NCBI RefSeq assembly: GCF_008630635.1
Contig: NZ_CP043869.1
Location: 868,001-932,000 of the forward strand
Origin: Neptunomonas concharum
GTDB taxonomy: Bacteria; Pseudomonadota; Gammaproteobacteria; Pseudomonadales; Balneatricaceae
Length of the DNA stretch: 64,000 bases
Direction: 5' to 3'
The notes beneath the pieces are model-generated. The model was not told the origin of the DNA. It worked only from the letters and a program-made list of their open reading frames with translations, and did no database searches. Shown here piece by piece: positions 1 through 64,000 of the stretch (within the stretch, counting starts at the first letter, position 1; every line of letters starts with the position of its first letter). The position numbers and the translations under genes are program-made.

Positions 1-1267
1 CTAATGCTCCGCCGACAGTAGATAGCAAAGGTATCCACCAAGACAGTGCGCCAAGAGTGGATTGATGGAGCGTTTCTGCAAATAGCATCTCTTTTGATAA
101 GAAACCATTCAGCAAAGGGACGCCTGCCATGGAAGAGGCTGCAACCATCGCCAGTGTGGCTGTCCAGGGCATATATTTCCACAAGCCATTGAGTTTGCGC
201 ATATCCCGAGTGCCAGACTCGTGGTCGATTATACCCGCGGCCATAAAGAGCGATGCTTTAAAGACGGCGTGGTTAATGATATGGAATACAGCGGCCATTG
301 CGGCAAGGTCTGTACCTAAACCCAGTAACAGAGTGATCAAACCTAGATGGCTGACAGTAGAGTAAGCCAGCAAACCTTTTAAGTCATGCTTGAACAGGGC
401 GATGTAAGCCCCCATAACCATGGTTACTATACCGGTAAGGGAAACAACAGCAAACCAGCCGTCGGTGCCTGCTAAAACAGGGTAAAAGCGCGCCATCAGG
501 AAAACACCTGCTTTTACCATGGTTGCTGAGTGCAGGTAGGCTGAAACGGGTGTGGGTGCCGCCATTGCATGCGGTAGCCAGAAATGGAATGGAAACTGAG
601 CAGACTTGGTAAAAACACCTAACAAAAACAGTGTGAGAATGTAGGGGTAGTAGTCGCTGTTACGCAATACATCCTTCATTGCCAGCACTTCTCGTAACTC
701 GTAAGTGCCAGCTACATGTCCGATTAACAGAAGTGCGCCTAATAATGCCAAACCGCCTGCACCAGTCACGGTTAAGGCCATTCTTGCCCCTTTACGCGCC
801 TCTGTTTTATGCCACCAGAAGCTGATAAGCAAGAAGGAGCTGATGCTGGTGAGTTCCCAGAAAAGCCAGAGCTGAATAAGGTTGCTAGAGAGTACGACGC
901 CCAGCATGGCTACCATAAAGAACAATAAATAGGTGTAGAACAGCCCCATATTGTCGGATTCAGATAGGTAGTAACGTGCATAAAGTATGACGAGTAAGCC
1001 TATCCCTAAAATCAACAAGCAAAATAGGAACGCTAAGCCATCTAGATGCAATGACAGATTTAAACCAAGGGTGGGCACCCAAGAGGCATAGAATATAGGT
1101 ACAGGTCCGGAAGAGAATACCTGAGGGGCTAATAACAATAGAACAGCTAATGCGGCTGCTGGTGTTAATGCTGTGCCCCATGCGGTGGCGGTGCGACCTG
1201 CTTGTGAAAGCAGTAATGGTAGTATGATGCCCATCATGGGCAGCAACAGAATCCATAATACAGTCAT
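1..1267 (-). CDS. mrpA: Mrp/Mnh-type Na+(K+)/H+ antiporter subunit A, N-terminal part (cut by window edge)
   Basis: The minus strand is open from an ATG at 1267 to base 1, giving 422 codons without a stop. The translation starts MTVLWILLLPMMG and is almost entirely membrane segments. It carries signatures of the NuoL/NuoM/MrpA proton-translocating family: an LWLFWELTSISSF stretch near residues 120-130, FHFWLPHAMAAPTPVSAYLHSATMVKAG near 210-240, and HDLKGLLAYSTVSHLG near 280. MrpA subunits form, with MrpB-G, an inner-membrane antiporter exchanging Na+ or K+ for protons. Lack of other nuo genes and the sequence style favour MrpA over NuoL. The remaining mrp genes should lie to the left, outside the window. 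The C-terminal half is unseen, so an MrpA-MrpB fusion cannot be tested. Confidence 0.82.
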   Translation of the reverse strand, partial: MTVLWILLLPMMGIILPLLLSQAGRTATAWGTALTPAAALAVLLLLAPQVFSSGPVPIFYASWVPTLGLNLSLHLDGLAFLFCLLILGIGLLVILYARYYLSESDNMGLFYTYLLFFMVAMLGVVLSSNLIQLWLFWELTSISSFLLISFWWHKTEARKGARMALTVTGAGGLALLGALLLIGHVAGTYELREVLAMKDVLRNSDYYPYILTLFLLGVFTKSAQFPFHFWLPHAMAAPTPVSAYLHSATMVKAGVFLMARFYPVLAGTDGWFAVVSLTGIVTMVMGAYIALFKHDLKGLLAYSTVSHLGLITLLLGLGTDLAAMAAVFHIINHAVFKASLFMAAGIIDHESGTRDMRKLNGLWKYMPWTATLAMVAASSMAGVPLLNGFLSKEMLFAETLHQSTLGALSWWIPLLSTVGGAL

Positions 1268-1498
1268 ACGAGTGGCGGCCTTGCGTAATCGAGATTATGT
1301 CAGTTTGAGAATCGTAAAAGACAGCTTGGAGTATAACAGAAGTTAGCTTTGTGTCTTGCTAAGTTATAGATATTTTTGGAGAAGCTATGTGTTGATTTTA
1401 TGATTATCTTTTTCATTTTTAGGAGAATAATAAGTTATTCTATGCGGCTTTTCAGAGGGCGAGACGAAGCGTGATGAGCGCTTTGGTTGGGTAAGTAC

Positions 1499-1996
1499 AT
1501 GCAAAATGATGATGAGTATTGGATGTTACAAGCGCTAGCGCTGGCCAAAAATGCAGCAGAGCTAGGCGAGGTGCCTGTTGGTGCTGTCATCGTTCTCGAT
1601 GGAAAAATCATTGGTAAAGGATGGAATCAGCCCATTACGGCTAATGATCCAACAGCGCATGCTGAAATTGTGGCTCTGCGTGACGCAGCCAGAGCCGTTG
1701 CAAATTATCGCCTTGTTGGGGCCGATATGTATGTGACGCTCGAACCTTGTTCAATGTGTGCAGGTGCGGTTGTGCATAGCCGTCTCAGGCGTCTGGTTTT
1801 TGGTGCAGCAGAACCCAAAGCTGGTGCAGTGAGTAGTCAACAGCAGTTTCTTGAAGCAGATTTTCTGAACCATAAAGTTGAATGGGTTGGCGGTGTGTTG
1901 GCGCAGCCTTGTGGTGATGCGATTAGTGCTTTTTTTAAAGCGCGTCGAGAGGCAAAAAAAAGCAGAAAAGCAAAAAATGTTATAAATGCTCCTTAA
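1499..1996 (+). CDS. tadA: tRNA adenosine(34) deaminase
   Basis: This zinc enzyme deaminates A34 to inosine in tRNA-Arg(ACG), allowing wobble decoding. The 165-residue product has the cytidine-deaminase fold signatures: TAHAEI (zinc ligand His54, catalytic Glu56) and PCSMCAGA (zinc ligands Cys84 and Cys87). Length and the opening DDEYWMLQALALAK match TadA. I chose the ATG at 1499; a TTG at 1487 is in frame but gives only four extra residues. No strong ribosome-binding site precedes either. The gene converges on mltF with a 20-bp gap. tadA, mltF and purL are also neighbours in E. coli, which supports the call. Confidence 0.93.
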   Translation: MQNDDEYWMLQALALAKNAAELGEVPVGAVIVLDGKIIGKGWNQPITANDPTAHAEIVALRDAARAVANYRLVGADMYVTLEPCSMCAGAVVHSRLRRLVFGAAEPKAGAVSSQQQFLEADFLNHKVEWVGGVLAQPCGDAISAFFKARREAKKSRKAKNVINAP

Positions 1997-2016
1997 TATA
2001 TCAAGGATGTAATGTG

Positions 2017-3495
2017 TCAAAGTTGTGCTGGGACTTTGTCTAAAGTGAGACTATTGGTCTCGGTGTCGGTCGTTTCTTGTTGTTCCTTAGCTGCTTCCCT
2101 TGCGCGTCTGATCTGCTCAATCTGTTTTTCCCAGGCCAGCAGTTTGATGTACTTTTGTATGTTTTCCACATACTGGACAGGTTCTTGACCGCGGGCATAG
2201 CCGTACTTAACGGTGGAAAAGTAATGCTCTTTAGAGAGAAGAGGCAAAAACTCCTTAACATCATCCCATTTGTCAGGATCTTTATCCCCTCGTTGAGCCA
2301 GTACTCGCGCATCTTCTAAATGGCCAAAACCAACGTTGTAGCCTGCAAGCGCAAACCAAGTGTGGTCAGGTTCGGGGATTCTATCAGGTATCTTGTCTTT
2401 AACATTGATGAGGTACTGGGCGCCGCCTAAGATGCTTTGAATAGGGTCAGTTCTATCCGTTACACCGACTTCTTTAGCTGCCGCGTGTGTCAGCATCATA
2501 ATGCCTTTAACTCCTGTCGGAGAAACGGCATCCGCCTTCCAGTGAGATTCTTGGTAGGCAATCGCTGCTAGGAGCATCCAATCAATATCAGTTTCCTGTT
2601 CTGCCATATAAAAGTACTGTTCAAGGCAGGGAAGTCGCTCTTCAAGGTCTCTTTTAAAGGTCACTGTGTCAAAAAAGTTAAGAGGATTGCGCTTATCAAA
2701 ATATTTCTCTTTTAGTCTTTCGATCAGTTTTTTGGTGGAAGGTAAGGTCAAGAAAGCATTGACCGCCTGCTTGAGAGAGCCATCTTGATTGAGCGTTAAA
2801 ACCCAAGCAATGGGTTGAGCGTCACCCACGGTAAAGGCTTTGTTAAGGCCAGGGTAAAAAGAGTTCTGCGAATCATAAATCACAGAGTCTACGAGGGCGT
2901 AGTCTACTTCTTCTGCAAACACTTTGTCTAAAATATCAGTGCTTGTCAGCTCGCTGGTTTCCTGCCATTCCAGTGTTGGGTACTCTTTCTTTAATTGGAT
3001 GAGTTGTTCAGCCTGAATGGAATTTTTAAGAATAAGTATGCGTTTGCCAAGAAGGTCTTCAGGGGATTCTGGTGCTGGATTCCCCTGTTTTACGCGATAA
3101 ACGACAGTGGTTTCGCTTTCAGAGTAGGGCGTTGAGAATTCGTAGGACTGTTGGCGTTCTTGAGAGATGCTGACGCCTGCCGCAACAAGGTGTGCGTCTC
3201 GGTCATAGATGCTTTGAAAGAGCCCTTGAATAGTATCAGGAATAATGAGTTCCATTGGTATACCTAGATGGTCTGCGAATGCTTGAGCTAACTCATATTC
3301 AAAACCGGCCGGCTCGCCTTTGTCGATATAGTAGGCACTCGGTGTGTTTCTTGTGGCTACGCGCAAAACACCATTAGCTTTTATCGCCTCCAGATGGGAC
3401 ATAGAGTTATAACTAACCAGCGCAGGCAGGCTGATTAGCACCATAAAGGCTAATAGGTGTAAAACATCCTTGCGTCGTCTTAAGTCAAATAACAT
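2017..3495 (-). CDS. mltF: Membrane-bound lytic murein transglycosylase F
   Basis: The 492-residue protein cleaves the MurNAc-GlcNAc bond of peptidoglycan, forming 1,6-anhydro ends at the outer membrane. Residues 11-31 are a hydrophobic signal segment. Residues about 40-270 are a periplasmic solute-binding-like (SBP3) domain beginning LRVATRNTPSAYYID. Residues about 295-450 are the SLT lysozyme-like domain, with the catalytic Glu316 in AIAYQESHWKADAVSPTGVKG and the AGYNVG motif near 384. This two-domain order is characteristic of MltF. No lipobox cysteine is visible in the signal region. The C-terminal 30 residues are polar and low complexity. It is transcribed divergently from purL with 94 bp between starts. 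Confidence 0.95.
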   Translation of the reverse strand: MLFDLRRRKDVLHLLAFMVLISLPALVSYNSMSHLEAIKANGVLRVATRNTPSAYYIDKGEPAGFEYELAQAFADHLGIPMELIIPDTIQGLFQSIYDRDAHLVAAGVSISQERQQSYEFSTPYSESETTVVYRVKQGNPAPESPEDLLGKRILILKNSIQAEQLIQLKKEYPTLEWQETSELTSTDILDKVFAEEVDYALVDSVIYDSQNSFYPGLNKAFTVGDAQPIAWVLTLNQDGSLKQAVNAFLTLPSTKKLIERLKEKYFDKRNPLNFFDTVTFKRDLEERLPCLEQYFYMAEQETDIDWMLLAAIAYQESHWKADAVSPTGVKGIMMLTHAAAKEVGVTDRTDPIQSILGGAQYLINVKDKIPDRIPEPDHTWFALAGYNVGFGHLEDARVLAQRGDKDPDKWDDVKEFLPLLSKEHYFSTVKYGYARGQEPVQYVENIQKYIKLLAWEKQIEQIRRAREAAKEQQETTDTETNSLTLDKVPAQL

Positions 3496-3515
3496 AGAGT
3501 GCTTTTCTGGTATAT

Positions 3516-3543
3516 GCGGGTGGATTTCAGGTAGAATACCCGC
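3516..3543 (+). promoter_or_regulatory. Candidate purL promoter with inverted repeat
   Basis: Arms GCGGGT (3516-3521) and ACCCGC (3538-3543) flank a good -10 hexamer TAGAAT at 3532-3537, about 52 bp before the purL ATG. The -35 region is poor, so an activator or a repressor binding the repeat is possible. No copy of the E. coli PurR operator consensus is visible. This is assigned by eye only. Confidence 0.35.
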
Positions 3544-3589
3544 TTAATTTTCCTGTCTGTTTTGGCTCATTCAAGAGGCTTGAGATCAC

Positions 3590-6500
3590 ATGCTAGTTTT
3601 GCGTGGAGCACCCGCTCTTTCTGCCTTCCGTCACGATAAACTTTTAGCTGCTTTACAGGACCTAGTTCCAGATATTACAGCACTTTATGGTGAATTTTAT
3701 CATTTTGCTGATATCAAGGAGGCACTGAACGATGAAGAGCAGGATAAGCTTTCCCGCATTCTTCGTTATGGCCCCAAAGCTGAAGTAAAGCAGCCAGTTG
3801 GCTTATTGCAACTTGTGGTTCCGCGCCCAGGTACTATCTCTCCATGGTCAAGCAAGGCTACCGATATTGCCAGAAATTGCGGACTTAGCAAGATTAATCG
3901 ACTTGAAAGAGGTATCGCATACTATGTCGATTCCTCGGTGGCACTGTCTCCTGAGCAGCAACAAGGGGTTGCTAAAGTCCTGCACGATCGAATGGTCGAA
4001 AGTGTACTAGAGACGATTGATGCGGCAGAAAGCTTATTTAGCCATGCACAGCCTAAGCCTTTAACAACCGTCGCTATTCTTGCGGGCGGGCGTCAGGCAT
4101 TGGAGCAAGCGAACACTGAATTAGGATTAGCGCTTGCTGATGATGAGATCGACTATTTAGTGACTAGTTTTGAGGAGCTAGGGCGAGATCCTTCCGATGT
4201 TGAGCTTATGATGTTTGCGCAGGCCAACTCTGAGCACTGCCGCCACAAAATATTTAATGCTTCTTGGGATATTGATGGCGAAGCGCAAGAAAAATCTCTA
4301 TTTGCCATGATTCGCAATACCAATGAGCTAGGTGGCGAGAATGTCTTGTCGGCGTACTCAGATAATGCCGCTATTATTGCTGGAAGTAAGGCGGGTCGTT
4401 TTTATCCTGACCCTAGCACTGCTGAGTATGGTGCACACCAAGAAGATATCCATATTCTTATCAAAGTTGAGACCCACAATCACCCAACCGCGATTGCACC
4501 GCACCCAGGTGCTGCTACGGGTTCTGGTGGAGAGATCCGAGATGAGGGTGCAACCGGTAAAGGTGGTAAACCTAAGGCTGGGTTAACGGGCTTTACGGTA
4601 TCTGATCTGAAAATCCCGGGCTTTGTGCAGCCTTGGGAGTCCCACTACGGTAAGCCAGAGCGTATCGTATCAGCGTTAGATATTATGCTTGAAGGGCCGA
4701 TCGGCGGCGCCGCGTTTAATAATGAGTTTGGTCGTCCTGCTCTATCTGGATATTTCCGTACGTTTGAGCAGAAAGTTAATGGAGCCGCAGGTGAGGAAAT
4801 GCGTGGTTACCACAAGCCGATCATGATCGCTGGTGGTATGGGTAATATTCGTGCTGAGCATGTTGAAAAGGGCGAAATTAGCGTTGGTGCTAAGCTGATC
4901 TGCTTAGGTGGTCCTGCGATGTTGATTGGCTTGGGTGGTGGGGCTGCCTCCTCCATGTCTTCAGGCACGTCTTCTGAAAATTTGGATTTTGCCTCGGTGC
5001 AACGTGATAACCCTGAGCTAGAGCGTCGCTGCCAAGAAGTCATTGACCGCTGCTGGCAATTAGGTGAGCAAAACCCAATCGCTTTTATTCATGACGTAGG
5101 TGCGGGTGGATTATCCAACGCTTTCCCAGAGTTAGTGAAAGATGGTGGATGTGGCGGCCACTTTGAACTGCGCAACGTTAATAACGACGAGCCGGGTATG
5201 TCGCCTTTGGAAATCTGGTGTAACGAGGCGCAAGAGCGATATGTATTAGCTGTTAAGCCAGAAGATATGGCGCGTTTTGAGGCCTTGTGTGCGCGTGAGC
5301 GTTGCCCTTATGCGGTCGTTGGTGAAGCAACAGAAGCGCATCATTTGACGTTAGGTGATACGCATTTTGAGAATAAGCCGGTTGATTTGCCGATGAGTGT
5401 ACTTTTTGGCAAACCGCCAAAGATGCACCGTTCAGTTGAGCGTATTTCGTATCAGGTACCTGAGTTTAACACGGATGAAATTCAGCTGGCAGAAGCGGTG
5501 GAGCGTGTTCTTAAATTCCCTGCAGTGGCCTCTAAATCCTTCTTGATCACTATTGGTGACCGTACTATCACGGGACAGGTTGCTCGTGACCAGATGGTAG
5601 GTCCATGGCAGGTGCCGGTTGCCGATTGTGCGATTACAACAGCAGCTTATGACACCTATGCGGGTGAAGCAATGGCGATGGGTGAGCGTACGCCGCTTGC
5701 TTTGGTGAACGCGCCAGCATCAGGGCGTATGGCTATTGGTGAAGTGCTGACTAATTTAGCATCTGCTCCCATTGCTGATATTTCAGATATTAAGCTGTCG
5801 GCTAACTGGATGTGTGCTGCGGGCCACCCCGGTGAAGATGAAAAACTGTATGACACAGTGAAAGCTGTGGGTATGGAGTTGTGTCCTGAGCTGGGTATTA
5901 CCGTGCCAGTGGGTAAAGACTCCATGTCTATGCGCACTGTTTGGAATGATGCGGGTGAAGATAAAAGTGTTACGGCGCCGTTATCGCTGATTATTTCAGG
6001 TTTTGCTCCAGTAACTGATGCCCGTAAAGCTTTGACGCCACAGCTAAGAACAGATAAAGGTGATACCGATCTGATCCTGTTGGACTTGGGTAATGGTAAA
6101 AATCGTCTGGGGCTATCTGCATTGGCGCAGGTTTACAACGAGGTTGGGCAGGATGTGCCGGATGTCGATGATGCTGATCAGCTATCCGCATTCTTTGCTG
6201 CTATTCAGGAATTAAACGCACAAGGTTTACTATTGGCTTATCATGACCGCTCTGATGGTGGTTTGTTGGCTACTGTCGCAGAGATGTCATTTGCGGGTCA
6301 TGTCGGCGTTGATATCAACTTGGATATGGTAGCAGCAGATGCTTCAGAGTGGTTGTCCGGCTTGTTCAATGAAGAGTTGGGTGCGGTTATTCAGGTGCAG
6401 CGTGAAAATACTGAACAGATCCTAACCGAGTTGAATGCGGCAGGTTTGGGTGAAGTGGCTATGGTGATTGGCTCTACCAATCTGGATGATGAGCTGCGTT

Positions 6501-7492
6501 TGCACTTTGATGATGAAGAAATCTACAGTGCTACTCGTACGCAGCTGCAGCGTTGGTGGGCAGAAACTTCCTACCGTATTCAGGCAATGCGAGATAACTC
6601 TGATTGTGCAGAGCAGGAATTTGAGCGCTTGCTGGATAAAGAAGATCCGGGCATTCAGGTTTCACTGAGTTACGATGTGAACGAAGATGTTGCAGCTTCT
6701 TTGATTGCTTCGGGTGTGCGTCCGCCAGTTGCCATCTTGCGTGAGCAGGGGGTAAACGGGCAGATTGAAATGGCTGCGGCGTTTGACCGTGCAGGTTTTA
6801 AAGCTATTGATGTACATATGAGCGATATTTTGGAAGGGCGTGTTTCGCTTGCTGATTTCAAAGGCTTAGTGGCATGTGGCGGCTTCTCTTACGGTGATGT
6901 TCTAGGTGCGGGAGAGGGGTGGGCTAAATCCATTCTCTTTAATGAGCGTGCTCGATCGCAATTCCAAGCCTTTTTTGAGCGAGAAGATACGTTTACTTTG
7001 GGCGTATGTAACGGCTGTCAGATGTTATCTAACTTGCATGAGCTGATACCGGGTTCGGATATGTGGCCACACTTTGTGCGCAACCAATCCGAGCAATTTG
7101 AAGGGCGCTTTGCAACTGTTGAGGTCCAAAAGAGCGCTTCTATTTTCCTTCAGGGGATGGAAGGTTCTCGTATGCCTATCGCTGTGGCGCATGGGGAGGG
7201 TTATGCTGAATTCTCTTCTCCAGAGCAGGTGGCTGAGGTGGACGTGTCAGGTACCGTTGCACTGAAATACGTGGATAACTACGGCCAACCAACTGAAACT
7301 TATCCTCTTAATCCGAACGGTTCCCCTGCGGGAATTACAGGCCTTACAACACCAGATGGTCGGGTCACTATTATGATGCCGCATCCAGAACGAGTTTTCC
7401 GAGCGGTTCAGAACTCATGGGCTCCAGATGAGTGGTCAGAAGATGGCGCTTGGATGCGTATGTTCCGAAATGCACGTGTATGGGTAGGGTAA
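3590..7492 (+). CDS. purL: Phosphoribosylformylglycinamidine synthase (FGAM synthetase, large PurL)
   Basis: This enzyme catalyses the fourth step of purine synthesis, converting FGAR, ATP and glutamine to FGAM. The 1300-residue protein is the single-chain proteobacterial type. It has an N-terminal PurS-like domain, a linker, two AIRS-like ATP-binding halves (NSEHCRHK near residue 215, [11 protein letters not shown] near 295) and a C-terminal class-I glutaminase. The nucleophile is Cys1140 in GVCNGCQM, with His1265 and Glu1267 in PHPERVF. These match the E. coli triad closely in position. The ATG at 3590 follows GAGG at 3575 and gives the usual [14 protein letters not shown] start. A terminator follows at once, so it is probably monocistronic. 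Confidence 0.98.
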
Positions 7493-7531
7493 GGTCTTTT
7501 TAAAAGATTGCTGCCAGTATGGTAGTCATGG

Positions 7532-7557
7532 AAAGGCGGCGTTAAGCCGCCTTTTTT
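7532..7557 (+). terminator. Rho-independent terminator of purL
   Basis: Stem AAAGGCGGC / GCCGCCTTT with loop GTTAA, ending in a run of T. It starts 40 bp after the purL stop. Confidence 0.9.
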
Positions 7558-7624
7558 ATTGATTGTAGAATATAAAATGTAACTTGAGGGGGGGGAGCTA
7601 TGAAAAAAATCTTGGAGGAAATGT

Positions 7625-8065
7625 TCATGGGCGTACATAGACGTAGCCCTGCTGTTGCAGGTGCACTATTTCAGGCAGACCAGCCTGCACAATATCTTCA
7701 TCTTCTACTTCGTATAGGTCGTCTTTTGTGATTTGGTAGCCTTGTAAGGTATTGCCGCAAATAATAAATTGCACATCTCTCAGTCTTAACGAATCAAGGG
7801 TAATCTGTTTGGCTTGATTGTCTTTGGCATCCACAAAATACTCTATCGCTTTACCATGCACGACGACTTTTATATCAATTTGATCTTCAGGTAGTGATTG
7901 TAAGTGGTTTGAAATATTGGTCATGGTTTCAGAAATGCGCCCCTCGTCGTGATAGTTCATATGATAAACGACCTTCTGCGACTGATAATGCGAATCTGCA
8001 AAGCTTTTAATGGGTAGAGCTACCAAGCTGATTAATAGCAAAAATCGTGCGTATGAGGAAAGCAT
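7625..8065 (-). CDS. Exported DsrE-family protein, function unknown
   Basis: The 146-residue product has an N-terminal signal peptide (hydrophobic LLLISLVALPIKSFA, likely cut after residue 23). It is followed by a DsrE/DsrF-like fold. The pattern fits this family: KVVYHMNYHDEGRI as strand 1, then NISNHLQSLPEDQIDIKVVVHGKAIEYF, then VQFIICGNTLQGYQI with a single Cys. Soluble DsrE proteins take part in sulfur transfer, but periplasmic members are uncharacterised, so no reaction is claimed. The lone Cys could be functional. It lies between purL and the ompA-like gene with its own reading direction; no partner gene is evident. Confidence 0.7.
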   Translation of the reverse strand: MLSSYARFLLLISLVALPIKSFADSHYQSQKVVYHMNYHDEGRISETMTNISNHLQSLPEDQIDIKVVVHGKAIEYFVDAKDNQAKQITLDSLRLRDVQFIICGNTLQGYQITKDDLYEVEDEDIVQAGLPEIVHLQQQGYVYVRP

Positions 8066-8091
8066 GATAAAAGATTCCGAAAAATAGATAT

Positions 8092-8122
8092 AAAAAAGGC
8101 TGACACAAGGTCAGCCTTTTTT
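8092..8122 (-). terminator. Rho-independent terminator after the OmpA-family gene
   Basis: Stem AAAAAAGGCTGAC / GTCAGCCTTTTTT with a five-base loop. On the minus strand it lies just past the stop at 8138 and ends in Ts. The A/T symmetry means it could also work in the other direction. Confidence 0.85.
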
Positions 8123-8137
8123 CAAGTCAAGAAGTTA

Positions 8138-8737
8138 TTACTTTTTGCCAGTGATTTGAACGTCTACACGACGGTCAGCACGTAAGCAGCTGATCAGAGC
8201 AGCACCACGGCCTGAACACTGAGCAACAGGAGCTGTTTCACCTAAGTGATCAACAGTCATTTTGCTGCCATCAACACCTGCAGAGCGAAGAGCTGCTGCA
8301 ACGTTTTCTGCACGACGCTTAGAAAGAGCATCGTTGTAAGCGCTAGTACCGATTGGGTCAGCGTTACCGATCAAACGGATAGAGTTAATCTGACCCATAC
8401 CGTTAACGTAGTTAACGATATCAGAAACGCTGTCAACAACGGCGCTATCAAAGTCAAAGAAAACTGCAAACTTACGATCTGCAGAAGCCATGGCTGGTGC
8501 TGGAGCTGGAGCTGGAGCTGGTGTAGGAGCTGCAGCCATTTTTTTGTAACCGTCGCAACCTTCAACAGTAGCGTCTTCTTTGCTCCAGAAGCCTGTGTGC
8601 CAGCACTCGCCAAAACCAGTGCGCCATACAGTATCGGTAGAGTCTGTTACATAACCGCTATTAGTTGGATGTGCCATCGCAGCTGCAGACATGCCCATCG
8701 CGATAGCGAAACCTGCGGTCATAGCGAGCTTTTTCAT
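8138..8737 (-). CDS. OmpA-family peptidoglycan-binding outer-membrane protein
   Basis: The start is the ATG at 8737, giving MKKLAMTAGF and a standard signal peptide ending AMA before His23. AAGGA precedes it by about seven bases, whereas an upstream in-frame ATG at 8770 would put a polar leader before the signal. The mature protein has a short conserved segment VWRTGFGECWHTGFW with a second Cys in EGCDGYKK, then an Ala-Pro linker. The C-terminal OmpA domain (about residues 90-197) has NADPIGTSAYNDALSKRRAENV, the peptidoglycan-binding motif, and two further Cys. There is no N-terminal beta-barrel, so it is a small two-part envelope protein. It probably tethers the outer membrane to the wall. 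It is flanked by a strong terminator and likely highly expressed. Confidence 0.88.
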   Translation of the reverse strand: MKKLAMTAGFAIAMGMSAAAMAHPTNSGYVTDSTDTVWRTGFGECWHTGFWSKEDATVEGCDGYKKMAAAPTPAPAPAPAPAMASADRKFAVFFDFDSAVVDSVSDIVNYVNGMGQINSIRLIGNADPIGTSAYNDALSKRRAENVAAALRSAGVDGSKMTVDHLGETAPVAQCSGRGAALISCLRADRRVDVQITGKK

Positions 8738-8906
8738 GTTAGTGTCCTTGTGAATTGTGGGTTGTTGCATTCTTAGTCTTTGATGAATATACCAATATAA
8801 TCCTTAACGGATGCAAAATGGCAAGTATTCACTATACAAACTAGTACCATTTTACTTGGTGTCTAGCAAGTATGGAACAGCTAGGCGACTCTTTTACTAA
8901 GAATAT

Positions 8907-9206
8907 TTAAGGCAAAACCTTTTTATAGGGCTTAACCGTCACCTTGTCATAGACACCTGCGTCAATATAGGGATCTTTATCTGCCCATGCTTGTGCTTCA
9001 TTGAGTGACGCAAACTCGGCGATAACTAAGCTGCCGGTAAAGCCAGCATTGCCTGGATCTTCTGAGTCAATGGCAGGGTGGGGCCCTGCAACCAGAAGTT
9101 TTCCTTGCTCTTTTAAGCTAACCAAACGCTCTAGGTGAGCAGGGCGCGCAGCCATTCGGGCCTCTAAAGTGCCTGGCTTGTCTTCAGCAATGATTGCATA
9201 AAACAT
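8907..9206 (-). CDS. yciI: YciI-family protein
   Basis: A 99-residue single-domain YciI-like protein (ferredoxin-like alpha/beta fold). The family signatures [25 protein letters not shown] with His24 and the C-terminal [25 protein letters not shown] are clear. Members have a conserved His-Asp pair, but the substrate of this subgroup is unknown. Its ATG overlaps the yciB stop by one base (TAATG), so the two are translationally coupled, as in E. coli where yciB, yciA and yciI are neighbours. Confidence 0.9.
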
Positions 9207-9754
9207 TAACTTTCCTCCTGATCTGTCTCTTGCATGTGGCGAGACATGTAGAGCCCTTGAATGATGATAAATACGACGGTCAGTCCTAACATGCCAAAGA
9301 GTTTGAAGTTAACCCATGTCTCTTCAGAAAATTGGTAGGCTACGACCAGATTTATGATGCCAAGGAAGATGAAGAACGCAATCCATGCCATATTAAGCGT
9401 TCGCCAAACCGGTTCGGGAAGCTCAATGTTGCTGGACATGATGCGCTCCAAAATGGTTTTAGAACCAATGAACTGACTACCCAAAAAGGCAGCGGCAAAC
9501 AACCAGTTAACAATGGTGGGTTTCCATTGAATAAACGTTTTATCTTGAAAGGCAACGGTTGCGCCGCCGAGAAGTATGACCATGATCAGTGTGACGAGCT
9601 GCATCTTCTCAATTTTATGTTCTTTGAGCCAAGTATACAGCATCTGTAATAGTGTGGCTGGAATCAAAACAGCAGTAGCTAGAATGATGTCGCCTGTGTA
9701 TTTGTACACGCCGAAAAAAATAATTATCGGTAAAAAGTCGAGAAGTAGTTTCAT
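9206..9754 (-). CDS. yciB: Inner-membrane septation/envelope protein YciB
   Basis: The 182-residue protein begins [23 protein letters not shown], typical of YciB (IspA), and has five to six membrane segments. The [36 protein letters not shown] stretch is diagnostic. YciB is linked to cell-envelope integrity and septation and interacts with elongasome and divisome proteins in E. coli. It is the first gene of a two-gene operon with yciI. Confidence 0.95.
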
Positions 9755-9772
9755 AGTCGTATAATTAGTAAA

Positions 9773-9796
9773 AGGGTCTTAAAGTATATAGACCCT
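9773..9796. promoter_or_regulatory. Inverted repeat in the yciB/rnm divergent promoter region
   Basis: AGGGTC (9773-9778) and GACCCT (9791-9796) are separated by an AT-rich 12-base spacer containing TATATA. It lies between the divergent yciB and rnm starts and could be an operator or a leader hairpin. No regulator is known. Confidence 0.3.
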
Positions 9797-9823
9797 CTCC
9801 CTGTATATAAACCCGGAAATGAT

Positions 9824-10666
9824 ATGGTTGTTCATTCTTACGATTTTCATACGCATACTTCTGCATCGGATGGCATGCTTGCCCCAGCGGAGCTTTTAGA
9901 ACGTGCGGCGGCTGCGGGTCTGAAATACTTGTCAATTACGGATCATGATACAGTTGGGGCGTATCACCAAGTGTCTTTGCAAGATATCCCTTCTCAGGTT
10001 TCGCTTATTTCGGGGGTAGAGTTAACGTGCCGACGAGATAAGCAAATTTTACACGTTCTAGGCCTGAATTTAGATATTACAGATCAAGCATTTGTTGACC
10101 ATATTTCGGAGCTTGATCAGCTGCGTTACGCTCGGGCTAAAGCTATTGCTCATAGGCTGATTAAGCAAGGGCTGCCTGACCTGCTTGATGCGGCATTAAC
10201 TTGTGCTGGAGGCGGGCAGATTGGGAGACCGCATTTTGCTCAGGCAATGACTAACGCAGGTGTGGTGCCAGATGCTTCTGCAGCTTTTAAAAAGTTTTTA
10301 GGTGCAGGAAAGCCAGGAGATGTTAAAACGCAGTGGCCAGCGCTTGAAACGGTGTTAGATATTATTAAAGGTGCCGGTGGTTTAAGCGTACTGGCGCACC
10401 CGACAAAGTACAACTTAACCTTAACGAAGGTTCGTTACTTGGTTCAATACTTTAAAGAAGCGGGAGGAGATGCGCTAGAGATTAGTTATCCTGCGGTCAC
10501 ACAAGATCAGCAGCGAACATTAATCGCTTTGGCGGAAAAACATCAGCTCTTAGTTTCGGCGGGAAGTGATTTTCATGATCCGGCTCATCATTGGACATCA
10601 ATAGGCCGTTTTCCTGCTATGCCAAGTAACTTGTCCCATGTTTTAGATGTTATAGTAAACACCTAA
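9824..10666 (+). CDS. rnm: PHP-domain phosphoesterase/5'-3' exoribonuclease (Rnm/YciV/TrpH family)
   Basis: The 280-residue protein opens with the PHP metal-binding motif YDFHTHTSASDGML, followed by LSITDHDT (near residue 45), a VELTC segment and the C-terminal SAGSDFHDP. These supply the metal ligands of the trinuclear site. E. coli homologues act on 3',5'-nucleoside bisphosphates and short RNA 5' ends, including rRNA maturation. The yciV-yciO pair is conserved in E. coli, supporting orthology. Spacing to yciO is 18 bp, so they are probably cotranscribed. Confidence 0.9.
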   Translation: MVVHSYDFHTHTSASDGMLAPAELLERAAAAGLKYLSITDHDTVGAYHQVSLQDIPSQVSLISGVELTCRRDKQILHVLGLNLDITDQAFVDHISELDQLRYARAKAIAHRLIKQGLPDLLDAALTCAGGGQIGRPHFAQAMTNAGVVPDASAAFKKFLGAGKPGDVKTQWPALETVLDIIKGAGGLSVLAHPTKYNLTLTKVRYLVQYFKEAGGDALEISYPAVTQDQQRTLIALAEKHQLLVSAGSDFHDPAHHWTSIGRFPAMPSNLSHVLDVIVNT

Positions 10667-10684
10667 ATTGAATGAGGGTTTTTT

Positions 10685-11305
10685 GTGAGCCAATTTTTCC
10701 AAATACATCCAGATAATCCACAAAAACGCCTTATCCAGCAGGCGGTAGAGATTATTAATAAAGGTGGTGTGATTGTTTATCCAACCGATTGTGCTTATGC
10801 ATTAGGGTGTCATTTAGGCGATAAAACTGCCTTGGATAAAATAAAGCGTATCCGTAAGCTTGATGATAAACATAACTTTACACTGGTTTGTAGTGACCTT
10901 AGTGAAATAGGTACATACGCAAAAGTTGATAATCAGCAATACCGGTTTTTAAAGGCGCATACGCCTGGGGCTTATACTTTTATTCTTAAAGCGACAACCG
11001 AGGTTCCGCGCAGATTATTACACCCGAAGCGACGTACAATAGGTTTAAGGATACCTGATAATAAAATTACACAAGCATTATTAAGTGAGTTAGGGGAGCC
11101 GATTATGAGCACCTCTTTAATATTGCCTGGGGAGTCTGAGCCGTTAATTGACCCCTATGAAATCAGAGACTTGTTACAGCATGAACTTGATCTGGTTATC
11201 GATGGTGGATATTGCGGAATGGAGGCTACAACAGTGGTTGCCTTGGTTGAAGATCAGCCAGAAGTTATTCGAATAGGTGCAGGTGATATATCTGCATTTG
11301 AGTAA
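10685..11305 (+). CDS. yciO: YciO, Sua5/YciO/YrdC-family protein
   Basis: The 206-residue protein has the Sua5/YrdC dsRNA-binding-like fold. Visible motifs are GGVIVYPTDCAYALGC at residues 28-43, KIKRIRKLDDKHNFTLVCSDL, and TIGLRIPDNKITQALLSELGEPIMSTS. YrdC and Sua5 make threonylcarbamoyl-AMP for t6A tRNA modification. YciO is a paralogue whose role is less certain. The start is a GTG at 10685 with GAGGG six bases upstream. The rnm-yciO pairing and the DDKHN form favour YciO over TsaC. Confidence 0.9.
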   Translation: MSQFFQIHPDNPQKRLIQQAVEIINKGGVIVYPTDCAYALGCHLGDKTALDKIKRIRKLDDKHNFTLVCSDLSEIGTYAKVDNQQYRFLKAHTPGAYTFILKATTEVPRRLLHPKRRTIGLRIPDNKITQALLSELGEPIMSTSLILPGESEPLIDPYEIRDLLQHELDLVIDGGYCGMEATTVVALVEDQPEVIRIGAGDISAFE

Positions 11306-11383
11306 GTGTTTTTTATTTTCTTGAAATATTAGTATTTTTGTCGATAATACTATCTGTTTTAAATAGATGATTGGGTTTTAGTA

Positions 11384-11776
11384 ATGACAGATATAACGAA
11401 AGTGTTAATGCGTAAAAACTCTCTTCGTAAACAGTGCCAAGAGTTGTCAGTAGCAGAAGTGGAAAAAATCATTGCTGACCTTTCGGATATACTGCAGGAA
11501 AAGATTGCTGACGAGCAGGCAAGAATCGAAGCGGATCGTGAGAAAAATGAGAAAATTGAGTTGATCCGTAAAATGATGCAGGAAGCAGATTTAGGCTTCG
11601 AAGATATAAAAGATATGGTGGCTTCTGCGCCTAAGAAAAAAGTAGAGGCTAAGTACTCTATTGTTGATGCAGCAGGGGAAGAGCATTTCTGGTCTGGTCG
11701 AGGAAGAACACCAGTTGTTTTCCAACAGTATTTTGAACAGCACGGTGTAGATAAAGAAGCCTGCCTAATTAAGTAG
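11384..11776 (+). CDS. H-NS-family nucleoid-associated protein
   Basis: The 130-residue protein has an N-terminal coiled-coil oligomerisation region (residues about 10-75: charged heptads EKIIADLSDILQEKIADEQARIEADREKNEKIE). A flexible lysine-rich linker PKKKVEAK follows. The C-terminal DNA-binding domain YSIVDAAGEEHFWSGRGRTPVVFQQYFEQHG contains the family's AT-minor-groove loop, here SGRGRTP. H-NS proteins silence AT-rich, often foreign DNA. The gene sits as a single unit, ending in a terminator, between yciO and rluB. It could act on the AT-rich polysaccharide core at 48-54 kb, but that is speculation. Confidence 0.88.
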   Translation: MTDITKVLMRKNSLRKQCQELSVAEVEKIIADLSDILQEKIADEQARIEADREKNEKIELIRKMMQEADLGFEDIKDMVASAPKKKVEAKYSIVDAAGEEHFWSGRGRTPVVFQQYFEQHGVDKEACLIK

Positions 11777-11797
11777 AGTTAGTTGGCTGTATAATCG

Positions 11798-11831
11798 AAA
11801 GCTCTCCGCTTATGTGGGGGGCTTTTTTATT
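11798..11831 (+). terminator. Rho-independent terminator of the H-NS-family gene
   Basis: Stem AAAGCTCTCC / GGGGGGCTTT (one G-T pair) with an eight-base loop and a T-rich tail. It ends only about 20 bp before the rluB ATG, so rluB needs read-through or an overlapping promoter. Confidence 0.8.
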
Positions 11832-11850
11832 TTTTAAAAGGTGGCGTCAC

Positions 11851-12699
11851 ATGTCTGATGAAAAGTTACAAAAAGTGTTGGCGCGCTCCGGATATGGCTC
11901 ACGTCGTGAGATGGAGCGTTGGGTTGATGAAGGTCGGGTTTCGGTAAACGGAGCGCGGGCTAAGCTAGGCGATCGTGTAGGAAGAAATGATAAAATCGAA
12001 ATTGATGGACATGCTGCGAAAATTGTTACTGAAAACGAAAGTCAGCGACGTGTTCTGATATATAACAAACCCATCGGTGAAGTGTCGACTCGTCATGATC
12101 CTGAAGGGCGTTCTACGGTTTATGATCATTTGCCCCCCTTAAAGCAAGGTCGTTGGATTGCTATTGGTCGGTTGGATATTAATACCAGTGGTTTGCTGAT
12201 CTTTACAACAGATGGACAGCTGGCTAACTTGATGATGCACCCTTCTGCGAATATTGATCGTGAATATGCTGTTCGTGTTCTGGGTAATGTAACAGAAGAG
12301 ATGATCAAAACGCTTAAAGAGGGTGTTTTGTTAGAGGATGGCATGGCTCGTTTTACTGATGTTCAGTATTTTGATGGCGAAGGTGCAAATAAGTGGTTCC
12401 ACTGTGTGGTGATGGAAGGTCGTAACCGTGAAGTGCGTCGCTTATGGGAGTCTCAGGGAGTCCAGGTTAGTCGTCTTAAACGCGTGCGTTATGGCTCGAT
12501 CTTTTTACCGAGTGATGTGAAAGCAGGCACATGGAAAGAGCTGACTCATAAAGAGATTAAAGTGCTTTCTAATATGCTGGGTTTAGAGCAGAAGAAACCG
12601 GTTAAAATGAAGCCGTTAGAGAAAGCAAAATATGAACGCAAATATAAGCGTCAGCAAATTCGCCAGTCGGTTGGGCCGAAAAAGCGTCGTGAAGATTAA
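11851..12699 (+). CDS. rluB: 23S rRNA pseudouridine(2605) synthase
   Basis: RluB converts U2605 of 23S rRNA to pseudouridine. The 282-residue protein has an N-terminal S4 RNA-binding domain (residues 4-60, KLQKVLARSGYGSRREMERWVDEGRVSVNG). The RsuA-type catalytic core follows, with catalytic Asp109 in AIGRLDINTSGLLIFT and the late motif EGRNREVRRLWESQGVQVSRLKRVRYG. The tail is Lys/Arg-rich. The ATG at 11851 follows AGGTGG by six bases; an upstream in-frame ATG at 11812 lies inside the preceding terminator and is rejected. Position next to yciO and yciK matches E. coli rluB. Confidence 0.95.
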   Translation: MSDEKLQKVLARSGYGSRREMERWVDEGRVSVNGARAKLGDRVGRNDKIEIDGHAAKIVTENESQRRVLIYNKPIGEVSTRHDPEGRSTVYDHLPPLKQGRWIAIGRLDINTSGLLIFTTDGQLANLMMHPSANIDREYAVRVLGNVTEEMIKTLKEGVLLEDGMARFTDVQYFDGEGANKWFHCVVMEGRNREVRRLWESQGVQVSRLKRVRYGSIFLPSDVKAGTWKELTHKEIKVLSNMLGLEQKKPVKMKPLEKAKYERKYKRQQIRQSVGPKKRRED

Positions 12700-12731
12700 A
12701 GCTTCGTTGGTTTAGTGAGTGTGTAATAGCG

Positions 12732-12759
12732 AAAACGCAGCGATTATGCTGCGTTTTTT
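12732..12759. terminator. Bidirectional terminator between rluB and yciK
   Basis: Stem AAAACGCAGC / GCTGCGTTTT with loop GATTAT and flanking A and T runs. It lies between convergent genes and can serve both. Confidence 0.9.
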
Positions 12760-12777
12760 GTATCTTGATGTTAAGCG

Positions 12778-13539
12778 TTATAACTTTTTAGGATAGATGC
12801 CTTGGGCGTCTAGCGATTGACCGTTAATGTCTTTGCTGTCCGGACCCATCAAGTAAAGGTATAAGGGCATAATGCTTGCTGGCTCTGGGTTGTTCTCGGG
12901 TTGCTCCGCAGGGTATGCATAGGCGCGCATGTTGGTGCGTGTTGCGCCGGGATTGATGCAGTTGGTGCGAATGTTGGTAGTATTTTCAAGTTCATCAGCC
13001 AATATCTGCATCATGCCTTCGGTTGCAAATTTGGAGACGCTGTAGGCTCCCCAATAAGCCCTACCTGCTCGACCAACGCCGGAAGATGTAAAGATGATGG
13101 AGGCATCTTCTGAGCGGCGCAGCAGAGGCATGAGATTCTGTGTCAGAATAAAGGCTGCATTGACGTTCACCTGCATCACTTGTTGCCAAATAATGGGGTC
13201 GTAAGACTCAAGGGGTGTGCGTACCCCTAAAATTCCTGCATTGTGTAGCAGTCCGTCGATACGGCCGAACTCATTCTCTAATATGTTGGTTAATTCTATA
13301 TAGTCATGCTCGGTGGCGGTTTCAAGATTCAGCGGGACTATAGCAGGCTGTGGGCCACCAAGGGCTTCTATTTCATCGTATACTGCATCCAGTTTAGCGG
13401 CGGTTTTGCCGATTAGAATGACGGTTGCGCCGTGGGATGCATAGCTAAGTGCAGCGGCTCGTCCAATGCCATCGCCGGCACCGGTAACTAGGATGATTCG
13501 ATTTTCCAGTAAGTTAGTAGGTGCCGTATATTCGAACAT
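12778..13539 (-). CDS. yciK: YciK-family short-chain oxidoreductase
   Basis: The 253-residue SDR has the cofactor motif VTGAGDGIGRAAA (residues 18-30), NAG at 100-102, and the catalytic Ser152/153, Tyr166 and Lys170 in TSSGVGRAGRAYWGAYSVSK. Length and the N-terminus (NLLENRIILVTG) match E. coli YciK. The physiological substrate is unknown. It is the last gene of ubiG-mupP-yciK, the same order as in Pseudomonas; 11 bp separate it from mupP. Confidence 0.9.
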   Translation of the reverse strand: MFEYTAPTNLLENRIILVTGAGDGIGRAAALSYASHGATVILIGKTAAKLDAVYDEIEALGGPQPAIVPLNLETATEHDYIELTNILENEFGRIDGLLHNAGILGVRTPLESYDPIIWQQVMQVNVNAAFILTQNLMPLLRRSEDASIIFTSSGVGRAGRAYWGAYSVSKFATEGMMQILADELENTTNIRTNCINPGATRTNMRAYAYPAEQPENNPEPASIMPLYLYLMGPDSKDINGQSLDAQGIYPKKL

Positions 13540-13550
13540 AAATCTATCCT

Positions 13551-14243
13551 TTAAGCGTGTGTGGCTAGTGAGAGGTTGCTCTCAATAATTTGGCTGATGT
13601 CAGTAATGTGGTTTATATAATGGTCGGATTGCCAGCAAGAGGGATCATCGCTCTGGCTGATATAACCGTAAAGCGCAGATACGGTTGTCATGTGAGCGTT
13701 TTGGCCTGCTTCAATATCACGTTTGTGATCGCCAACATAAATGCATCGTGTGGGTGCTACCCGAAGAGCATCGCAAGCATAGTATAGGGCTTCAGGGTCG
13801 GGTTTAACGTTTTTAACCTGCTCTGGGCAAACGAGAATGCCGCATCTTGAGGTGAGGTTAAGGCTTTCGAGAATGGGTGCAGCAAATTTCTCTGATTTGT
13901 TTGTGACGACACCCCAAGGGATACTGAGTGTTTCTAGTTGGGTTAATAGTGCATGGGTGCCCGGGAATAGTTGACTATCAATGCATGGGTTGTCTGCGTA
14001 GAGGTTTAGCATGCGCTGTTGCAGTTCGAGTATTTTCTCATGTTCGCGTGGTAGTTGAAGTGCGTTAGACAGCATGGCTTTAGCGCCTTCTGACACAACT
14101 TGCCTTAGTTGTTGGAAAGGCGGTGGAGACAGCCCCTCTTCTTGCATCAGGAGCGAAATGATACGGTAGAAGTCGGGTGCTGAATCCAGAAGGGTCCCGT
14201 CTAAATCAAACAGAATGGCGTCAATGGGTTTGGTTGTGGTCAT
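13551..14243 (-). CDS. mupP: N-acetylmuramic acid 6-phosphate phosphatase (HAD superfamily)
   Basis: The 230-residue HAD subfamily IA protein has motif I DLDGT (Asp13 nucleophile, Asp15), motif II GVVTNKS (near 116-122), a motif III Lys in NVKPDPEALYYA and motif IV YVGDHKRDIEAG. By sequence alone it could be called phosphoglycolate phosphatase (Gph). Its position in ubiG-mupP-yciK is that of Pseudomonas MupP, which dephosphorylates MurNAc-6P in the cell-wall recycling route to UDP-MurNAc. Its ATG overlaps the ubiG stop by one base. Confidence 0.82.
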   Translation of the reverse strand: MTTTKPIDAILFDLDGTLLDSAPDFYRIISLLMQEEGLSPPPFQQLRQVVSEGAKAMLSNALQLPREHEKILELQQRMLNLYADNPCIDSQLFPGTHALLTQLETLSIPWGVVTNKSEKFAAPILESLNLTSRCGILVCPEQVKNVKPDPEALYYACDALRVAPTRCIYVGDHKRDIEAGQNAHMTTVSALYGYISQSDDPSCWQSDHYINHITDISQIIESNLSLATHA

Positions 14244-14962
14244 TACTTAGGCTTCGTGGTGGCGACCATGTAGTTTACATCGACGTCATCGCTGTTTAAG
14301 CGGTATTGCTTCGTTAAGGGATTGTAAGTCATGCCTGTGATGTCTGTTACCTTTAATCCCGCTTCGCGAATCCATTGAGCTAATTCTGATGGGCGAATAA
14401 ACTTTTTAAAATCATGTGTGCCTTGAGGTACCAGCTTAAGGAGCTGTTCTGCACCAAGAATAGCGAATAGGTAGCTTTTGGGGTTTCGGTTAAGTGTTGA
14501 GAAAAAGACGGTACCGCCTGGCTTAACCATCGTTGCGCACGCTTGAATCACTGAGGCTGGGTCGGGTACGTGCTCCAGCATCTCCATGCAGGTGACGACA
14601 TCGAAGGCTTCTGGGTGTTCTGCGGCCATATCTTCCGCGGTTGTTTGCTGGTATGCCACTGAAACGCCGCTTTCAAGGCCGTGAAGCTTGGCGACCTTAA
14701 GTGGCGCTGCTCCCATATCAATACCAGTGACTTCAGCGCCACGTTGAGCCATTGACTCAGAAAGTATTCCACCACCACAGCCTACGTCGATCACCTTTTT
14801 CTCCGCTAGTTTAGCGTAGCGGTCAATGTAGCCGACCCTTAATGGGTTGATGTCATGCAGCGGCTTGAATTCGCTGTTTCGGTCCCACCAACGGCTGGCC
14901 AGTTCTTCGAATTTGGCAATTTCGGTTGGATCTATGTTTGCTGAAGAAGTGTGGTCAGTCAT
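14243..14962 (-). CDS. ubiG: Ubiquinone biosynthesis O-methyltransferase
   Basis: UbiG does both O-methylations of ubiquinone synthesis using S-adenosylmethionine. The 239-residue protein has [25 protein letters not shown] (family signature, residues 22-50), SAM motif [14 protein letters not shown] near 58-70, [12 protein letters not shown] and [14 protein letters not shown]. It is the first gene of ubiG-mupP-yciK and diverges from gyrA with a 185-bp shared promoter region. Confidence 0.96.
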
Positions 14963-15069
14963 GATAAGTGAGATCTTTAGGCTAATTTGTGATCCATTTT
15001 AGCACCGAGGCCTCGCCTAAAACAGTCAATGCAAGGTATTCATTTTGCGGGAATCTTTTATAAATCTTG

Positions 15070-15078
15070 TGGTATACT
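15070..15078 (+). promoter_or_regulatory. Extended -10 promoter element of gyrA
   Basis: TGG followed by TATACT, a TGn-extended -10 box, lies 70 bp before the gyrA ATG. The -35 hexamer at 17-bp spacing is weak, which fits an extended -10. The leader that follows is G/C-rich with a partial hairpin. Confidence 0.5.
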
Positions 15079-15147
15079 CGTCCGGTTAAAAAAAAGGGCC
15101 TCGATCAGGGGGTCTTTTAGCAGACCGAATAAGGAAAGCTTGTATAC

Positions 15148-17736
15148 ATGGGTGATTTAGCCAAAGAGATTTTGCCGGTCAATATTGAAGATGAGATGAA
15201 ACAGTCTTATCTCGATTATGCCATGAGTGTCATCGTTGGTCGTGCATTGCCGGATGTGCGAGATGGTTTAAAGCCGGTTCATCGCCGAGTTTTATTTGCG
15301 ATGAGCGAACTCAATAACGATTGGAATAAGCCATATAAGAAATCGGCGCGTGTGGTGGGTGATGTAATAGGTAAATACCACCCTCACGGAGATAGCGCGG
15401 TTTACGATACGATTGTTCGTATGGCGCAGGATTTTTCGATGCGTTATACCTTGGTGGATGGCCAAGGTAACTTTGGTTCGGTAGACGGCGACTCCGCTGC
15501 GGCGATGCGTTATACCGAAATCCGCATGGATAAAATCTCCCATGAATTATTGGCAGATTTAGATAAAGAAACGGTTGATTACGTACCTAACTATGATGGT
15601 ACGGAACAGATTCCTGATGTCCTGCCGACCCGAGTGCCTAACCTGCTGGTAAACGGCTCCTCAGGGATTGCTGTCGGTATGGCAACGAATATTCCGCCTC
15701 ACAACCTGCGCGAAGTGATCAGTGGCTGTCTTGCCTTGATTGAAACTCCGACGCTGTCTGTTGATGAGTTGATGGAGTTTATTCCAGGGCCTGACTTCCC
15801 GACCGGCGCGATCATTAATGGTCGCGCGGGTATCTTGATGGCCTATCGCACCGGCCGCGGACGTATCTATATCCGCTCCAAGTACCATGTAGAAGAGGAT
15901 GGGAAAGGCCGCGCTGCTATCATCGTTACTGAAATTCCTTACCAGCTTAATAAGGCGCGCTTAATTGAGAAGATCGCGGAGCTGGTTAAAGAGAAGAAGC
16001 TCGAAGGGATCAGTGAGCTGCGTGATGAATCTGATAAAGATGGTATGCGTATCGTCATTGAGCTACGCCGTGGCGAAGTTCCTGATGTAATTGCCAACAA
16101 TCTATTTGCTCAAACGCAAATGGAAGGCGTTTTTGGTATTAACGTTGTTGCGTTGGTAGATGGTCAGCCCAAGATTCTTAACTTAAAAGAGTTGCTTGAA
16201 AACTTCATTCGTCACCGTCGCGAAGTAGTAACGCGCCGTACCGTTTATGAGTTACGTAAAGCGCGTGAGCGAGGCCATGTACTTGAAGGCCTAGCGATTG
16301 CCTTAGCGAATATTGACCCTGTCATTGAAATGATCAAGCAGTCGGCAACACCAGCGGATGCAAAAGAGCGCCTGATTGCTACAGCGTGGGCTCCAGGTTC
16401 GGTTGTCGATATGCTGGAGCGTGCAGGTGAAAATGCGTGTCGTCCTGATGATCTGGATCCTCAGTTTGGTATGCGTGAAGGTAAATATTACTTATCACCT
16501 GTGCAGGCTCAAGCGATCCTTGATCTACGTTTGCATCGTCTGACCGGGTTAGAGCATGAAAAGTTAATCGCTGAATATCAGGACCTACTGGTTAAGATTG
16601 CAGAGTTGTTAGAAATTCTGGGTTCTTACACGCGACTGATGGAAGTGATTCGAGGTGAGCTGGAAGCGATTTCCGAAGAGTATGGTGATGATCGACGTAC
16701 TGAGATTATCGCATCTCGCCAAGATCTCACGGTTGCCGATTTGATTACCGAAGAGGATATGGTGGTTACCATCTCCCACGGTGGATATGCCAAGACGCAA
16801 CCTCTGTCTGATTACCAATCGCAGCGTCGTGGTGGTAAAGGCAAATCTGTGACCGCCGTTAAGGATGAAGACTTTGTCGAGCATCTATTAATTGCCAGCA
16901 CACACGACACGATTCTCTGCTTTACCAATAAAGGTAAAGTTTACTGGTTGAAGGTTTACGAAATACCGCAGGCAAGTCGAGCCGCTCGTGGCCGCCCGAT
17001 TGTGAATATCTTGCCTTTGGATGAAGGAGAGAGAATCTCCACCATACTTCCAGTCAATGAGTACAGTGAAGACCGTTATGTTTTCATGGCTACCTCTAAC
17101 GGTATTGTGAAGAAAACATCGTTGGCAAACTTCTCTCGACCAAGAACCAGCGGGTTGATTGCTGTTGATTTGTTGGATGATGACGCATTGATCGGTGCTG
17201 CGATCACGGAAGGTGCGGATGATATACTTCTGGTAACGAGCATAGGCAAAGTCGCACGTTTCCATGAAGGCGATGTACGTCCAATGGGACGAACTGCGCG
17301 AGGGGTTAAGGGCGTTACATTGAAGGCTGGCGCGCGAGTAATCTCCCTGATTATTCCTGCTGAAGGCGGTAAAGTGTTAACGGCTTCTGAACGTGGCTAC
17401 GGAAAACAAACGCCGGTTGAAGAGTTCCCTTGTAAAGGGCGAGGCAACCAAGGTGTTATCGGTATGCAATGTACAGAACGTAACGGCAACCTTGCCGGGG
17501 CGGTGCAGGTATTCGATGGTGATGATGTCATGCTGATCAGTGATCAGGGCACCATGGTTCGTACCCGTACATCCGAAATATCGGTACTTGGGCGAAATAC
17601 TCAGGGTGTAACCTTGATTCGTGTAGCTGGAGATGAAAATCTGGTTAGTTTAGCGCGTATTGAGGAGCCTGAAGAGGATGAGCATGACGATGAGCTGCTG
17701 ACAGAGCAGCCGGAAAATGCTTCCGATTCAGAATAA
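15148..17736 (+). CDS. gyrA: DNA gyrase subunit A
   Basis: The breakage-reunion subunit of gyrase, which introduces negative supercoils as an A2B2 complex. The 862-residue protein has the winged-helix/tower region with active-site Arg121-Tyr122 (AAMRYTE). The quinolone-resistance region [11 protein letters not shown] has wild-type Ser83 and Asp87. The GyrA box QRRGGKG opens the C-terminal DNA-wrapping beta-pinwheel. The tail is strongly acidic ([11 protein letters not shown]), as in E. coli. The ATG at 15148 starts [36 protein letters not shown], as expected. Confidence 0.99.
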
Positions 17737-17742
17737 ATAAAG

Positions 17743-17763
17743 TGCGGCCACAGGCCGCATTTT
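17743..17763 (+). terminator. Rho-independent terminator of gyrA
   Basis: Stem TGCGGCC / GGCCGCA with a three-base loop followed by TTTTC, six bases past the gyrA stop. The T run is short, so read-through into serC is possible. Confidence 0.75.
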
Positions 17764-17803
17764 CTGTTTGAGCTTGATTTGATAGTAAAGAGAACAGCTA
17801 ATA

Positions 17804-18886
17804 ATGAGCCGTAAGTTTAATTTCAGTGCTGGGCCGGCTGCATTGCCGGAAGAGGTTTTAGCTCAAGCAAGAGATGAAATGCTTGATTGGCATGGCACGG
17901 GCCTTTCCATCATGGAAATGAGTCATCGTAGTGATGAGTATGTCTCGGTAGCCCAGCAGGCAGAGCAGGACCTGCGGGATCTGATGGCAATCCCAAACAA
18001 TTACAAAGTATTGTTTCTGCAAGGTGGCGCTACGAGTCAGTTCTCGATGGTTCCCCTAAATTTGTTACGCGGGAAAACATCTGCCGATTTCATCAATACG
18101 GGCGTTTGGTCAAAAAAAGCCATTGCTGAAGCGAAGCGTTACTGCAACGTAAATATTGCAGCTTCAACTGAAGCGAATAACTTTAGTTCAGCCCCTACTC
18201 AGCAAGAACTCACACTCAGTAGTGAGGCCGCTTACGTACATTACACGCCTAATGAAACCATTGGTGGTGTTGAGTTTGATTACGTACCCGAAACGAATGG
18301 CGTCCCGCTGGTTGCGGATATGTCTTCTAATATCTTGTCGCGCCCTATAGATGTATCGAAGTTCGGCTTGATCTATGCTGGTGCGCAGAAAAACATTGGC
18401 CCTGCAGGCCTGACGGTCGTTATTGTTCGTGATGATCTACTTGGCGAGACCTTACCCGGTACGCCGACGATGTTTGATTATGCCGTACATGCTGCAGCTG
18501 ACTCGATGAATAACACACCACCAACCTTTGGTTGGTATCTGGCGGGGTTGATTTTTCAATGGCTCAAGCGCCAAGGAGGCGTTGAAGCTATCTCAGCTAT
18601 GAACCAGCGTAAAGCTGAGAAATTGTATGCGGCAATTGATGCCAGTGAGTTTTACGCAAACCCTGTTGCGATAGCCAATCGTTCTTGGATGAATATACCC
18701 TTTACACTGGCAGATGCTGCTTTGGATAAGGTATTTATTCAAGAGGCGGATCAGGCAGGCTTGCTTAACCTGCAAGGGCATCGCTCGGTAGGTGGAATGC
18801 GTGCCAGTATCTACAATGCTGTGCCAGAGGCAGCAGTTGATGCGCTGACCGAGTTTATGGCGCACTTTGAGAAGACTCGCGGTTAG
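17804..18886 (+). CDS. serC: Phosphoserine aminotransferase
   Basis: SerC transfers an amino group from glutamate to 3-phosphohydroxypyruvate in serine synthesis, and does the analogous step in pyridoxal-phosphate synthesis. The 360-residue protein begins FNFSAGPAALPEEVL, has QGGATSQF (residues 73-80), the PLP-binding Lys196 in YAGAQKNIGPAGLT and the C-terminal RASIYNAVPEAAV. Length equals the family norm. It heads the serC-pheA-tyrA/aroA run, 16 bp before pheA. Confidence 0.98.
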   Translation: MSRKFNFSAGPAALPEEVLAQARDEMLDWHGTGLSIMEMSHRSDEYVSVAQQAEQDLRDLMAIPNNYKVLFLQGGATSQFSMVPLNLLRGKTSADFINTGVWSKKAIAEAKRYCNVNIAASTEANNFSSAPTQQELTLSSEAAYVHYTPNETIGGVEFDYVPETNGVPLVADMSSNILSRPIDVSKFGLIYAGAQKNIGPAGLTVVIVRDDLLGETLPGTPTMFDYAVHAAADSMNNTPPTFGWYLAGLIFQWLKRQGGVEAISAMNQRKAEKLYAAIDASEFYANPVAIANRSWMNIPFTLADAALDKVFIQEADQAGLLNLQGHRSVGGMRASIYNAVPEAAVDALTEFMAHFEKTRG

Positions 18887-18902
18887 AGGAAAGGGGCTTT
18901 AG

Positions 18903-19997
18903 ATGACCGAGCAAGAACAGGCGCTTAAGGTACTTCGAGACCAAATTGACAGCATTGATCAGCAAATACATCGGCTCCTGAATGAGCGCGCTAAATGTGC
19001 GCAACAGGTAGCCGAAGTCAAACAGAAGTATCAGGGTGAACAAGATGCGGTATTTTATCGCCCTGAACGAGAAGCGCAGGTGCTGCGGCGAGTCATGGAA
19101 CGCAATGAGGGGCCGCTCCCTGATAAAGAGGTAGCCCGTTTATTCCGCGAAATTATGTCGGTCTGTTTAGCGCTAGAAAAACCCATGCGTGTTGCTTTTT
19201 TGGGCCCTGAAGGAACCTTTACTCAGCAAGCAGCGCTGAAACACTTCGGTCACTCAGCCGATAGCGCCCCCATGAACACACTGGATCAGGTGTTTCGTGA
19301 GGTCGAAGCTGGGGCTGCTCATTACGGCGTTGTCCCGATTGAAAACTCGACTGAAGGGATGGCAACCCATACGCTCGACCTATTTAAGCGCTTTAACTTA
19401 CGTATTTGTGGTGAGTTAGAATTGCCTATTCATCACCACTTACTTGTTAAAGATAGTGCAGAGCCTGTCATTAAGCGTATTTATGCGCATCAAGAGTCCT
19501 TTGCCCAGTGTCGTAGTTGGCTTGAAGCGCATTACCCGGATGTAGAACATTGCTTTGTTAATTCTAATGGCGAAGGCGCTAAGAGAGCATCTGAAGACCC
19601 GCAAAGCGCAGCGATAGCTGGCGAGATGGCAGTGGAGCTTTATCAGCTGGATGTATTAGAGCGGAATATTGAAGATCAACCGGATAACAGTACACGCTTT
19701 CTAATTTTGAGTAATCAGGAAGTTGGCCCAAGTGGCGATGATAAAACATCGATTTTGATGTGTGCTCGCGATAAACCCGGCGCTCTTTATAGCTTACTCG
19801 AACCTTTTCATCGACATGGCATTAGTTTGACACGTATAGAGACGCGTCCAGCAGGCCAGGGCGGGTGGAGTTATATGTTTTACATTGACTTTGAGGGCCA
19901 TGCGGACGAGCCTGCTGTTCAAAAGGTATTAGAAGAGTTGGAATCCAGTTCGGTTGAGCTTAAGTTATTGGGGTCATACCCTAAAGCGGTACTATAA
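18903..19997 (+). CDS. pheA: Bifunctional chorismate mutase / prephenate dehydratase (P-protein)
   Basis: The protein makes phenylpyruvate from chorismate. The 364 residues divide into an AroQ-type chorismate mutase (about 5-90, LRDQIDSIDQQIHRLLNERAKCAQQVAEVK), the prephenate dehydratase domain (about 95-270, VAFLGPEGTFTQQAAL; PIENSTEGMATHTLDLF; DNSTRFLIL) and a C-terminal ACT domain (about 280-360). The GALYSLLEPFHRHGISLTRIETRP motif in the ACT domain mediates phenylalanine feedback inhibition. It is followed by tyrA-aroA after 65 bp. No hisC lies between them, unlike in many pseudomonads. Confidence 0.98.
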   Translation: MTEQEQALKVLRDQIDSIDQQIHRLLNERAKCAQQVAEVKQKYQGEQDAVFYRPEREAQVLRRVMERNEGPLPDKEVARLFREIMSVCLALEKPMRVAFLGPEGTFTQQAALKHFGHSADSAPMNTLDQVFREVEAGAAHYGVVPIENSTEGMATHTLDLFKRFNLRICGELELPIHHHLLVKDSAEPVIKRIYAHQESFAQCRSWLEAHYPDVEHCFVNSNGEGAKRASEDPQSAAIAGEMAVELYQLDVLERNIEDQPDNSTRFLILSNQEVGPSGDDKTSILMCARDKPGALYSLLEPFHRHGISLTRIETRPAGQGGWSYMFYIDFEGHADEPAVQKVLEELESSSVELKLLGSYPKAVL

Positions 19998-20039
19998 AAA
20001 TAATAACGAGTACAAATGAAGTCTCTATTCTTTGATTAT

Positions 20040-20055
20040 GGCTCCTGCAGGAGCC
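20040..20055 (+). promoter_or_regulatory. Palindrome overlapping the tyrA-aroA ribosome-binding site
   Basis: GGCTCCTGCAGGAGCC is a perfect 16-base palindrome. Its right arm contains AGGAG (20049-20053), the only good Shine-Dalgarno sequence for the GTG at 20063 (nine-base spacing). As RNA it can fold with a TGCA loop and hide the site. It has no T run, so it is not a typical terminator. Confidence 0.55.
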
Positions 20056-20062
20056 TTACATT

Positions 20063-22282
20063 GTGAGTTTTTCTGTGAATCGTGTTCTAGTGATTGGCCT
20101 TGGGCTAATAGGTGGCTCCCTAGCAAAAGCGCTTAAAAATAAACGGTTTGGCTATATACAGGCCTACGATCGCGATTCGGAAGAGTTGCAACAAGGTGTT
20201 GATTTAGGCGTTATTGATGAGGCGTGCTCCTCTCTGGAGGACGGGGTTAAAACTGCTGATATTATCGTGCTGGCAGTACCTGTCAAAGCGACGGAGGCTG
20301 TCTTAAAAGCGATCCAGCCTCACTTGCGTGAAAATACTATTATTACCGATGTGGGTAGCACTAAAGGCAACGTCATTTCGGCTGCTAAGTCTGTATTTGG
20401 GCAGGTACCGCCGACGTTTATTCCAGGGCACCCTATTGCAGGCTCTGAAAAGAGTGGTGTTGCAGCGGCTGATGAGCAGCTCTTTTATAAGCACAAGGTA
20501 ATTATTACACCTTTAGAAAGTTCTGACCCCATCGCCACGCAAACCGTTGCCAGAATGTGGCAATTCACCGGTGCAGAAGTGTTACAAATGGGAGTGAGCC
20601 GCCACGATGAAGTGTTGGCTGCAACTAGCCATCTTCCCCACATATTAGCCTTTTCATTGGTGGATACGCTGGCAAAAGAGCAGGACAGCACTGAGATATT
20701 CCGTTATGCAGCAGGCGGCTTTCGGGACTTTACGCGTATTGCAGCGTCAGACCCTACCATGTGGCACGATGTTTGTTTAGCTAACAAAGCTGAAATCCTC
20801 AATCAAATCGATAACTTCTCTCAAGGTCTTGCGCAGTTGAGGGAAGCGATTGAAAATGAAAATACACCCGCGATGCTCGGAGTGTTTACGCGCGCTAAAG
20901 CGGCGAGAGAGCACTTTAGTAAAATGCTATCGGGTACTGCCTATTCACAAAAACATCACACAGGTCGCGTAACCTTCCATGTCCGCTCCGGTGGGATAGT
21001 GAATGGGCATATACGCGTGCCCGGTGATAAGTCTATTTCACATCGAGCGGTCATGCTGGGTGCAATAGCGGATGGGGTTACCCATATCAATGGATTTCTC
21101 GAAAGTGAAGATAGCCTGGCAACCGTTCAAGCTTTTCGCGACATGGGTGTTGTCATTGAGGGACCTCATGTTGGGCGGGTGAAAATTTATGGTGTTGGGC
21201 TTCACGGTTTATGCGCGCCACCTGGCCCGCTCTATGTAGGTAATTCCGCAACCAGTATGCGTTTATTATGTGGTCTGTTAGCGGCACAGTCTTTCGATAG
21301 TTGTTTGGTCGGCGATGCGTCACTCTCGAAAAGGCCAATGGATCGGATTGCGATACCTTTGCGCAATATGGGCGCTGAAATTGTAACCTCCGAAGGAGGC
21401 GTGCCGCCCATCAACATCAAAGGAAAGCGTCGTTTGAGCGCTATTAACTACGAGATGCCTCTTGCGAGTGCCCAAGTGAAATCGGGCCTATTACTTGCCG
21501 CTTTATATGCAAAAGGTGAAAGTGTGATTGTGGAACCTGCGGTAACACGGGACCATACAGAAAGAATGATGGCACAGTTTGGTATTACGCTTCAGCAGAC
21601 AGGTAGTCGCATTCAGGTTCAACCGCCACAACGCTTGCTTAACCGGCAGATTGATATTCCCGCAGATATCTCTTCGGCTGCTTTTTTTATTCTGGCAGGT
21701 GTGATCACACCGGATTCTGATATCACCATCGAACGTGTCGGCGTTAACCCTAGCCGAGCAGGTATTCTAGAGATTTTAAGCCTAATGGGGGCTGATATAT
21801 CTCTTGAAAACCCAACTGAACTCTGTGGTGAGCCAGTTGCAGATATTAGGGTGCGGTATGCCCCTCTTCAGGGTATTACTATCCCTGAGCATCTAGTTTC
21901 AATCTCCATGGATGAGTTTCCTGCCATCTTTATTGCTGCAGCCTCCGCTTCAGGTAAAACGAAAATTCATGGTATTGGGGAACTAAGGTACAAAGAAAGT
22001 GATCGTATCGAGGCAATGATGGAAGGCCTGCAACGAATGGGGATCGAGATTTCAGTCGATAACGACAATGTTGAAATCACGGGAGGAAGGTTCTCAGGTG
22101 GTCGCATTCAGAGTTATGAAGATCATAGAATCGCTATGGCATTTGCAATTGCAGGTACGCAAGCTAGTAGTGAAGTAGTGATTGAGGCTTGTAATCAGAT
22201 AGCAACGTCATTTCCCGAGTTTTTGGAAGTTGCTCAGAAAGCAGGATTGCGCATACATAAGGAGGAGACGAATGTCTCATAG
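20063..22282 (+). CDS. tyrA-aroA: Fused prephenate dehydrogenase / 3-phosphoshikimate 1-carboxyvinyltransferase (TyrA-AroA)
   Basis: One 739-residue chain joins two aromatic-pathway enzymes. Residues 1 to about 295 are prephenate dehydrogenase: Rossmann motif [17 protein letters not shown] at 8-24, DVGSTKG near 95, [10 protein letters not shown] near 121 and [11 protein letters not shown]. Residues about 305-735 are EPSP synthase: [12 protein letters not shown], the [14 protein letters not shown] segment, and a C-terminal [11 protein letters not shown] and [17 protein letters not shown] joins shikimate-3-phosphate with PEP; TyrA oxidises prephenate to 4-hydroxyphenylpyruvate. Such fusions are known in Pseudomonas and relatives. 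The start is GTG at 20063; the stop overlaps cmk by 11 bases. Confidence 0.97.
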
Positions 22283-22967
22283 CAATAGAAGTGTTTCCGT
22301 TATTACTGTAGATGGACCGAGTGGATCGGGTAAAGGAACTGTCTGCAGGTTATTGGCTGAAGCATTGGGATGGAACCTGCTTGATAGTGGCGCTCTATAT
22401 CGTTTGACAGCATTAGCCGCCAGCCATCACGGTGTTGCGATGGATAATGAAGAAGCGCTGGTGGTTTTGGCTGCACACTTAGATGTACAGTTCAATGTCA
22501 ATGAGGGTGAAGAGGATGTACAAATCATCCTCGAAGGAGAGGAAGTCACTCAGGCGATTCGTTCGGAATCGGTGGGCAATGATGCCTCTGTCGTAGCCGC
22601 ACTAGGGGCAGTACGCAAGGCGCTTTTAGAAAGACAAAGAGCGTTTGCCGAAGTTCCAGGATTGATCGCGGATGGCCGAGATATGGGTACCGTCGTCTTT
22701 CCAGAAGCGGCCCTGAAAGTTTATTTAGATGCTAGTGTCGAAGAGCGTGCGCGTCGAAGATATAACCAGTTGATAAATAAGGGGCTCGATGCTAGCCTTG
22801 AAACTATATTGGCGGACTTGCAAGCTCGCGATGCACGTGATAAGAACAGGAGTGTAGCGCCTCTCAAGCCCGCAGACGATGCTGTCATACTGGATTCAAC
22901 CATTATGACAATTGAAGAAGTGCTGGATGCAATCCTAGAGGAAGCGCGCCACAGGGGATTGCGCTAA
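22272..22967 (+). CDS. cmk: Cytidylate kinase
   Basis: Cmk phosphorylates CMP and dCMP with ATP. The 231-residue protein has the P-loop [12 protein letters not shown] (residues 12-23), [24 protein letters not shown] and RYNQLINKG. The ATG at 22272 follows AAGGAGGAG and is chosen over an upstream in-frame ATG at 22230 lying inside aroA. It is coupled to tyrA-aroA by overlap and precedes rpsA by 34 bp, the conserved cmk-rpsA order. Confidence 0.97.
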
Positions 22968-23001
22968 TAGAAGCAACACGCGTTGCGAGGATGGTTGGAT
23001 T

Positions 23002-24684
23002 ATGAGCGAAAGTTTTGCTGATCTCTTCGAAGAGAGTCTGCAAGAGTTGAATATGGCACCCGGCTCTATCGTTACAGGGACGGTTGTTGGAATTGAAAAT
23101 GATTTTGTCATTGTCAATGCAGGACTCAAGTCAGAAGGTGTTATTCCGCTGGAACAGTTTAGGGATGACAATGGCGAGTTAACCGTCTCGATTGGAGATG
23201 AGGTCAAAGTATCGCTAGAAAGTGTAGAAGATGGTTACGGCTCTACACAGCTCTCACGAGAAAAAGCGAAACGCGCAGAAGCTTGGATTGTTCTCGAGTC
23301 CGCATTTGAAAACGGTGAAATCATTAAAGGCGAGATCACCGGTAAGGTTCGTGGCGGCTTTACTGTGAATTTAGGAACCGTACAGGCATTTTTGCCTGGT
23401 TCGTTGCTGGATATTCGTCCGCTACGGGATAGCGCTCACCTCGAAGGTAAAGAGCTGGAGTTTAAATTAGTTAAACTTGATCCAAAGCGGAACAACATTG
23501 TTGTTTCTCGTCGAGCAGTACTTGAAGAACTTAACAGTGCTGATCGTGACAAGCTGCTGGAAACACTGGATGAAGGCGTTGTTCTCAAAGGTATCGTGAA
23601 AAATATCACTGACTATGGTGCCTTTATTGATCTTGGTGGCATTGATGGCCTACTGCATATCACTGATATTGCTTGGAAGCGCGTTAAACACCCAAGCGAA
23701 GTGTTGACAGTTGGTGATGAAATTGACGTTAAAGTACTCAAATATGACCGTGAGCGTACGCGTGTATCTTTAGGCATCAAGCAGTTGATGGCTGATCCTT
23801 GGGAGGCGACAGTCGGTAAATTCCAAGTGGGTGACAAAACCACAGCTCGGGTGACTAACCTTACGGAATATGGCTGTTTTGCCCAAATCTCAGAAGGCAT
23901 TGAAGGGCTTGTACACGTTTCTGAAATGGACTGGACGAACAAAAATGTTCATCCGTCTAAAGTCGTCCAGATTGGCCAAGAAATTGAAGTAATGCTCTTG
24001 GATATTGATCTTGAACGCCGTCGCATTTCCCTGGGTATGAAACAGTGCGTACAAAACCCATGGGACGCCTTTGCTGCCAAGCATCACAAAGGTGATAAAT
24101 TAACAGGAAAAATAAAGTCGATTACTGACTTTGGTGTCTTTGTCGGCCTTGAAGGTAACATAGATGGCTTGGTCCATTTATCTGACCTGTCATGGGATCT
24201 TCCTGGCGAGGAGGCTGTAAAAGCCTTTAATAAAGGGGATCAGGTAGAAACGGTTATACTGTCCATTGATGTGGAACGTGAACGTATCGCCTTGAGTATC
24301 AAACAACTGAATAGTGATCCTTTTAGTGAATATGTCTCTGCCAACGGTAAAGGTACTATTGTAAAAGGTGAAGTAACGTCAGTAGACAGTAAACAGGCCG
24401 CTGTTATGCTCGCTGAAGGCGTCGAAGCAACGTTGCGCGTGGCTGATTTTGCACGCGAACGGACGGATGATCTTTCAACGAAATTGAGCGTAGGCGATTC
24501 TGTTGAAGCTGTTATCACACAGGTTGATAGTAAAAATCGCAGTATTTTGTTGTCTATTAAACAGATGGAATTACAACAAGAGAAAGCAGCGCTGCAATCT
24601 GTGAAACAGCAAACCGTTGAAGCTTCAGGTCCGACAACGATTGGTGACCTGATCAAGCAACAGATGAGCAAAAAGGACTCCTGA
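23002..24684 (+). CDS. rpsA: 30S ribosomal protein S1
   Basis: S1 binds mRNA and docks it on the 30S subunit. The 560-residue protein contains six S1 (OB-fold) domains. The repeating signature of the later domains is visible at [60 protein letters not shown] and [30 protein letters not shown]. The first two domains are the degenerate ribosome-binding type. The length is near E. coli S1 (557). It ends with a terminator before ihfB. Confidence 0.99.
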
Positions 24685-24689
24685 TCCGG

Positions 24690-24711
24690 AGGCGCCGATG
24701 GGCGCCTTTTA
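24690..24711 (+). terminator. Rho-independent terminator of rpsA
   Basis: Stem AGGCGCC / GGCGCCT with loop GATG and a TTTT tail, five bases past the rpsA stop. Confidence 0.85.
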
Positions 24712-24761
24712 TTTCCGGTAAAGTCAGGGCACAGAGTGGCTGGAATTGCGGAGAAAGCAAC

Positions 24762-25058
24762 ATGACGAAATCAGAACTAATAGAGCATCTGATCGACCGG
24801 CATCCTGAACTTTCTGTCAAAGATGTCGAACTGGCCGTTAAGGCTATGTTGGATCATATGACCGAAGCCTTATCGAATGGGGATCGTATCGAAATTCGGG
24901 GGTTTGGTAGTTTTTCTCTGCATTATCGTGCGCCAAGAATTGGCCGAAACCCTAAAACGGGAGATTCGGTTACCTTGTCGGCAAAGTATGTGCCCCACTT
25001 CAAGCCGGGTAAAGATTTAAGAGAGCAAGTGAATGAGAGTATCAATAAAGGGTACTGA
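24762..25058 (+). CDS. ihfB: Integration host factor subunit beta
   Basis: The 98-residue HU/IHF-family protein opens [23 protein letters not shown] and has the beta-arm DNA-bending region [43 protein letters not shown] distinguishes IHF-beta from HU and from IHF-alpha. With IhfA it bends DNA at specific sites for transcription, recombination and replication. It lies directly downstream of rpsA, as in E. coli. Confidence 0.98.
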
Positions 25059-25085
25059 TCGATTTAACCCTTTGGAGGCAAAATA

Positions 25086-25391
25086 GTGCGCTGGTTAAAA
25101 ATGTTTATTTTACTGTTGCTATCAGTTGTCATACTGATGGTCGGCATTATGTTTGCGATACATAATACCGATAAAGTGGCGATTGATTTAGTTTTCGTAC
25201 AACTACCTCAGGCTAGTTTATCGTTATGGCTAATTGCTGCATTTGTTATCGGTGGGATATGTGGATTCTTGCTCAGTACAATAGCGGTTGTAGCGCTTAA
25301 AACTCAGCTTATGAGTAGCCGCCGCAAGATTCAAACAACGAGTAAAGAACTTGATCAATTAAGGACAGCCGCGCTGAAAGACGCCGTTTAA
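25086..25391 (+). CDS. lapA: Lipopolysaccharide assembly protein A (LapA/YciS)
   Basis: The 101-residue inner-membrane protein has two membrane segments (residues about 4-24 and 42-65) around NTDKVAIDLVFVQLPQASLSLW, and a short cytoplasmic coiled tail. This is the LapA/DUF1049 pattern. LapA works with LapB in regulated degradation of LpxC, tuning LPS synthesis. The start is GTG at 25086 preceded by GGAGG. One base separates its stop from lapB, so they are tightly coupled. Confidence 0.93.
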   Translation: MRWLKMFILLLLSVVILMVGIMFAIHNTDKVAIDLVFVQLPQASLSLWLIAAFVIGGICGFLLSTIAVVALKTQLMSSRRKIQTTSKELDQLRTAALKDAV

Positions 25392-25392
25392 A

Positions 25393-26574
25393 ATGATCGA
25401 TATATGGGCGATTGTTGCCCTTCTTCTCTCCCTTGCTTTAGGTTGGATTCTAGGGCGGGGGATGGCTAAACCTAAGCGTCATATGTACTCTCAACAATCT
25501 CTGAGTAGGGATTATTTTGTTGGTTTGGATCATCTACTCAATGAGAATACGGATGAGGCAATCGAAAGTTTTATTCGTGCGCTCGAAGTTAACAGCGAAA
25601 CGATTCCTGCCCATTTAGCCCTAGCTAAACTCTTCCGCCGTAAAGGCGATGTGCAACGAGCTATTAACATTCATCAAACGCTTTTGGCTCGTCCCGATCT
25701 ATCTAGACCTGACTCGTTGCGTATTCAGATGGCCCTGGCGATTGACTATGACGCATTAGGCCTGCTGGATAGGGCAGAAAACCTGCTAATTGATATTATT
25801 AAGCAGAACCCCCCTCGAAGCATTCGGAAAAAAACACTCACTTTACTAACGCGCTTGTACGAGAAAGAGGGCGAGTGGCAACAAGCCCTAGACACTGCTG
25901 CGAAATTAGGGTCAGATCATAGCGATGAATTGTGGCATGACTTAGCGCATTACTGTTGTGAACTAGCAGAAAAAAGTTTGCTAAAGCAGGACTATAAAAG
26001 CGCTACAACCTTTCTGAAGCAAAGTCTCGGATTTGATGCTAAATGTGTAAGAAGCTCTTTCTTGCAAGCTAAGATGGCGATGCAGCAACAGCAATGGAAA
26101 AGTGCTGTGAAAGCTTTACGGCAGGTAGAAGAGCAAGACCCGCTTTTTATTTCCGAAACGATTGAAGATCTTCGCCAATGCTACATGGCTTTGCATACGC
26201 CGCAGGAGTATGAACATTACTTAAGACAGTGTTTGGCTAAAGCACCCTCAGCCACCGTCATTCTTGCGCTGGCTGATGCAGTTATGGAAAATCGTGGTGT
26301 ATATGCAGCAGGCGCTTTTATTACAGATGAATTAAAATACCGCCCCTCCATTAAAGGCTTCAATCGCCTTATTGATTTACATATTGAGCACGGTAGTGAA
26401 AGTGCAGTAGATAGCCTGAAAGTGTTACGTAGCCTGACAGGAACACTTGAAATGAGTAAGCCTCGTTACCTCTGTGGGCATTGTGGCTTTTCTGCTAAAT
26501 CGCTGGTGTGGCAGTGCCCATCCTGTAAAAAGTGGGGTTCAAGTCGTCCAATACAGGGGCTTGAAGGGGAATGA
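25393..26574 (+). CDS. lapB: Lipopolysaccharide assembly protein B (LapB/YciM)
   Basis: The 393-residue protein has one N-terminal membrane anchor (residues 3-21) and tetratricopeptide repeats through most of its length, for example [40 protein letters not shown]. The C-terminal rubredoxin-like metal-binding knuckle has two Cys pairs, [24 protein letters not shown]. LapB delivers LpxC to FtsH. All four metal-binding cysteines are present. The lapA-lapB-pyrF order matches E. coli. Confidence 0.97.
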
Positions 26575-26596
26575 ATATAAAGAGAGAGAACAGAAC

Positions 26597-27307
26597 GTGA
26601 TAACTGATAGAAAGCGCATAATCGTCGCACTTGACTACCCGACTACAGAGCAAGCCATCGCGATGGCTCAGCAGTTAGACCCTGCCCGCTGCCGTCTGAA
26701 AGTGGGTAAAGAACTGTTCACACGCGGTGGGCCAGCCATTGTTGAAACGCTTCAAAAAGCGGGCTTTGAGGTTTTTCTTGACCTTAAGTTTCATGATATC
26801 CCAAATACAACCGCCAAAGCGGTACGTGCAGCGGGTGAGTTGGGTGTTTGGATGGTTAATGTGCATGCATCCGGTGGGCGGCGCATGATGGAGATGGCGC
26901 GAAACGAGCTTTCACAGGTACAGAATCATAACACCTTACTGATTGCGGTGACTGTCTTAACCAGCATGGAGAGAGCAGATCTTGCGGAAGTTGGTTTAGA
27001 TATTGAACCATTGGAGCATGTTAAGCGTCTAGCGGCGCTTACAGAGTCGTGCGGATTAGATGGTGTTGTATGCTCCGCACAAGAAGTCTCCCCTTTGCGC
27101 AGTGTTATCTCAGATCGTTTTAGTTTAGTAACGCCAGGGATTCGCCCCGCTGAAAGTGCCGCCGGTGATCAACGCCGAATTATGACACCTGAGCAGGCAT
27201 TAGCTGCAGGTAGCACTTACTTGGTTATTGGGCGACCCATCACTCAAGCTGAGAATCCGCTCAAATCGCTGGAATCGATTGAGCAGAGCATTGCTGCTTT
27301 GGTATAG
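26597..27307 (+). CDS. pyrF: Orotidine 5'-phosphate decarboxylase
   Basis: PyrF makes UMP from OMP. The 236-residue TIM-barrel protein has [10 protein letters not shown] at 7-16 and the catalytic [12 protein letters not shown] (Asp62, Lys64, Asp67). [12 protein letters not shown] binds the phosphate. The frame is open upstream into lapB; the GTG at 26597 is the only start that gives the expected N-terminus. It follows an AGAGAGAGAA purine stretch. It ends the rpsA-to-pyrF run and converges on the AEC permease gene with a 19-bp gap and no visible hairpin. Confidence 0.97.
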
Positions 27308-27326
27308 CCTTGTTAAAAACGTGCGC

Positions 27327-28220
27327 TTATAGAACGAAGAAGAGTGTCGCTGGGATAAAAATCAAGCTACCCATATTACCTAGCAAGACAATTGACGCGA
27401 CCTGATGGGGTTCCTGCTGATAGCGTTCTGAGACCATGTAGTTGAGAACCGCAGGAGGCAGAGCCCCAAATAGCACCAAGTAGGTAAAGTGCAGGGGCTC
27501 CAGATTGAGTAAGGGTTGCAGTGCCAAGGCAATTGCCAATCCGCTCAGTGGGCACAAGATAGCCCCCCACAACCCGATTTTCCAGTTACTGAAATCTACA
27601 CTAGTCATACGTACGCCAAGTGCAAATAACATCAGTGGGATAGATATTTGGCCTAGCATCTCAATAAAGGTAGCCACGGCAGGCGGCACGCTTAAGTGAA
27701 AACCTGACCAAACCAATCCGGCAATGGTTGCCAAAATCATAGGCATTTTCAGTACGTTTAATGGGTTCGTTTTATGGTCAAGAATATACAAGCCGACGGT
27801 AAAATGGAGTAAGTTTTCTACCAAAAAGAGAACAACGGCAGCTGGTAGCGCTGCTTCTCCGAAGGCGAGAACGGCGAGTGGTAATCCCAGATTGCCGCTA
27901 TTACTAAACATCATGGGGGGAAGAAAAGTTTTAGGGCTAATCTTTAGAAGCTTGCAGACAGGAAAGAGTAGCAGCCCTGATCCTAGCACAATGATGGCAG
28001 CACCAATCGCTAGCATCTCATATTTTGGAAGATCAAAGGATTTGGCCGATAAAACCGAGAAAATCAGTGCCGGTACAAACACATCAATGTTGATAGCGTT
28101 TGCCGTCGACATATCGGTATGGCGCTTTTTTGCATAAAAATAGCCCACACTGACAATAGCAACCAACGGAAAAACCGTTAGAAAAATGCGTTCCATCAAA
28201 GCCAGTGTGGTGCTTTCCAT
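27327..28220 (-). CDS. AEC-family (auxin efflux carrier-like) permease
   Basis: The 297-residue protein has about ten membrane segments in two repeats. Family signatures are NIDVFVPALIFSVLSAKSF near residue 45 and the repeat-end motif MMFSNSGNLGLPLAVLAFGEAALPAAVVLFLVENLLHF. The AEC family includes bacterial carriers for malate, malonate and other organic acids. It is the last gene of the minus-strand lactate/TRAP operon, 17 bp after the universal-stress-protein gene, so a carboxylate substrate is likely but unproven. Confidence 0.82.
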   Translation of the reverse strand: MESTTLALMERIFLTVFPLVAIVSVGYFYAKKRHTDMSTANAINIDVFVPALIFSVLSAKSFDLPKYEMLAIGAAIIVLGSGLLLFPVCKLLKISPKTFLPPMMFSNSGNLGLPLAVLAFGEAALPAAVVLFLVENLLHFTVGLYILDHKTNPLNVLKMPMILATIAGLVWSGFHLSVPPAVATFIEMLGQISIPLMLFALGVRMTSVDFSNWKIGLWGAILCPLSGLAIALALQPLLNLEPLHFTYLVLFGALPPAVLNYMVSERYQQEPHQVASIVLLGNMGSLIFIPATLFFVL

Positions 28221-28237
28221 ATAATTTGTCGCTTATA

Positions 28238-28726
28238 TTAAGTGAATTGTTTTCCTGTGGGGACAATGACCACCGGTACTTTGGCATGCTTAGCAACCTG
28301 TTGCGTCGTATGGCTATGACGACCAAAGGTATTTTCTGCTCCCATTACGATCATCTGTATATCACGCTTTTTAGCTTCATTGAGAATGGAGTCGGTATGA
28401 TTCCCTTCAATAATGACATACTCAATATCGAGGTCGATGCTACCCGGCAAGCTATTAAGCTCCTCCTCGCAAAACTTTTCAATACGCTGGTGCATCTCTT
28501 GGTGAATCTGTTCGATACCTTCGTCATGCATTTTCTTTACTAAGTCCGTAGGGAGATAGTTTTTTATAAGTGCAGAGCCCATTTCACCAATGGGTTCAAC
28601 AACGTGTAGCATCACAATTTTTGCATTAAGGGCTTTTGCAAGTTTAACGGCATGGCGAAACACAGGACGCGTATGTTTGCCGAGTGATGTGGTGTATAGG
28701 ATTGTATTTATTTCTGGTAGCGCCAT
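28238..28726 (-). CDS. Universal stress protein (UspA family)
   Basis: The 162-residue UspA-like protein has an N-terminal strand TILYTTSLGKHTRPVFRHAVKLAKALNAKIVMLHVVEP and the C-terminal nucleotide-binding region MIVMGAENTFGRHSHTTQQVAKHAKVPVVIVP. The glycines are spaced somewhat differently from the classical ATP-binding GxxGx9G(S/T). In Halomonas the USP TeaD is encoded with a TRAP transporter and modulates uptake. A similar role is possible here given the TRAP genes upstream, but this is inference. Confidence 0.87.
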   Translation of the reverse strand: MALPEINTILYTTSLGKHTRPVFRHAVKLAKALNAKIVMLHVVEPIGEMGSALIKNYLPTDLVKKMHDEGIEQIHQEMHQRIEKFCEEELNSLPGSIDLDIEYVIIEGNHTDSILNEAKKRDIQMIVMGAENTFGRHSHTTQQVAKHAKVPVVIVPTGKQFT

Positions 28727-28756
28727 GGTGTTATCCTCAGAGTCTCGGGTCAGATA

Positions 28757-31624
28757 TCAATGGGTCTGAATCCGGTTATTTTCTTCAGTGGTAGGTCTGT
28801 TGCTCAGTTTGGGTTGAGTACAACGATCTACTAAATAGACAATCGATTTATAATCAATCCCGCTATGATGACTCAGGCCTATTTCGCACGTTCGGCTGGT
28901 GGAATAGCCTGCCTCACAGTGTTCAACTGCGCCTTTTAATGTGCGCAGGGCTGAAGCATTCAGCTCGGGGGTTGAAAAGCCCTTGTCGCCGGCAAACCCG
29001 CAACAGGTGATCTGATCGGGAATGACCACCTGAGAGGAGCATGCCGACATAATACGCTTAAGTTTTGCTGCTTGGCCTAAGCGAGTCGCGCTGCAGGTAA
29101 TATGCAGTGCTACCGGCTCGTTGGTTTGCTGGAAGATCAATCGATCCATCAAGAATTGATCGATAAAATCGACAGTATCAAAAATCTGAAGACGAGTATC
29201 GATCTTATCCTTTAGTCTTAAGCTGCATGGGCTGGTGTCAGAGTACACCGGTATGTTGCCGTTTTCTGTGATCTTGAGCAGTGTTTGCTCGATCTCAGAG
29301 GATTTAGAGTCGGCTGCTGCAAACATCCCTTTGGACTGAAACGGCATACCGCAACATAGACCATCTAAGTTGTCTGGGTAGATCACTTCAAAGCCGGCTT
29401 TACGTAACAGGGCTTCCGTCATTGTCGCTAAAGAGGTTTGATCCTCATCGCCCCGCGCTGGCCCCATCGTACGGCTAGCGCAGCTGGGTAAATAAACCAC
29501 TTTAGGTGCACCGGCAGTGGGTGGTGTGCTCGTTGGTTTGATCTTAGGTGCTGCCTTAGGCATGGCCGGTGTCCATTGCTGGATACGTCCGCCCGACAGC
29601 TTTCGAGCGCTTGAAGTGATGTTAGTCATCGCTTTTGTGCCAAGGAGCTTGTGTGTCAGATCTGCACCTGCGAAGGCCACTCGGCTGACTTTCTCTACAG
29701 TACCGTAATGATCTGCTAACCACTGTGCTAGCTTTGTATGGCTCTCATTATTACGGCTTCGAATAGAGCGGGTGAGATCACCTGTATTGATACCCACTGG
29801 GCAGGTCGTTGAGCACAGACCGCACGCAGCGCAGGTATCTGTACCTTGGTATTCATATTCTTTTCTTAAAAGGGCTAATCGCTCGGCATCTTCTCCTGTT
29901 GCCTCTAGGCGAGCAATCTCACGCCAGATGACAATACGTTGTCGCGGAGAAAGTGTCAGCGCACGAGAGGGGCAGGTCGGCTCACAGAACCCACATTCGA
30001 TACACTTATCAACCAATGCATCAGCCGCAGGAAGAGGCTTGAGGTTTTCCAGATGGACATGAGGATTAGCGTTTAACACTACGCCAGGATTGAGAATACC
30101 TCGGGGATCTAATAAGTGCTTTAAATCCCACATTAGCTGGTAGGCCTCTTGGCCCCATTCTAGCTCGACAAAAGGAGCCATATTACGCCCGGTGCCGTGT
30201 TCTGCTTTTAGAGAGCCATCATAGGTGCCCACCACCATATTGGCGACATCCATCATTAAGCCGTCGTAGCGATCAATCTCCTCTTGGTTATCGAACGCTT
30301 GAGTAAAGACAAAATGCAAATTACCTTCTAGAGCATGGCCGAATATGAGGGCTTCATCGTAATGCCATTTCTTGAATAGCTGGTGTAGATCATGAACCGC
30401 ATCAGCTAATTGATCCACAGGGAAGGCTACATCCTCGATAATAACCGTGGTGCCTGTAAGGCGAATAGCGCCAATTGCAGGGAATAAACCTTTACGAATC
30501 GCCCAATACTTTGCGTATTCTTCAGGGTCAGTTGTGAACTCAATCGGGCGAGCAGTCTCTAAGGCCGCGATAGAGGCTTTAATTTCCTGCACCTGTTCAG
30601 CAAGTTGCTGGGGGTTGGCTGAGCGAGTTTCTACCAGAAGGGCCGCCGCATCATCAGGTAAGTCTTTGATGAAATCTGGCATCCCCGGTTTGGTTTCTAC
30701 CGAGCGTAGTCCCGCCCGGTCCATCAGCTCAACGGCAGAAACGGGTGTTTTTTTCAGAATCGCGACCGCTTCACAGGTCGTACGCACACTATTAAAAAAG
30801 ATAAGGGCAGAGGCTTTGTTAGGGTGCTCATCAACCGTTTGGTAGGTGATCTCTGACATAAATCCGAGCGTACCTTCTGAGCCGATCATCAAGTGCTGTA
30901 AAATCTCAATGGGATCTTGATAATCAACTAAGGCGTTGAGCGCATAGCCGGTAGTATTCTTCAAACGATACTTGTGCTCTATACGTGAGTGTAGCGCTTC
31001 ATTAGCGCGTGTTTGTCTGCCCAGCGAATCCAGTGCATCCAAAAGCCCTTTGTGGCTCTCTTTAAAGCGCGCAACAGAGTCTGCATCCCCCGTATTCACC
31101 TGAGTGCCGTCGGCTAATACAAGCTGCATACTTTTAAGTGTACGATAGCTATTTTGTGCAGTACCGCAGCACATACCGCTGGCATTATTTGCCGCAATAC
31201 CACCGATCATAGCAGCATTAATGGATGCAGGATCTGGGCCGATTTTCTTATTGTATGGGGATAAATAGCTATTCGCCTGCCCGCCGATTACACCGGGTTG
31301 AAGTGTGATTTCGGTAGCATCGTCGTTGATTTTATAGCCTTTCCAACCATCTCCAAGCTGGATGAGTACTGAATCGGTAATCGCCTGCCCCGACAAGCTA
31401 GTGCCCGCTGCTCTAAACGTTACAGGGATCGTTTTTTCATTGGCCAGTTGAATGATTCTGGCAACTTCCGATGCACTTTCAGCACGCACCACAATTTGTG
31501 GGACCAACCGGTAAAAACTGGCATCGGTACCGTAAGCTAAGGTACGCAACGGGTCAGTAATTAAACGCTGCTCAGGAATAAAGCGCGCAAGTTCAGCAAG
31601 AAAATCACGGTGTGTCTGTTTCAT
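28757..31624 (-). CDS. FAD- and Fe-S-dependent D-lactate/D-2-hydroxyacid dehydrogenase (Dld-II/YdiJ type)
   Basis: A membrane-associated flavoprotein likely oxidising D-lactate to pyruvate and passing electrons to quinone. From the ATG at 31624 it is 955 residues. The order is an FAD-binding PCMH domain (RAAGTSLSGQA near 70; GPDPASINAAMIGGIAANNASGM near 135), an FAD-linked oxidase C domain (HALEGNLHF; EHGTGRNMAP) and two 4Fe-4S clusters (CIECGFCEPTCPSRAL; CAACGLCSTTCPVGIN). Two CCG domains follow (GLCCGMPFQSKGM; ITCCGFAGDKGF). Shewanella Dld-II has this architecture. YdiJ-like D-2-hydroxyglutarate dehydrogenase is the alternative. TRAP genes upstream and pdhR nearby favour lactate. A GTG at 31642 is an alternative start; neither start has a clear ribosome-binding site. 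Confidence 0.87.
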   Translation of the reverse strand: MKQTHRDFLAELARFIPEQRLITDPLRTLAYGTDASFYRLVPQIVVRAESASEVARIIQLANEKTIPVTFRAAGTSLSGQAITDSVLIQLGDGWKGYKINDDATEITLQPGVIGGQANSYLSPYNKKIGPDPASINAAMIGGIAANNASGMCCGTAQNSYRTLKSMQLVLADGTQVNTGDADSVARFKESHKGLLDALDSLGRQTRANEALHSRIEHKYRLKNTTGYALNALVDYQDPIEILQHLMIGSEGTLGFMSEITYQTVDEHPNKASALIFFNSVRTTCEAVAILKKTPVSAVELMDRAGLRSVETKPGMPDFIKDLPDDAAALLVETRSANPQQLAEQVQEIKASIAALETARPIEFTTDPEEYAKYWAIRKGLFPAIGAIRLTGTTVIIEDVAFPVDQLADAVHDLHQLFKKWHYDEALIFGHALEGNLHFVFTQAFDNQEEIDRYDGLMMDVANMVVGTYDGSLKAEHGTGRNMAPFVELEWGQEAYQLMWDLKHLLDPRGILNPGVVLNANPHVHLENLKPLPAADALVDKCIECGFCEPTCPSRALTLSPRQRIVIWREIARLEATGEDAERLALLRKEYEYQGTDTCAACGLCSTTCPVGINTGDLTRSIRSRNNESHTKLAQWLADHYGTVEKVSRVAFAGADLTHKLLGTKAMTNITSSARKLSGGRIQQWTPAMPKAAPKIKPTSTPPTAGAPKVVYLPSCASRTMGPARGDEDQTSLATMTEALLRKAGFEVIYPDNLDGLCCGMPFQSKGMFAAADSKSSEIEQTLLKITENGNIPVYSDTSPCSLRLKDKIDTRLQIFDTVDFIDQFLMDRLIFQQTNEPVALHITCSATRLGQAAKLKRIMSACSSQVVIPDQITCCGFAGDKGFSTPELNASALRTLKGAVEHCEAGYSTSRTCEIGLSHHSGIDYKSIVYLVDRCTQPKLSNRPTTEENNRIQTH

Positions 31625-31670
31625 GTTTATCACTGCGGCCACAGAAGTGGCAATTAGTCAGATCGGAAGT

Positions 31671-31697
31671 CGGAGGTATCCCGATGGGATACCTCCG
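31671..31697 (-). other. Strong intercistronic hairpin between the TRAP genes and the dehydrogenase
   Basis: A perfect 12-bp stem, CGGAGGTATCCC / GGGATACCTCCG, with a three-base loop. There is no T run on either strand, so it is more likely an mRNA-stabilising or processing element than a terminator. Confidence 0.6.
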
Positions 31698-31710
31698 AGG
31701 CAGTATAGAA

Positions 31711-33096
31711 TTAGCCGTAAGCGTTGGCAGGTAGCCAAAGTACCAGCTGAGGCCAGAATACAAGGATTAGCAACGCCACCAGTTGTAGGGCGATAAAAGG
31801 AATTACCCCTTTGTAGATGTCTGTTAATTTCACATTAGGTGGGCAGACACCTTTTAGGTAAAAGAGCGCAAAACCTACCGGTGGCGTTAAGAAGGAGGTC
31901 TGTAAGGTCATCGCTACCAACATCACAAACCAAACTAATTGGGGATTATCAACCACACCGTAACCATTAATCTCTAAACCAAGCGCAGAGATAACAGGGG
32001 CTAAGAGGGGAAGAATAATCAACGTAATCTCAATCCAGTCAAGGAAGAAACCTAATAAGAAGATGACACCAAGAATGAAAAAGATAATCCCATAAGGGCC
32101 AAATGGTAAGCCTGTCAGGAACGACTCGATTAATTCATCACCACCTAACTCACGAAGCACCAGTGCAAAACAGGTCGCACCGATAAAGATCGCAAAGATA
32201 TAAGCGGTTGTATTAAGCGTTCCACCCATCACTTCTTTTAAGACAGTAAAGTTGAATTTGCGGTTATAGATGGCCAACAGAGTTGCGCCGAGTGCGCCTA
32301 CACCGGATGCTTCGGTGGGTGTAGCGAAGCCACCAAAAATTGAACCCAGTACCACGAAAATCAACAATACAGTTGGAAGTACTGCTTTGAGCACGTTCAA
32401 GACGATTGTCAGATCAACAGGTTTAGCATCCACAGGTACCGGTGCTGCTTCAGGTTTAACAAGACCATAAATCAAGATATAGACAATATACATAGCGCCT
32501 AGCATTAATCCTGGGAATACCGCCCCCATAAACAGATCGCCGACCGACAAGCCTAACTGATCTGCCATAATGACCAGCATAATACTGGGTGGGATCAGAA
32601 TACCTAAGGTCCCCGCGGATGCGATGGTACCTAGTGCTAATGGCATGGCATAACCTTGCTTTGTCATCGATGGCAGAGACATAACCGCCAACAGTACAAC
32701 GGATGCGCCGATAATACCGGTAGATGCGGCCAAGATGATGCCGATAGCCGTAACGGTTACCGCTAAACCACCGCGCACTCGCCCGAAGAGTTCTTGCATG
32801 GAATGCATTAGCTTTTCGGCAACGCCGGACTTATCCAGCATAATGCCCATAAAGATAAACATGGGCAGGGCAACCAGAATCCAGTTGTCCATAATCTTCC
32901 ATAGGCGGTTAACAACCAACCCTAGCGTCGTGTAGTCGAGGCCTGTAATCGTATCGAAATAGGTGTCAGAGAATTGGCCAATAAAGGCAAAGATGATGCC
33001 GATACCACCCAATACCCAAGCGACAGGTATACCGGTAAAAAGTAGCGCGATGAACGATAGGAACATCGCAATGACCATAATTTCATTGGCGTCCAT
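31711..33096 (-). CDS. TRAP transporter large permease subunit (DctM family)
   Basis: The 461-residue protein is very hydrophobic with about 12 membrane segments. It has DctM-family signatures: ALPMFIFMGIMLDKSGVAEKLM near residue 75, LALGTIASAGTLGILIPPSIMLVI near 155 and GFFLDWIEITLIILPLLAPVI near 355. With the small subunit it drives Na+-coupled import of a ligand delivered by the periplasmic binding protein. It follows the small-subunit gene after a 2-base gap. Confidence 0.95.
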   Translation of the reverse strand: MDANEIMVIAMFLSFIALLFTGIPVAWVLGGIGIIFAFIGQFSDTYFDTITGLDYTTLGLVVNRLWKIMDNWILVALPMFIFMGIMLDKSGVAEKLMHSMQELFGRVRGGLAVTVTAIGIILAASTGIIGASVVLLAVMSLPSMTKQGYAMPLALGTIASAGTLGILIPPSIMLVIMADQLGLSVGDLFMGAVFPGLMLGAMYIVYILIYGLVKPEAAPVPVDAKPVDLTIVLNVLKAVLPTVLLIFVVLGSIFGGFATPTEASGVGALGATLLAIYNRKFNFTVLKEVMGGTLNTTAYIFAIFIGATCFALVLRELGGDELIESFLTGLPFGPYGIIFFILGVIFLLGFFLDWIEITLIILPLLAPVISALGLEINGYGVVDNPQLVWFVMLVAMTLQTSFLTPPVGFALFYLKGVCPPNVKLTDIYKGVIPFIALQLVALLILVFWPQLVLWLPANAYG

Positions 33097-33098
33097 GG

Positions 33099-33623
33099 TT
33101 ATTCTCCGCGTAAAAGTAAAACAGTGTCACGGTAAAGGCGGGATAAAACAGCCAGCCCTAACAGTGCAAAAGAAACAGGAATGACCCCTTTAATGATCCA
33201 TCGGAATGGTAATCCAGAAGGGGAGTCAGAACTCTCGTTGATGCGGTAAGAGTCTACGAAAAAGTCGATACTGTGCATAAAAACAATGGCGATAAAAGGC
33301 AAAACCAACGTGAGAATGCCAATGATTTCAATGATGTGCTTGGTTCGTGCACGGAAATGTGTATAAAACAAATCGACGCGAATATGGGAATTAGTAGTTT
33401 GCGCATAGGACAAGCCAAACATTACCCCAACAGCGTAGAGGTGCCACTGGAGTTCCTCAAAAATGATAAGGCCACTAGAAAAGCCTTTTCTAAGTACAAC
33501 CTGCAAAATGATTACCAGAACCAGCAGGACATAGCACCAAGCCACTGACATACCGATACGCTGGATAAAGCGATCGATCTTATCGGCCAAAGGTACTGAG
33601 GGAAGGGTGTCATTCTCAGTCAC
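33099..33623 (-). CDS. TRAP transporter small permease subunit (DctQ family)
   Basis: The 174-residue protein has four predicted membrane segments. The DctQ-type core LQVVLRKGFSSGLIIFEELQWHLYAVGVMFGLSYAQTTNSHIRVDLFY contains the conserved EE(L/F)xW pattern. It lies between the binding-protein gene and the large-subunit gene. It begins downstream of a terminator-like hairpin, so it is probably made at a lower level than the binding protein. Confidence 0.93.
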   Translation of the reverse strand: MTENDTLPSVPLADKIDRFIQRIGMSVAWCYVLLVLVIILQVVLRKGFSSGLIIFEELQWHLYAVGVMFGLSYAQTTNSHIRVDLFYTHFRARTKHIIEIIGILTLVLPFIAIVFMHSIDFFVDSYRINESSDSPSGLPFRWIIKGVIPVSFALLGLAVLSRLYRDTVLLLRGE

Positions 33624-33657
33624 TGGAAGCTACCTACGTCGATTATTGTTATAGAAA

Positions 33658-33692
33658 ATACAGAAAAGGCAAGCAGCTATACTGCCTGCCTT
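33658..33692 (-). terminator. Attenuator-like terminator between the TRAP binding-protein and permease genes
   Basis: On the minus strand an 11-bp stem (AAGGCAGGCAG / CTGCTTGCCTT, one G-U pair) with a five-base loop is followed by a T-rich stretch. Partial termination here would raise the ratio of binding protein to permease. Confidence 0.6.
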
Positions 33693-33706
33693 GAGTCGAG
33701 CGAGAA

Positions 33707-34771
33707 TTAACGGCTACGTGGAAGGAATGCGTTAGATTCCCACAAATCGTAACCTTCACGGAACGTGCTTAGGTCGTCCCATACTTTCTTGAAGAACGGA
33801 TCAGCCGCTGATTTTTCAGATGCGACTTCGTCCCATTTCTGCTCAAAGGTTTTCAGCATAGTTTCGTTCCAGTAACGGATCTCTACACCTTGCTCTTTGG
33901 CTTTAGCCATCACTGGGAACTGCATCGCCTCACCTTCAGCAATCGCGTTCGTCATAGAGGCTTTACAGGTGTTCTCAACGGTAGCCTGTTGGCCTTTAGA
34001 CATTTTACCCCAAGCATCTTTGTTAACTAGAAGTTCAAAGATAGTTGCCTGTTGGTGCCAGCCAGGGAAGTAGTTGTACTTAACAATTTTATGGAAACCT
34101 AAGCGTTGGTCGATGGCAGGTTGAGAGAACTCAGACGCATCAATGGCCCCTTTCTCAAGTGCGCCAAAGATTTCACCGCCTGGTAACTGAGAGGTTGAAA
34201 CCCCCAGTTTTTCCATGACAGAAGCGCCAAGACCGAAGAAGCGCATATTCAGACCTTGCAGATCTTCTGGTTTCTCGATTGGTTTTTTGAACCAGCCTGA
34301 AGTCTCAGGAGAGATGATGGCACATGGAATAACTTTTACGTTATAACCGCCGTTGTCATACATTTCCTGATAAAGTTTAAGGCCATTACCGTAGTACATC
34401 CATGCCATATACTCGCCGGCTTCAGGGCCGAAAGGTACGGCAGAGAAAAGTGCAGCCGCTGGCATTTTACCTTGCCAGTACCCTGCTGTTGCATAACCTG
34501 AGTTAACTTTACCGGAAGAAACCGCATCAAGAATCTCAGGAGGGCTCACGAGTTTGCCTGGCTCGTAAATTTTCATTTTGATTTTGCCATCACTGACGAG
34601 ATTCAACTGTTCTGAAACCCAAACAATCGGTGTACCTAGTGCAGGAAGGTGTGAGCCAAAGGCGATAGGTGTTTTTAGCAAGATTTTATCTGCAGCTTGA
34701 GCGGGAGCCAGTGTAGCGGCAGCGGCTGCCAGAACAGCGGTAGAGATCACAGACTTAGTGAACTTTTTCAT
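33707..34771 (-). CDS. TRAP transporter periplasmic substrate-binding protein, alpha-keto/hydroxy-acid type
   Basis: The 354-residue protein has a signal peptide (MKKFTKSVISTAVLAAAAATLAPAQA, cut before Ala27) and a DctP/TakP-like fold. The motifs LQGLNMRFFGLGASVMEKLGVSTSQLPGGEIFGALEKGAIDASEFS and YFPGWHQQATIFELLVNKDAW are typical of the subgroup that includes TakP (alpha-keto acids) and the Thermus lactate-binding protein. The conserved Arg in MRFFG binds the substrate carboxylate in this family. Placement before a D-lactate-type dehydrogenase and opposite pdhR suggests lactate or pyruvate. It is the first gene of its operon. Confidence 0.93.
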   Translation of the reverse strand: MKKFTKSVISTAVLAAAAATLAPAQAADKILLKTPIAFGSHLPALGTPIVWVSEQLNLVSDGKIKMKIYEPGKLVSPPEILDAVSSGKVNSGYATAGYWQGKMPAAALFSAVPFGPEAGEYMAWMYYGNGLKLYQEMYDNGGYNVKVIPCAIISPETSGWFKKPIEKPEDLQGLNMRFFGLGASVMEKLGVSTSQLPGGEIFGALEKGAIDASEFSQPAIDQRLGFHKIVKYNYFPGWHQQATIFELLVNKDAWGKMSKGQQATVENTCKASMTNAIAEGEAMQFPVMAKAKEQGVEIRYWNETMLKTFEQKWDEVASEKSAADPFFKKVWDDLSTFREGYDLWESNAFLPRSR

Positions 34772-34873
34772 GTCTCATCCTCAATGACGTTATTTATTTT
34801 TCTAGTGGTCTTTTAACCATATTGCATGTCAAAAAACATGTCATTAATTAATCAATGTTATGCTTCTTGTAAT

Positions 34874-34888
34874 ATTGGTCATACCAAT
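34874..34888. promoter_or_regulatory. PdhR operator, perfect match
   Basis: ATTGGTCATACCAAT fits the E. coli PdhR consensus ATTGGTnnnACCAAT at all 12 defined bases. It is about 100 bp upstream of the TRAP binding-protein start. PdhR releases its site when it binds pyruvate. Confidence 0.8.
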
Positions 34889-35014
34889 TTACCATGCGAT
34901 AGGTTCTACTGTATTTTTTTTGAGCAGGGCTTGTCAATCCTTTTTTAGAATCCAAATATATATTGGAATTTACGCAAATAAGCGCTAGTTTCAAATATAA
35001 GGTTTGAATTCTTA

Positions 35015-35029
35015 ATTGGTCTTACCAGT
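35015..35029. promoter_or_regulatory. PdhR operator, one mismatch
   Basis: ATTGGTCTTACCAGT differs from the consensus ATTGGTnnnACCAAT at one position. It lies about 150 bp upstream of the pdhR ATG, where it could serve autoregulation. Confidence 0.7.
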
Positions 35030-35177
35030 TATTGCACCTGCACAAAAAAGCGGATAATGAATAATTTATTACTATTTATCCTAGTGCAGATTCGCTAAAA
35101 GGCGAGTATTTGAGCAGGCGGATGTGACTTGGGTGTTCGCTTGTTGCTGGGAGTATTTAGTCAGTGTGGAAAAACGG

Positions 35178-35942
35178 ATGGCATATCAACGGGTTAAGCA
35201 ACCAAAAATTTCGGATGTAATCGTAGAGCGTATGGAGGAGATGATCCTTGAGGGGACATTAAAACCAGGCCAAAAATTACCCCCTGAACGAGAGCTGGCA
35301 AAACAGTTTGAAGTGTCACGCCCGTCACTTCGTGAAGCTGTTCAAAAGTTAGCCGCGAAAGGTCTATTGGTTAGCAGGCAAGGAGGGGGTACTTATGTCT
35401 CTGATGACTTAGGTGGCTCTTTCATGGATCCATTGCTTGAGCTATTTAAAACTCACCCTGAAGCGCAATATGATCTGCTGGAGTTTCGTCATGCTTTGGA
35501 GGGTGTGACTGCCTATTATGCCGCTCTTCGAAGTACACCTGCTGATAAAGAAGCGATAAAAGCAAGCTATGAGCTTTTGCAAAGCTTTCATGAGAACAAA
35601 GAGTTTGAGAAAGAGGTGGCAGCGGATGTTGATTTTCACCTAACTATTGCGGCTTCAACTCATAACATGGTGTTGCTCCATATGATGCGAGCGTTGTTCA
35701 GTTTGTTGCGCCAGCATATTGGAGATAACTTGCAAAATATCTACCCAAAACCTGGGTATCGGCAAAAAATTCACGACCAGCACTACAAGCTTATGGAAGC
35801 AATCTTTTCGGGAGAGCCGGATAGAGCTCAAAAGGCTGCCCATGATCACTTGGCCTATGTAGAAGAAGCGTTGCTAGAGCAGGGTCGCGAAAATACACGT
35901 ATTGAACGGGCGTTGCGCCGTTCAGGTAATAGTCTTGCATAA
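35178..35942 (+). CDS. pdhR: Pyruvate-responsive GntR-family repressor PdhR
   Basis: The 254-residue regulator has a GntR winged helix (residues 7-75, KQPKISDVIVERMEEMILEGTLKPGQKLPPERELAKQFEVSRPSLREAVQKLAAKGLLVSRQGGGTYV). This is nearly the same as E. coli PdhR. A FadR-type all-helical effector domain follows (LLEFRHALEGVTAYYAALRST and HNMVLLHMMRALFSLLRQH). The ATG at 35178 gives MAYQRVKQPK, matching PdhR; in-frame starts further upstream (35124) are not needed. It precedes aceE-aceF, the usual position. It likely represses its own gene and the divergent lactate operon when pyruvate is low. Confidence 0.95.
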   Translation: MAYQRVKQPKISDVIVERMEEMILEGTLKPGQKLPPERELAKQFEVSRPSLREAVQKLAAKGLLVSRQGGGTYVSDDLGGSFMDPLLELFKTHPEAQYDLLEFRHALEGVTAYYAALRSTPADKEAIKASYELLQSFHENKEFEKEVAADVDFHLTIAASTHNMVLLHMMRALFSLLRQHIGDNLQNIYPKPGYRQKIHDQHYKLMEAIFSGEPDRAQKAAHDHLAYVEEALLEQGRENTRIERALRRSGNSLA

Positions 35943-36049
35943 GAGAGAAAGCGTGAGATTGTGGCTCTGTATAAAAACTACAAAAATGAAATAAACCTAG
36001 AGGTTAACAATAAGTATATAGGGCTCATATAGACAGATTTTTTAGATTC

Positions 36050-36066
36050 TTGTAGTATTACTACAA
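36050..36066. promoter_or_regulatory. GntR-type palindrome upstream of aceE
   Basis: TTGTAGTATTACTACAA is a perfect 17-base palindrome containing the GntR/FadR-subfamily core TnGTnnnACnA. It is not the ATTGGT/ACCAAT form seen before pdhR. It sits 134 bp before the aceE start, in the 257-bp pdhR-aceE gap, and may be an operator for PdhR or a related regulator. Confidence 0.55.
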
Positions 36067-36199
36067 AATAACAAGAAAGAGGAAATTGCTGCAAAGCAGC
36101 ATAAACCCTCGCATAACAAAGGTTCAGGCCAAAAGTCAGGAAACTGAACCATCCAAACTAAGGGATGATTGCTAAAATAGCATACGTGGAGAAGGCAAC

Positions 36200-38860
36200 G
36201 TGCAAGATCAAATAATAGATGACATCGATCCAATCGAAACGAAAGAGTGGCTAGACGCGCTAGAATCAGTCGCAAAGAATGATGGGGACGAGCGTGCGCG
36301 CTACTTATTAACGCAACTTGGCCGTAAAGCTTCAGATATTGGTGTAGGCCATAGCGCTACACTAACAACGCCTTACCGAAACACAATATCTCCAAAAGAT
36401 CAGGCGCAAATGCCAGGCGATCTGTTCATGGAGCGTCGTATTCGTTCATTCATTCGTTGGAATGCAATGGCGATGGTTATGCGTGCAAACGACAACAAAG
36501 ACGGGCTGGGCGGACATATATCCTCCTTCTCCTCATCAGCCACGCTGTACGATATTGGCTTTAACTACTTCTTCCGTGGTAATGAAGGCGAGCAAGACGC
36601 CGATATGGTGTTTTTCCAAGGTCATATTTCACCGGGTATCTATGCTCGTGCATACCTTGAAGGTCGCTTAACAGAAGAGCAGCTAGATAACTTCCGTCGT
36701 GAAGTAGATGGCAACGGTCTCTCTTCATACCCACACCCTTGGTTAATGCCGGATTTCTGGCAGTTCCCAACGGTATCTATGGGTCTAGGCCCGATTCAGG
36801 CGATCTACCAAGCCCACGTGATGCGCTACCTCTCTGCACGTAGCTTGATCAACCGTGGTGACCGTAAAGTATGGGCATTCTTGGGTGACGGCGAGTGTGA
36901 TGAGCCAGAATCTCTGGGTGCTATTGCGCTGGCGGGTCGCGAACAGCTAGAAAACCTCGTATTCGTCATTAACTGTAACCTACAGCGTCTTGATGGCCCT
37001 GTACGCGGTAACGGTAAAATTGTACAAGAGTTGGAAGGCGTATTCCGTGGCGCAGGCTGGAACGTTATCAAATGTTTGTGGGGCCGCCATTGGGATCCAC
37101 TGTTTGAAAAAGATGAGCACGGCCTGCTTCAGAAACGTATGGATGAAGTCGTCGATGGTGAGTTGCAAAACTGCAAAGCCAATGGTGGTGCATACACGCG
37201 TGAGCATTTCTTCGGTAAATACCCAGAACTGCTAGAGATGGTAAAAGATCTGTCTGATGACGAGATCATGAAGCTCAACCGTGGTGGTCACGACCCGTAC
37301 AAAGTTTATGCAGCATATGCCGCTGCAATGAATCACAAAGGTCAGCCTACCGTGATTCTGGCACAGACCGTTAAAGGTTACGGCACAGGCAAATCGGGCG
37401 AAGCGAAAAACGACACACACTCCATGAAAAAAGTGGCGATGGATGATCTGAAAGATTTCCGTGATCGCTTCAACATCCCGCTAGCCGATGATCAACTGAA
37501 AGAAGTACCTTATTACCGTCCTTCTGTTGACTCGCCCGAAATGAAGTACATGTTTGAGCGTCGTGCTAAATTGGGCGGTTTCTACCCGTCACGCCGCAAC
37601 GAAGTGCAGCAACTTGAAACCCCGGCTTTAGAAGTTTTCTCTGGAAACTTAAAAGGCAGCGGTGAGCGTGAGTTGTCTACTCAAATGTCTCTAAACCGTG
37701 TACTAAACACACTGGTTAAAGATAAAAATATCGGCGAACGTATCGTACCCATCATCCCTGACGAAGCACGTACTTTTGGTATGGAAGGGATGTTCCGTCA
37801 ATTGGGAATCTACACGTCTGAAGGCCAGCGTTATGTGCCTCATGACAGCGACCAGATTATGTTCTACAAAGAATCAAAAACCGGTCAGATTCTTGAGGAA
37901 GGTATCAACGAAGCAGGTGCAACATCCGCGTGGATTGCGTGTGCAACCTCCTACGCAAACAACAACTGCCCAATGATCCCATTCTATATATTCTATTCCA
38001 TGTTCGGCTTCCAGCGTGTAATGGACCTGATTTGGGCTGCGGGCGATATGCAAGCGCGTGGTTTCCTGATCGGTGCAACCGCAGGCCGCACAACGCTAAA
38101 CGGTGAAGGTCTACAGCATCAGGATGGTCATAGCCACTTGATGGCACAGATGGTACCAAATTGCGTATCCTACGACCCGACATACGGCTACGAGCTAACG
38201 GTGATTGTTCAAGATGGTATTCGCCGGATGTATCACGAAGGGGAAAACCGCTTCTACTACATCACCACCATGAACGAAAACTACACACACCCAGATATGC
38301 CAGCAGGTGCTGAAGAAGGCATTATCAAAGGTATGTACCTGCTCGAAGAGGGCAAAGACGCAGAGCTTAAAGTTCAGCTTATGGGTTGCGGTACTATCTT
38401 GCGTGAAGTGCGCGAAGCCGCCGTGATTCTGCGTGACGAATTCGGAATCGAATCTGACGTGTGGAGTACAACCTCTATTAACGAACTGCGCCGTGATGCT
38501 ATGGCAGCAGAGCGCCATAATCTACTACACCCAGAGGCTGAGCCGAAACTGGCGTATGTCACTGAGTGTCTGAAAGACCGCCAAGGCCCTGTGATTGCAT
38601 CGACTGACTACATGCGCCTCTATGCTGACCAGCTACGTGAATACATCCCGCAACGTTATAAAGTGCTAGGTACTGATGGTTATGGTCGCTCCGATACACG
38701 CCAGAAACTGCGTGAATTCTTCGAAGTGAACCGTTACTACGTGGTACTGGCTGCACTTAAAGCACTGCAGGAAGAAGGCAAGGTTGAAGCAGCAGTCGTC
38801 GCTAAAGCCATGAAGAAGTTCAACATCAATCCGGATAAACCGGCTCCGTGGACTGTTTAA
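36200..38860 (+). CDS. aceE: Pyruvate dehydrogenase E1 component (homodimeric)
   Basis: E1 decarboxylates pyruvate with thiamine diphosphate and reductively acetylates the E2 lipoyl domain. The 886-residue length matches the E. coli-type homodimeric E1 (887). Visible motifs are HISSFSSSATLYDIGFNYFFRG (near 110), the ThDP motif WAFLGDGECDEPESLGAIALAGREQLENLVFVINCN (near 225-260) and the transketolase-like central domain TEGQRYVPHDSDQIMFYKESKTGQILEEGINEAGA. The start is GTG at 36200 after GGAGAAGG. It is cotranscribed with aceF 45 bp downstream. Confidence 0.98.
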   Translation: MQDQIIDDIDPIETKEWLDALESVAKNDGDERARYLLTQLGRKASDIGVGHSATLTTPYRNTISPKDQAQMPGDLFMERRIRSFIRWNAMAMVMRANDNKDGLGGHISSFSSSATLYDIGFNYFFRGNEGEQDADMVFFQGHISPGIYARAYLEGRLTEEQLDNFRREVDGNGLSSYPHPWLMPDFWQFPTVSMGLGPIQAIYQAHVMRYLSARSLINRGDRKVWAFLGDGECDEPESLGAIALAGREQLENLVFVINCNLQRLDGPVRGNGKIVQELEGVFRGAGWNVIKCLWGRHWDPLFEKDEHGLLQKRMDEVVDGELQNCKANGGAYTREHFFGKYPELLEMVKDLSDDEIMKLNRGGHDPYKVYAAYAAAMNHKGQPTVILAQTVKGYGTGKSGEAKNDTHSMKKVAMDDLKDFRDRFNIPLADDQLKEVPYYRPSVDSPEMKYMFERRAKLGGFYPSRRNEVQQLETPALEVFSGNLKGSGERELSTQMSLNRVLNTLVKDKNIGERIVPIIPDEARTFGMEGMFRQLGIYTSEGQRYVPHDSDQIMFYKESKTGQILEEGINEAGATSAWIACATSYANNNCPMIPFYIFYSMFGFQRVMDLIWAAGDMQARGFLIGATAGRTTLNGEGLQHQDGHSHLMAQMVPNCVSYDPTYGYELTVIVQDGIRRMYHEGENRFYYITTMNENYTHPDMPAGAEEGIIKGMYLLEEGKDAELKVQLMGCGTILREVREAAVILRDEFGIESDVWSTTSINELRRDAMAAERHNLLHPEAEPKLAYVTECLKDRQGPVIASTDYMRLYADQLREYIPQRYKVLGTDGYGRSDTRQKLREFFEVNRYYVVLAALKALQEEGKVEAAVVAKAMKKFNINPDKPAPWTV

Positions 38861-38905
38861 GTCTGACTTGAACTTAATGGCGAATAACGAATAGAGGACA
38901 TTATC

Positions 38906-39799
38906 GTGAGTACAATCACAATTACCGTTCCAGACTTAAGCGGCGCAGATGACGTAGATGTTATTGAAGTCTTGGTTAAACCCGGCGATGTCATCGCAGA
39001 AGGGGATAGCCTGATCGCTCTGGAAACCGACAAAGCATCCATGGAAGTACCGGCTGATAAAAGCGGCACCGTGGTTGAAGTTATGATTAAAGAAGGCGAC
39101 ACCTGCAACGAAGGTGACGTGATTCTAACGCTCGCAGCAGAAGGCACAGCTACGGCAAGCCCAGCAGCAGACGTTGCAGAAGCGCCCGCTCCTGCCGCCG
39201 AGCCTGCACCGGCACCGGTTGCGGCAGCACCCGCTGCAACAAGCGTAGAGCAAGTGTTAGTACCGGATCTTAGTGGCGCAACGGATGTTGATGTCATTGA
39301 AGTCATGGTTAAACCCGGCGATATGATCGCAGAAGGTGACAGCCTGATCGCGCTAGAGACAGACAAGGCATCCATGGAAGTACCATCTCCTATGGCTGGC
39401 AAAGTTGTCGAAGTGAAGATCGCAGAAGGCGGCACCTGTAATGAAGGCGACCTTTTACTACTACTGGAAGTGGGTGGTGGATCGGCTGCAGCAGCACCCG
39501 CCGTTGAAGCGGCTCCTGCACCTGCATCGTCTCCTACGCCAGCACCGGCAGCTGCGCCAGTTGCAGGTGGTGTAGAAGATGTACTTGTGCCAGATCTCAG
39601 CGGTGCAACCGATGTTGATGTCATCGAAGTGATGGTCAAACCCGGTGATGTGATCGCAGAAGGTGATAGCCTGATCGCACTAGAAACCGATAAAGCCTCT
39701 ATGGAGGTGCCAGCCCCTAAAGGCGGTACGGTCAAAGAGGTGAAAATTACCGAAGGCAGCACCTGTAACGAAGGTGACGTGATTCTTGTACTGGAAGTA
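38906..39799 (+). repeat. Three tandem lipoyl-domain coding repeats in aceF
   Basis: Three homologous units of about 220 bp lie at 38906-39133, 39254-39472 and 39581-39799, separated by Ala/Pro-coding linkers. Units 2 and 3 are the most alike at the protein level (VPDLSGATDVDVIEVMVKPGD shared), suggesting recent duplication or gene conversion. Confidence 0.85.
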
Positions 39800-40867
39800 G
39801 CAGGCAGTGCGCCTGTGGCTGCACCAGCGCCAGCAGCGGCGCCATCAGCACCGGCGGCTTCTGCTTCGGTAGCGGCTACACCTGCACCAGCGCCAGCTAA
39901 AGCGGCACCTGCCAGCAGTCTGAGCCAAGCAGATCTGGATAAGAAAAATCGTTCAGCTCATGCAGGCCCAGCGGTACGTGCCATTGCTCGTGAATTTGGT
40001 GTCGAACTATCTGAAGTGACCGGCACAGGCCGTAAAGGTCGAATCTTAAAAGAAGATGTACAGAACTATGTTAAAAATGCCCTTAAGACGCTGAAAGAAA
40101 AACCAGCGTCGGGTGGCGTAATCAGTGGTTCTGGTATCCCTGCGATTCCGGAAGTGGATTTCAGCAAGTTTGGTGAAGTTGAAGTTGAAAAACTCAGCAA
40201 AATCGCCAAAGTGACTCGCGATAACATGGCGCGCTGCTGGTTGAATATCCCGCACGTTACTCAATTTGATGAAGCCGACATTACGGATCTTGAATCCTTC
40301 CGTAAAGAGATGAAAGAAGAAGCAGCTAAGGCGGGCGTTAAGCTTACGCCGCTGCCATTCATGATCAAAGCGGTAGCCAAAGCGTTAGCGGCCAACCCGA
40401 AATTCAACGCTTCATTGCATGCAGATGGCGAGCATATTGTTTACAAAAAATACATCAACATCGGTTTGGCGGTCGACACGCCAAATGGTTTGATGGTGCC
40501 TGTGATCAAAGATGCGGATAAAAAATCCGTATATGAACTGTCATTAGAAGCTAATGAATTGGCGGGTAAAGCCAAAGATCGCAAACTCAAGCCCAACGAA
40601 ATGCAGGGTGCGTGCTTCACGATCTCCAGTTTGGGCGGTATTGGTGGTACGGGCTTTACGCCAATCGTTAATGCGCCAGAAGTGGGTATTTTGGGTGTGT
40701 CGAAAGCCGATATCAAACCACGCTGGAATGGCAAAGAGTTTGAACCGCGTATGATGTTGCCACTGTGCTTATCGTACGATCACCGTGCAATAAACGGTGG
40801 TGATGCTGGCCGCTTCCTGACCTACCTCAACAGTTTGTTAAGCGATATCCGTCGCCTAATGCTGTAA
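38906..40867 (+). CDS. aceF: Dihydrolipoyl acetyltransferase E2 of pyruvate dehydrogenase
   Basis: The 653-residue E2 has three lipoyl domains (about residues 1-78, 116-190 and 225-300) with lipoylated Lys43, Lys154 and Lys263 in ETDKASMEVP. Ala-Pro linkers separate them. The peripheral-subunit binding domain (about 353-390, AGPAVRAIAREFGVELSEVTGTGRKGRILKEDVQNYV) and the acetyltransferase core follow. The catalytic motif is SYDHRAINGGDAG with His626 and Asn630. Asn rather than Asp at that place is also found in Azotobacter-type E2p, so it is not a defect. Start is GTG at 38906. The E3 gene lpd is not downstream, unlike in E. coli; a terminator follows. Confidence 0.98.
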   Translation: MSTITITVPDLSGADDVDVIEVLVKPGDVIAEGDSLIALETDKASMEVPADKSGTVVEVMIKEGDTCNEGDVILTLAAEGTATASPAADVAEAPAPAAEPAPAPVAAAPAATSVEQVLVPDLSGATDVDVIEVMVKPGDMIAEGDSLIALETDKASMEVPSPMAGKVVEVKIAEGGTCNEGDLLLLLEVGGGSAAAAPAVEAAPAPASSPTPAPAAAPVAGGVEDVLVPDLSGATDVDVIEVMVKPGDVIAEGDSLIALETDKASMEVPAPKGGTVKEVKITEGSTCNEGDVILVLEVAGSAPVAAPAPAAAPSAPAASASVAATPAPAPAKAAPASSLSQADLDKKNRSAHAGPAVRAIAREFGVELSEVTGTGRKGRILKEDVQNYVKNALKTLKEKPASGGVISGSGIPAIPEVDFSKFGEVEVEKLSKIAKVTRDNMARCWLNIPHVTQFDEADITDLESFRKEMKEEAAKAGVKLTPLPFMIKAVAKALAANPKFNASLHADGEHIVYKKYINIGLAVDTPNGLMVPVIKDADKKSVYELSLEANELAGKAKDRKLKPNEMQGACFTISSLGGIGGTGFTPIVNAPEVGILGVSKADIKPRWNGKEFEPRMMLPLCLSYDHRAINGGDAGRFLTYLNSLLSDIRRLML

Positions 40868-40912
40868 GCGATGCCACGTCGCACAAACTATTTTAAGCAA
40901 GTCCCTTGGCTC

Positions 40913-40941
40913 ACGGGGTTCTGAAAAGAACCCCGTTTTTT
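40913..40941 (+). terminator. Rho-independent terminator of aceEF
   Basis: Stem ACGGGGTTC / GAACCCCGT with loop TGAAAA and a T run, about 45 bp past the aceF stop. Confidence 0.92.
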
Positions 40942-41006
40942 ATGCTGTTAAGAGTAAGCTCAGTTGAGTAAGATGAGCTTGCTGTTTTAATCGCCAGGGA
41001 GGTGTT

Positions 41007-42386
41007 ATGAAACGCCTGTTATCGTCTGTTGTTGTTTGTATCTTTTGTATGTTACCCGTCTCAGCCAAAGCTTTGTCACATGCTGACGCTAAGCATCTGG
41101 CGCTTAGAACTGCTTTTGCGCCTTCTCCTGCATTGATTAACGCCTTGCTTCCCTTAAATCGTGAACAAGCTATTGAATATCTTCTCGCACAGCCCTTAGA
41201 TAATCATGTGACGCCACCCGAATTTTTGACTCATCCAGCTGTGCTTGAGCCACAGAAAAATATGACGACGGCACAAAAACAAGCAGCGAACAAACTACGA
41301 CGGCAACAAACGCAAGCATTGAGGGGCTGGTATGTTGAACGCATGATAAAGAGCCGGTCACCGCTACGAGAAATGATGACGCTGTTTTGGCAAAACCATT
41401 TCACAACATCAGACCAAAAAATCAACGATCCGGTCATGATGTTTAACCAATACCAGATTATGCGCCAACAGTCGTTAGGCTACTTTGATCAGATGTTATC
41501 TGCTGTCATGCGTGACCCTGCTATTTTGTTTTATCTGGATAATCAGAAAAATAAAAAAGGTAAACCAAACGAAAATTTAGCCAGAGAACTACTCGAGCTT
41601 TATACATTAGGAGAGGGTAACTACACCGAAAATGACGTTAAGAATGTGGCCAGAGCGTTAACGGGGTGGGGACTTAATAAGCTCAAGCGACAGTTTGTAA
41701 ACAAGGTTAAGCAGCACGACCAAGGGGTGAAAACCATCTTAGGGCGCACGGGTAATTTTGCGATGCCGGATGTCTTAGGAATATTGCTATCCACGCCACA
41801 TACTGCCGAGCTAATCACTTACAAGTTGTGGTTGAACTTTATTTCACCGAACCCTGACCCTGTAAAAGTTAAAAACTTGGCGAAGCGGTTCAAAGATTCT
41901 GTCTACAATATTTCGTTTCTCGTTAAGTCTTTACTAATGGATGATGCTTTCTGGGCACAGGAAAATAGAGGTGTTCTTGTCAAATCCCCCATTGAGCTGT
42001 TGGTCGGTTTGTACCGCAGTTTCGATGTAACGGATGCACCTTATAAAATTCTGGCTAATCAATCATCAACGATGGGTATGACACTTTTTGCACCACCCAA
42101 TGTCAAAGGATGGCCGATCTCATCCACCGAGTGGATTAACACATCCAGCTTATTGCGCCGACAAACGATTTTGGAGCGAGCAATACGCGGAAAAGAGATG
42201 AAAAACGGACCAATGAGCAAAAATAGGCAGTTATTTGAAAAATCTCGCCATTGGGCGAGGGCGGCAACTTGGCCTAATGATACGGAGTTACTGCTAGCAG
42301 TATCCCCCGTGACCGACATGGAAGGTAAATGGCCAATGCAACGATTAAAACAATTGTTTTTAGACCCAGTCTACCAATTGAAATAG
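41007..42386 (+). CDS. Exported DUF1800-family protein
   Basis: The 459-residue protein has a signal peptide (about residues 1-23, RLLSSVVVCIFCMLPVSAKA) and the DUF1800 features. These include REMMTLFWQNHFTTS near 125, LARELLELYTLGEGNYTENDVKNVARALTGWG near 195 and FAPPNVKGWPISSTEWINTSSLLRR near 355. The reaction is unknown. DUF1800 genes are almost always paired with a DUF1501 gene, as here (9 bp gap), implying a joint periplasmic or secreted role. Confidence 0.88.
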   Translation: MKRLLSSVVVCIFCMLPVSAKALSHADAKHLALRTAFAPSPALINALLPLNREQAIEYLLAQPLDNHVTPPEFLTHPAVLEPQKNMTTAQKQAANKLRRQQTQALRGWYVERMIKSRSPLREMMTLFWQNHFTTSDQKINDPVMMFNQYQIMRQQSLGYFDQMLSAVMRDPAILFYLDNQKNKKGKPNENLARELLELYTLGEGNYTENDVKNVARALTGWGLNKLKRQFVNKVKQHDQGVKTILGRTGNFAMPDVLGILLSTPHTAELITYKLWLNFISPNPDPVKVKNLAKRFKDSVYNISFLVKSLLMDDAFWAQENRGVLVKSPIELLVGLYRSFDVTDAPYKILANQSSTMGMTLFAPPNVKGWPISSTEWINTSSLLRRQTILERAIRGKEMKNGPMSKNRQLFEKSRHWARAATWPNDTELLLAVSPVTDMEGKWPMQRLKQLFLDPVYQLK

Positions 42387-42395
42387 GGCTGTATT

Positions 42396-43589
42396 ATGTT
42401 AAAGAGACGCCAGTTGTTGGCCTGCACACTGTTGACACCCTTACTGCCATTAGTTTCGCCATTGCTCGCTGCGCCATCTACTAGCGGTACTGCACCGCGT
42501 TACTTACTGCTCGTTGAATTACACGGCGGTAATGACAGCCTAAATACATTTATACCCATAAATGACAAAGCCTATTGCACTCACCGGCCTACATTAGCAG
42601 TTCCATCGGATGCACAAGTTACTCTGACTGATACGTTAGCAATTAATGCGCAAATGGCAGTGATGGAACCTATATGGGCGGCGGGTGAGTTGGCGTTATT
42701 TCCTGGTGTGGGTTATCCGCAGCCTAATCGTTCCCACTTTCGCTCGATTGAAATTTGGGATACAGCATCAGACAGTAATCAAATACTCGAAAATGGTTGG
42801 CTTGCTGAGCTTTATAAGGGGCACCCCTTGGTAAAGCATTTCTCAGCCCAAGGTATTGTTATCGGTAGGAATGCTGCACCTATGGTGGGTAACGATTTAC
42901 CTGTACTGGTTATGAATAACCAAAAGCAATTTATTCGCCAAGCTGAAAAACTAAAAGAGATCAGTGAACAAAGCAAAAACGCCACCCTCAAGCATATGCT
43001 TAATACCTACCAAAGCGCACGGGCTGGTGCGCAAACGCTGAAGCAGGGTGTGAACGATGAAATCATGATGGGTGGGATGGATACAAAAGATAAAGGAAAG
43101 GTCGCTAAAATAGCAGAGTTTAAGCGGGATCTAAATGAAGCGGCAAACATAATAAAAGGTGGACACGGTGCTCCAGTGATCAAAGTTGCCTTAAGCGGGT
43201 TTGATACTCACATAAACCAGAAAAATCAGCATGATCAGCTACTTAAAGCGCTCGCTGAAGGTTTAGCCTTTTTTAGGAAAACCATGAAAGAGGCAGGCCT
43301 GTGGGATCAGATTTTAGTGATGAGTTATTCGGAGTTTGGCAGAAGAGTCACTGAAAATGGCAGCCAAGGAACCGACCATGGTACAGCCGCCACGCACTTT
43401 ATGATGGGAGGCAAAGTAGCAGGAGGTGTGAGAACACCGATGCCAAGCTTGTCTGATCTGCAAAACAAAGATCTAAAATATACCACTGACTTTAGATCGC
43501 TCTATGCCTCTGTGGCACAGCAATGGCTAGGCATAGCCCCAGGCCCTTTATTGGCAGGCTATCCGCAGCTCAATATTATTACTTTATAG
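42396..43589 (+). CDS. Exported DUF1501-family protein
   Basis: The 397-residue protein begins MLKRRQLLACTLLTPLLPL, a twin-arginine-like signal (RR at 4-5). It has DUF1501 motifs: LLVELHGGNDSLNTFIPINDKAYCTHRPTLAV, NRSHFRSIEIWDTA, and the C-terminal MSYSEFGRRVTENGSQGTDHGTAATHFMMGGKVAGGV. The fold is alkaline-phosphatase/sulfatase-like, but no activity is established. It is cotranscribed with the DUF1800 gene. Tat export would suggest folding, perhaps with metal, in the cytoplasm. Confidence 0.88.
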   Translation: MLKRRQLLACTLLTPLLPLVSPLLAAPSTSGTAPRYLLLVELHGGNDSLNTFIPINDKAYCTHRPTLAVPSDAQVTLTDTLAINAQMAVMEPIWAAGELALFPGVGYPQPNRSHFRSIEIWDTASDSNQILENGWLAELYKGHPLVKHFSAQGIVIGRNAAPMVGNDLPVLVMNNQKQFIRQAEKLKEISEQSKNATLKHMLNTYQSARAGAQTLKQGVNDEIMMGGMDTKDKGKVAKIAEFKRDLNEAANIIKGGHGAPVIKVALSGFDTHINQKNQHDQLLKALAEGLAFFRKTMKEAGLWDQILVMSYSEFGRRVTENGSQGTDHGTAATHFMMGGKVAGGVRTPMPSLSDLQNKDLKYTTDFRSLYASVAQQWLGIAPGPLLAGYPQLNIITL

Positions 43590-43615
43590 ATGTTCCACTT
43601 ATAAGCGAACAAGTG

Positions 43616-44935
43616 TTACAGATTCGTTTTTCGGGATGTGTGATAACTCGCAATCCAAGCGAGCGCTAACACCAGCATAAAGGTTGCGGCGTTAGAGGGG
43701 ATTTGTAGGTTAAAATCGACGGTTGCATGCATCGACATGGCGATCATCGACATAATACAACCAAACGAAACCCCGCGCATAAGCGCATTTCTGCGCTTCC
43801 ATTGCGCTTTGATGGCAACAGCAAAGCTAAGGGCAGCGGCCAGCAGTAGGGGGATAAAACCGATCAACCCGCGCTCAGATAAAAACTCCAGATAATCGTT
43901 ATGGGCGTGATCATAAAAGATACGAATATCGGCCTCACGATAGGCAGGAAAGGCTGTATAAAAGGTGCCGGCTCCTGTGCCAGTTAACAGGTGCTCATCC
44001 AACAGTTTTACACTGTAGCGGTTAACATCATCACGGGTTTCTCGCTGGGTGGAGGTGTTTTCTAGCCGGTTGATAACTTTTTCAACACCAAAAAACGTAC
44101 CCACGATAAAGATATCTATCACCAGCAAACTGCCTAGCAGTATGACTGTGGATCGAGTGGCGCGGCGGCTGAGTAATAACGCAATCACACCGGTAATCAT
44201 CATGGCCGCAAAAAAAGAGGTATTACCCATACGTGAGTGAGTCAACACTAATCCGATCACCATTATGATCAGGGCGATACGCAATCGCGCTTTCTCACCC
44301 AATAGTGCCATCATCCAGCGGCGCAGACGATTACGCCAGCTACCCGAACGCTCTGTGTGTAGCGTTGCAATCATGAGCCCCAGCCCTAGTGATAAACAGA
44401 TCACCAAATAACCCGCTAAATGATTACGGTTAATAAAGGTGCCCGTCGCTACGCCGGTATAGCTATCTTTGGGGATAAAAAAACTATACTCCGTGCCGCC
44501 CAAAGTCATGACGCCACCATAAATAGCCTGGGCGGTGCCGCTTAGTACCAATGCGTACAACACTAGCTGTATGCGGCTGCGCTGATTGATTAGCAGTAAT
44601 GCCAGCGCGAACACCGCGATATAACTCCAGCCAAGTATCCATTGTTGTAGTGTGGCATGAGCATCCAGCGTATGGTTGCTAATCCACTGATAGCCTACCC
44701 ACAGATTAGAAGCAACCAGTAGGCCAAATACGGGTAACGCTTTTTTAAAAACCGGTGTTACTTCAATACGGCCACGCAAATACAACCAGCACCAGCCGCC
44801 AAGTAATAGAGCAGTAAAAACAATCAATAAAGAGGATGACCAAGGGCGGTTGCTGCCAAGGGGTAAAGGGATCCACAGTAAAAAAGCAATAAAACAATAA
44901 AACAGCGTTTTATCGGCAGGGATGTATCTATCCAT
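43616..44935 (-). CDS. O-antigen ligase / polymerase-like membrane protein (Wzy_C family)
   Basis: The 439-residue protein has about 10-12 membrane segments. The two Wzy_C/WaaL signatures are TGTFINRNHLAGYLVICLSLGLGLMI near residue 165 and the large periplasmic loop ending FYDHAHNDYLEFLSERGLIGFIPLLLAAAL near 340. Such proteins transfer or polymerise lipid-linked glycans in the periplasm. A second polymerase-like gene lies at 52795, so this one may be a ligase or a transferase to another acceptor. It follows the small repeat-protein gene on the same strand but beyond a terminator. Confidence 0.85.
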   Translation of the reverse strand: MDRYIPADKTLFYCFIAFLLWIPLPLGSNRPWSSSLLIVFTALLLGGWCWLYLRGRIEVTPVFKKALPVFGLLVASNLWVGYQWISNHTLDAHATLQQWILGWSYIAVFALALLLINQRSRIQLVLYALVLSGTAQAIYGGVMTLGGTEYSFFIPKDSYTGVATGTFINRNHLAGYLVICLSLGLGLMIATLHTERSGSWRNRLRRWMMALLGEKARLRIALIIMVIGLVLTHSRMGNTSFFAAMMITGVIALLLSRRATRSTVILLGSLLVIDIFIVGTFFGVEKVINRLENTSTQRETRDDVNRYSVKLLDEHLLTGTGAGTFYTAFPAYREADIRIFYDHAHNDYLEFLSERGLIGFIPLLLAAALSFAVAIKAQWKRRNALMRGVSFGCIMSMIAMSMHATVDFNLQIPSNAATFMLVLALAWIASYHTSRKTNL

Positions 44936-44961
44936 GAAAGCAACCGCTCACAAAAGGCACT

Positions 44962-44993
44962 AAAAGAAAAAGGCCAACGATAAACGTCAGCCT
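44962..44993 (-). terminator. Rho-independent terminator of the small Ala/Gly-rich protein gene
   Basis: On the minus strand AGGCTGACG / CGTTGGCCT pair over nine positions (two G-U) with loop TTTAT, followed by TTTTCTTTT. It lies 36 bp past the stop at 45029. Confidence 0.7.
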
Positions 44994-45028
44994 CTTATAT
45001 AAAACGACTCAGCAGAGCTAGCTAACGA

Positions 45029-45538
45029 TCAGCTAGGGCTGCCTATTCCACCGCCGCCGCCGCCAGCGTTAGAGCCAAATGGAGGAGGAGTCACAGCACG
45101 GCCAGTTTGGCCAGGAGCAATACCTAAACCTCGACCTTGGCCTTGAGGGTTACCTGCAGCTGTTGCTTCAGTAATAGAGGTCGGGTCTGCACCTGCACCT
45201 ATTGCTGCTGTAATAACTGCATCAGCGTCTGCTCCAGAAGATATAGCAGCAGAAGTAATATCTTGCGCTTTATCTGGGGCAGCCGTAATAGCTGCGGCAA
45301 CGATAGAATCAGCAGCATCTGGATTTGCTGAAACCATAGCAGAAACAACTAAGGCTACTGTATCTGGATTTATAGCTGCAACTTGCTGAAAGATAGATTC
45401 AACAGACTGGCCGTCAGCCGTAGCGTTTGAAACAACTTCTGAAATTGATAAGCCTGAGGCAATATCAGATGGTATATCCGCAAAGGCAGAGTACAACGGG
45501 AACATCCCTGCCACAACACCAATGATAAGATGGCGCAT
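45029..45538 (-). CDS. Small secreted Ala/Gly-rich repeat protein, function unknown
   Basis: The 169-residue product has a signal peptide cut after AFA20. A helical region follows in which about five degenerate 13-16-residue units occupy residues 56-129, each like NPDAADSIVAAAITAA (Pro/Ala-Asp-x-Ala-x-x-Ile-x-x-Ala-Ala-Ile). Then comes a Gly/Gln-rich segment QGQGRGLGIAPGQ, a PPPFGSN stretch and a polyglycine tail ending GIGSPS. It has no cysteine and no lipobox. I do not recognise the family. Its place between a ligase-like gene and the initiating transferase of the polysaccharide locus suggests a surface or export accessory role. The start ATG follows AGGAGCATGTAA. Confidence 0.75.
   Translation of the reverse strand: MRHLIIGVVAGMFPLYSAFADIPSDIASGLSISEVVSNATADGQSVESIFQQVAAINPDTVALVVSAMVSANPDAADSIVAAAITAAPDKAQDITSAAISSGADADAVITAAIGAGADPTSITEATAAGNPQGQGRGLGIAPGQTGRAVTPPPFGSNAGGGGGGIGSPS
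45152..45373 (-). repeat. Degenerate 13-16-residue Ala-rich repeats in the small secreted protein
   Basis: Successive units begin INPDTVALVV, NPDAADSIVA, PDKAQDITSA, ADADAVITAA and ADPTSITEAT, shortening by about one residue each. The pattern of Asp, Ile and Ala is kept. Confidence 0.65.
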
Positions 45539-45725
45539 TTACATGCTCCTTGCTTGTAGAAAATGTAACCAGATATTAGCAGAGCAATAAACGCACATGC
45601 AATATAAAGGCAACAATAAATTGATTAAATGTTGCACAGCGCCGACAGAGTGACTTAAAATAACTTCGCAATGCAGCAAAGGGCGATGGATATATACACG
45701 CTGCAGTTTATCAAGGGTTGGACAG

Positions 45726-47180
45726 ATGGAATTACACACAACGCATCAGGCAGTATCTGCCTTTCCGTCTCGTCGCAGGCGCCTACTTAAAAATCACGAA
45801 AACCTCATGTTTTGGGTACAGGTTCTCGCTGACATAGGCGCGGCGCTCCTGCTGTTACTACTGCTTACCTACCTTAAAATCGACTCACTACCTATGCAAT
45901 ATCGTTTTTTGGGGGTCATTGTTGTTATCAGCATGTTTGGTATCTACACCGCCCGTGGCGTATACCGGCAATCCGCCAGCTACTGGCGTACAGCATTACG
46001 CATTGCGGTGGCGTGGGGGCTGTGCTTGGTACTGTGGCTATTCTTAGGGTTTATCACCAAAACTACCGACTTATTCTCCCGCGAGGTAGTGCTAATCTGG
46101 GCGCCCATTGTGCTATTAGTACAGCTACTAAACTCCATTACGCTGGCTTACCTTAACCGGCAGTATAAAGCTCGCTACGCGAAGCCGATCCCGACACTGG
46201 TGATAGGCCAAAGCAACATAGCCCATCATCTGATAAAAAGCTTGAACAGCAACAGCTGGCTAAGGGATCGTGTAATCGGCATTGTGCAAAGCTATGAAGA
46301 CACACTGGATAGTACTCCGACATCGAGAGAAAAAAGTACCTTACCTATACTCGGTAACATCGCCTCATTACGGGGTATTATCAAAGAGCACAACATCAAA
46401 CGTATCTATATTGCACTGCCGTTAAGCGAATCCGAACAGATCGAAGGGCTGCATATCGACCTGCTGGACCAAAATGTCGATGTGATCTGGGCACCAGACA
46501 TCTTCGCCATGAACCTGCTCAACCACTCCGTACGCGAAGTCGCAGGGGTGCCGCTGATATCCCTGAATGAAAGCCCACTAACGGCATCGAGGGTGCCCAT
46601 GATCCTGAAAAATGCGATGGATAAAACCTGTGCCACCCTTGGTCTGATAGCGTTAGCTCCGCTATTTTTAGTGATCGCCATCCTAATTAAACGGTCATCC
46701 CCTGGCCCAGTGTTTTACCAACAAAACCGTACCGGCTTTGATGGGCAAATCTTTAAAGTGTATAAATTCCGCAGTATGAAACTGCACGACGATGCCGAGG
46801 TTGTACAACAAGCCACCAAAGAAGACCCGCGCATCACCAAAATTGGCAAGTTTATACGCCGCACCTCCATCGATGAGCTGCCCCAACTGATTAACGTACT
46901 CAACGGCACCATGTCATTAGTCGGGCCGCGCCCCCACGCGGTATCCCACAACAACTACTACAGTGACAAAATCGACGCCTACCTTGCCCGCCACCGTATT
47001 AAGCCTGGAATTACCGGCTTGGCACAGATTAGAGGATTTAGGGGGGAGACAGAAACTCTCGATAAAATGGAGCGGCGGGTAGAGTATGATCTGGCGTATA
47101 TCAACAACTGGTCGTTGGCGTTGGATATAAAGATACTTATTAAAACGCCGGTGAGTCTTTTTGCCAAAGATATATATTAA
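45726..47180 (+). CDS. Undecaprenyl-phosphate sugar phosphotransferase (polyprenyl glycosylphosphotransferase, WcaJ-like)
   Basis: This enzyme starts repeat-unit assembly by moving a sugar-1-phosphate, probably glucose or galactose, to undecaprenyl phosphate. The 484-residue protein has four N-terminal membrane segments (about 25-145) and a CoA-binding-like Rossmann region (TLVIGQSNIAHHLIKSL near 155). A fifth, re-entrant segment is near 300. The C-terminal catalytic domain has KRSSPGPVFYQQNRTGFDGQIFKVYKFRSM, RRTSIDELPQLINVLNGTMSLVGPRPHA and HRIKPGITGLAQIRGFRGET. It is the first plus-strand gene of the locus, 187 bp from the divergent small secreted protein gene. Confidence 0.93.
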   Translation: MELHTTHQAVSAFPSRRRRLLKNHENLMFWVQVLADIGAALLLLLLLTYLKIDSLPMQYRFLGVIVVISMFGIYTARGVYRQSASYWRTALRIAVAWGLCLVLWLFLGFITKTTDLFSREVVLIWAPIVLLVQLLNSITLAYLNRQYKARYAKPIPTLVIGQSNIAHHLIKSLNSNSWLRDRVIGIVQSYEDTLDSTPTSREKSTLPILGNIASLRGIIKEHNIKRIYIALPLSESEQIEGLHIDLLDQNVDVIWAPDIFAMNLLNHSVREVAGVPLISLNESPLTASRVPMILKNAMDKTCATLGLIALAPLFLVIAILIKRSSPGPVFYQQNRTGFDGQIFKVYKFRSMKLHDDAEVVQQATKEDPRITKIGKFIRRTSIDELPQLINVLNGTMSLVGPRPHAVSHNNYYSDKIDAYLARHRIKPGITGLAQIRGFRGETETLDKMERRVEYDLAYINNWSLALDIKILIKTPVSLFAKDIY

Positions 47181-47199
47181 GTTGTAGCAAGGAAGTTGA

Positions 47200-48210
47200 A
47201 TGAAGTTTTTAGTGACAGGTGCTGCTGGATTTATAGGGATGCACACGGCAAGGCGTTTGTTGGATGACGGGCATGAAGTTGTCGGCTTAGATAACCTTAA
47301 TGACTATTACGATGTAGGTCTAAAACATGCACGGTTAAAGCAGTTAACGCCATATTCTGCCTTTAGATTTGTAAAGATGGATGTAGCTGACAGAGATGGA
47401 ATCGCGCAACTGTTTAAAGAAGAACAATTTCAGCGTGTGATCCACTTAGCTGCGCAAGCGGGTGTGCGTTATTCGATAGAAAATCCAATGGCCTATATAG
47501 ATTCAAACCTCGTAGGCATGGCGACTATTCTAGAAGGTTGTAGGCACAATAAAGTCGAACATTTGGTGTACGCCTCTTCTAGTTCGGTTTATGGAGCAAA
47601 TGCAAAAACCCCCTTCTCTGAAAGTGATAGAGTTGATAATCCTGTGTCTCTGTATGCAGCAACTAAAAAATCTAATGAGTTGATGGCCCATACATACAGT
47701 CATCTGTATTCCTTGCCAACTACAGGTCTGCGCTTTTTTACTGTATATGGTCCGTGGGGGCGGCCAGATATGGCACCTTGGTTGTTTACTGAAGCCATTC
47801 TGAAAGGGCAGCCAATTAAAGTATTTAATAACGGAAAAATGCAGCGTGACTTTACCTATATAGATGATATTGTTCAAGGCGTGATTCGTATTCAGAATTT
47901 TGTACCTCGAAGAGATGATAAGATGGGCATAGATAGTCCTTCGGAGAACATAGCCCCTTATAAGATATATAACATCGGAAACAATGAACCGATCGAATTG
48001 ATGGAATTTATTCGAGCAATTGAAGAGTCTACTGGTGAGAAAGCCATAAAAGAATATTTACCTATGCAGCCTGGTGACGTTCCTGTTACATATGCCGATA
48101 TAGTAGTACTTGATAACGTTATTTCTTTTAAGCCTAATAGTAGGATTGAAAAAGGAGTTGGTGATTTTGTGAGCTGGTACATGAAATATATAGCTGGTAG
48201 TTATGATTAA
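47200..48210 (+). CDS. UDP-glucuronate 4-epimerase-like NAD-dependent epimerase
   Basis: The 336-residue extended SDR has the NAD motif VTGAAGFIGMHTARRL (5-20) and DNLNDYYDVGLKHARL (31-46), the signature of the UDP-GlcA 4-epimerase group. It also has SSSSVYGAN and the catalytic Tyr152-x3-Lys156 in LYAATKKSNE. It should interconvert UDP-glucuronate and UDP-galacturonate, using UDP-glucuronate from the ugd product at 54307. It overlaps the flippase gene by eight bases. Confidence 0.88.
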   Translation: MKFLVTGAAGFIGMHTARRLLDDGHEVVGLDNLNDYYDVGLKHARLKQLTPYSAFRFVKMDVADRDGIAQLFKEEQFQRVIHLAAQAGVRYSIENPMAYIDSNLVGMATILEGCRHNKVEHLVYASSSSVYGANAKTPFSESDRVDNPVSLYAATKKSNELMAHTYSHLYSLPTTGLRFFTVYGPWGRPDMAPWLFTEAILKGQPIKVFNNGKMQRDFTYIDDIVQGVIRIQNFVPRRDDKMGIDSPSENIAPYKIYNIGNNEPIELMEFIRAIEESTGEKAIKEYLPMQPGDVPVTYADIVVLDNVISFKPNSRIEKGVGDFVSWYMKYIAGSYD

Positions 48211-49393
48211 AAAACTGGTTAGTGTTTTTTTTGGCAATGGCTTGCATGCGTTATCGCAACTTTTATTGGTTGTATATATGGGGAGATTTTTAGGAGAGGA
48301 GGTTTTATCAGAGTATGTTTTTTCTGTAGCATTATGTAGTCCGGTGTATATGTTTTTTGGTGGTGGAGTAAGAAATCTCTGCTCTGTTGATGTGCAGTTT
48401 AAATACTCAGATTCAAATTATTTTGAAAGTAGACTTTACTTTTTATTCTTAGGGGTTATCTCAATACTCTCTATTACCTTTTTCTTAGATATGGAACTAG
48501 GTTATATATTTTATTATGTTCTTGCGTTAAAGATTCTAGAGAGTGGTCTTGAGACTTTATATGGTGCATTTCAAAGAGTCATAAATTATGAATTGATAAG
48601 GAATTATAATGTCGTTAGGTCTGTTTCTGTCGTTATTCTAATATGCTTCATGTTGTTTTTTGATTGGTTCTGTTTAAGGTATTATTTTTTATTCCAGATT
48701 TTCATATTAGTTTTTATTTTACTGTCTGCCCTTAAGGGGCTTGATGGAACGCTGCACTTTGATGGTGTTGCTTTGGCTAGTAAGATTTTCTGTTTAAGTT
48801 TATCTTTTGGTGTGATGGCAATGGTTTCAAATCTTAACCTTAATCTTCCTAGATTTTTTTTAGGTCTACGTAGTAGTTCCGATCTTGCAATATATGCTTT
48901 GTTATATCAAATAGTTTTTATTGGGAGTGTTGTTGTAATTGCGTTATCACAGTTTTTTTTACCTGTAATGGCGAAGTTTTGGAGTGAGGCTAATTATAAG
49001 GTATGGTTTGTTTTTTTAATGAGACTATATGCCGGGTGTGGGTTTGTTGTCTTGCTGTCGATTTTCTTTTCCTATTTTTATGGTGTTAAGCTCTTCAACT
49101 TGGTTTTCGGTGTGTCGTATTCTGTAGAATGGTTGGATATTGCTTTAATGCAGATTCTTGGTTTATTTTCATATTGTCTAAACATATCCAGTGTTGCTTT
49201 TCAGTCTAGTGTAAAGATAGGGGTGGTAAAGTGGGGTGTGTACTCAACATTTTTGCACGGCGCTTTACTGTTTTTTTTGACTCCTTTGATAGGGGTAAAT
49301 GGTGCGGTATTTTCAACTATTGCTTACTTGATTATATATAACTCTGCTCTTCTTTTTCTTGTCTTTAAGAATTACTATAAGGTAAAGGTTTAA
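48203..49393 (+). CDS. Wzx-type flippase (polysaccharide biosynthesis membrane protein)
   Basis: The 396-residue protein is hydrophobic with about 12 membrane segments. It opens MIKKLVSVFFGNGLHALSQLLLVVYMGRFLGEEVLSEYVFSVALCSPVYMFFGGGVRN, the pattern of MATE/Wzx lipid-linked oligosaccharide flippases. It would move the undecaprenyl-linked repeat unit across the inner membrane. Base use turns markedly AT-rich from here to about 54250, unlike the flanks. No closer subfamily is claimed. Confidence 0.85.
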   Translation: MIKKLVSVFFGNGLHALSQLLLVVYMGRFLGEEVLSEYVFSVALCSPVYMFFGGGVRNLCSVDVQFKYSDSNYFESRLYFLFLGVISILSITFFLDMELGYIFYYVLALKILESGLETLYGAFQRVINYELIRNYNVVRSVSVVILICFMLFFDWFCLRYYFLFQIFILVFILLSALKGLDGTLHFDGVALASKIFCLSLSFGVMAMVSNLNLNLPRFFLGLRSSSDLAIYALLYQIVFIGSVVVIALSQFFLPVMAKFWSEANYKVWFVFLMRLYAGCGFVVLLSIFFSYFYGVKLFNLVFGVSYSVEWLDIALMQILGLFSYCLNISSVAFQSSVKIGVVKWGVYSTFLHGALLFFLTPLIGVNGAVFSTIAYLIIYNSALLFLVFKNYYKVKV

Positions 49394-49394
49394 T

Positions 49395-50486
49395 ATGAAA
49401 ATTATACATGTTGCGGAAACGGTACATGGAGGTATAGCGACATATCTTAATGAAATAGTTCCAATTCAGTCGTTAAAGTATGGTAAGGAAAATGTTTATG
49501 TTCTCGCTCCAAGAGAGCAACTTGACTGTCTAGGAGAGGGTTTTAATAATTTTTCTTTTGAATCAAAGGGGCGAAGTTTTTTCAGTATATTTAATTTAAT
49601 TGTTGTTTATATAAAAGTAATGTCAAGTTTTAAGCCCGATGTGGTTCACATTCATAGTAGCTTTGCCGGTTTTTTTTGTAGGACTGTACATTTATTTTTA
49701 TTTAAAAAAGTTGCTGTTGTCTATTGCTCTCATGGCTGGTCTTTCTCTATGAGTACTGGGCCTTTTAAGAAAAATATTTATGCGCTTGTGGAGCGATGCC
49801 TATCTGTACTTACAGATAGAATAGTTTGTATTTCAAAATTTGAGAAGAAACTGGCGGTAAGTTATGGTTTCTCAGAAAAAAAGTGTGTTGTTGTATACAA
49901 CGGGATATCTAGAACACCCCCAGATTTTGTTGAGGGTGGTGTTTTAGATAGCAATGATAAAGTGAAATTTTTGTTTGTTGGTCGATTTCACCATGCAAAA
50001 GGATTTGACTTGTTAATTCCAATCTTTGAAAGATTAAAGGGGAAAGCGGATTTGTATGTGGCAGGGGGGGCGAGACTAGATAATGAGTTGGATTTCTCTG
50101 TTCCTGATAATGTACATAAACTTGGCTGGCTATCAAGTGAGGAGTTGCAGTTCTACTATCAAATTTGTGATGCAGTGATAGTTCCTTCGAGATGGGAAGG
50201 ATTTGGTTTTGTAGCAGTAGAAGCAATGAGACAAAAAAAAGCTGTTTTTGGAAGTTCGAGTGGTGGTATTCCAGAAACTATCATATCAGGTAAAACAGGT
50301 ATTATTTTCAATATTGATGAAACTCCTGAGTCAATATCTGAAAAAATATTGCTTTACACTAAAGCAGACCTCAGAGATATGGGTGAAAATGGTTATGTAC
50401 ACTTTCTGAATAATTTTTTAGTTGACAGCACTGTTTCTGGTTTGGATAAGGTTTATTTGGAGAGTCTGAAGTGTCGAAAAAGATAG
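49395..50486 (+). CDS. Glycosyltransferase family 4
   Basis: The 363-residue GT-B fold protein has an N-terminal acceptor domain (MKIIHVAETVHGGIATYLNEIVPIQS; DVVHIHSSFAGF). The donor domain has KFLFVGRFHHAKGFDLLIPIFERLKG near 195 and the retaining-type EX7E-like motif VPSRWEGFGFVAVEAMRQKKAVFGSSSGGIPETI near 270. Donor and acceptor sugars cannot be read from the sequence. Its end overlaps the pyruvyl transferase gene by 16 bases. Confidence 0.92.
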   Translation: MKIIHVAETVHGGIATYLNEIVPIQSLKYGKENVYVLAPREQLDCLGEGFNNFSFESKGRSFFSIFNLIVVYIKVMSSFKPDVVHIHSSFAGFFCRTVHLFLFKKVAVVYCSHGWSFSMSTGPFKKNIYALVERCLSVLTDRIVCISKFEKKLAVSYGFSEKKCVVVYNGISRTPPDFVEGGVLDSNDKVKFLFVGRFHHAKGFDLLIPIFERLKGKADLYVAGGARLDNELDFSVPDNVHKLGWLSSEELQFYYQICDAVIVPSRWEGFGFVAVEAMRQKKAVFGSSSGGIPETIISGKTGIIFNIDETPESISEKILLYTKADLRDMGENGYVHFLNNFLVDSTVSGLDKVYLESLKCRKR

Positions 50487-51637
50487 TACTAATTACTGCA
50501 AAATATAGTGACAATCTTGGTGATGGTGTTATAGCAGATAATGTGCGTTATATACTATCTAGTAAGATAGGTGGCTCTTTCGAGGTGGTTGATCTTGATA
50601 TGTCTGGGCGAAGAGGCTACTCAAAAATTGGTGGTGTATCAAAGATTAAAAATATTGCTCTTAATATGCCATATATCTTAAGAACAATCTTAGTTATATT
50701 AAAGTGGAACTTTGTTGATAAAAGAAGGATAAAGTCATACTTGAATTCTGAGAAAATTCTTGATGGCGAAGTTAAAATAGTTTTCGGAGGAGGGCAAGTT
50801 ATTCATGATAATAATCTTAGTTTCCCATTAAAACTTAACTTCATTATATCATATGCAGAAAGTAGAGGTGTTGACGTTGGCTTTATTGGTTGTGGGGTTG
50901 GACGTAAAAGCTCCTGGTATGGAGAATTTCTCTTAAAAAGGGCTCTGTCTAGGCCTTGTGTGACCTCGGTTTTTTTAAGGGATTCAAGCTCGGTTGAACA
51001 GTTTAATCGTAGGTTTTCCAATAGTGGTGTTTTATTGGCTCAAGGGACTTACGATCCCGCATTTTACTCTGCCGAGGCGTATTCTATCAATGAGAAGAGT
51101 GTTGCAGGAAGAGTTGGCATAGGTATAGCTTGTCCGAATGATTTGCAAGCAAGTGCGGGTAAAGATTTTCGATTTGATAAAGATATTTTAAAAGAAAATT
51201 TTATAAGACTTGCAGAATTACTTATTGAATTTGGTTATGATGTTTTGTTTTATACAAATGGATCGTATGATGATGAGAAGTATCTTTCCTTTGTTTTAGA
51301 AGGCACTAAGTATAAGCGCATTGTTAGGCCATCTTCACCCTATGAATTGGTGCAAACTATCGCACAATTTTCTTGTGTGGTGTCGCATAGGCTTCATTCT
51401 TCAATTATAGCTAGATCCTTAGGTCTTAAGTCAGTTGGGCTGACATGGGATAAAAAAGTTGAATCATTTTATGATGATATAGCTCAAAAAGATTTCTGTG
51501 TAAAAGGAGATATATTTTCTCCTGATGATGTTTTTAATTTAATCAAGAGAGCTATAAACTTACCTATAATTGATATTACTGAATATAAGAGAAAAATAGA
51601 GGCTCAGTTAAAAAGTTTTGTTGGAGGTAAGCAATGA
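50471..51637 (+). CDS. Polysaccharide pyruvyl transferase family protein
   Basis: The 388-residue protein has the CsaB/PssM-like signatures. The N-terminus is KIVLITAKYSDNLGDGVIADNVRYIL with Asn-Leu-Gly-Asp. Next come VKIVFGGGQVIHDN and DVGFIGCGVGRKSS, and the C-terminal CVVSHRLHSSIIARSLGLKSVGLTWDKKVESF has the conserved His-Arg-x-His. These enzymes transfer pyruvate from PEP to a sugar as a ketal, adding negative charge. The start is GTG at 50471. It is coupled to the next gene through an ATGA overlap. Confidence 0.88.
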   Translation: MSKKIVLITAKYSDNLGDGVIADNVRYILSSKIGGSFEVVDLDMSGRRGYSKIGGVSKIKNIALNMPYILRTILVILKWNFVDKRRIKSYLNSEKILDGEVKIVFGGGQVIHDNNLSFPLKLNFIISYAESRGVDVGFIGCGVGRKSSWYGEFLLKRALSRPCVTSVFLRDSSSVEQFNRRFSNSGVLLAQGTYDPAFYSAEAYSINEKSVAGRVGIGIACPNDLQASAGKDFRFDKDILKENFIRLAELLIEFGYDVLFYTNGSYDDEKYLSFVLEGTKYKRIVRPSSPYELVQTIAQFSCVVSHRLHSSIIARSLGLKSVGLTWDKKVESFYDDIAQKDFCVKGDIFSPDDVFNLIKRAINLPIIDITEYKRKIEAQLKSFVGGKQ

Positions 51638-52794
51638 GAGTTTACGTCGTGCGTGATGGACACTTTACTGCTAGTGTAGATGGTCCGTCATCTAGGGTTG
51701 TATCTTATGAAAATTTTTCAAAAAGATATCTTGTTGCTTTTGATAGAGTTACCTTAATAGGCCGTTTATTTGACAGGGAAGACCAAAAAGCAAACCCGGT
51801 GGTAGGTGATTGTGTTGATTTTCTGGCAGTTCCAGGTTACAAGGGGCCTATTGGGTTTATTAAAGTAATACCTAAAATATTGAAGCTAATTTCTGGTATT
51901 GATAAAGAGTCAGCTTTTATTTTACGCTTGCCTGCTACTCTTCCGCTTATCTTGGGAGTATATTTGAAACTATTGAAAATTCCATACGCAGTAGAAGTAG
52001 TCGGTGATCCGTATGATGCGTACAGCCCAGCTGTGCTGAATAGGCGTTTTTCTAGATTTTTTCAATTTATTTTTACTAAGGCAACAAAAACTATTGCTGG
52101 TAATGCCTTAGCAGCTTCTTATGTAACAGAGTTTACCTTGCAGAAATCCTATCCTGCTTTAAAAAGTACTTTTCAGACTCATTATACTTCTTTGGACTTG
52201 CCAGATGATGCTTTAGTTCAAAGTTGCAGAGAGTACTCATCTCTTCAGCCCTTTGTTATAGTACATGTAGGATTGATGGAGTCTGACTATAAAGGGCATA
52301 TGCAATTAATAGATGCTGTTAGTTCTCTTGTTAAAAAGGGGATGGATCTAAGAGTAAATTTCGTAGGGGATGGATCATTAAGACAAAAGTACGAGGATTA
52401 CGTTAAGTCTATTGGGCTTCCAGAATATTTTAGTTTTAAGGGTATGAAATCAGCAGGACACGAAGTATGGAGTGAATTGGATATGGGTGATTTATTTGTC
52501 TTACCCTCGCTTCAGGAAGGCTTGCCTCGAGCAATGATAGAAGCTATGGCACGAGGTTTACCTTGTATTGGCACTAATGTTGGTGGTGTTCATGAGCTTA
52601 TTCCATCTGAATTTATTGCTGAACCTGGTGATGTTAATGATTTGGCTAAAAAGATTGAGTTTGTTCTAAGTACCCCGAGTGTATTGTCTAGCATGTCGAG
52701 GGCTAACTTATCCAAAGCTAGAGAGTATATCAGAACGAACGTCGAGTCTAGGCGAGTTCTCTTTTATAAAAAAGTTCTAGAGTGCTACTCTTAA
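51634..52794 (+). CDS. Glycosyltransferase family 4
   Basis: The 386-residue GT-B protein has VIVHVGLMESDYKGHMQLIDAVSSLVKKGMDLRVNFVGDGSLRQKYEDYV (donor domain, near 210-260). The motif LFVLPSLQEGLPRAMIEAMARGLPCIGTNVGGVHELI follows near 290-320, with both glutamates of EX7E. The N-terminal half is diverged. Specificity is unknown. Its stop TAA is followed at once by the ATG of the polymerase gene. Confidence 0.9.
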   Translation: MRVYVVRDGHFTASVDGPSSRVVSYENFSKRYLVAFDRVTLIGRLFDREDQKANPVVGDCVDFLAVPGYKGPIGFIKVIPKILKLISGIDKESAFILRLPATLPLILGVYLKLLKIPYAVEVVGDPYDAYSPAVLNRRFSRFFQFIFTKATKTIAGNALAASYVTEFTLQKSYPALKSTFQTHYTSLDLPDDALVQSCREYSSLQPFVIVHVGLMESDYKGHMQLIDAVSSLVKKGMDLRVNFVGDGSLRQKYEDYVKSIGLPEYFSFKGMKSAGHEVWSELDMGDLFVLPSLQEGLPRAMIEAMARGLPCIGTNVGGVHELIPSEFIAEPGDVNDLAKKIEFVLSTPSVLSSMSRANLSKAREYIRTNVESRRVLFYKKVLECYS

Positions 52795-54243
52795 ATGCAG
52801 GGCTTTATTCTTTCTCAACTAATTCTTTTGGTATCGACCTTTTATCTTGTCTTTTTCGAAGAGGTTGATATTGATATTTTCTTTGTATTCAGCTTCATTA
52901 CAGTTTCTATTCTTGCTAAAGAAGCTGGTGATTGGCTCCTGGGAAGGCGCTGTCTTTTTGACCCAGCTTCCTTTGTGTCAATTTTTTCTTACGTTTACTT
53001 TTTTTTTAGTCCTATTCTTCAGAGGCATTGGCAATTTTGGCCTTCCTTCCCTGAGTTACAGTTCTATGATGGATGGTTGATTTTTTGGTCGTTTCTTATG
53101 ATGTTTGGAGCATTAATTTATCGCTTTTCAGCTATGCTTCTAACTCCTTTTATGAATAAACCATCGATGTATATATATTCTTTCGATAAGAGAAGATTTT
53201 ATTTCTTATCTATAGTTTTTACTTTTATTGGTGCTTTATCTCAGTTGTTTATTTATATAAAATTTGGTGGTGTTTCTGGATTCATGAACACTTTTACAGA
53301 AAGGCAAGACTTATCAGCTGCAGTTTTTGATCCTTTTTCCGGTATGGGCGTTCAAATGCTTCTTGCGGACGGCTATAGAAATGCCTTTGCTGTTTTATTA
53401 GTGGTTTATTTTATGGATAAACCTGTTAGAAATAAATGGTGGTTTTTTCCCGCAATTATTTTGATTATGGTTTTTGTTAATTTTATTTTTGGAGGGTTGA
53501 AAGGTAGTAGAGGAGCGGTCGTTTACTCTCTTTTTTGGGGTGTAGGTATGTATCACTTTTTTATAAAGAAAATAAGTATTAAATATGCTGTTTCTGGTAT
53601 TTTGTTCTTATTTGTTTTTCTTAATTCCTACTATTGGTATAAGTTTGCCGGTTTGGATGGCCTTCAAGCAATATGGGATTCTGAGTATCGCTCTACTTTA
53701 AACCAAGGCCTAAGAGAGGAAAATGTTAAATTCGTTTTAAGTCGTGATTTAGGGAGAATGGACTTTCAAACATTAACTCTTCGAAAAGTGCTTGATGATG
53801 ATTTTGATTTAAGTTTGGGTAGATCTTATATTTCGTCGATTTTTTCTATCATACCTGATAGCTTGTTGTCCCAAGAAAATAAAATGCCTTCTATAACGAA
53901 AGAAAAAACAGAGTTGATTTTTGGTTCTGGTAGCTATGTGCATGGTGATATAAGGGCTACAACTAATTTACTTGGTCAGTATGGCGAGCTTTTTGTTAAC
54001 TTCGGCTTGGTCGGAGGTTTTGCTTTTTTTACCTTTATTGCTTTTTTTGTCACATTTATTAAAAAATTCGTCGTTGGGCTAGACTCAAAAGATGTTCGTC
54101 TTTTGTTGGTGCCTATGCTATCTCTGCTGGTAATAAAATTTTTCATGTATGATAGCGCTGTTTTTTCTCAATTTTTGTTGAGAAATTTTATATATATAAT
54201 GCCTCTCTATGCTTTTTCTCTAGTAAGAAATCAAAGAGGTTAG
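52795..54243 (+). CDS. Wzy-like oligosaccharide repeat-unit polymerase
   Basis: The 482-residue protein has about 11-12 membrane segments and a large periplasmic loop around residues 275-395. Its SLGRSYISSIFSIIPDSLL and GDIRATTNLLGQYGELFVNFGLVGGF segments resemble the oligosaccharide repeat unit polymerase family, not Wzy_C. Wzy proteins are highly variable. This call rests on topology, on the GQYGE(L)xxNFG pattern and on position after the flippase and transferases. It is the last gene of the AT-rich block. Confidence 0.8.
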   Translation: MQGFILSQLILLVSTFYLVFFEEVDIDIFFVFSFITVSILAKEAGDWLLGRRCLFDPASFVSIFSYVYFFFSPILQRHWQFWPSFPELQFYDGWLIFWSFLMMFGALIYRFSAMLLTPFMNKPSMYIYSFDKRRFYFLSIVFTFIGALSQLFIYIKFGGVSGFMNTFTERQDLSAAVFDPFSGMGVQMLLADGYRNAFAVLLVVYFMDKPVRNKWWFFPAIILIMVFVNFIFGGLKGSRGAVVYSLFWGVGMYHFFIKKISIKYAVSGILFLFVFLNSYYWYKFAGLDGLQAIWDSEYRSTLNQGLREENVKFVLSRDLGRMDFQTLTLRKVLDDDFDLSLGRSYISSIFSIIPDSLLSQENKMPSITKEKTELIFGSGSYVHGDIRATTNLLGQYGELFVNFGLVGGFAFFTFIAFFVTFIKKFVVGLDSKDVRLLLVPMLSLLVIKFFMYDSAVFSQFLLRNFIYIMPLYAFSLVRNQRG

Positions 54244-54306
54244 TTATTTGATTTTTCCTTTTAAAAGCGTTTTAGTCTTTATTTTTCCCCTACTAAGGAT
54301 GTCTTT

Positions 54307-55473
54307 ATGAGAATAACCATCGCAGGTACCGGCTATGTTGGTTTATCCAATGCTATGTTGCTGGCGCAGCATAATGAAGTGGTCGCGGTGGATATTATCC
54401 CCGAAAAGGTCGCGATGCTTAACAACAAGCAATCGCCTATTGTTGATGCGGAGATCGAAGATTTTCTCGCCAACAAGCCGTTAAACTTTACCGCTACGCT
54501 GGATAAAGCACAGGCTTATCAAGCTGCTGATTATGTGATTATTGCAACGCCTACCGATTACGACCCTGATACCAACTACTTTAATACCCGCTCCGTTGAG
54601 TCGGTGATTAAGGATGTGATGGCCATCAACCCTGATGCGATCATGGTAATTAAGTCTACCGTGCCTGTGGGTTATACGGCTCGTATTAAGCAGGCGTTAG
54701 GTTGCGATAATATTCTCTTCTCCCCTGAGTTTCTCCGTGAAGGGCGGGCGCTTTATGATAATTTGCACCCTTCGCGCATTATTGTGGGGGAGCGCAGCGA
54801 GCGTGCGCGTGTCTTTGCCGATCTTTTGGTACAGGGGGCGGTTAAGCCAGATATTCCGGTGTTGTTTACCGATGCAACCGAGGCCGAGGCCGTTAAGCTG
54901 TTTTCTAACACCTATTTGGCGATGCGTGTGGCATATTTTAATGAGCTAGATAGCTACGCCGAAACCCACGGGCTGGATACTCGCCAGATTATCCAAGGTG
55001 TTGGGTTAGACCCTCGCATTGGTAACCATTATAACAACCCGTCGTTTGGTTACGGTGGTTATTGTTTACCCAAGGATACTAAGCAGTTGCTGGCAAACTT
55101 CCAAGACGTGCCCAGTAACATGGTGCGTGCCATTGTGGATGCTAACACCACCCGTAAAGATTTTATTGCTGATTCGGTGATTCGCCGCCAGCCTAAGGTG
55201 GTGGGGATCTACCGTTTGGTGATGAAGTCGGGCTCCGATAACTTTCGAGCATCGGCTATTCAGGGGATTATGAAGCGTATCAAAGCCAAAGGGATTGAGG
55301 TGATCGTGTATGAGCCGGTATTGGAGGAGGCTAGCTTCTTTAATTCGCGGGTCGAGCGTAACCTTGATCAATTTATGGCCGATGCCGATGTGATTATTGC
55401 TAACCGTCTCTCCTCAGAGCTAGAGGCCGTAGCAGATAAGGTCTACACCCGCGATCTGTTTGGCAGTGATTAG
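54307..55473 (+). CDS. ugd: UDP-glucose 6-dehydrogenase
   Basis: Ugd oxidises UDP-glucose to UDP-glucuronate with two NAD. The 388-residue protein is the short E. coli-type Ugd. It has [27 protein letters not shown] (NAD site, 4-30), KSTVPVGYT near 116, [23 protein letters not shown], Lys197 and Asn201 in [13 protein letters not shown], and the catalytic Cys253 in [16 protein letters not shown]. All key residues are present. GC content returns to the chromosomal level here. It feeds the epimerase at 47200. Confidence 0.97.
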
Positions 55474-55504
55474 CGGCTTTTTATAGGGACATGAGGTTTT
55501 AGCT

Positions 55505-56899
55505 ATGATCCCTGTGGTGTTGTCAGGTGGTTCGGGTACGCGTTTGTGGCCATTGTCACGGATCGAGTGCCCTAAGCAGTTTTTGCCCCTTAATTCTGCG
55601 CAATCCATGCTGCAAGAAACGGTATATCGCTTAGGGTCACTGCCGTCAGTGAGCATTATCTGTAATGAGGCGCATCGTTTTTTGGTCGCAGAGCAGATGC
55701 GCCAATTAGGCCAGCGTTGCTCTATTTTTTTAGAGCCTGTAGGCCGTAATACAGCCCCTGCCATTGCACTATCGGCATTGGATGCCGTGGCAAAAGGCCA
55801 AGGGGATGAGCCTCTGCTGGTACTCTCTTCCGATCATGTGATTACCGAACACGTCGTGTTTTTACAGGCGGTAGCGCAGGCCGAATCTCTCGCTAAAGAT
55901 GGTTTTTTGGTCACCTTTGGCACGGTACCTACCCAGCCCGAAACCGGTTATGGTTATATTCGGCGGGGTAGTTCGCAAGGTCCGGCTTTTACTGTGGCGG
56001 AGTTTGTAGAAAAGCCGAATCTCGCTACGGCTCAGGCCTATTTAGCAACGGGTGAGTATTATTGGAATAGCGGTATTTTTATGTTTACCGCTAACCGCTA
56101 TCTTGAGGAGCTAAGCCGGTTTCGCCCTGATATTTTGCAAGCCTGCCAGCAAGCAATGGCGATCACAACGCCTGATCTGGATTTTATCCGCATCGATAAA
56201 GCCGCCTTTGAAGCCTGCCCCGATGAGTCGATTGATTATGCGGTGATGGAAAAAACCGATAAAGCGGTGGTTATCCCGCTGGATGCCGGTTGGAGTGATG
56301 TGGGCAGCTGGTCGGCACTGTGGGAGATCAAGCCCAAAGATGAGGCGGGTAATGTGTTGCAGGGGGATGTCATCGCCGAAAACACCCGCAACTCGATGGT
56401 TATGGCTAATGAACGTTTGGTGACCACTCTAGGGGTGGATGATCTAATCATTGTAGATACCAAAGATGCCTTGATGGTCGCGCACAAAGACCATGTGCAA
56501 GAGGTTAAAAAACTCGTTGCAACGCTCAAATCCCAAGGCCGCCACGAACACTTGCAACACCGCGAAGTCTACCGCCCGTGGGGTAAATACGACTCTATCG
56601 ATGCCGGTGAGCGCTATCAGGTAAAACGTATTACAGTTAAGCCCAATGCTAAGCTATCTCTGCAAAAACACCACCACCGCGCTGAGCATTGGGTGGTTGT
56701 TAAAGGCACAGCCCGAGTCACCTGCGGTGATAAGACTTTTCTTGTAACCGAAAACCAATCAACCTACATCCCGTTAGGTGAAGTGCATTGCCTCGAAAAC
56801 CCCGGCAAAGTTGACCTAGAGTTAATCGAAGTGCAATCCGGCTCCTATCTGGGAGAAGATGACATCATCCGACTGCAAGATAACTACGGTAGAGAGTAG
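55505..56899 (+). CDS. manC: Mannose-1-phosphate guanylyltransferase / mannose-6-phosphate isomerase
   Basis: The 464-residue type-II bifunctional enzyme makes GDP-mannose. The N-terminal nucleotidyltransferase has [21 protein letters not shown] (residues 6-26, Lys24) and the FVEKPN segment near 170. The C-terminal cupin isomerase domain has [48 protein letters not shown]. No phosphomannomutase gene is in the window, so mannose-6-P to mannose-1-P conversion must be encoded elsewhere. GDP-mannose implies mannose or a derivative in the polymer. Confidence 0.96.
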
Positions 56900-56996
56900 A
56901 TAGGTTTTTAGTGCGTGAGTGCCCTCCGTACCGAATAAATATCGGTTACAATGTGCGTAATCTCTTAATCGCTAATTTAAACGTAAGGAGTGGTCT

Positions 56997-58013
56997 ATGG
57001 CCGTGTTAGTCACAGGCGGTGCAGGTTATATTGGTAGCCATACTGTCGTTCAGTTGCAGCAAGCCGGTTTGGATGTGGTGGTGTTAGATAATCTGTGTAA
57101 TAGCCACCCTGAGGTATTCAACCGTATCGCGCAGATTTCTGGTGTTCGACCTGCGTTTGAGGAGGGGGATATTCGCGATAAAGCCTTCCTTAAAGGAGTG
57201 TTCTCCCGCCATTCGATTGATTCCGTTATCCACTTTGCGGGCTTGAAAGCGGTAGGAGAGTCGGTTGCTAAGCCGCTGTTTTATTATCAGAACAATGTCG
57301 AAGGCTCAATAAACCTGTTTGAGGCGATGGCAGACGCAGGGTGTAAGCGTATTGTGTTTAGTTCATCGGCTACTGTGTATGGCGATCCTGCATCTGTGCC
57401 GATTCGTGAGGATTTCCCCCTTTCTGCAACCAACCCTTATGGTCAATCTAAGCTGATGATTGAGCATATTCTGCGGGATTTAGCGGTAGCGGATGCTGAG
57501 TGGGAGGTTGCACTGCTGCGTTATTTCAATCCAGTGGGTGCTCATGAGAGTGGTTTAATTGGTGAGGACCCTAGTGGTATCCCTAACAACTTGATGCCAT
57601 TTGTTGCTCAGGTGGCGATAGGTCGACGTGATTGCCTGAGCGTATTTGGCGGCGATTACCCGACAGTCGATGGTACCGGTGTGCGGGACTATATCCATGT
57701 GGTTGATTTGGCGGCGGGGCATTTAAAAGCGTTGGATGCACTCCAATCTGAGCATGGTTGTAAAGCCTATAATCTGGGCACAGGCAATGGTTACTCGGTG
57801 TTGGAGGTGGTCAGTGCGTTTGCTAAGGCGTGTGGTCGTGATATTCCTTATGAAATTGTTGATCGTCGCCCGGGAGATATCGCAGCGTGTTACGCTGATC
57901 CTGCCTACAGTGCCCAGCAGTTGGGTTGGCGTGCGGAGTATGATATTCAGCGTATGGTAACGGATCATTGGCGCTGGCAATCCGCTAATCCTAATGGCTA
58001 TGGTGGCACCTGA
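56997..58013 (+). CDS. galE: UDP-glucose 4-epimerase
   Basis: GalE interconverts UDP-glucose and UDP-galactose. The 338-residue SDR has the NAD motif VTGGAGYIGSHTVVQL (5-20), HFAGLKAVGESV (79-90), SSSATVYGDP and the catalytic Tyr148-x3-Lys152 in NPYGQSKLMIE. The full-length match to E. coli GalE (338 residues) is close. A perfect palindrome at 58006-58021 spans the stop codon. ATG follows GGAGTGGTCT. Confidence 0.97.
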   Translation: MAVLVTGGAGYIGSHTVVQLQQAGLDVVVLDNLCNSHPEVFNRIAQISGVRPAFEEGDIRDKAFLKGVFSRHSIDSVIHFAGLKAVGESVAKPLFYYQNNVEGSINLFEAMADAGCKRIVFSSSATVYGDPASVPIREDFPLSATNPYGQSKLMIEHILRDLAVADAEWEVALLRYFNPVGAHESGLIGEDPSGIPNNLMPFVAQVAIGRRDCLSVFGGDYPTVDGTGVRDYIHVVDLAAGHLKALDALQSEHGCKAYNLGTGNGYSVLEVVSAFAKACGRDIPYEIVDRRPGDIAACYADPAYSAQQLGWRAEYDIQRMVTDHWRWQSANPNGYGGT

Positions 58014-58021
58014 TCAGGTGC
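58006..58021. other. Palindrome across the galE stop codon
   Basis: GCACCTGATCAGGTGC is a perfect 16-base palindrome containing TGA. It is not followed by a T run, so terminator function is doubtful. Confidence 0.35.
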
Positions 58022-58061
58022 TCGCGCCGCTAAAGGTTTAATCATTCTACAGGGAGTTGTT

Positions 58062-59420
58062 ATGGTTACGATTACGCACCACGGTGCTGTTAATGGTGTT
58101 ACGGGGTCTTGTCATCAATTGACGTTGGATTCTGGTGAGGCACTGCTCGTGGATTGCGGCATGTTTCAAGGGGCGGAGTCTGTGAATCGGGAGGAGGGTG
58201 ATAAAGTTATCGACTTTCCTTTGGATGATATCAAAGCCTTGCTGGTTACTCATTGCCATATTGATCATGTTGGTCGGATCCCTTTTTTGTTAGCTGCAGG
58301 GTTTGATGGGCCTATCTATGCCACGCAGGCTACGGCGCACCTGCTGCCATTAGTATTGGAAGACGCCATCAAAGTCGGCGTATCCCGTGATAAGCGTTTG
58401 ATCCAAAAAGTGTTGGCGCGTTTAGCCTCTTTGTTACGCCCTATTCCTGATGATCAGTGGTTTGATATTGAAGGTTTGCCTAAGACTAAGGGGCGTTTTC
58501 GTGTGGCTGGGCATATTTTGGGCTCCGCTTTTATCGAGATCGATGCTAACAGTGAGCGGGTGCTGTTTTCGGGGGATTTGGGGGCGACCTATTCCCCTTT
58601 GTTAGCGGCACCTAAAGCGCCTTATCGGGCTGATCGCGTCGTTATCGAGAGCACCTATGGTGACAAGTTGCATGAAGGCCGAAGGAATCGCCGCAAGTTA
58701 TTACGAAAAACCATTGAGCAGTGCTTGAAAAATCGTGGTGCGGTTTTGATTCCTGCGTTTAGTATTGGGCGTACGCAGGAGTTACTGTACGAGATCGAAG
58801 AGATTATTCATCGTAAACAGGTGGATTGGGCTGACCTGGATGTCATTATCGACTCACCGCTTGCCGCTAAGTTTACTGCTCATTATCGCGCATTAAGCCA
58901 CCTTTGGGATGCCGAAGCGCGAGTCAAGTTATCGGCAGGTCGGCACCCATTAGCGTTTGATCAGATGATAACGATTGATAGCCATCAGGCGCATATGAAA
59001 TGTGTTAATCATATTAAAGAGACGGGCAGGCCCTCGATTGTGATTGCCGCCAGCGGTATGTGTGCTGGTGGCCGTATACTGAACTACCTTAAAGCGTTGC
59101 TACCTGATGAACGTACCGATGTGCTGTTTGTCGGTTATCAGGCACAGGGTACGCCGGGGCGTGATATTCAAACCTATGGGCCCAAAGGCGGGTATGTCTA
59201 TATGGATGGGGAGCGGGTCGATATTCGTGCGGGTGTGCATACGATCAGCGGATACTCTGCTCACGCGGATCAAAGCAACTTAGTTCGTTTTGTTAAGCGC
59301 ATTTATCGTAAACCTCACGAGATCCGGATAGTGCATGGTGATGATGAGGCAAAACAGGCGCTGGCACGTGAGTTGGCGGCGATAGTGCCGGATGCCACTA
59401 TATTGATCCCGAAAGGTTAA
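58062..59420 (+). CDS. Metallo-beta-lactamase/beta-CASP family RNase-like protein
   Basis: The 452-residue protein has the MBL signature THCHIDHVG (near 66-74) and further metal motifs AGHILGSAFIEID and LFSGDLG. The beta-CASP insert has AFSIGRTQELLYEIEEI, AASGMCAGGRILNYLKALL and the terminal RAGVHTISGYSAHADQSNLVRFV. These are the hallmarks of CPSF73/Ysh1-like RNA endo/exonucleases. Bacterial members process RNA, but the role of this subgroup is not known. Its place inside a sugar-precursor cluster is unusual. It is followed 19 bp later by the VanZ-like gene. Confidence 0.9.
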   Translation: MVTITHHGAVNGVTGSCHQLTLDSGEALLVDCGMFQGAESVNREEGDKVIDFPLDDIKALLVTHCHIDHVGRIPFLLAAGFDGPIYATQATAHLLPLVLEDAIKVGVSRDKRLIQKVLARLASLLRPIPDDQWFDIEGLPKTKGRFRVAGHILGSAFIEIDANSERVLFSGDLGATYSPLLAAPKAPYRADRVVIESTYGDKLHEGRRNRRKLLRKTIEQCLKNRGAVLIPAFSIGRTQELLYEIEEIIHRKQVDWADLDVIIDSPLAAKFTAHYRALSHLWDAEARVKLSAGRHPLAFDQMITIDSHQAHMKCVNHIKETGRPSIVIAASGMCAGGRILNYLKALLPDERTDVLFVGYQAQGTPGRDIQTYGPKGGYVYMDGERVDIRAGVHTISGYSAHADQSNLVRFVKRIYRKPHEIRIVHGDDEAKQALARELAAIVPDATILIPKG

Positions 59421-59439
59421 TGTTTATGTTGACGCTTCA

Positions 59440-59796
59440 ATGATATTGGTTGGTCGATGGTTATTGTTTGTGGTGGTTGTAGCGGCTGTGGCCTATGGTC
59501 TCTTTAGGCCACAGCCGCCACCCATGGTCTTTGAACAGTCAGATAAGGTCGGCCACGTTTTGGCTTTTCTTGGGCTGTCGGTATCGTCTCGCTGGGTCTT
59601 TTGGCGGGTTAATGCTTATCTGTTTTGGTCAGTGATGTTGCTGTTAGCGCCATTGCTGGAGTATTTGCAGGGGGTGCTTCGGCCTTCGCGATTTTTTAGC
59701 ATCGAAGATGGCTACGCCAATCTGGTTGGCGTAGCCGTTGGGTTAGTGGTGATGCTGTTATATGACAGGCTTAGCGCCCGATTCCGTAGTAGGTAA
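59440..59796 (+). CDS. VanZ-like small membrane protein
   Basis: The 118-residue protein has three to four membrane segments and VanZ-family features. These are QSDKVGHVLAFLGLSVSSRWVF (the D-K-xx-H motif near 34-38), the LLEYLQGVLRPSRFFSIEDGYANLVGVAVGLVV segment with the conserved Glu near 75, and DxxAN. VanZ proteins are small, of unclear function, and are often seen in polysaccharide loci. Its 3' end overlaps the convergent Ugd-like gene by 26 bp. Two long perfect inverted repeats lie within the coding sequence. Confidence 0.82.
   Translation: MILVGRWLLFVVVVAAVAYGLFRPQPPPMVFEQSDKVGHVLAFLGLSVSSRWVFWRVNAYLFWSVMLLLAPLLEYLQGVLRPSRFFSIEDGYANLVGVAVGLVVMLLYDRLSARFRSR
59482..59518 (+). repeat. Perfect 14-bp inverted repeat in the VanZ-like gene (5' part)
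   Basis: GCGGCTGTGGCCTA (59482-59495) and TAGGCCACAGCCGC (59505-59518) with a nine-base loop. GGTG/CACC pairing can extend it past a small bulge. It starts 42 bases into the coding region. Confidence 0.85.
59710..59736 (+). repeat. Perfect 11-bp inverted repeat in the VanZ-like gene (3' part)
   Basis: GGCTACGCCAA (59710-59720) and TTGGCGTAGCC (59726-59736) with a five-base loop TCTGG. It codes for the conserved DGYANLVGVAVG stretch. Confidence 0.85.
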
Positions 59797-61039
59797 ACCC
59801 GAGGCTTTCGAGTAACTCGCGATCAAAAATGTTTCTTCCATCAATGATGAGCGGGTGTTTCATTTGTGCTAATACGTTTTCGTAGTCGGGTGACCAATAT
59901 TCTGGCCACTCGGTGAGCAGTAATAGGGCATCAGCGTTTTCAAGTGCTTCGTATTTATCCGCACAGGTATGTACTTGCGGGTGTCCGCCGAAGCGTTTGG
60001 CGATATTTTCTAAAGCTTCGGGATCATGGATACGGACGTTGGCCTGTTGAGCAATGAGCGCATTGATGATTTTCAGACTGGGTGCACCATCTAGTGCCGA
60101 GGAACCAGGCTTAAAAGAAGCGCCCCATATCGCAATGTTCAAGTTGTGAATATCACACTCATAATGTCGCCATAATTTTCTAAAAGGTTGCTCTTTTTGT
60201 TTTTCGTTCTCTTTTAGTACCGTGTCTAAAAGGGTAGATTGGCGTTTTTCGGTTAGTAGGTTGGCTAGCCCTTTAATGGTCTGCGAGAACGTGTGGCCGC
60301 CAAATCCGCACCCTGGCGACAAAAAGTGATGCCCAATACGTGGGTCAGCAATCATGCTTTGCCTGACTACATCAATATCAACGTGAAGCTGCTCAGCTAA
60401 GTTTGCCAGTTCGTTTACATACCCTATGCGTAATGCGAGCATACCGGTAACAGCGAGCTTGGCGAATTCTGCTTCTTGTGGGGTCATTAGCAGCATTTGT
60501 TCCATGTTTTGCGTAAAGGGGCGAAGCAGCGCTCGAATCGTCATTAGCCCCCAGTCGTTGGTGCAGCCCAGTGTAATGGATTTTTGCTGGCGAATAGACT
60601 GTAGTGCTGTACCTTCAGATAAGCTTTCAGCCAAGTAAGCGACCACTTGGTCTTTTTCGATATCCAGTAAGGTTTGCAGTTTGTCGGTATAGCCAACACC
60701 AAAATGACTTTGGTTGAGTACAAGCACAGGGCCGTCACATTTTTTAGCGATACGCATAACAACTGATTGTGCTAGCTCATATTCCGCAGGGTTCATGCTG
60801 ATAATATGATTCTGCATTAAAATGGCAGAGCCACTCTGCATCATTTGTAAACGACCCGCTGCAAATTCGCTGTTAACTAGGTCAAGCAGGCCGGGTTCGT
60901 TTTTAATATTACTGCCCATCAGGTCAATAGGCTTTTCTAGCGTGCTATCGTTGACGATATAGACCGTATTGCCCGCTTGGGCAAATGCAGCAGCTGTTAC
61001 CCATGCGGTAAGCTCTTGGCCCCAGATTACAATTTTCAT
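59771..61039 (-). CDS. UDP-glucose/GDP-mannose dehydrogenase-like protein lacking catalytic residues
   Basis: The 422-residue protein has the overall three-part fold of nucleotide-sugar dehydrogenases. The central FAKLAVTGMLALRIGYVNELANLAEQ and SMIADPRIGHHFLSPGCGFGGHTFSQT, and the C-terminal NIAIWGASFKPGSSALDGAPSLKIINAL, show this. Key positions differ. The catalytic Cys of GFGGSCFPKD is Thr250, and the following Lys and Asp are Gln253 and Thr254. The Asn four residues after Lys194 is Thr198, the Arg of the FKPxxDDxR motif is missing, and the N-terminal NAD loop is WGQELTAW, not GxGYVG. It is probably enzymatically inactive and may be regulatory or bind sugar nucleotides. The frame is intact, so it is not a decaying pseudogene. 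Its ATG overlaps the pgi stop by one base. Confidence 0.85.
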   Translation of the reverse strand: MKIVIWGQELTAWVTAAAFAQAGNTVYIVNDSTLEKPIDLMGSNIKNEPGLLDLVNSEFAAGRLQMMQSGSAILMQNHIISMNPAEYELAQSVVMRIAKKCDGPVLVLNQSHFGVGYTDKLQTLLDIEKDQVVAYLAESLSEGTALQSIRQQKSITLGCTNDWGLMTIRALLRPFTQNMEQMLLMTPQEAEFAKLAVTGMLALRIGYVNELANLAEQLHVDIDVVRQSMIADPRIGHHFLSPGCGFGGHTFSQTIKGLANLLTEKRQSTLLDTVLKENEKQKEQPFRKLWRHYECDIHNLNIAIWGASFKPGSSALDGAPSLKIINALIAQQANVRIHDPEALENIAKRFGGHPQVHTCADKYEALENADALLLLTEWPEYWSPDYENVLAQMKHPLIIDGRNIFDRELLESLGFTYYGIGR

Positions 61040-62700
61040 TAGCTTTTCCCCTGTAATCTGTGGATGGTGTTTAATAGTCCATCCGTGGAGCTGTCAAAGT
61101 TGGCTTCTGCCAACGGGTCGTTTAATGGCTGTAGTAAGTTGGTTGCCATCTTCTTACCCAATTCAACCCCCCACTGATCAAATGGGTTGATATCCCAAAT
61201 GACGGATTGCACAAAGACTTTGTGCTCGTATAGGGCTATCAACTGTCCAAAAGAGTAGGGTGTTAACTCATCAACCAGTACGGTAGTACTAGGTTGGTTA
61301 CCATGGTAACGCATATGACGTGGCGCTGAGGTACTGTTATCCAGTACGGAGTCGCCGAGTGCTAGAATACGTGCCTGGGCTAGACAGTTGGCTAGTGTCA
61401 GTGTGTGCTGCTGCTGCAGTTCGCTGTTGCCAGTATCGTGGTAGCGTCGTGCCGGCGCAATAAAGTCACACATAACAGACTCAGTGCCTTGGTGTAGCAG
61501 CTGGTAAAACGCGTGTTGGGCGTTAGGGCCGATCTCCCCCCAGAGAATGGGGCAGGTATGGTAGTCAGTCTTTTCGCCTTGGCGTGTTGTGCTTTTGCCG
61601 TTACTTTCCATCTCCAGCTGTTCCAAGTAAGCTGGCAGGTGCTTTAGGCGGCCGTCATAGGGCAAAATTGCATGGGCATGGATGTTAAGAAAGTTAATAT
61701 TCCAAATGCCTATCATCCCTAGCAGGGTTGGCACGTTTTCTTCAAAAGGGGCGTGGAGGAAGTGTTCATCCATACTGTGTGCGCCGCTTAGCATATCTTT
61801 AAAGCCGTGCATGCCAATCTTTAGGGCGATAGGTAAGCCAATCGCTGACCACATAGAGTAGCGCCCACCGGTCCAATCCCAGAAGTTTAATTGGCTTTTG
61901 GGCGTAATCCCCCATTGGGACATCTTTTCCTGATTCGCCGATACGCCGATAAAGTGACGTCTGTTGAGTAGCTCGTCTCTGACACCGCTGGCTTTTTTGA
62001 GCCACTCCCTTGCCGTGTTGGCGTTGGATAGTGTATCGATGGTGGTAAATGACTTTGAGGAGATAATAAACAGGGTGGTTTCGGGTTTTAAGTTATCCAA
62101 TAAGTCAGCTAGCTGGCTGCCGTCCATCGAGGAGACAAAATGCATCGTTAGCGGGTTGCTGATCAGTGGTTGAAAATCACTGAGCGCTCTGCATGCCATC
62201 ATCGGGCCTAAATCAGATCCGCCAACACCGATATTAACGATGGTATCGATAGGCTGCCCCGAATAGCCGCGCCACTGGCCAGCATGGATGCGCTCGACAA
62301 TTTCAGCCATGTGTTCCAAGTTTTCTTGTACATCGGCAATGATGTTGTGCCCTTCAAGGTATAACGCTTTGTCAGCGGGCTGTCGCAAGGCAGTGTGCAG
62401 GGCAGGCCTATCTTCCGAGGTGTTGATCTTTTCGCCACAGAACAGCTTCTCTATCCAGAGCTTGAGCTGGCAATCGTTGGCCAGTGCTTTCAGGTGCTGA
62501 ATGGTTTCTGTCGTGATACGTTGCTTAGAAAAGTCTAGCATCAGCTCGTCATGTTTGACTGAAAACCGCTCAAAGCGTTGACCATCCTGAGAGAATAGAT
62601 CCCTTAGGTGAGTTTCTTTAAGTGCTTTGGCATGGCTGGATAATGCAATCCAGCCGGGCTGTTGAGTGGGGTGCAAAACGCTAACTCCTTGTGTTTTCAC
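61039..62700 (-). CDS. pgi: Glucose-6-phosphate isomerase
   Basis: Pgi interconverts glucose-6-P and fructose-6-P, linking central carbon flow to UDP-glucose and GDP-mannose. The 553-residue protein has NIGVGGSDLGPMMACRAL near 155, SKSFTTIDTLSNA, the catalytic Glu in MESNGKSTTRQG, the His in NAQHAFYQLLHQGTES, and the C-terminal signature ALYEHKVFVQSVIWDINPFDQWGVELGK. The start is GTG at 62700, overlapping the galU stop by four bases (GTGA). The operon is galU-pgi-Ugd-like. Confidence 0.97.
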   Translation of the reverse strand: MKTQGVSVLHPTQQPGWIALSSHAKALKETHLRDLFSQDGQRFERFSVKHDELMLDFSKQRITTETIQHLKALANDCQLKLWIEKLFCGEKINTSEDRPALHTALRQPADKALYLEGHNIIADVQENLEHMAEIVERIHAGQWRGYSGQPIDTIVNIGVGGSDLGPMMACRALSDFQPLISNPLTMHFVSSMDGSQLADLLDNLKPETTLFIISSKSFTTIDTLSNANTAREWLKKASGVRDELLNRRHFIGVSANQEKMSQWGITPKSQLNFWDWTGGRYSMWSAIGLPIALKIGMHGFKDMLSGAHSMDEHFLHAPFEENVPTLLGMIGIWNINFLNIHAHAILPYDGRLKHLPAYLEQLEMESNGKSTTRQGEKTDYHTCPILWGEIGPNAQHAFYQLLHQGTESVMCDFIAPARRYHDTGNSELQQQHTLTLANCLAQARILALGDSVLDNSTSAPRHMRYHGNQPSTTVLVDELTPYSFGQLIALYEHKVFVQSVIWDINPFDQWGVELGKKMATNLLQPLNDPLAEANFDSSTDGLLNTIHRLQGKS

Positions 62701-63578
62701 ACGATACCATCTAAAAATGCTTTGAACTCAGTGCCGGTTTCTGGGTGATCCAGGCCAAAAATCAGATTGGCTTGCAGGTAACCTAATTTGTTACCGCAAT
62801 CGTATGTTTTTCCTGTCATGCTGTAGGCATGAATGGTCGCTTCTTTGATGAGCTGATCTAATGCATCCGTTAATTGGATTTCACCGCCAGCGCCAGGTTG
62901 CGTTTCTTTTAGCAGTTCCATCACGCGAGCGGGAAGAATATAACGTCCTACAATCGCCTGATTAGAGGGCGCTTCGCTTTGTGGTGGTTTTTCTACCATG
63001 CCTACGATCGTTTGGCTTTGCCCAGCTTCCAGAGGTTTACCTGCACAATCAACCACGCCGTAACGCTCTACATGCTCAAATGGGACCGCTTCAACCATGA
63101 TTTGGGCAGCGCCACTTTGATGGTAGTCGTCAACCATGGCTTTAAAGTCTGTACTGCTATCGGTGTGCGGGTTGTGGATCAACATGTCAGGCAGCATCAC
63201 GGCAAAATCATCTTGTCCAACTACGGGTGCTGCACAAAGTACGGCGTGCCCGAGCCCTAACGGACGCCCTTGCCTTACTGATGTGATAGAAACATCGCTG
63301 GGGAGGATGTCTTTTACAGCCGCCAGTATTTTATCTTTTCCTTTGCGAGCCAGTTCGCTCTCTAGCTCATAATGCGTATCGAAGTGATCTTCAATAGCTG
63401 ACTTGCTGTTGCGTGTGACTAAAATGATCTCTTTGAAACCTGCTTTAACCGCTTCTTCAACGACATGCTGAATGACTGGTTTGTCGACGACCGTTAGCAT
63501 CTCTTTTGGGATTGCTTTACTTGCCGGAAGTACTCGTGTGCCTAGACCTGCAACAGGGATTACGACTTTAGTCAGCAT
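62697..63578 (-). CDS. galU: UTP-glucose-1-phosphate uridylyltransferase
   Basis: GalU makes UDP-glucose, the substrate of ugd and galE. The 293-residue protein has VVIPVAGLGTRVLPASKAIPKEMLTVVDKPVIQHVVEEAV (nucleotide-binding loop and substrate Lys), GLGHAVLCAAPVVG, FAVMLPDML, GMVEKPP and KTYDCGNKLGYLQANL. I chose the ATG at 63578, which lies six bases after AAGG; an in-frame ATG at 63584 is only one base from it. It is the first gene of a three-gene operon. Confidence 0.96.
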   Translation of the reverse strand: MLTKVVIPVAGLGTRVLPASKAIPKEMLTVVDKPVIQHVVEEAVKAGFKEIILVTRNSKSAIEDHFDTHYELESELARKGKDKILAAVKDILPSDVSITSVRQGRPLGLGHAVLCAAPVVGQDDFAVMLPDMLIHNPHTDSSTDFKAMVDDYHQSGAAQIMVEAVPFEHVERYGVVDCAGKPLEAGQSQTIVGMVEKPPQSEAPSNQAIVGRYILPARVMELLKETQPGAGGEIQLTDALDQLIKEATIHAYSMTGKTYDCGNKLGYLQANLIFGLDHPETGTEFKAFLDGIV

Positions 63579-63725
63579 TGACATCCTTAAACTCCAAATT
63601 GTCCTTGAGAGGGGTGATATGGGCGATAAATAGTTGCAAAATATTCTACCCTGAAATTAGTAAATGGGCTAACGATTGGCGGTTTTATTAGGATATAACT
63701 GTTTTTTTTTTGACCAGCATTATAG

Positions 63726-63741
63726 AATGAGCTTACTCATT
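63726..63741. promoter_or_regulatory. Inverted repeat in the galU / beta-barrel gene divergent region
   Basis: AATGAG-CTTA-CTCATT, six-base arms with a four-base loop, lies in the 246-bp AT-rich gap between divergent starts. It could be an operator. I see no definite promoter hexamers. Confidence 0.25.
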
Positions 63742-63824
63742 ATTGCAGTGCAGTATTCAGGCGTTATTAGAATAGATTGATGCTGTATCGACATGGAATT
63801 TTAACGGATTAGAGGTTGAGTCTT

Positions 63825-64000
63825 ATGGTAACTAAGAACGTTTGTGCAAGTGCAGCTTCTATTTTAGTGATATCTTCTTCAGTGCATGCACTGGAGCCTT
63901 CTTCTATCGCGGTGGGTAATTTGGCGTTAACGCCCACGGTCGATGTAGCAGTGGGGCATACAGATAATCTATACAACTCCACACAAAATGAAACCAGCAC
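63825..64000 (+). CDS. Outer-membrane beta-barrel protein, N-terminus (cut by window edge)
   Basis: The frame is open from ATG 63825 to the end, 58 full codons. It has a signal peptide (VCASAASILVISSSVHA) followed by LEPSSIAVGNLALTPTVDVAVGHTDNLYNS. The LxPTxxVxxGxTDNLY pattern is that of the putative beta-barrel porin family BBP2_2, whose genes are often in exopolysaccharide clusters and may help exporting the polymer. The body of the protein is outside the window, so this is provisional. Confidence 0.65.
   Translation, partial: MVTKNVCASAASILVISSSVHALEPSSIAVGNLALTPTVDVAVGHTDNLYNSTQNETS

Follow-up and report, generated by a model that had tools for sequence, protein, structure and literature searches.

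The galU-pgi locus of Neptunomonas concharum

The window analysed here is a stretch of 64,000 nucleotides from Neptunomonas concharum (NZ_CP043869.1, positions 868,001 to 932,000), and all coordinates are those of the window. At 59771-61039 on the minus strand lies an intact reading frame of 422 aa with an ATG start, encoding a homologue of UDP-glucose dehydrogenase (UGDH) beside pgi and galU. The genes of the locus and the diagnostic codons of this homologue are as follows.

54307-55473, plus strand: canonical Ugd, 388 aa, catalytic Cys present, the only Cys-containing UGDH of the genome by motif
59771-61039, minus strand: UGDH-family pseudoenzyme, 422 aa, ATG at 61039 and TAA at 59771-59773 (open reading frame, Pfam, AF2 model)
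60089-60091, minus strand: Asp317 codon, replacing Arg327 of the FKP...R motif (clade alignment)
60278-60283, minus strand: Gln253-Thr254, replacing Lys263-Asp264 (1dli and clade alignments)
60290-60292, minus strand: Thr250 codon (ACG), replacing catalytic Cys260 (alignments; Cys in none of 82 orthologues)
60446-60448, minus strand: Thr198 codon, replacing active-site Asn208 (1dli and clade alignments)
60458-60460, minus strand: Lys194 codon, equivalent to K204 of S. pyogenes UGDH, kept (98% of the clade)
61004-61021, minus strand: degenerate GxGxxG dinucleotide loop, aa 7-12, G-Q-E-L-T-A (clade alignment)
61039-62700, minus strand: pgi (glucose-6-phosphate isomerase), GTG start, one base in common with the pseudoenzyme start codon, syntenic in orthologous loci
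62697-63584, minus strand: galU (UDP-glucose pyrophosphorylase), overlapping the pgi start

The pgi stop and the pseudoenzyme start overlap by one base in a TAATG junction and the GTG start of pgi overlaps the galU stop, so that the translational coupling to pgi in a galU-pgi operon proposed by the sequence-only reading is real. The same reading had placed a canonical ugd 5 kb away; the gene is nearby and its product keeps the GGYCLPKD motif (approximately 658 bits against Klebsiella Ugd), the gap between the two genes measuring 4.3 kb. On the plus strand a small VanZ-like ORF (59440-59796) runs convergently into the pseudoenzyme gene, overlapping its 3′ end by 26 bp; in many relatives, too, a VanZ-like gene adjoins the pseudoenzyme gene, on one strand or the other.

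The three-domain dehydrogenase layout claimed for the intact frame was confirmed, with all three Pfam domains located and an AF2 model (pLDDT 86, pTM 0.71) that has the UGDH fold (TM 0.80) and whose top PDB matches are all UDP-glucose dehydrogenases. The protein belongs by fold to the UDP-glucose/GDP-mannose dehydrogenase superfamily (PF03721, PF00984, PF03720), the C-terminal domain UDPG_MGDP_dh_C scoring 96 bits and the central domain 77 bits, both far above cut-off, with the NAD-binding domain PF03721 over residues 1-162 reaching 21 bits, under its cut-off of 27. The model is weak in the central, active-site hinge (residues 238-247 below 50 pLDDT) and the UDP pocket is accordingly a predicted one.

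Residues lost and retained

Residues were numbered from a full-length alignment of the window Ugd to S. pyogenes UGDH (1dli), together with a family alignment, giving the equivalences (window = 1dli) K194=K204, T198=N208, R234=R244, T250=C260, Q253=K263, T254=D264, K310=K320 and D317=R327. On this numbering every substitution listed from the sequence alone was found, with Lys194 kept. The protein carries Thr250 where a catalytic UDP-glucose 6-dehydrogenase has Cys260 in GGxCxPKD, and lacks both Arg327 and the NAD-binding GxGxxG, which here reads G7-x-E9-x-x-A12 with a shortened 'GTPP' NAD segment. The UDP-sugar contacts Lys204, Arg244, Lys320 and C-terminal DGRN of the catalytic enzyme are present and are 98-100% kept in the clade described below.

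Retention was tabulated for 129 clade members against 23 TuaD-type sequences, membership being set by the absence of Cys once trees had shown that this absence coincides with the clade, such that the 0% Cys of this table is not independent evidence, as the count of 82 of 82 orthologues without Cys is. On the NAD side, the loop glycines G9 and G12 are kept in 7% and 10% of the clade as against 100% in canonical Ugd, the acidic ribose contact (Asp29-equivalent) and Lys116 are also lost, and the position of Arg327 is D in 69% and E in 14% of the clade as against R in 100% of canonical sequences. On the catalytic side Lys263 is almost absent, with Asn208 (22%), Thr118 (29%) and Asp264 (30%) retained in a minority. 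The UDP-sugar side is kept, with Lys204 at 98%, Arg244, Lys320 and GFGG at 100% and DGRN at 99%, and new residues are fixed specifically in the clade, for example Trp290 and Gly199 (both 100%). The assignment of 1dli residues to NAD or UDP-sugar contact is one that we take from general knowledge of UGDH structures.

Dehydrogenase activity is very unlikely because the NAD and catalytic residues are lost and, judged from these residues, is almost certainly absent. The retained residues suggest that the protein probably still binds a UDP-sugar. Cys244 was considered as an alternative nucleophile and rejected: Acinetobacter members have Val, Ala or Thr there, and canonical GCGYGG proteins also possess this Cys. 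In two relatives (L163 and L164; G107 and G109, genus code g15) position 194 is also changed (EAEFASLA in L164); L163 forms a long branch, and the g15 members may represent a second step of degeneration.

Distribution, gene neighbourhood and selection

Approximately 135 distinct orthologues, spread over several gammaproteobacterial orders, fall into a single clade (SH-aLRT 100) with no catalytic Cys in any member, including sequences from Neptunomonas, Neptuniibacter, Amphritea, Marinobacterium, Nitrincola, Marinospirillum, Cycloclasticus, Alcanivorax, Halopseudomonas, Moraxellaceae and the Gamma 3 endosymbiont of Olavius. The stem of the clade measures 1.1-1.3 changes per site, and the clade lies beside TuaD-type Ugd, all with GGSCFPKD. 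Among the 82 orthologues gathered by similarity alone none has the catalytic Cys, the commonest residues being Asn, His, Ser, Thr and Gly, so that the pattern of loss is far beyond chance; the Cys was also missing in all seven class-level clade members. Most genomes of the same taxonomic family carry an orthologue, 86 of 117 having a match at E < 1e-30, a number that includes a few with the canonical paralogue only. The pseudoenzyme family is ancient, with strong conservation in marine gammaproteobacteria and in almost all Acinetobacter. Outside the main clade, a UGDH homologue at L152 3986-5365 (G405:C7) has Phe for Cys (GGSFFPNDV) and a GTNYTG loop; here the catalytic Cys was lost independently.

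The neighbouring TuaD-type enzymes (BceC 2y0e, 3gg2 and 4a7p; NF047673/TIGR03026) are the best structural matches of the pseudoenzyme, sharing the three-domain fold at approximately 30% full-length identity and the UDP-binding Lys, Arg and DGRN, but the pseudoenzyme forms a separate clade without the catalytic Cys, Asn208, Lys263, Arg327 or the NAD dinucleotide loop. The canonical Ugd of the window (NF011631) belongs to the same superfamily, but retains the Cys, an intact NAD loop and every catalytic residue, and shows only 29% identity over 159 aa.

The sequence-only reading had proposed a search for orthologues beside pgi and galU, and these were found: among 94 loci with full flanks, some from related genomes such that the counts are not independent, one or both genes adjoin the pseudoenzyme gene in 92 (galU and pgi on the same strand in 71, pgi only in 11, galU only in 10, neither in two). 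The window protein is a member of this monophyletic, Cys-less clade linked to galU and/or pgi. With X as the pseudoenzyme gene, the order is galU-pgi-X in loci of the Neptunomonas, Amphritea and Marinobacterium type, galU-X-pgi in those of the Alcanivorax, Halopseudomonas and Acinetobacter types and galU-X-uvrB in Marinospirillum, with neither galU nor pgi beside the gene in the deep loci L147 and L159. An Alcanivorax-type operon (L095 and L096, 6728-10290) has an active ugd, galU, the pseudoenzyme gene and pgi in a row, and is possibly the ancestral neighbourhood of the duplication.

That the gene is maintained, as had been claimed from its open frame, is borne out by the conservation of the substitutions in orthologues and by dN/dS within Neptunomonas, which for pairs with unsaturated dS is 0.033-0.044, as low as for pgi (0.039-0.065) and galU (0.041-0.068) in the same type of pair; in comparisons of the window with its relatives dS has reached saturation, but dN equals that of pgi (0.20). 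Signs of neutral decay, named beforehand as evidence against maintenance, were looked for, and no internal stop was found in any same-family orthologue, on which ground, with the low dN/dS, a recent local pseudogene was rejected. A decaying gene, open by chance or through its coupling to pgi, would be in keeping with an N-terminal domain far more variable than its counterpart in canonical Ugd (mean entropy 2.30 vs 0.94) and with one orthologue in a complete genome (L149, G180:C1:2369482-2370585) that appears frameshifted near residue 367, but conservation persists where pgi does not adjoin the gene, and set against this and the selection data decay is scarcely credible here, and for the whole clade it already stands refuted.

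The proposal that the protein assembles with Ugd fared less well. A non-catalytic subunit tuning active Ugd would be in keeping with the Cys-UGDH motif being present in 72 of 80 genomes that carry the gene, and with canonical ugd, galU and the pseudoenzyme gene being neighbours in L095, L096, L151 and L177. The partner would, however, have to come from one or the other of two unrelated types of Ugd. The motif search may overlook a divergent Ugd in individual genomes, but when the eight genomes lacking the motif were searched by profile, two nearly complete ones (G052 and G475) had no further full-length NDP-sugar dehydrogenase, G340 had contig-end pieces only and the others had full-length matches without the UGDH motif. 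In genus g118, which is taken to be Acinetobacter since sequences named as such fall within it, the pseudoenzyme gene is present in 97 of 99 genomes and the Cys-UGDH motif in only 41 of 99, such that at least 56 genomes of the group keep the gene without the motif. A single obligate Ugd partner was rejected on these grounds. Since the gene persists in genomes without any Ugd, it is independent of active Ugd and assembly with Ugd is unsupported as a general role, making a Ugd subunit quite improbable.

The Acinetobacter capsule-locus ugd and the role of the clade

The gene between galU and pgi in the A. baumannii K locus is a member of the clade and carries GVGFGGENFSHD, with Asn at the Cys position in all 30 Acinetobacter-group sequences inspected. 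This K-locus Ugd (galU-ugd-gpi-gne1-pgm) shares its neighbours with the window protein and 39% identity over 100% of the length, differing in the order galU-X-pgi rather than galU-pgi-X, in Asn rather than Thr at the Cys position and in being published as a UDP-Glc dehydrogenase. One A. baumannii chromosome, filed as a plasmid, encodes this protein and one further NDP-sugar dehydrogenase only. A 3.66 Mb A. baumannii record (L033, NZ_CP077849.1) is filed as a plasmid with chromosomal content including the K locus, and a bacterial capsule locus is present in records named 'Acinetobacter phage MD-2021a' (L032, CAKLQH020000009.1, and hit H10), apparently bacterial contigs misfiled as phage. In A. 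baylyi, the clade gene presumably lies between galU (ACIAD0099) and pgi (ACIAD0101). The ugd of the A. baylyi model paper is ACIAD0072 (PMC2606687), and as this is a different gene the essentiality note there is irrelevant to the clade gene. Among phage-resistant capsule mutants of A. baumannii is an IS insertion in ugd (PMC10904470), which could have a polar effect on gpi; the main text of an A. baumannii Tn-seq paper has no ugd or galU data (PMC10249906).

A working UDP-glucose 6-dehydrogenase is what the K-locus nomenclature lists for this gene, naming its product UDP-D-Glcp dehydrogenase (PMC3628348), and the pseudoenzyme of the window narrowly passes the TIGR03026 cut-off (201 vs 189.8 bits). 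Against this, Cys260, Lys263, the NAD loop and Arg327 are lost in the whole clade, and while every K locus contains galU, ugd, gpi and pgm, capsular D-GlcA tracks ugd2-ugd5, in 24 of these loci (PMC9676051), K71 using ugd4 (PMC11619341). Such an association is what a dead Ugd would lead one to expect, and a working dehydrogenase is very improbable. The prior work that comes closest, by Kasimova et al. in 2018 on Ugd2, may already imply that Ugd is not the GlcA source. An enzyme with altered UDP-sugar chemistry, needing neither NAD nor the Cys, would account for the strong conservation of Lys194, Arg234, Lys310 and Asp232 and of the clade-specific Trp290, Glu279 and His338, but the polar residues conserved are essentially ancestral ones for UDP binding and structure, and the Cys position varies among N, H, S, T, G and A across the clade, indicating that no replacement nucleophile has been fixed. 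We know of no cofactor-independent enzyme in the UGDH fold family, and altered chemistry is unlikely.

The sequence-only suggestion of a pseudoenzyme is thus upheld by the loss of the residues for NAD-dependent oxidation, the retention of those of the UDP-sugar site, conservation beside pgi and galU and strong purifying selection. Our main reading, to which we give a probability of roughly 0.6, is that this clade of dead UGDHs acts as a predicted UDP-sugar-binding regulator of the branch from glucose-6-P to UDP-glucose, the A. baumannii ugd included. The clade would have arisen once from a TuaD-type Ugd, losing its NAD site and the Cys that forms the thiohemiacetal but keeping the residues that hold the UDP-sugar together with the Arg shared across the dimer. 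The protein would bind UDP-glucose or a product of it and may adjust, in a ligand-dependent manner, the enzymes leading from glucose-6-P to UDP-glucose. Gene linkage points to GalU as the likeliest partner, a possible target on which we would not insist, with Pgi ranked next. Such a role would resemble that proposed in enterobacteria for GalF, the closest precedent, a dead paralogue of GalU that in E. coli is reported to interact with GalU and is proposed as its regulator (PMC11796359). Both are dead paralogues of an enzyme of the UDP-glucose node, GalF also being encoded in polysaccharide loci, but GalF belongs to the GalU-paralogue fold family, unrelated to Ugd, and serves as a working analogy only. 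The A. baumannii K-locus 'ugd' would in this scheme encode a regulator and not the source of UDP-glucuronate. A wider formulation, in which UDP-sugar sensors derived from dead UGDH control, throughout the gammaproteobacteria, the supply of UDP-glucose to surface polysaccharides, with the A. baumannii ugd as a sensor making no UDP-glucuronate, is put forward more tentatively.

The clade is a conserved group of pseudoenzymes within the UDP-glucose dehydrogenase family that is currently annotated as active enzyme, and the A. baumannii capsule gene 'ugd' is probably misannotated. No report of lost catalytic residues in this 'ugd' clade was found in the openly accessible papers searched. UDP-glucuronate is assumed to come from this gene both in automatic annotation and in the typing of A. 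baumannii capsules; should the protein be dead, pathway models and sugar-content predictions would have to be corrected, and the second ugd of glucuronate-containing capsules is explained. That nearly all Acinetobacter species keep a pseudoenzyme at the branch point of UDP-glucose hints at an unrecognised control of capsule-precursor supply.
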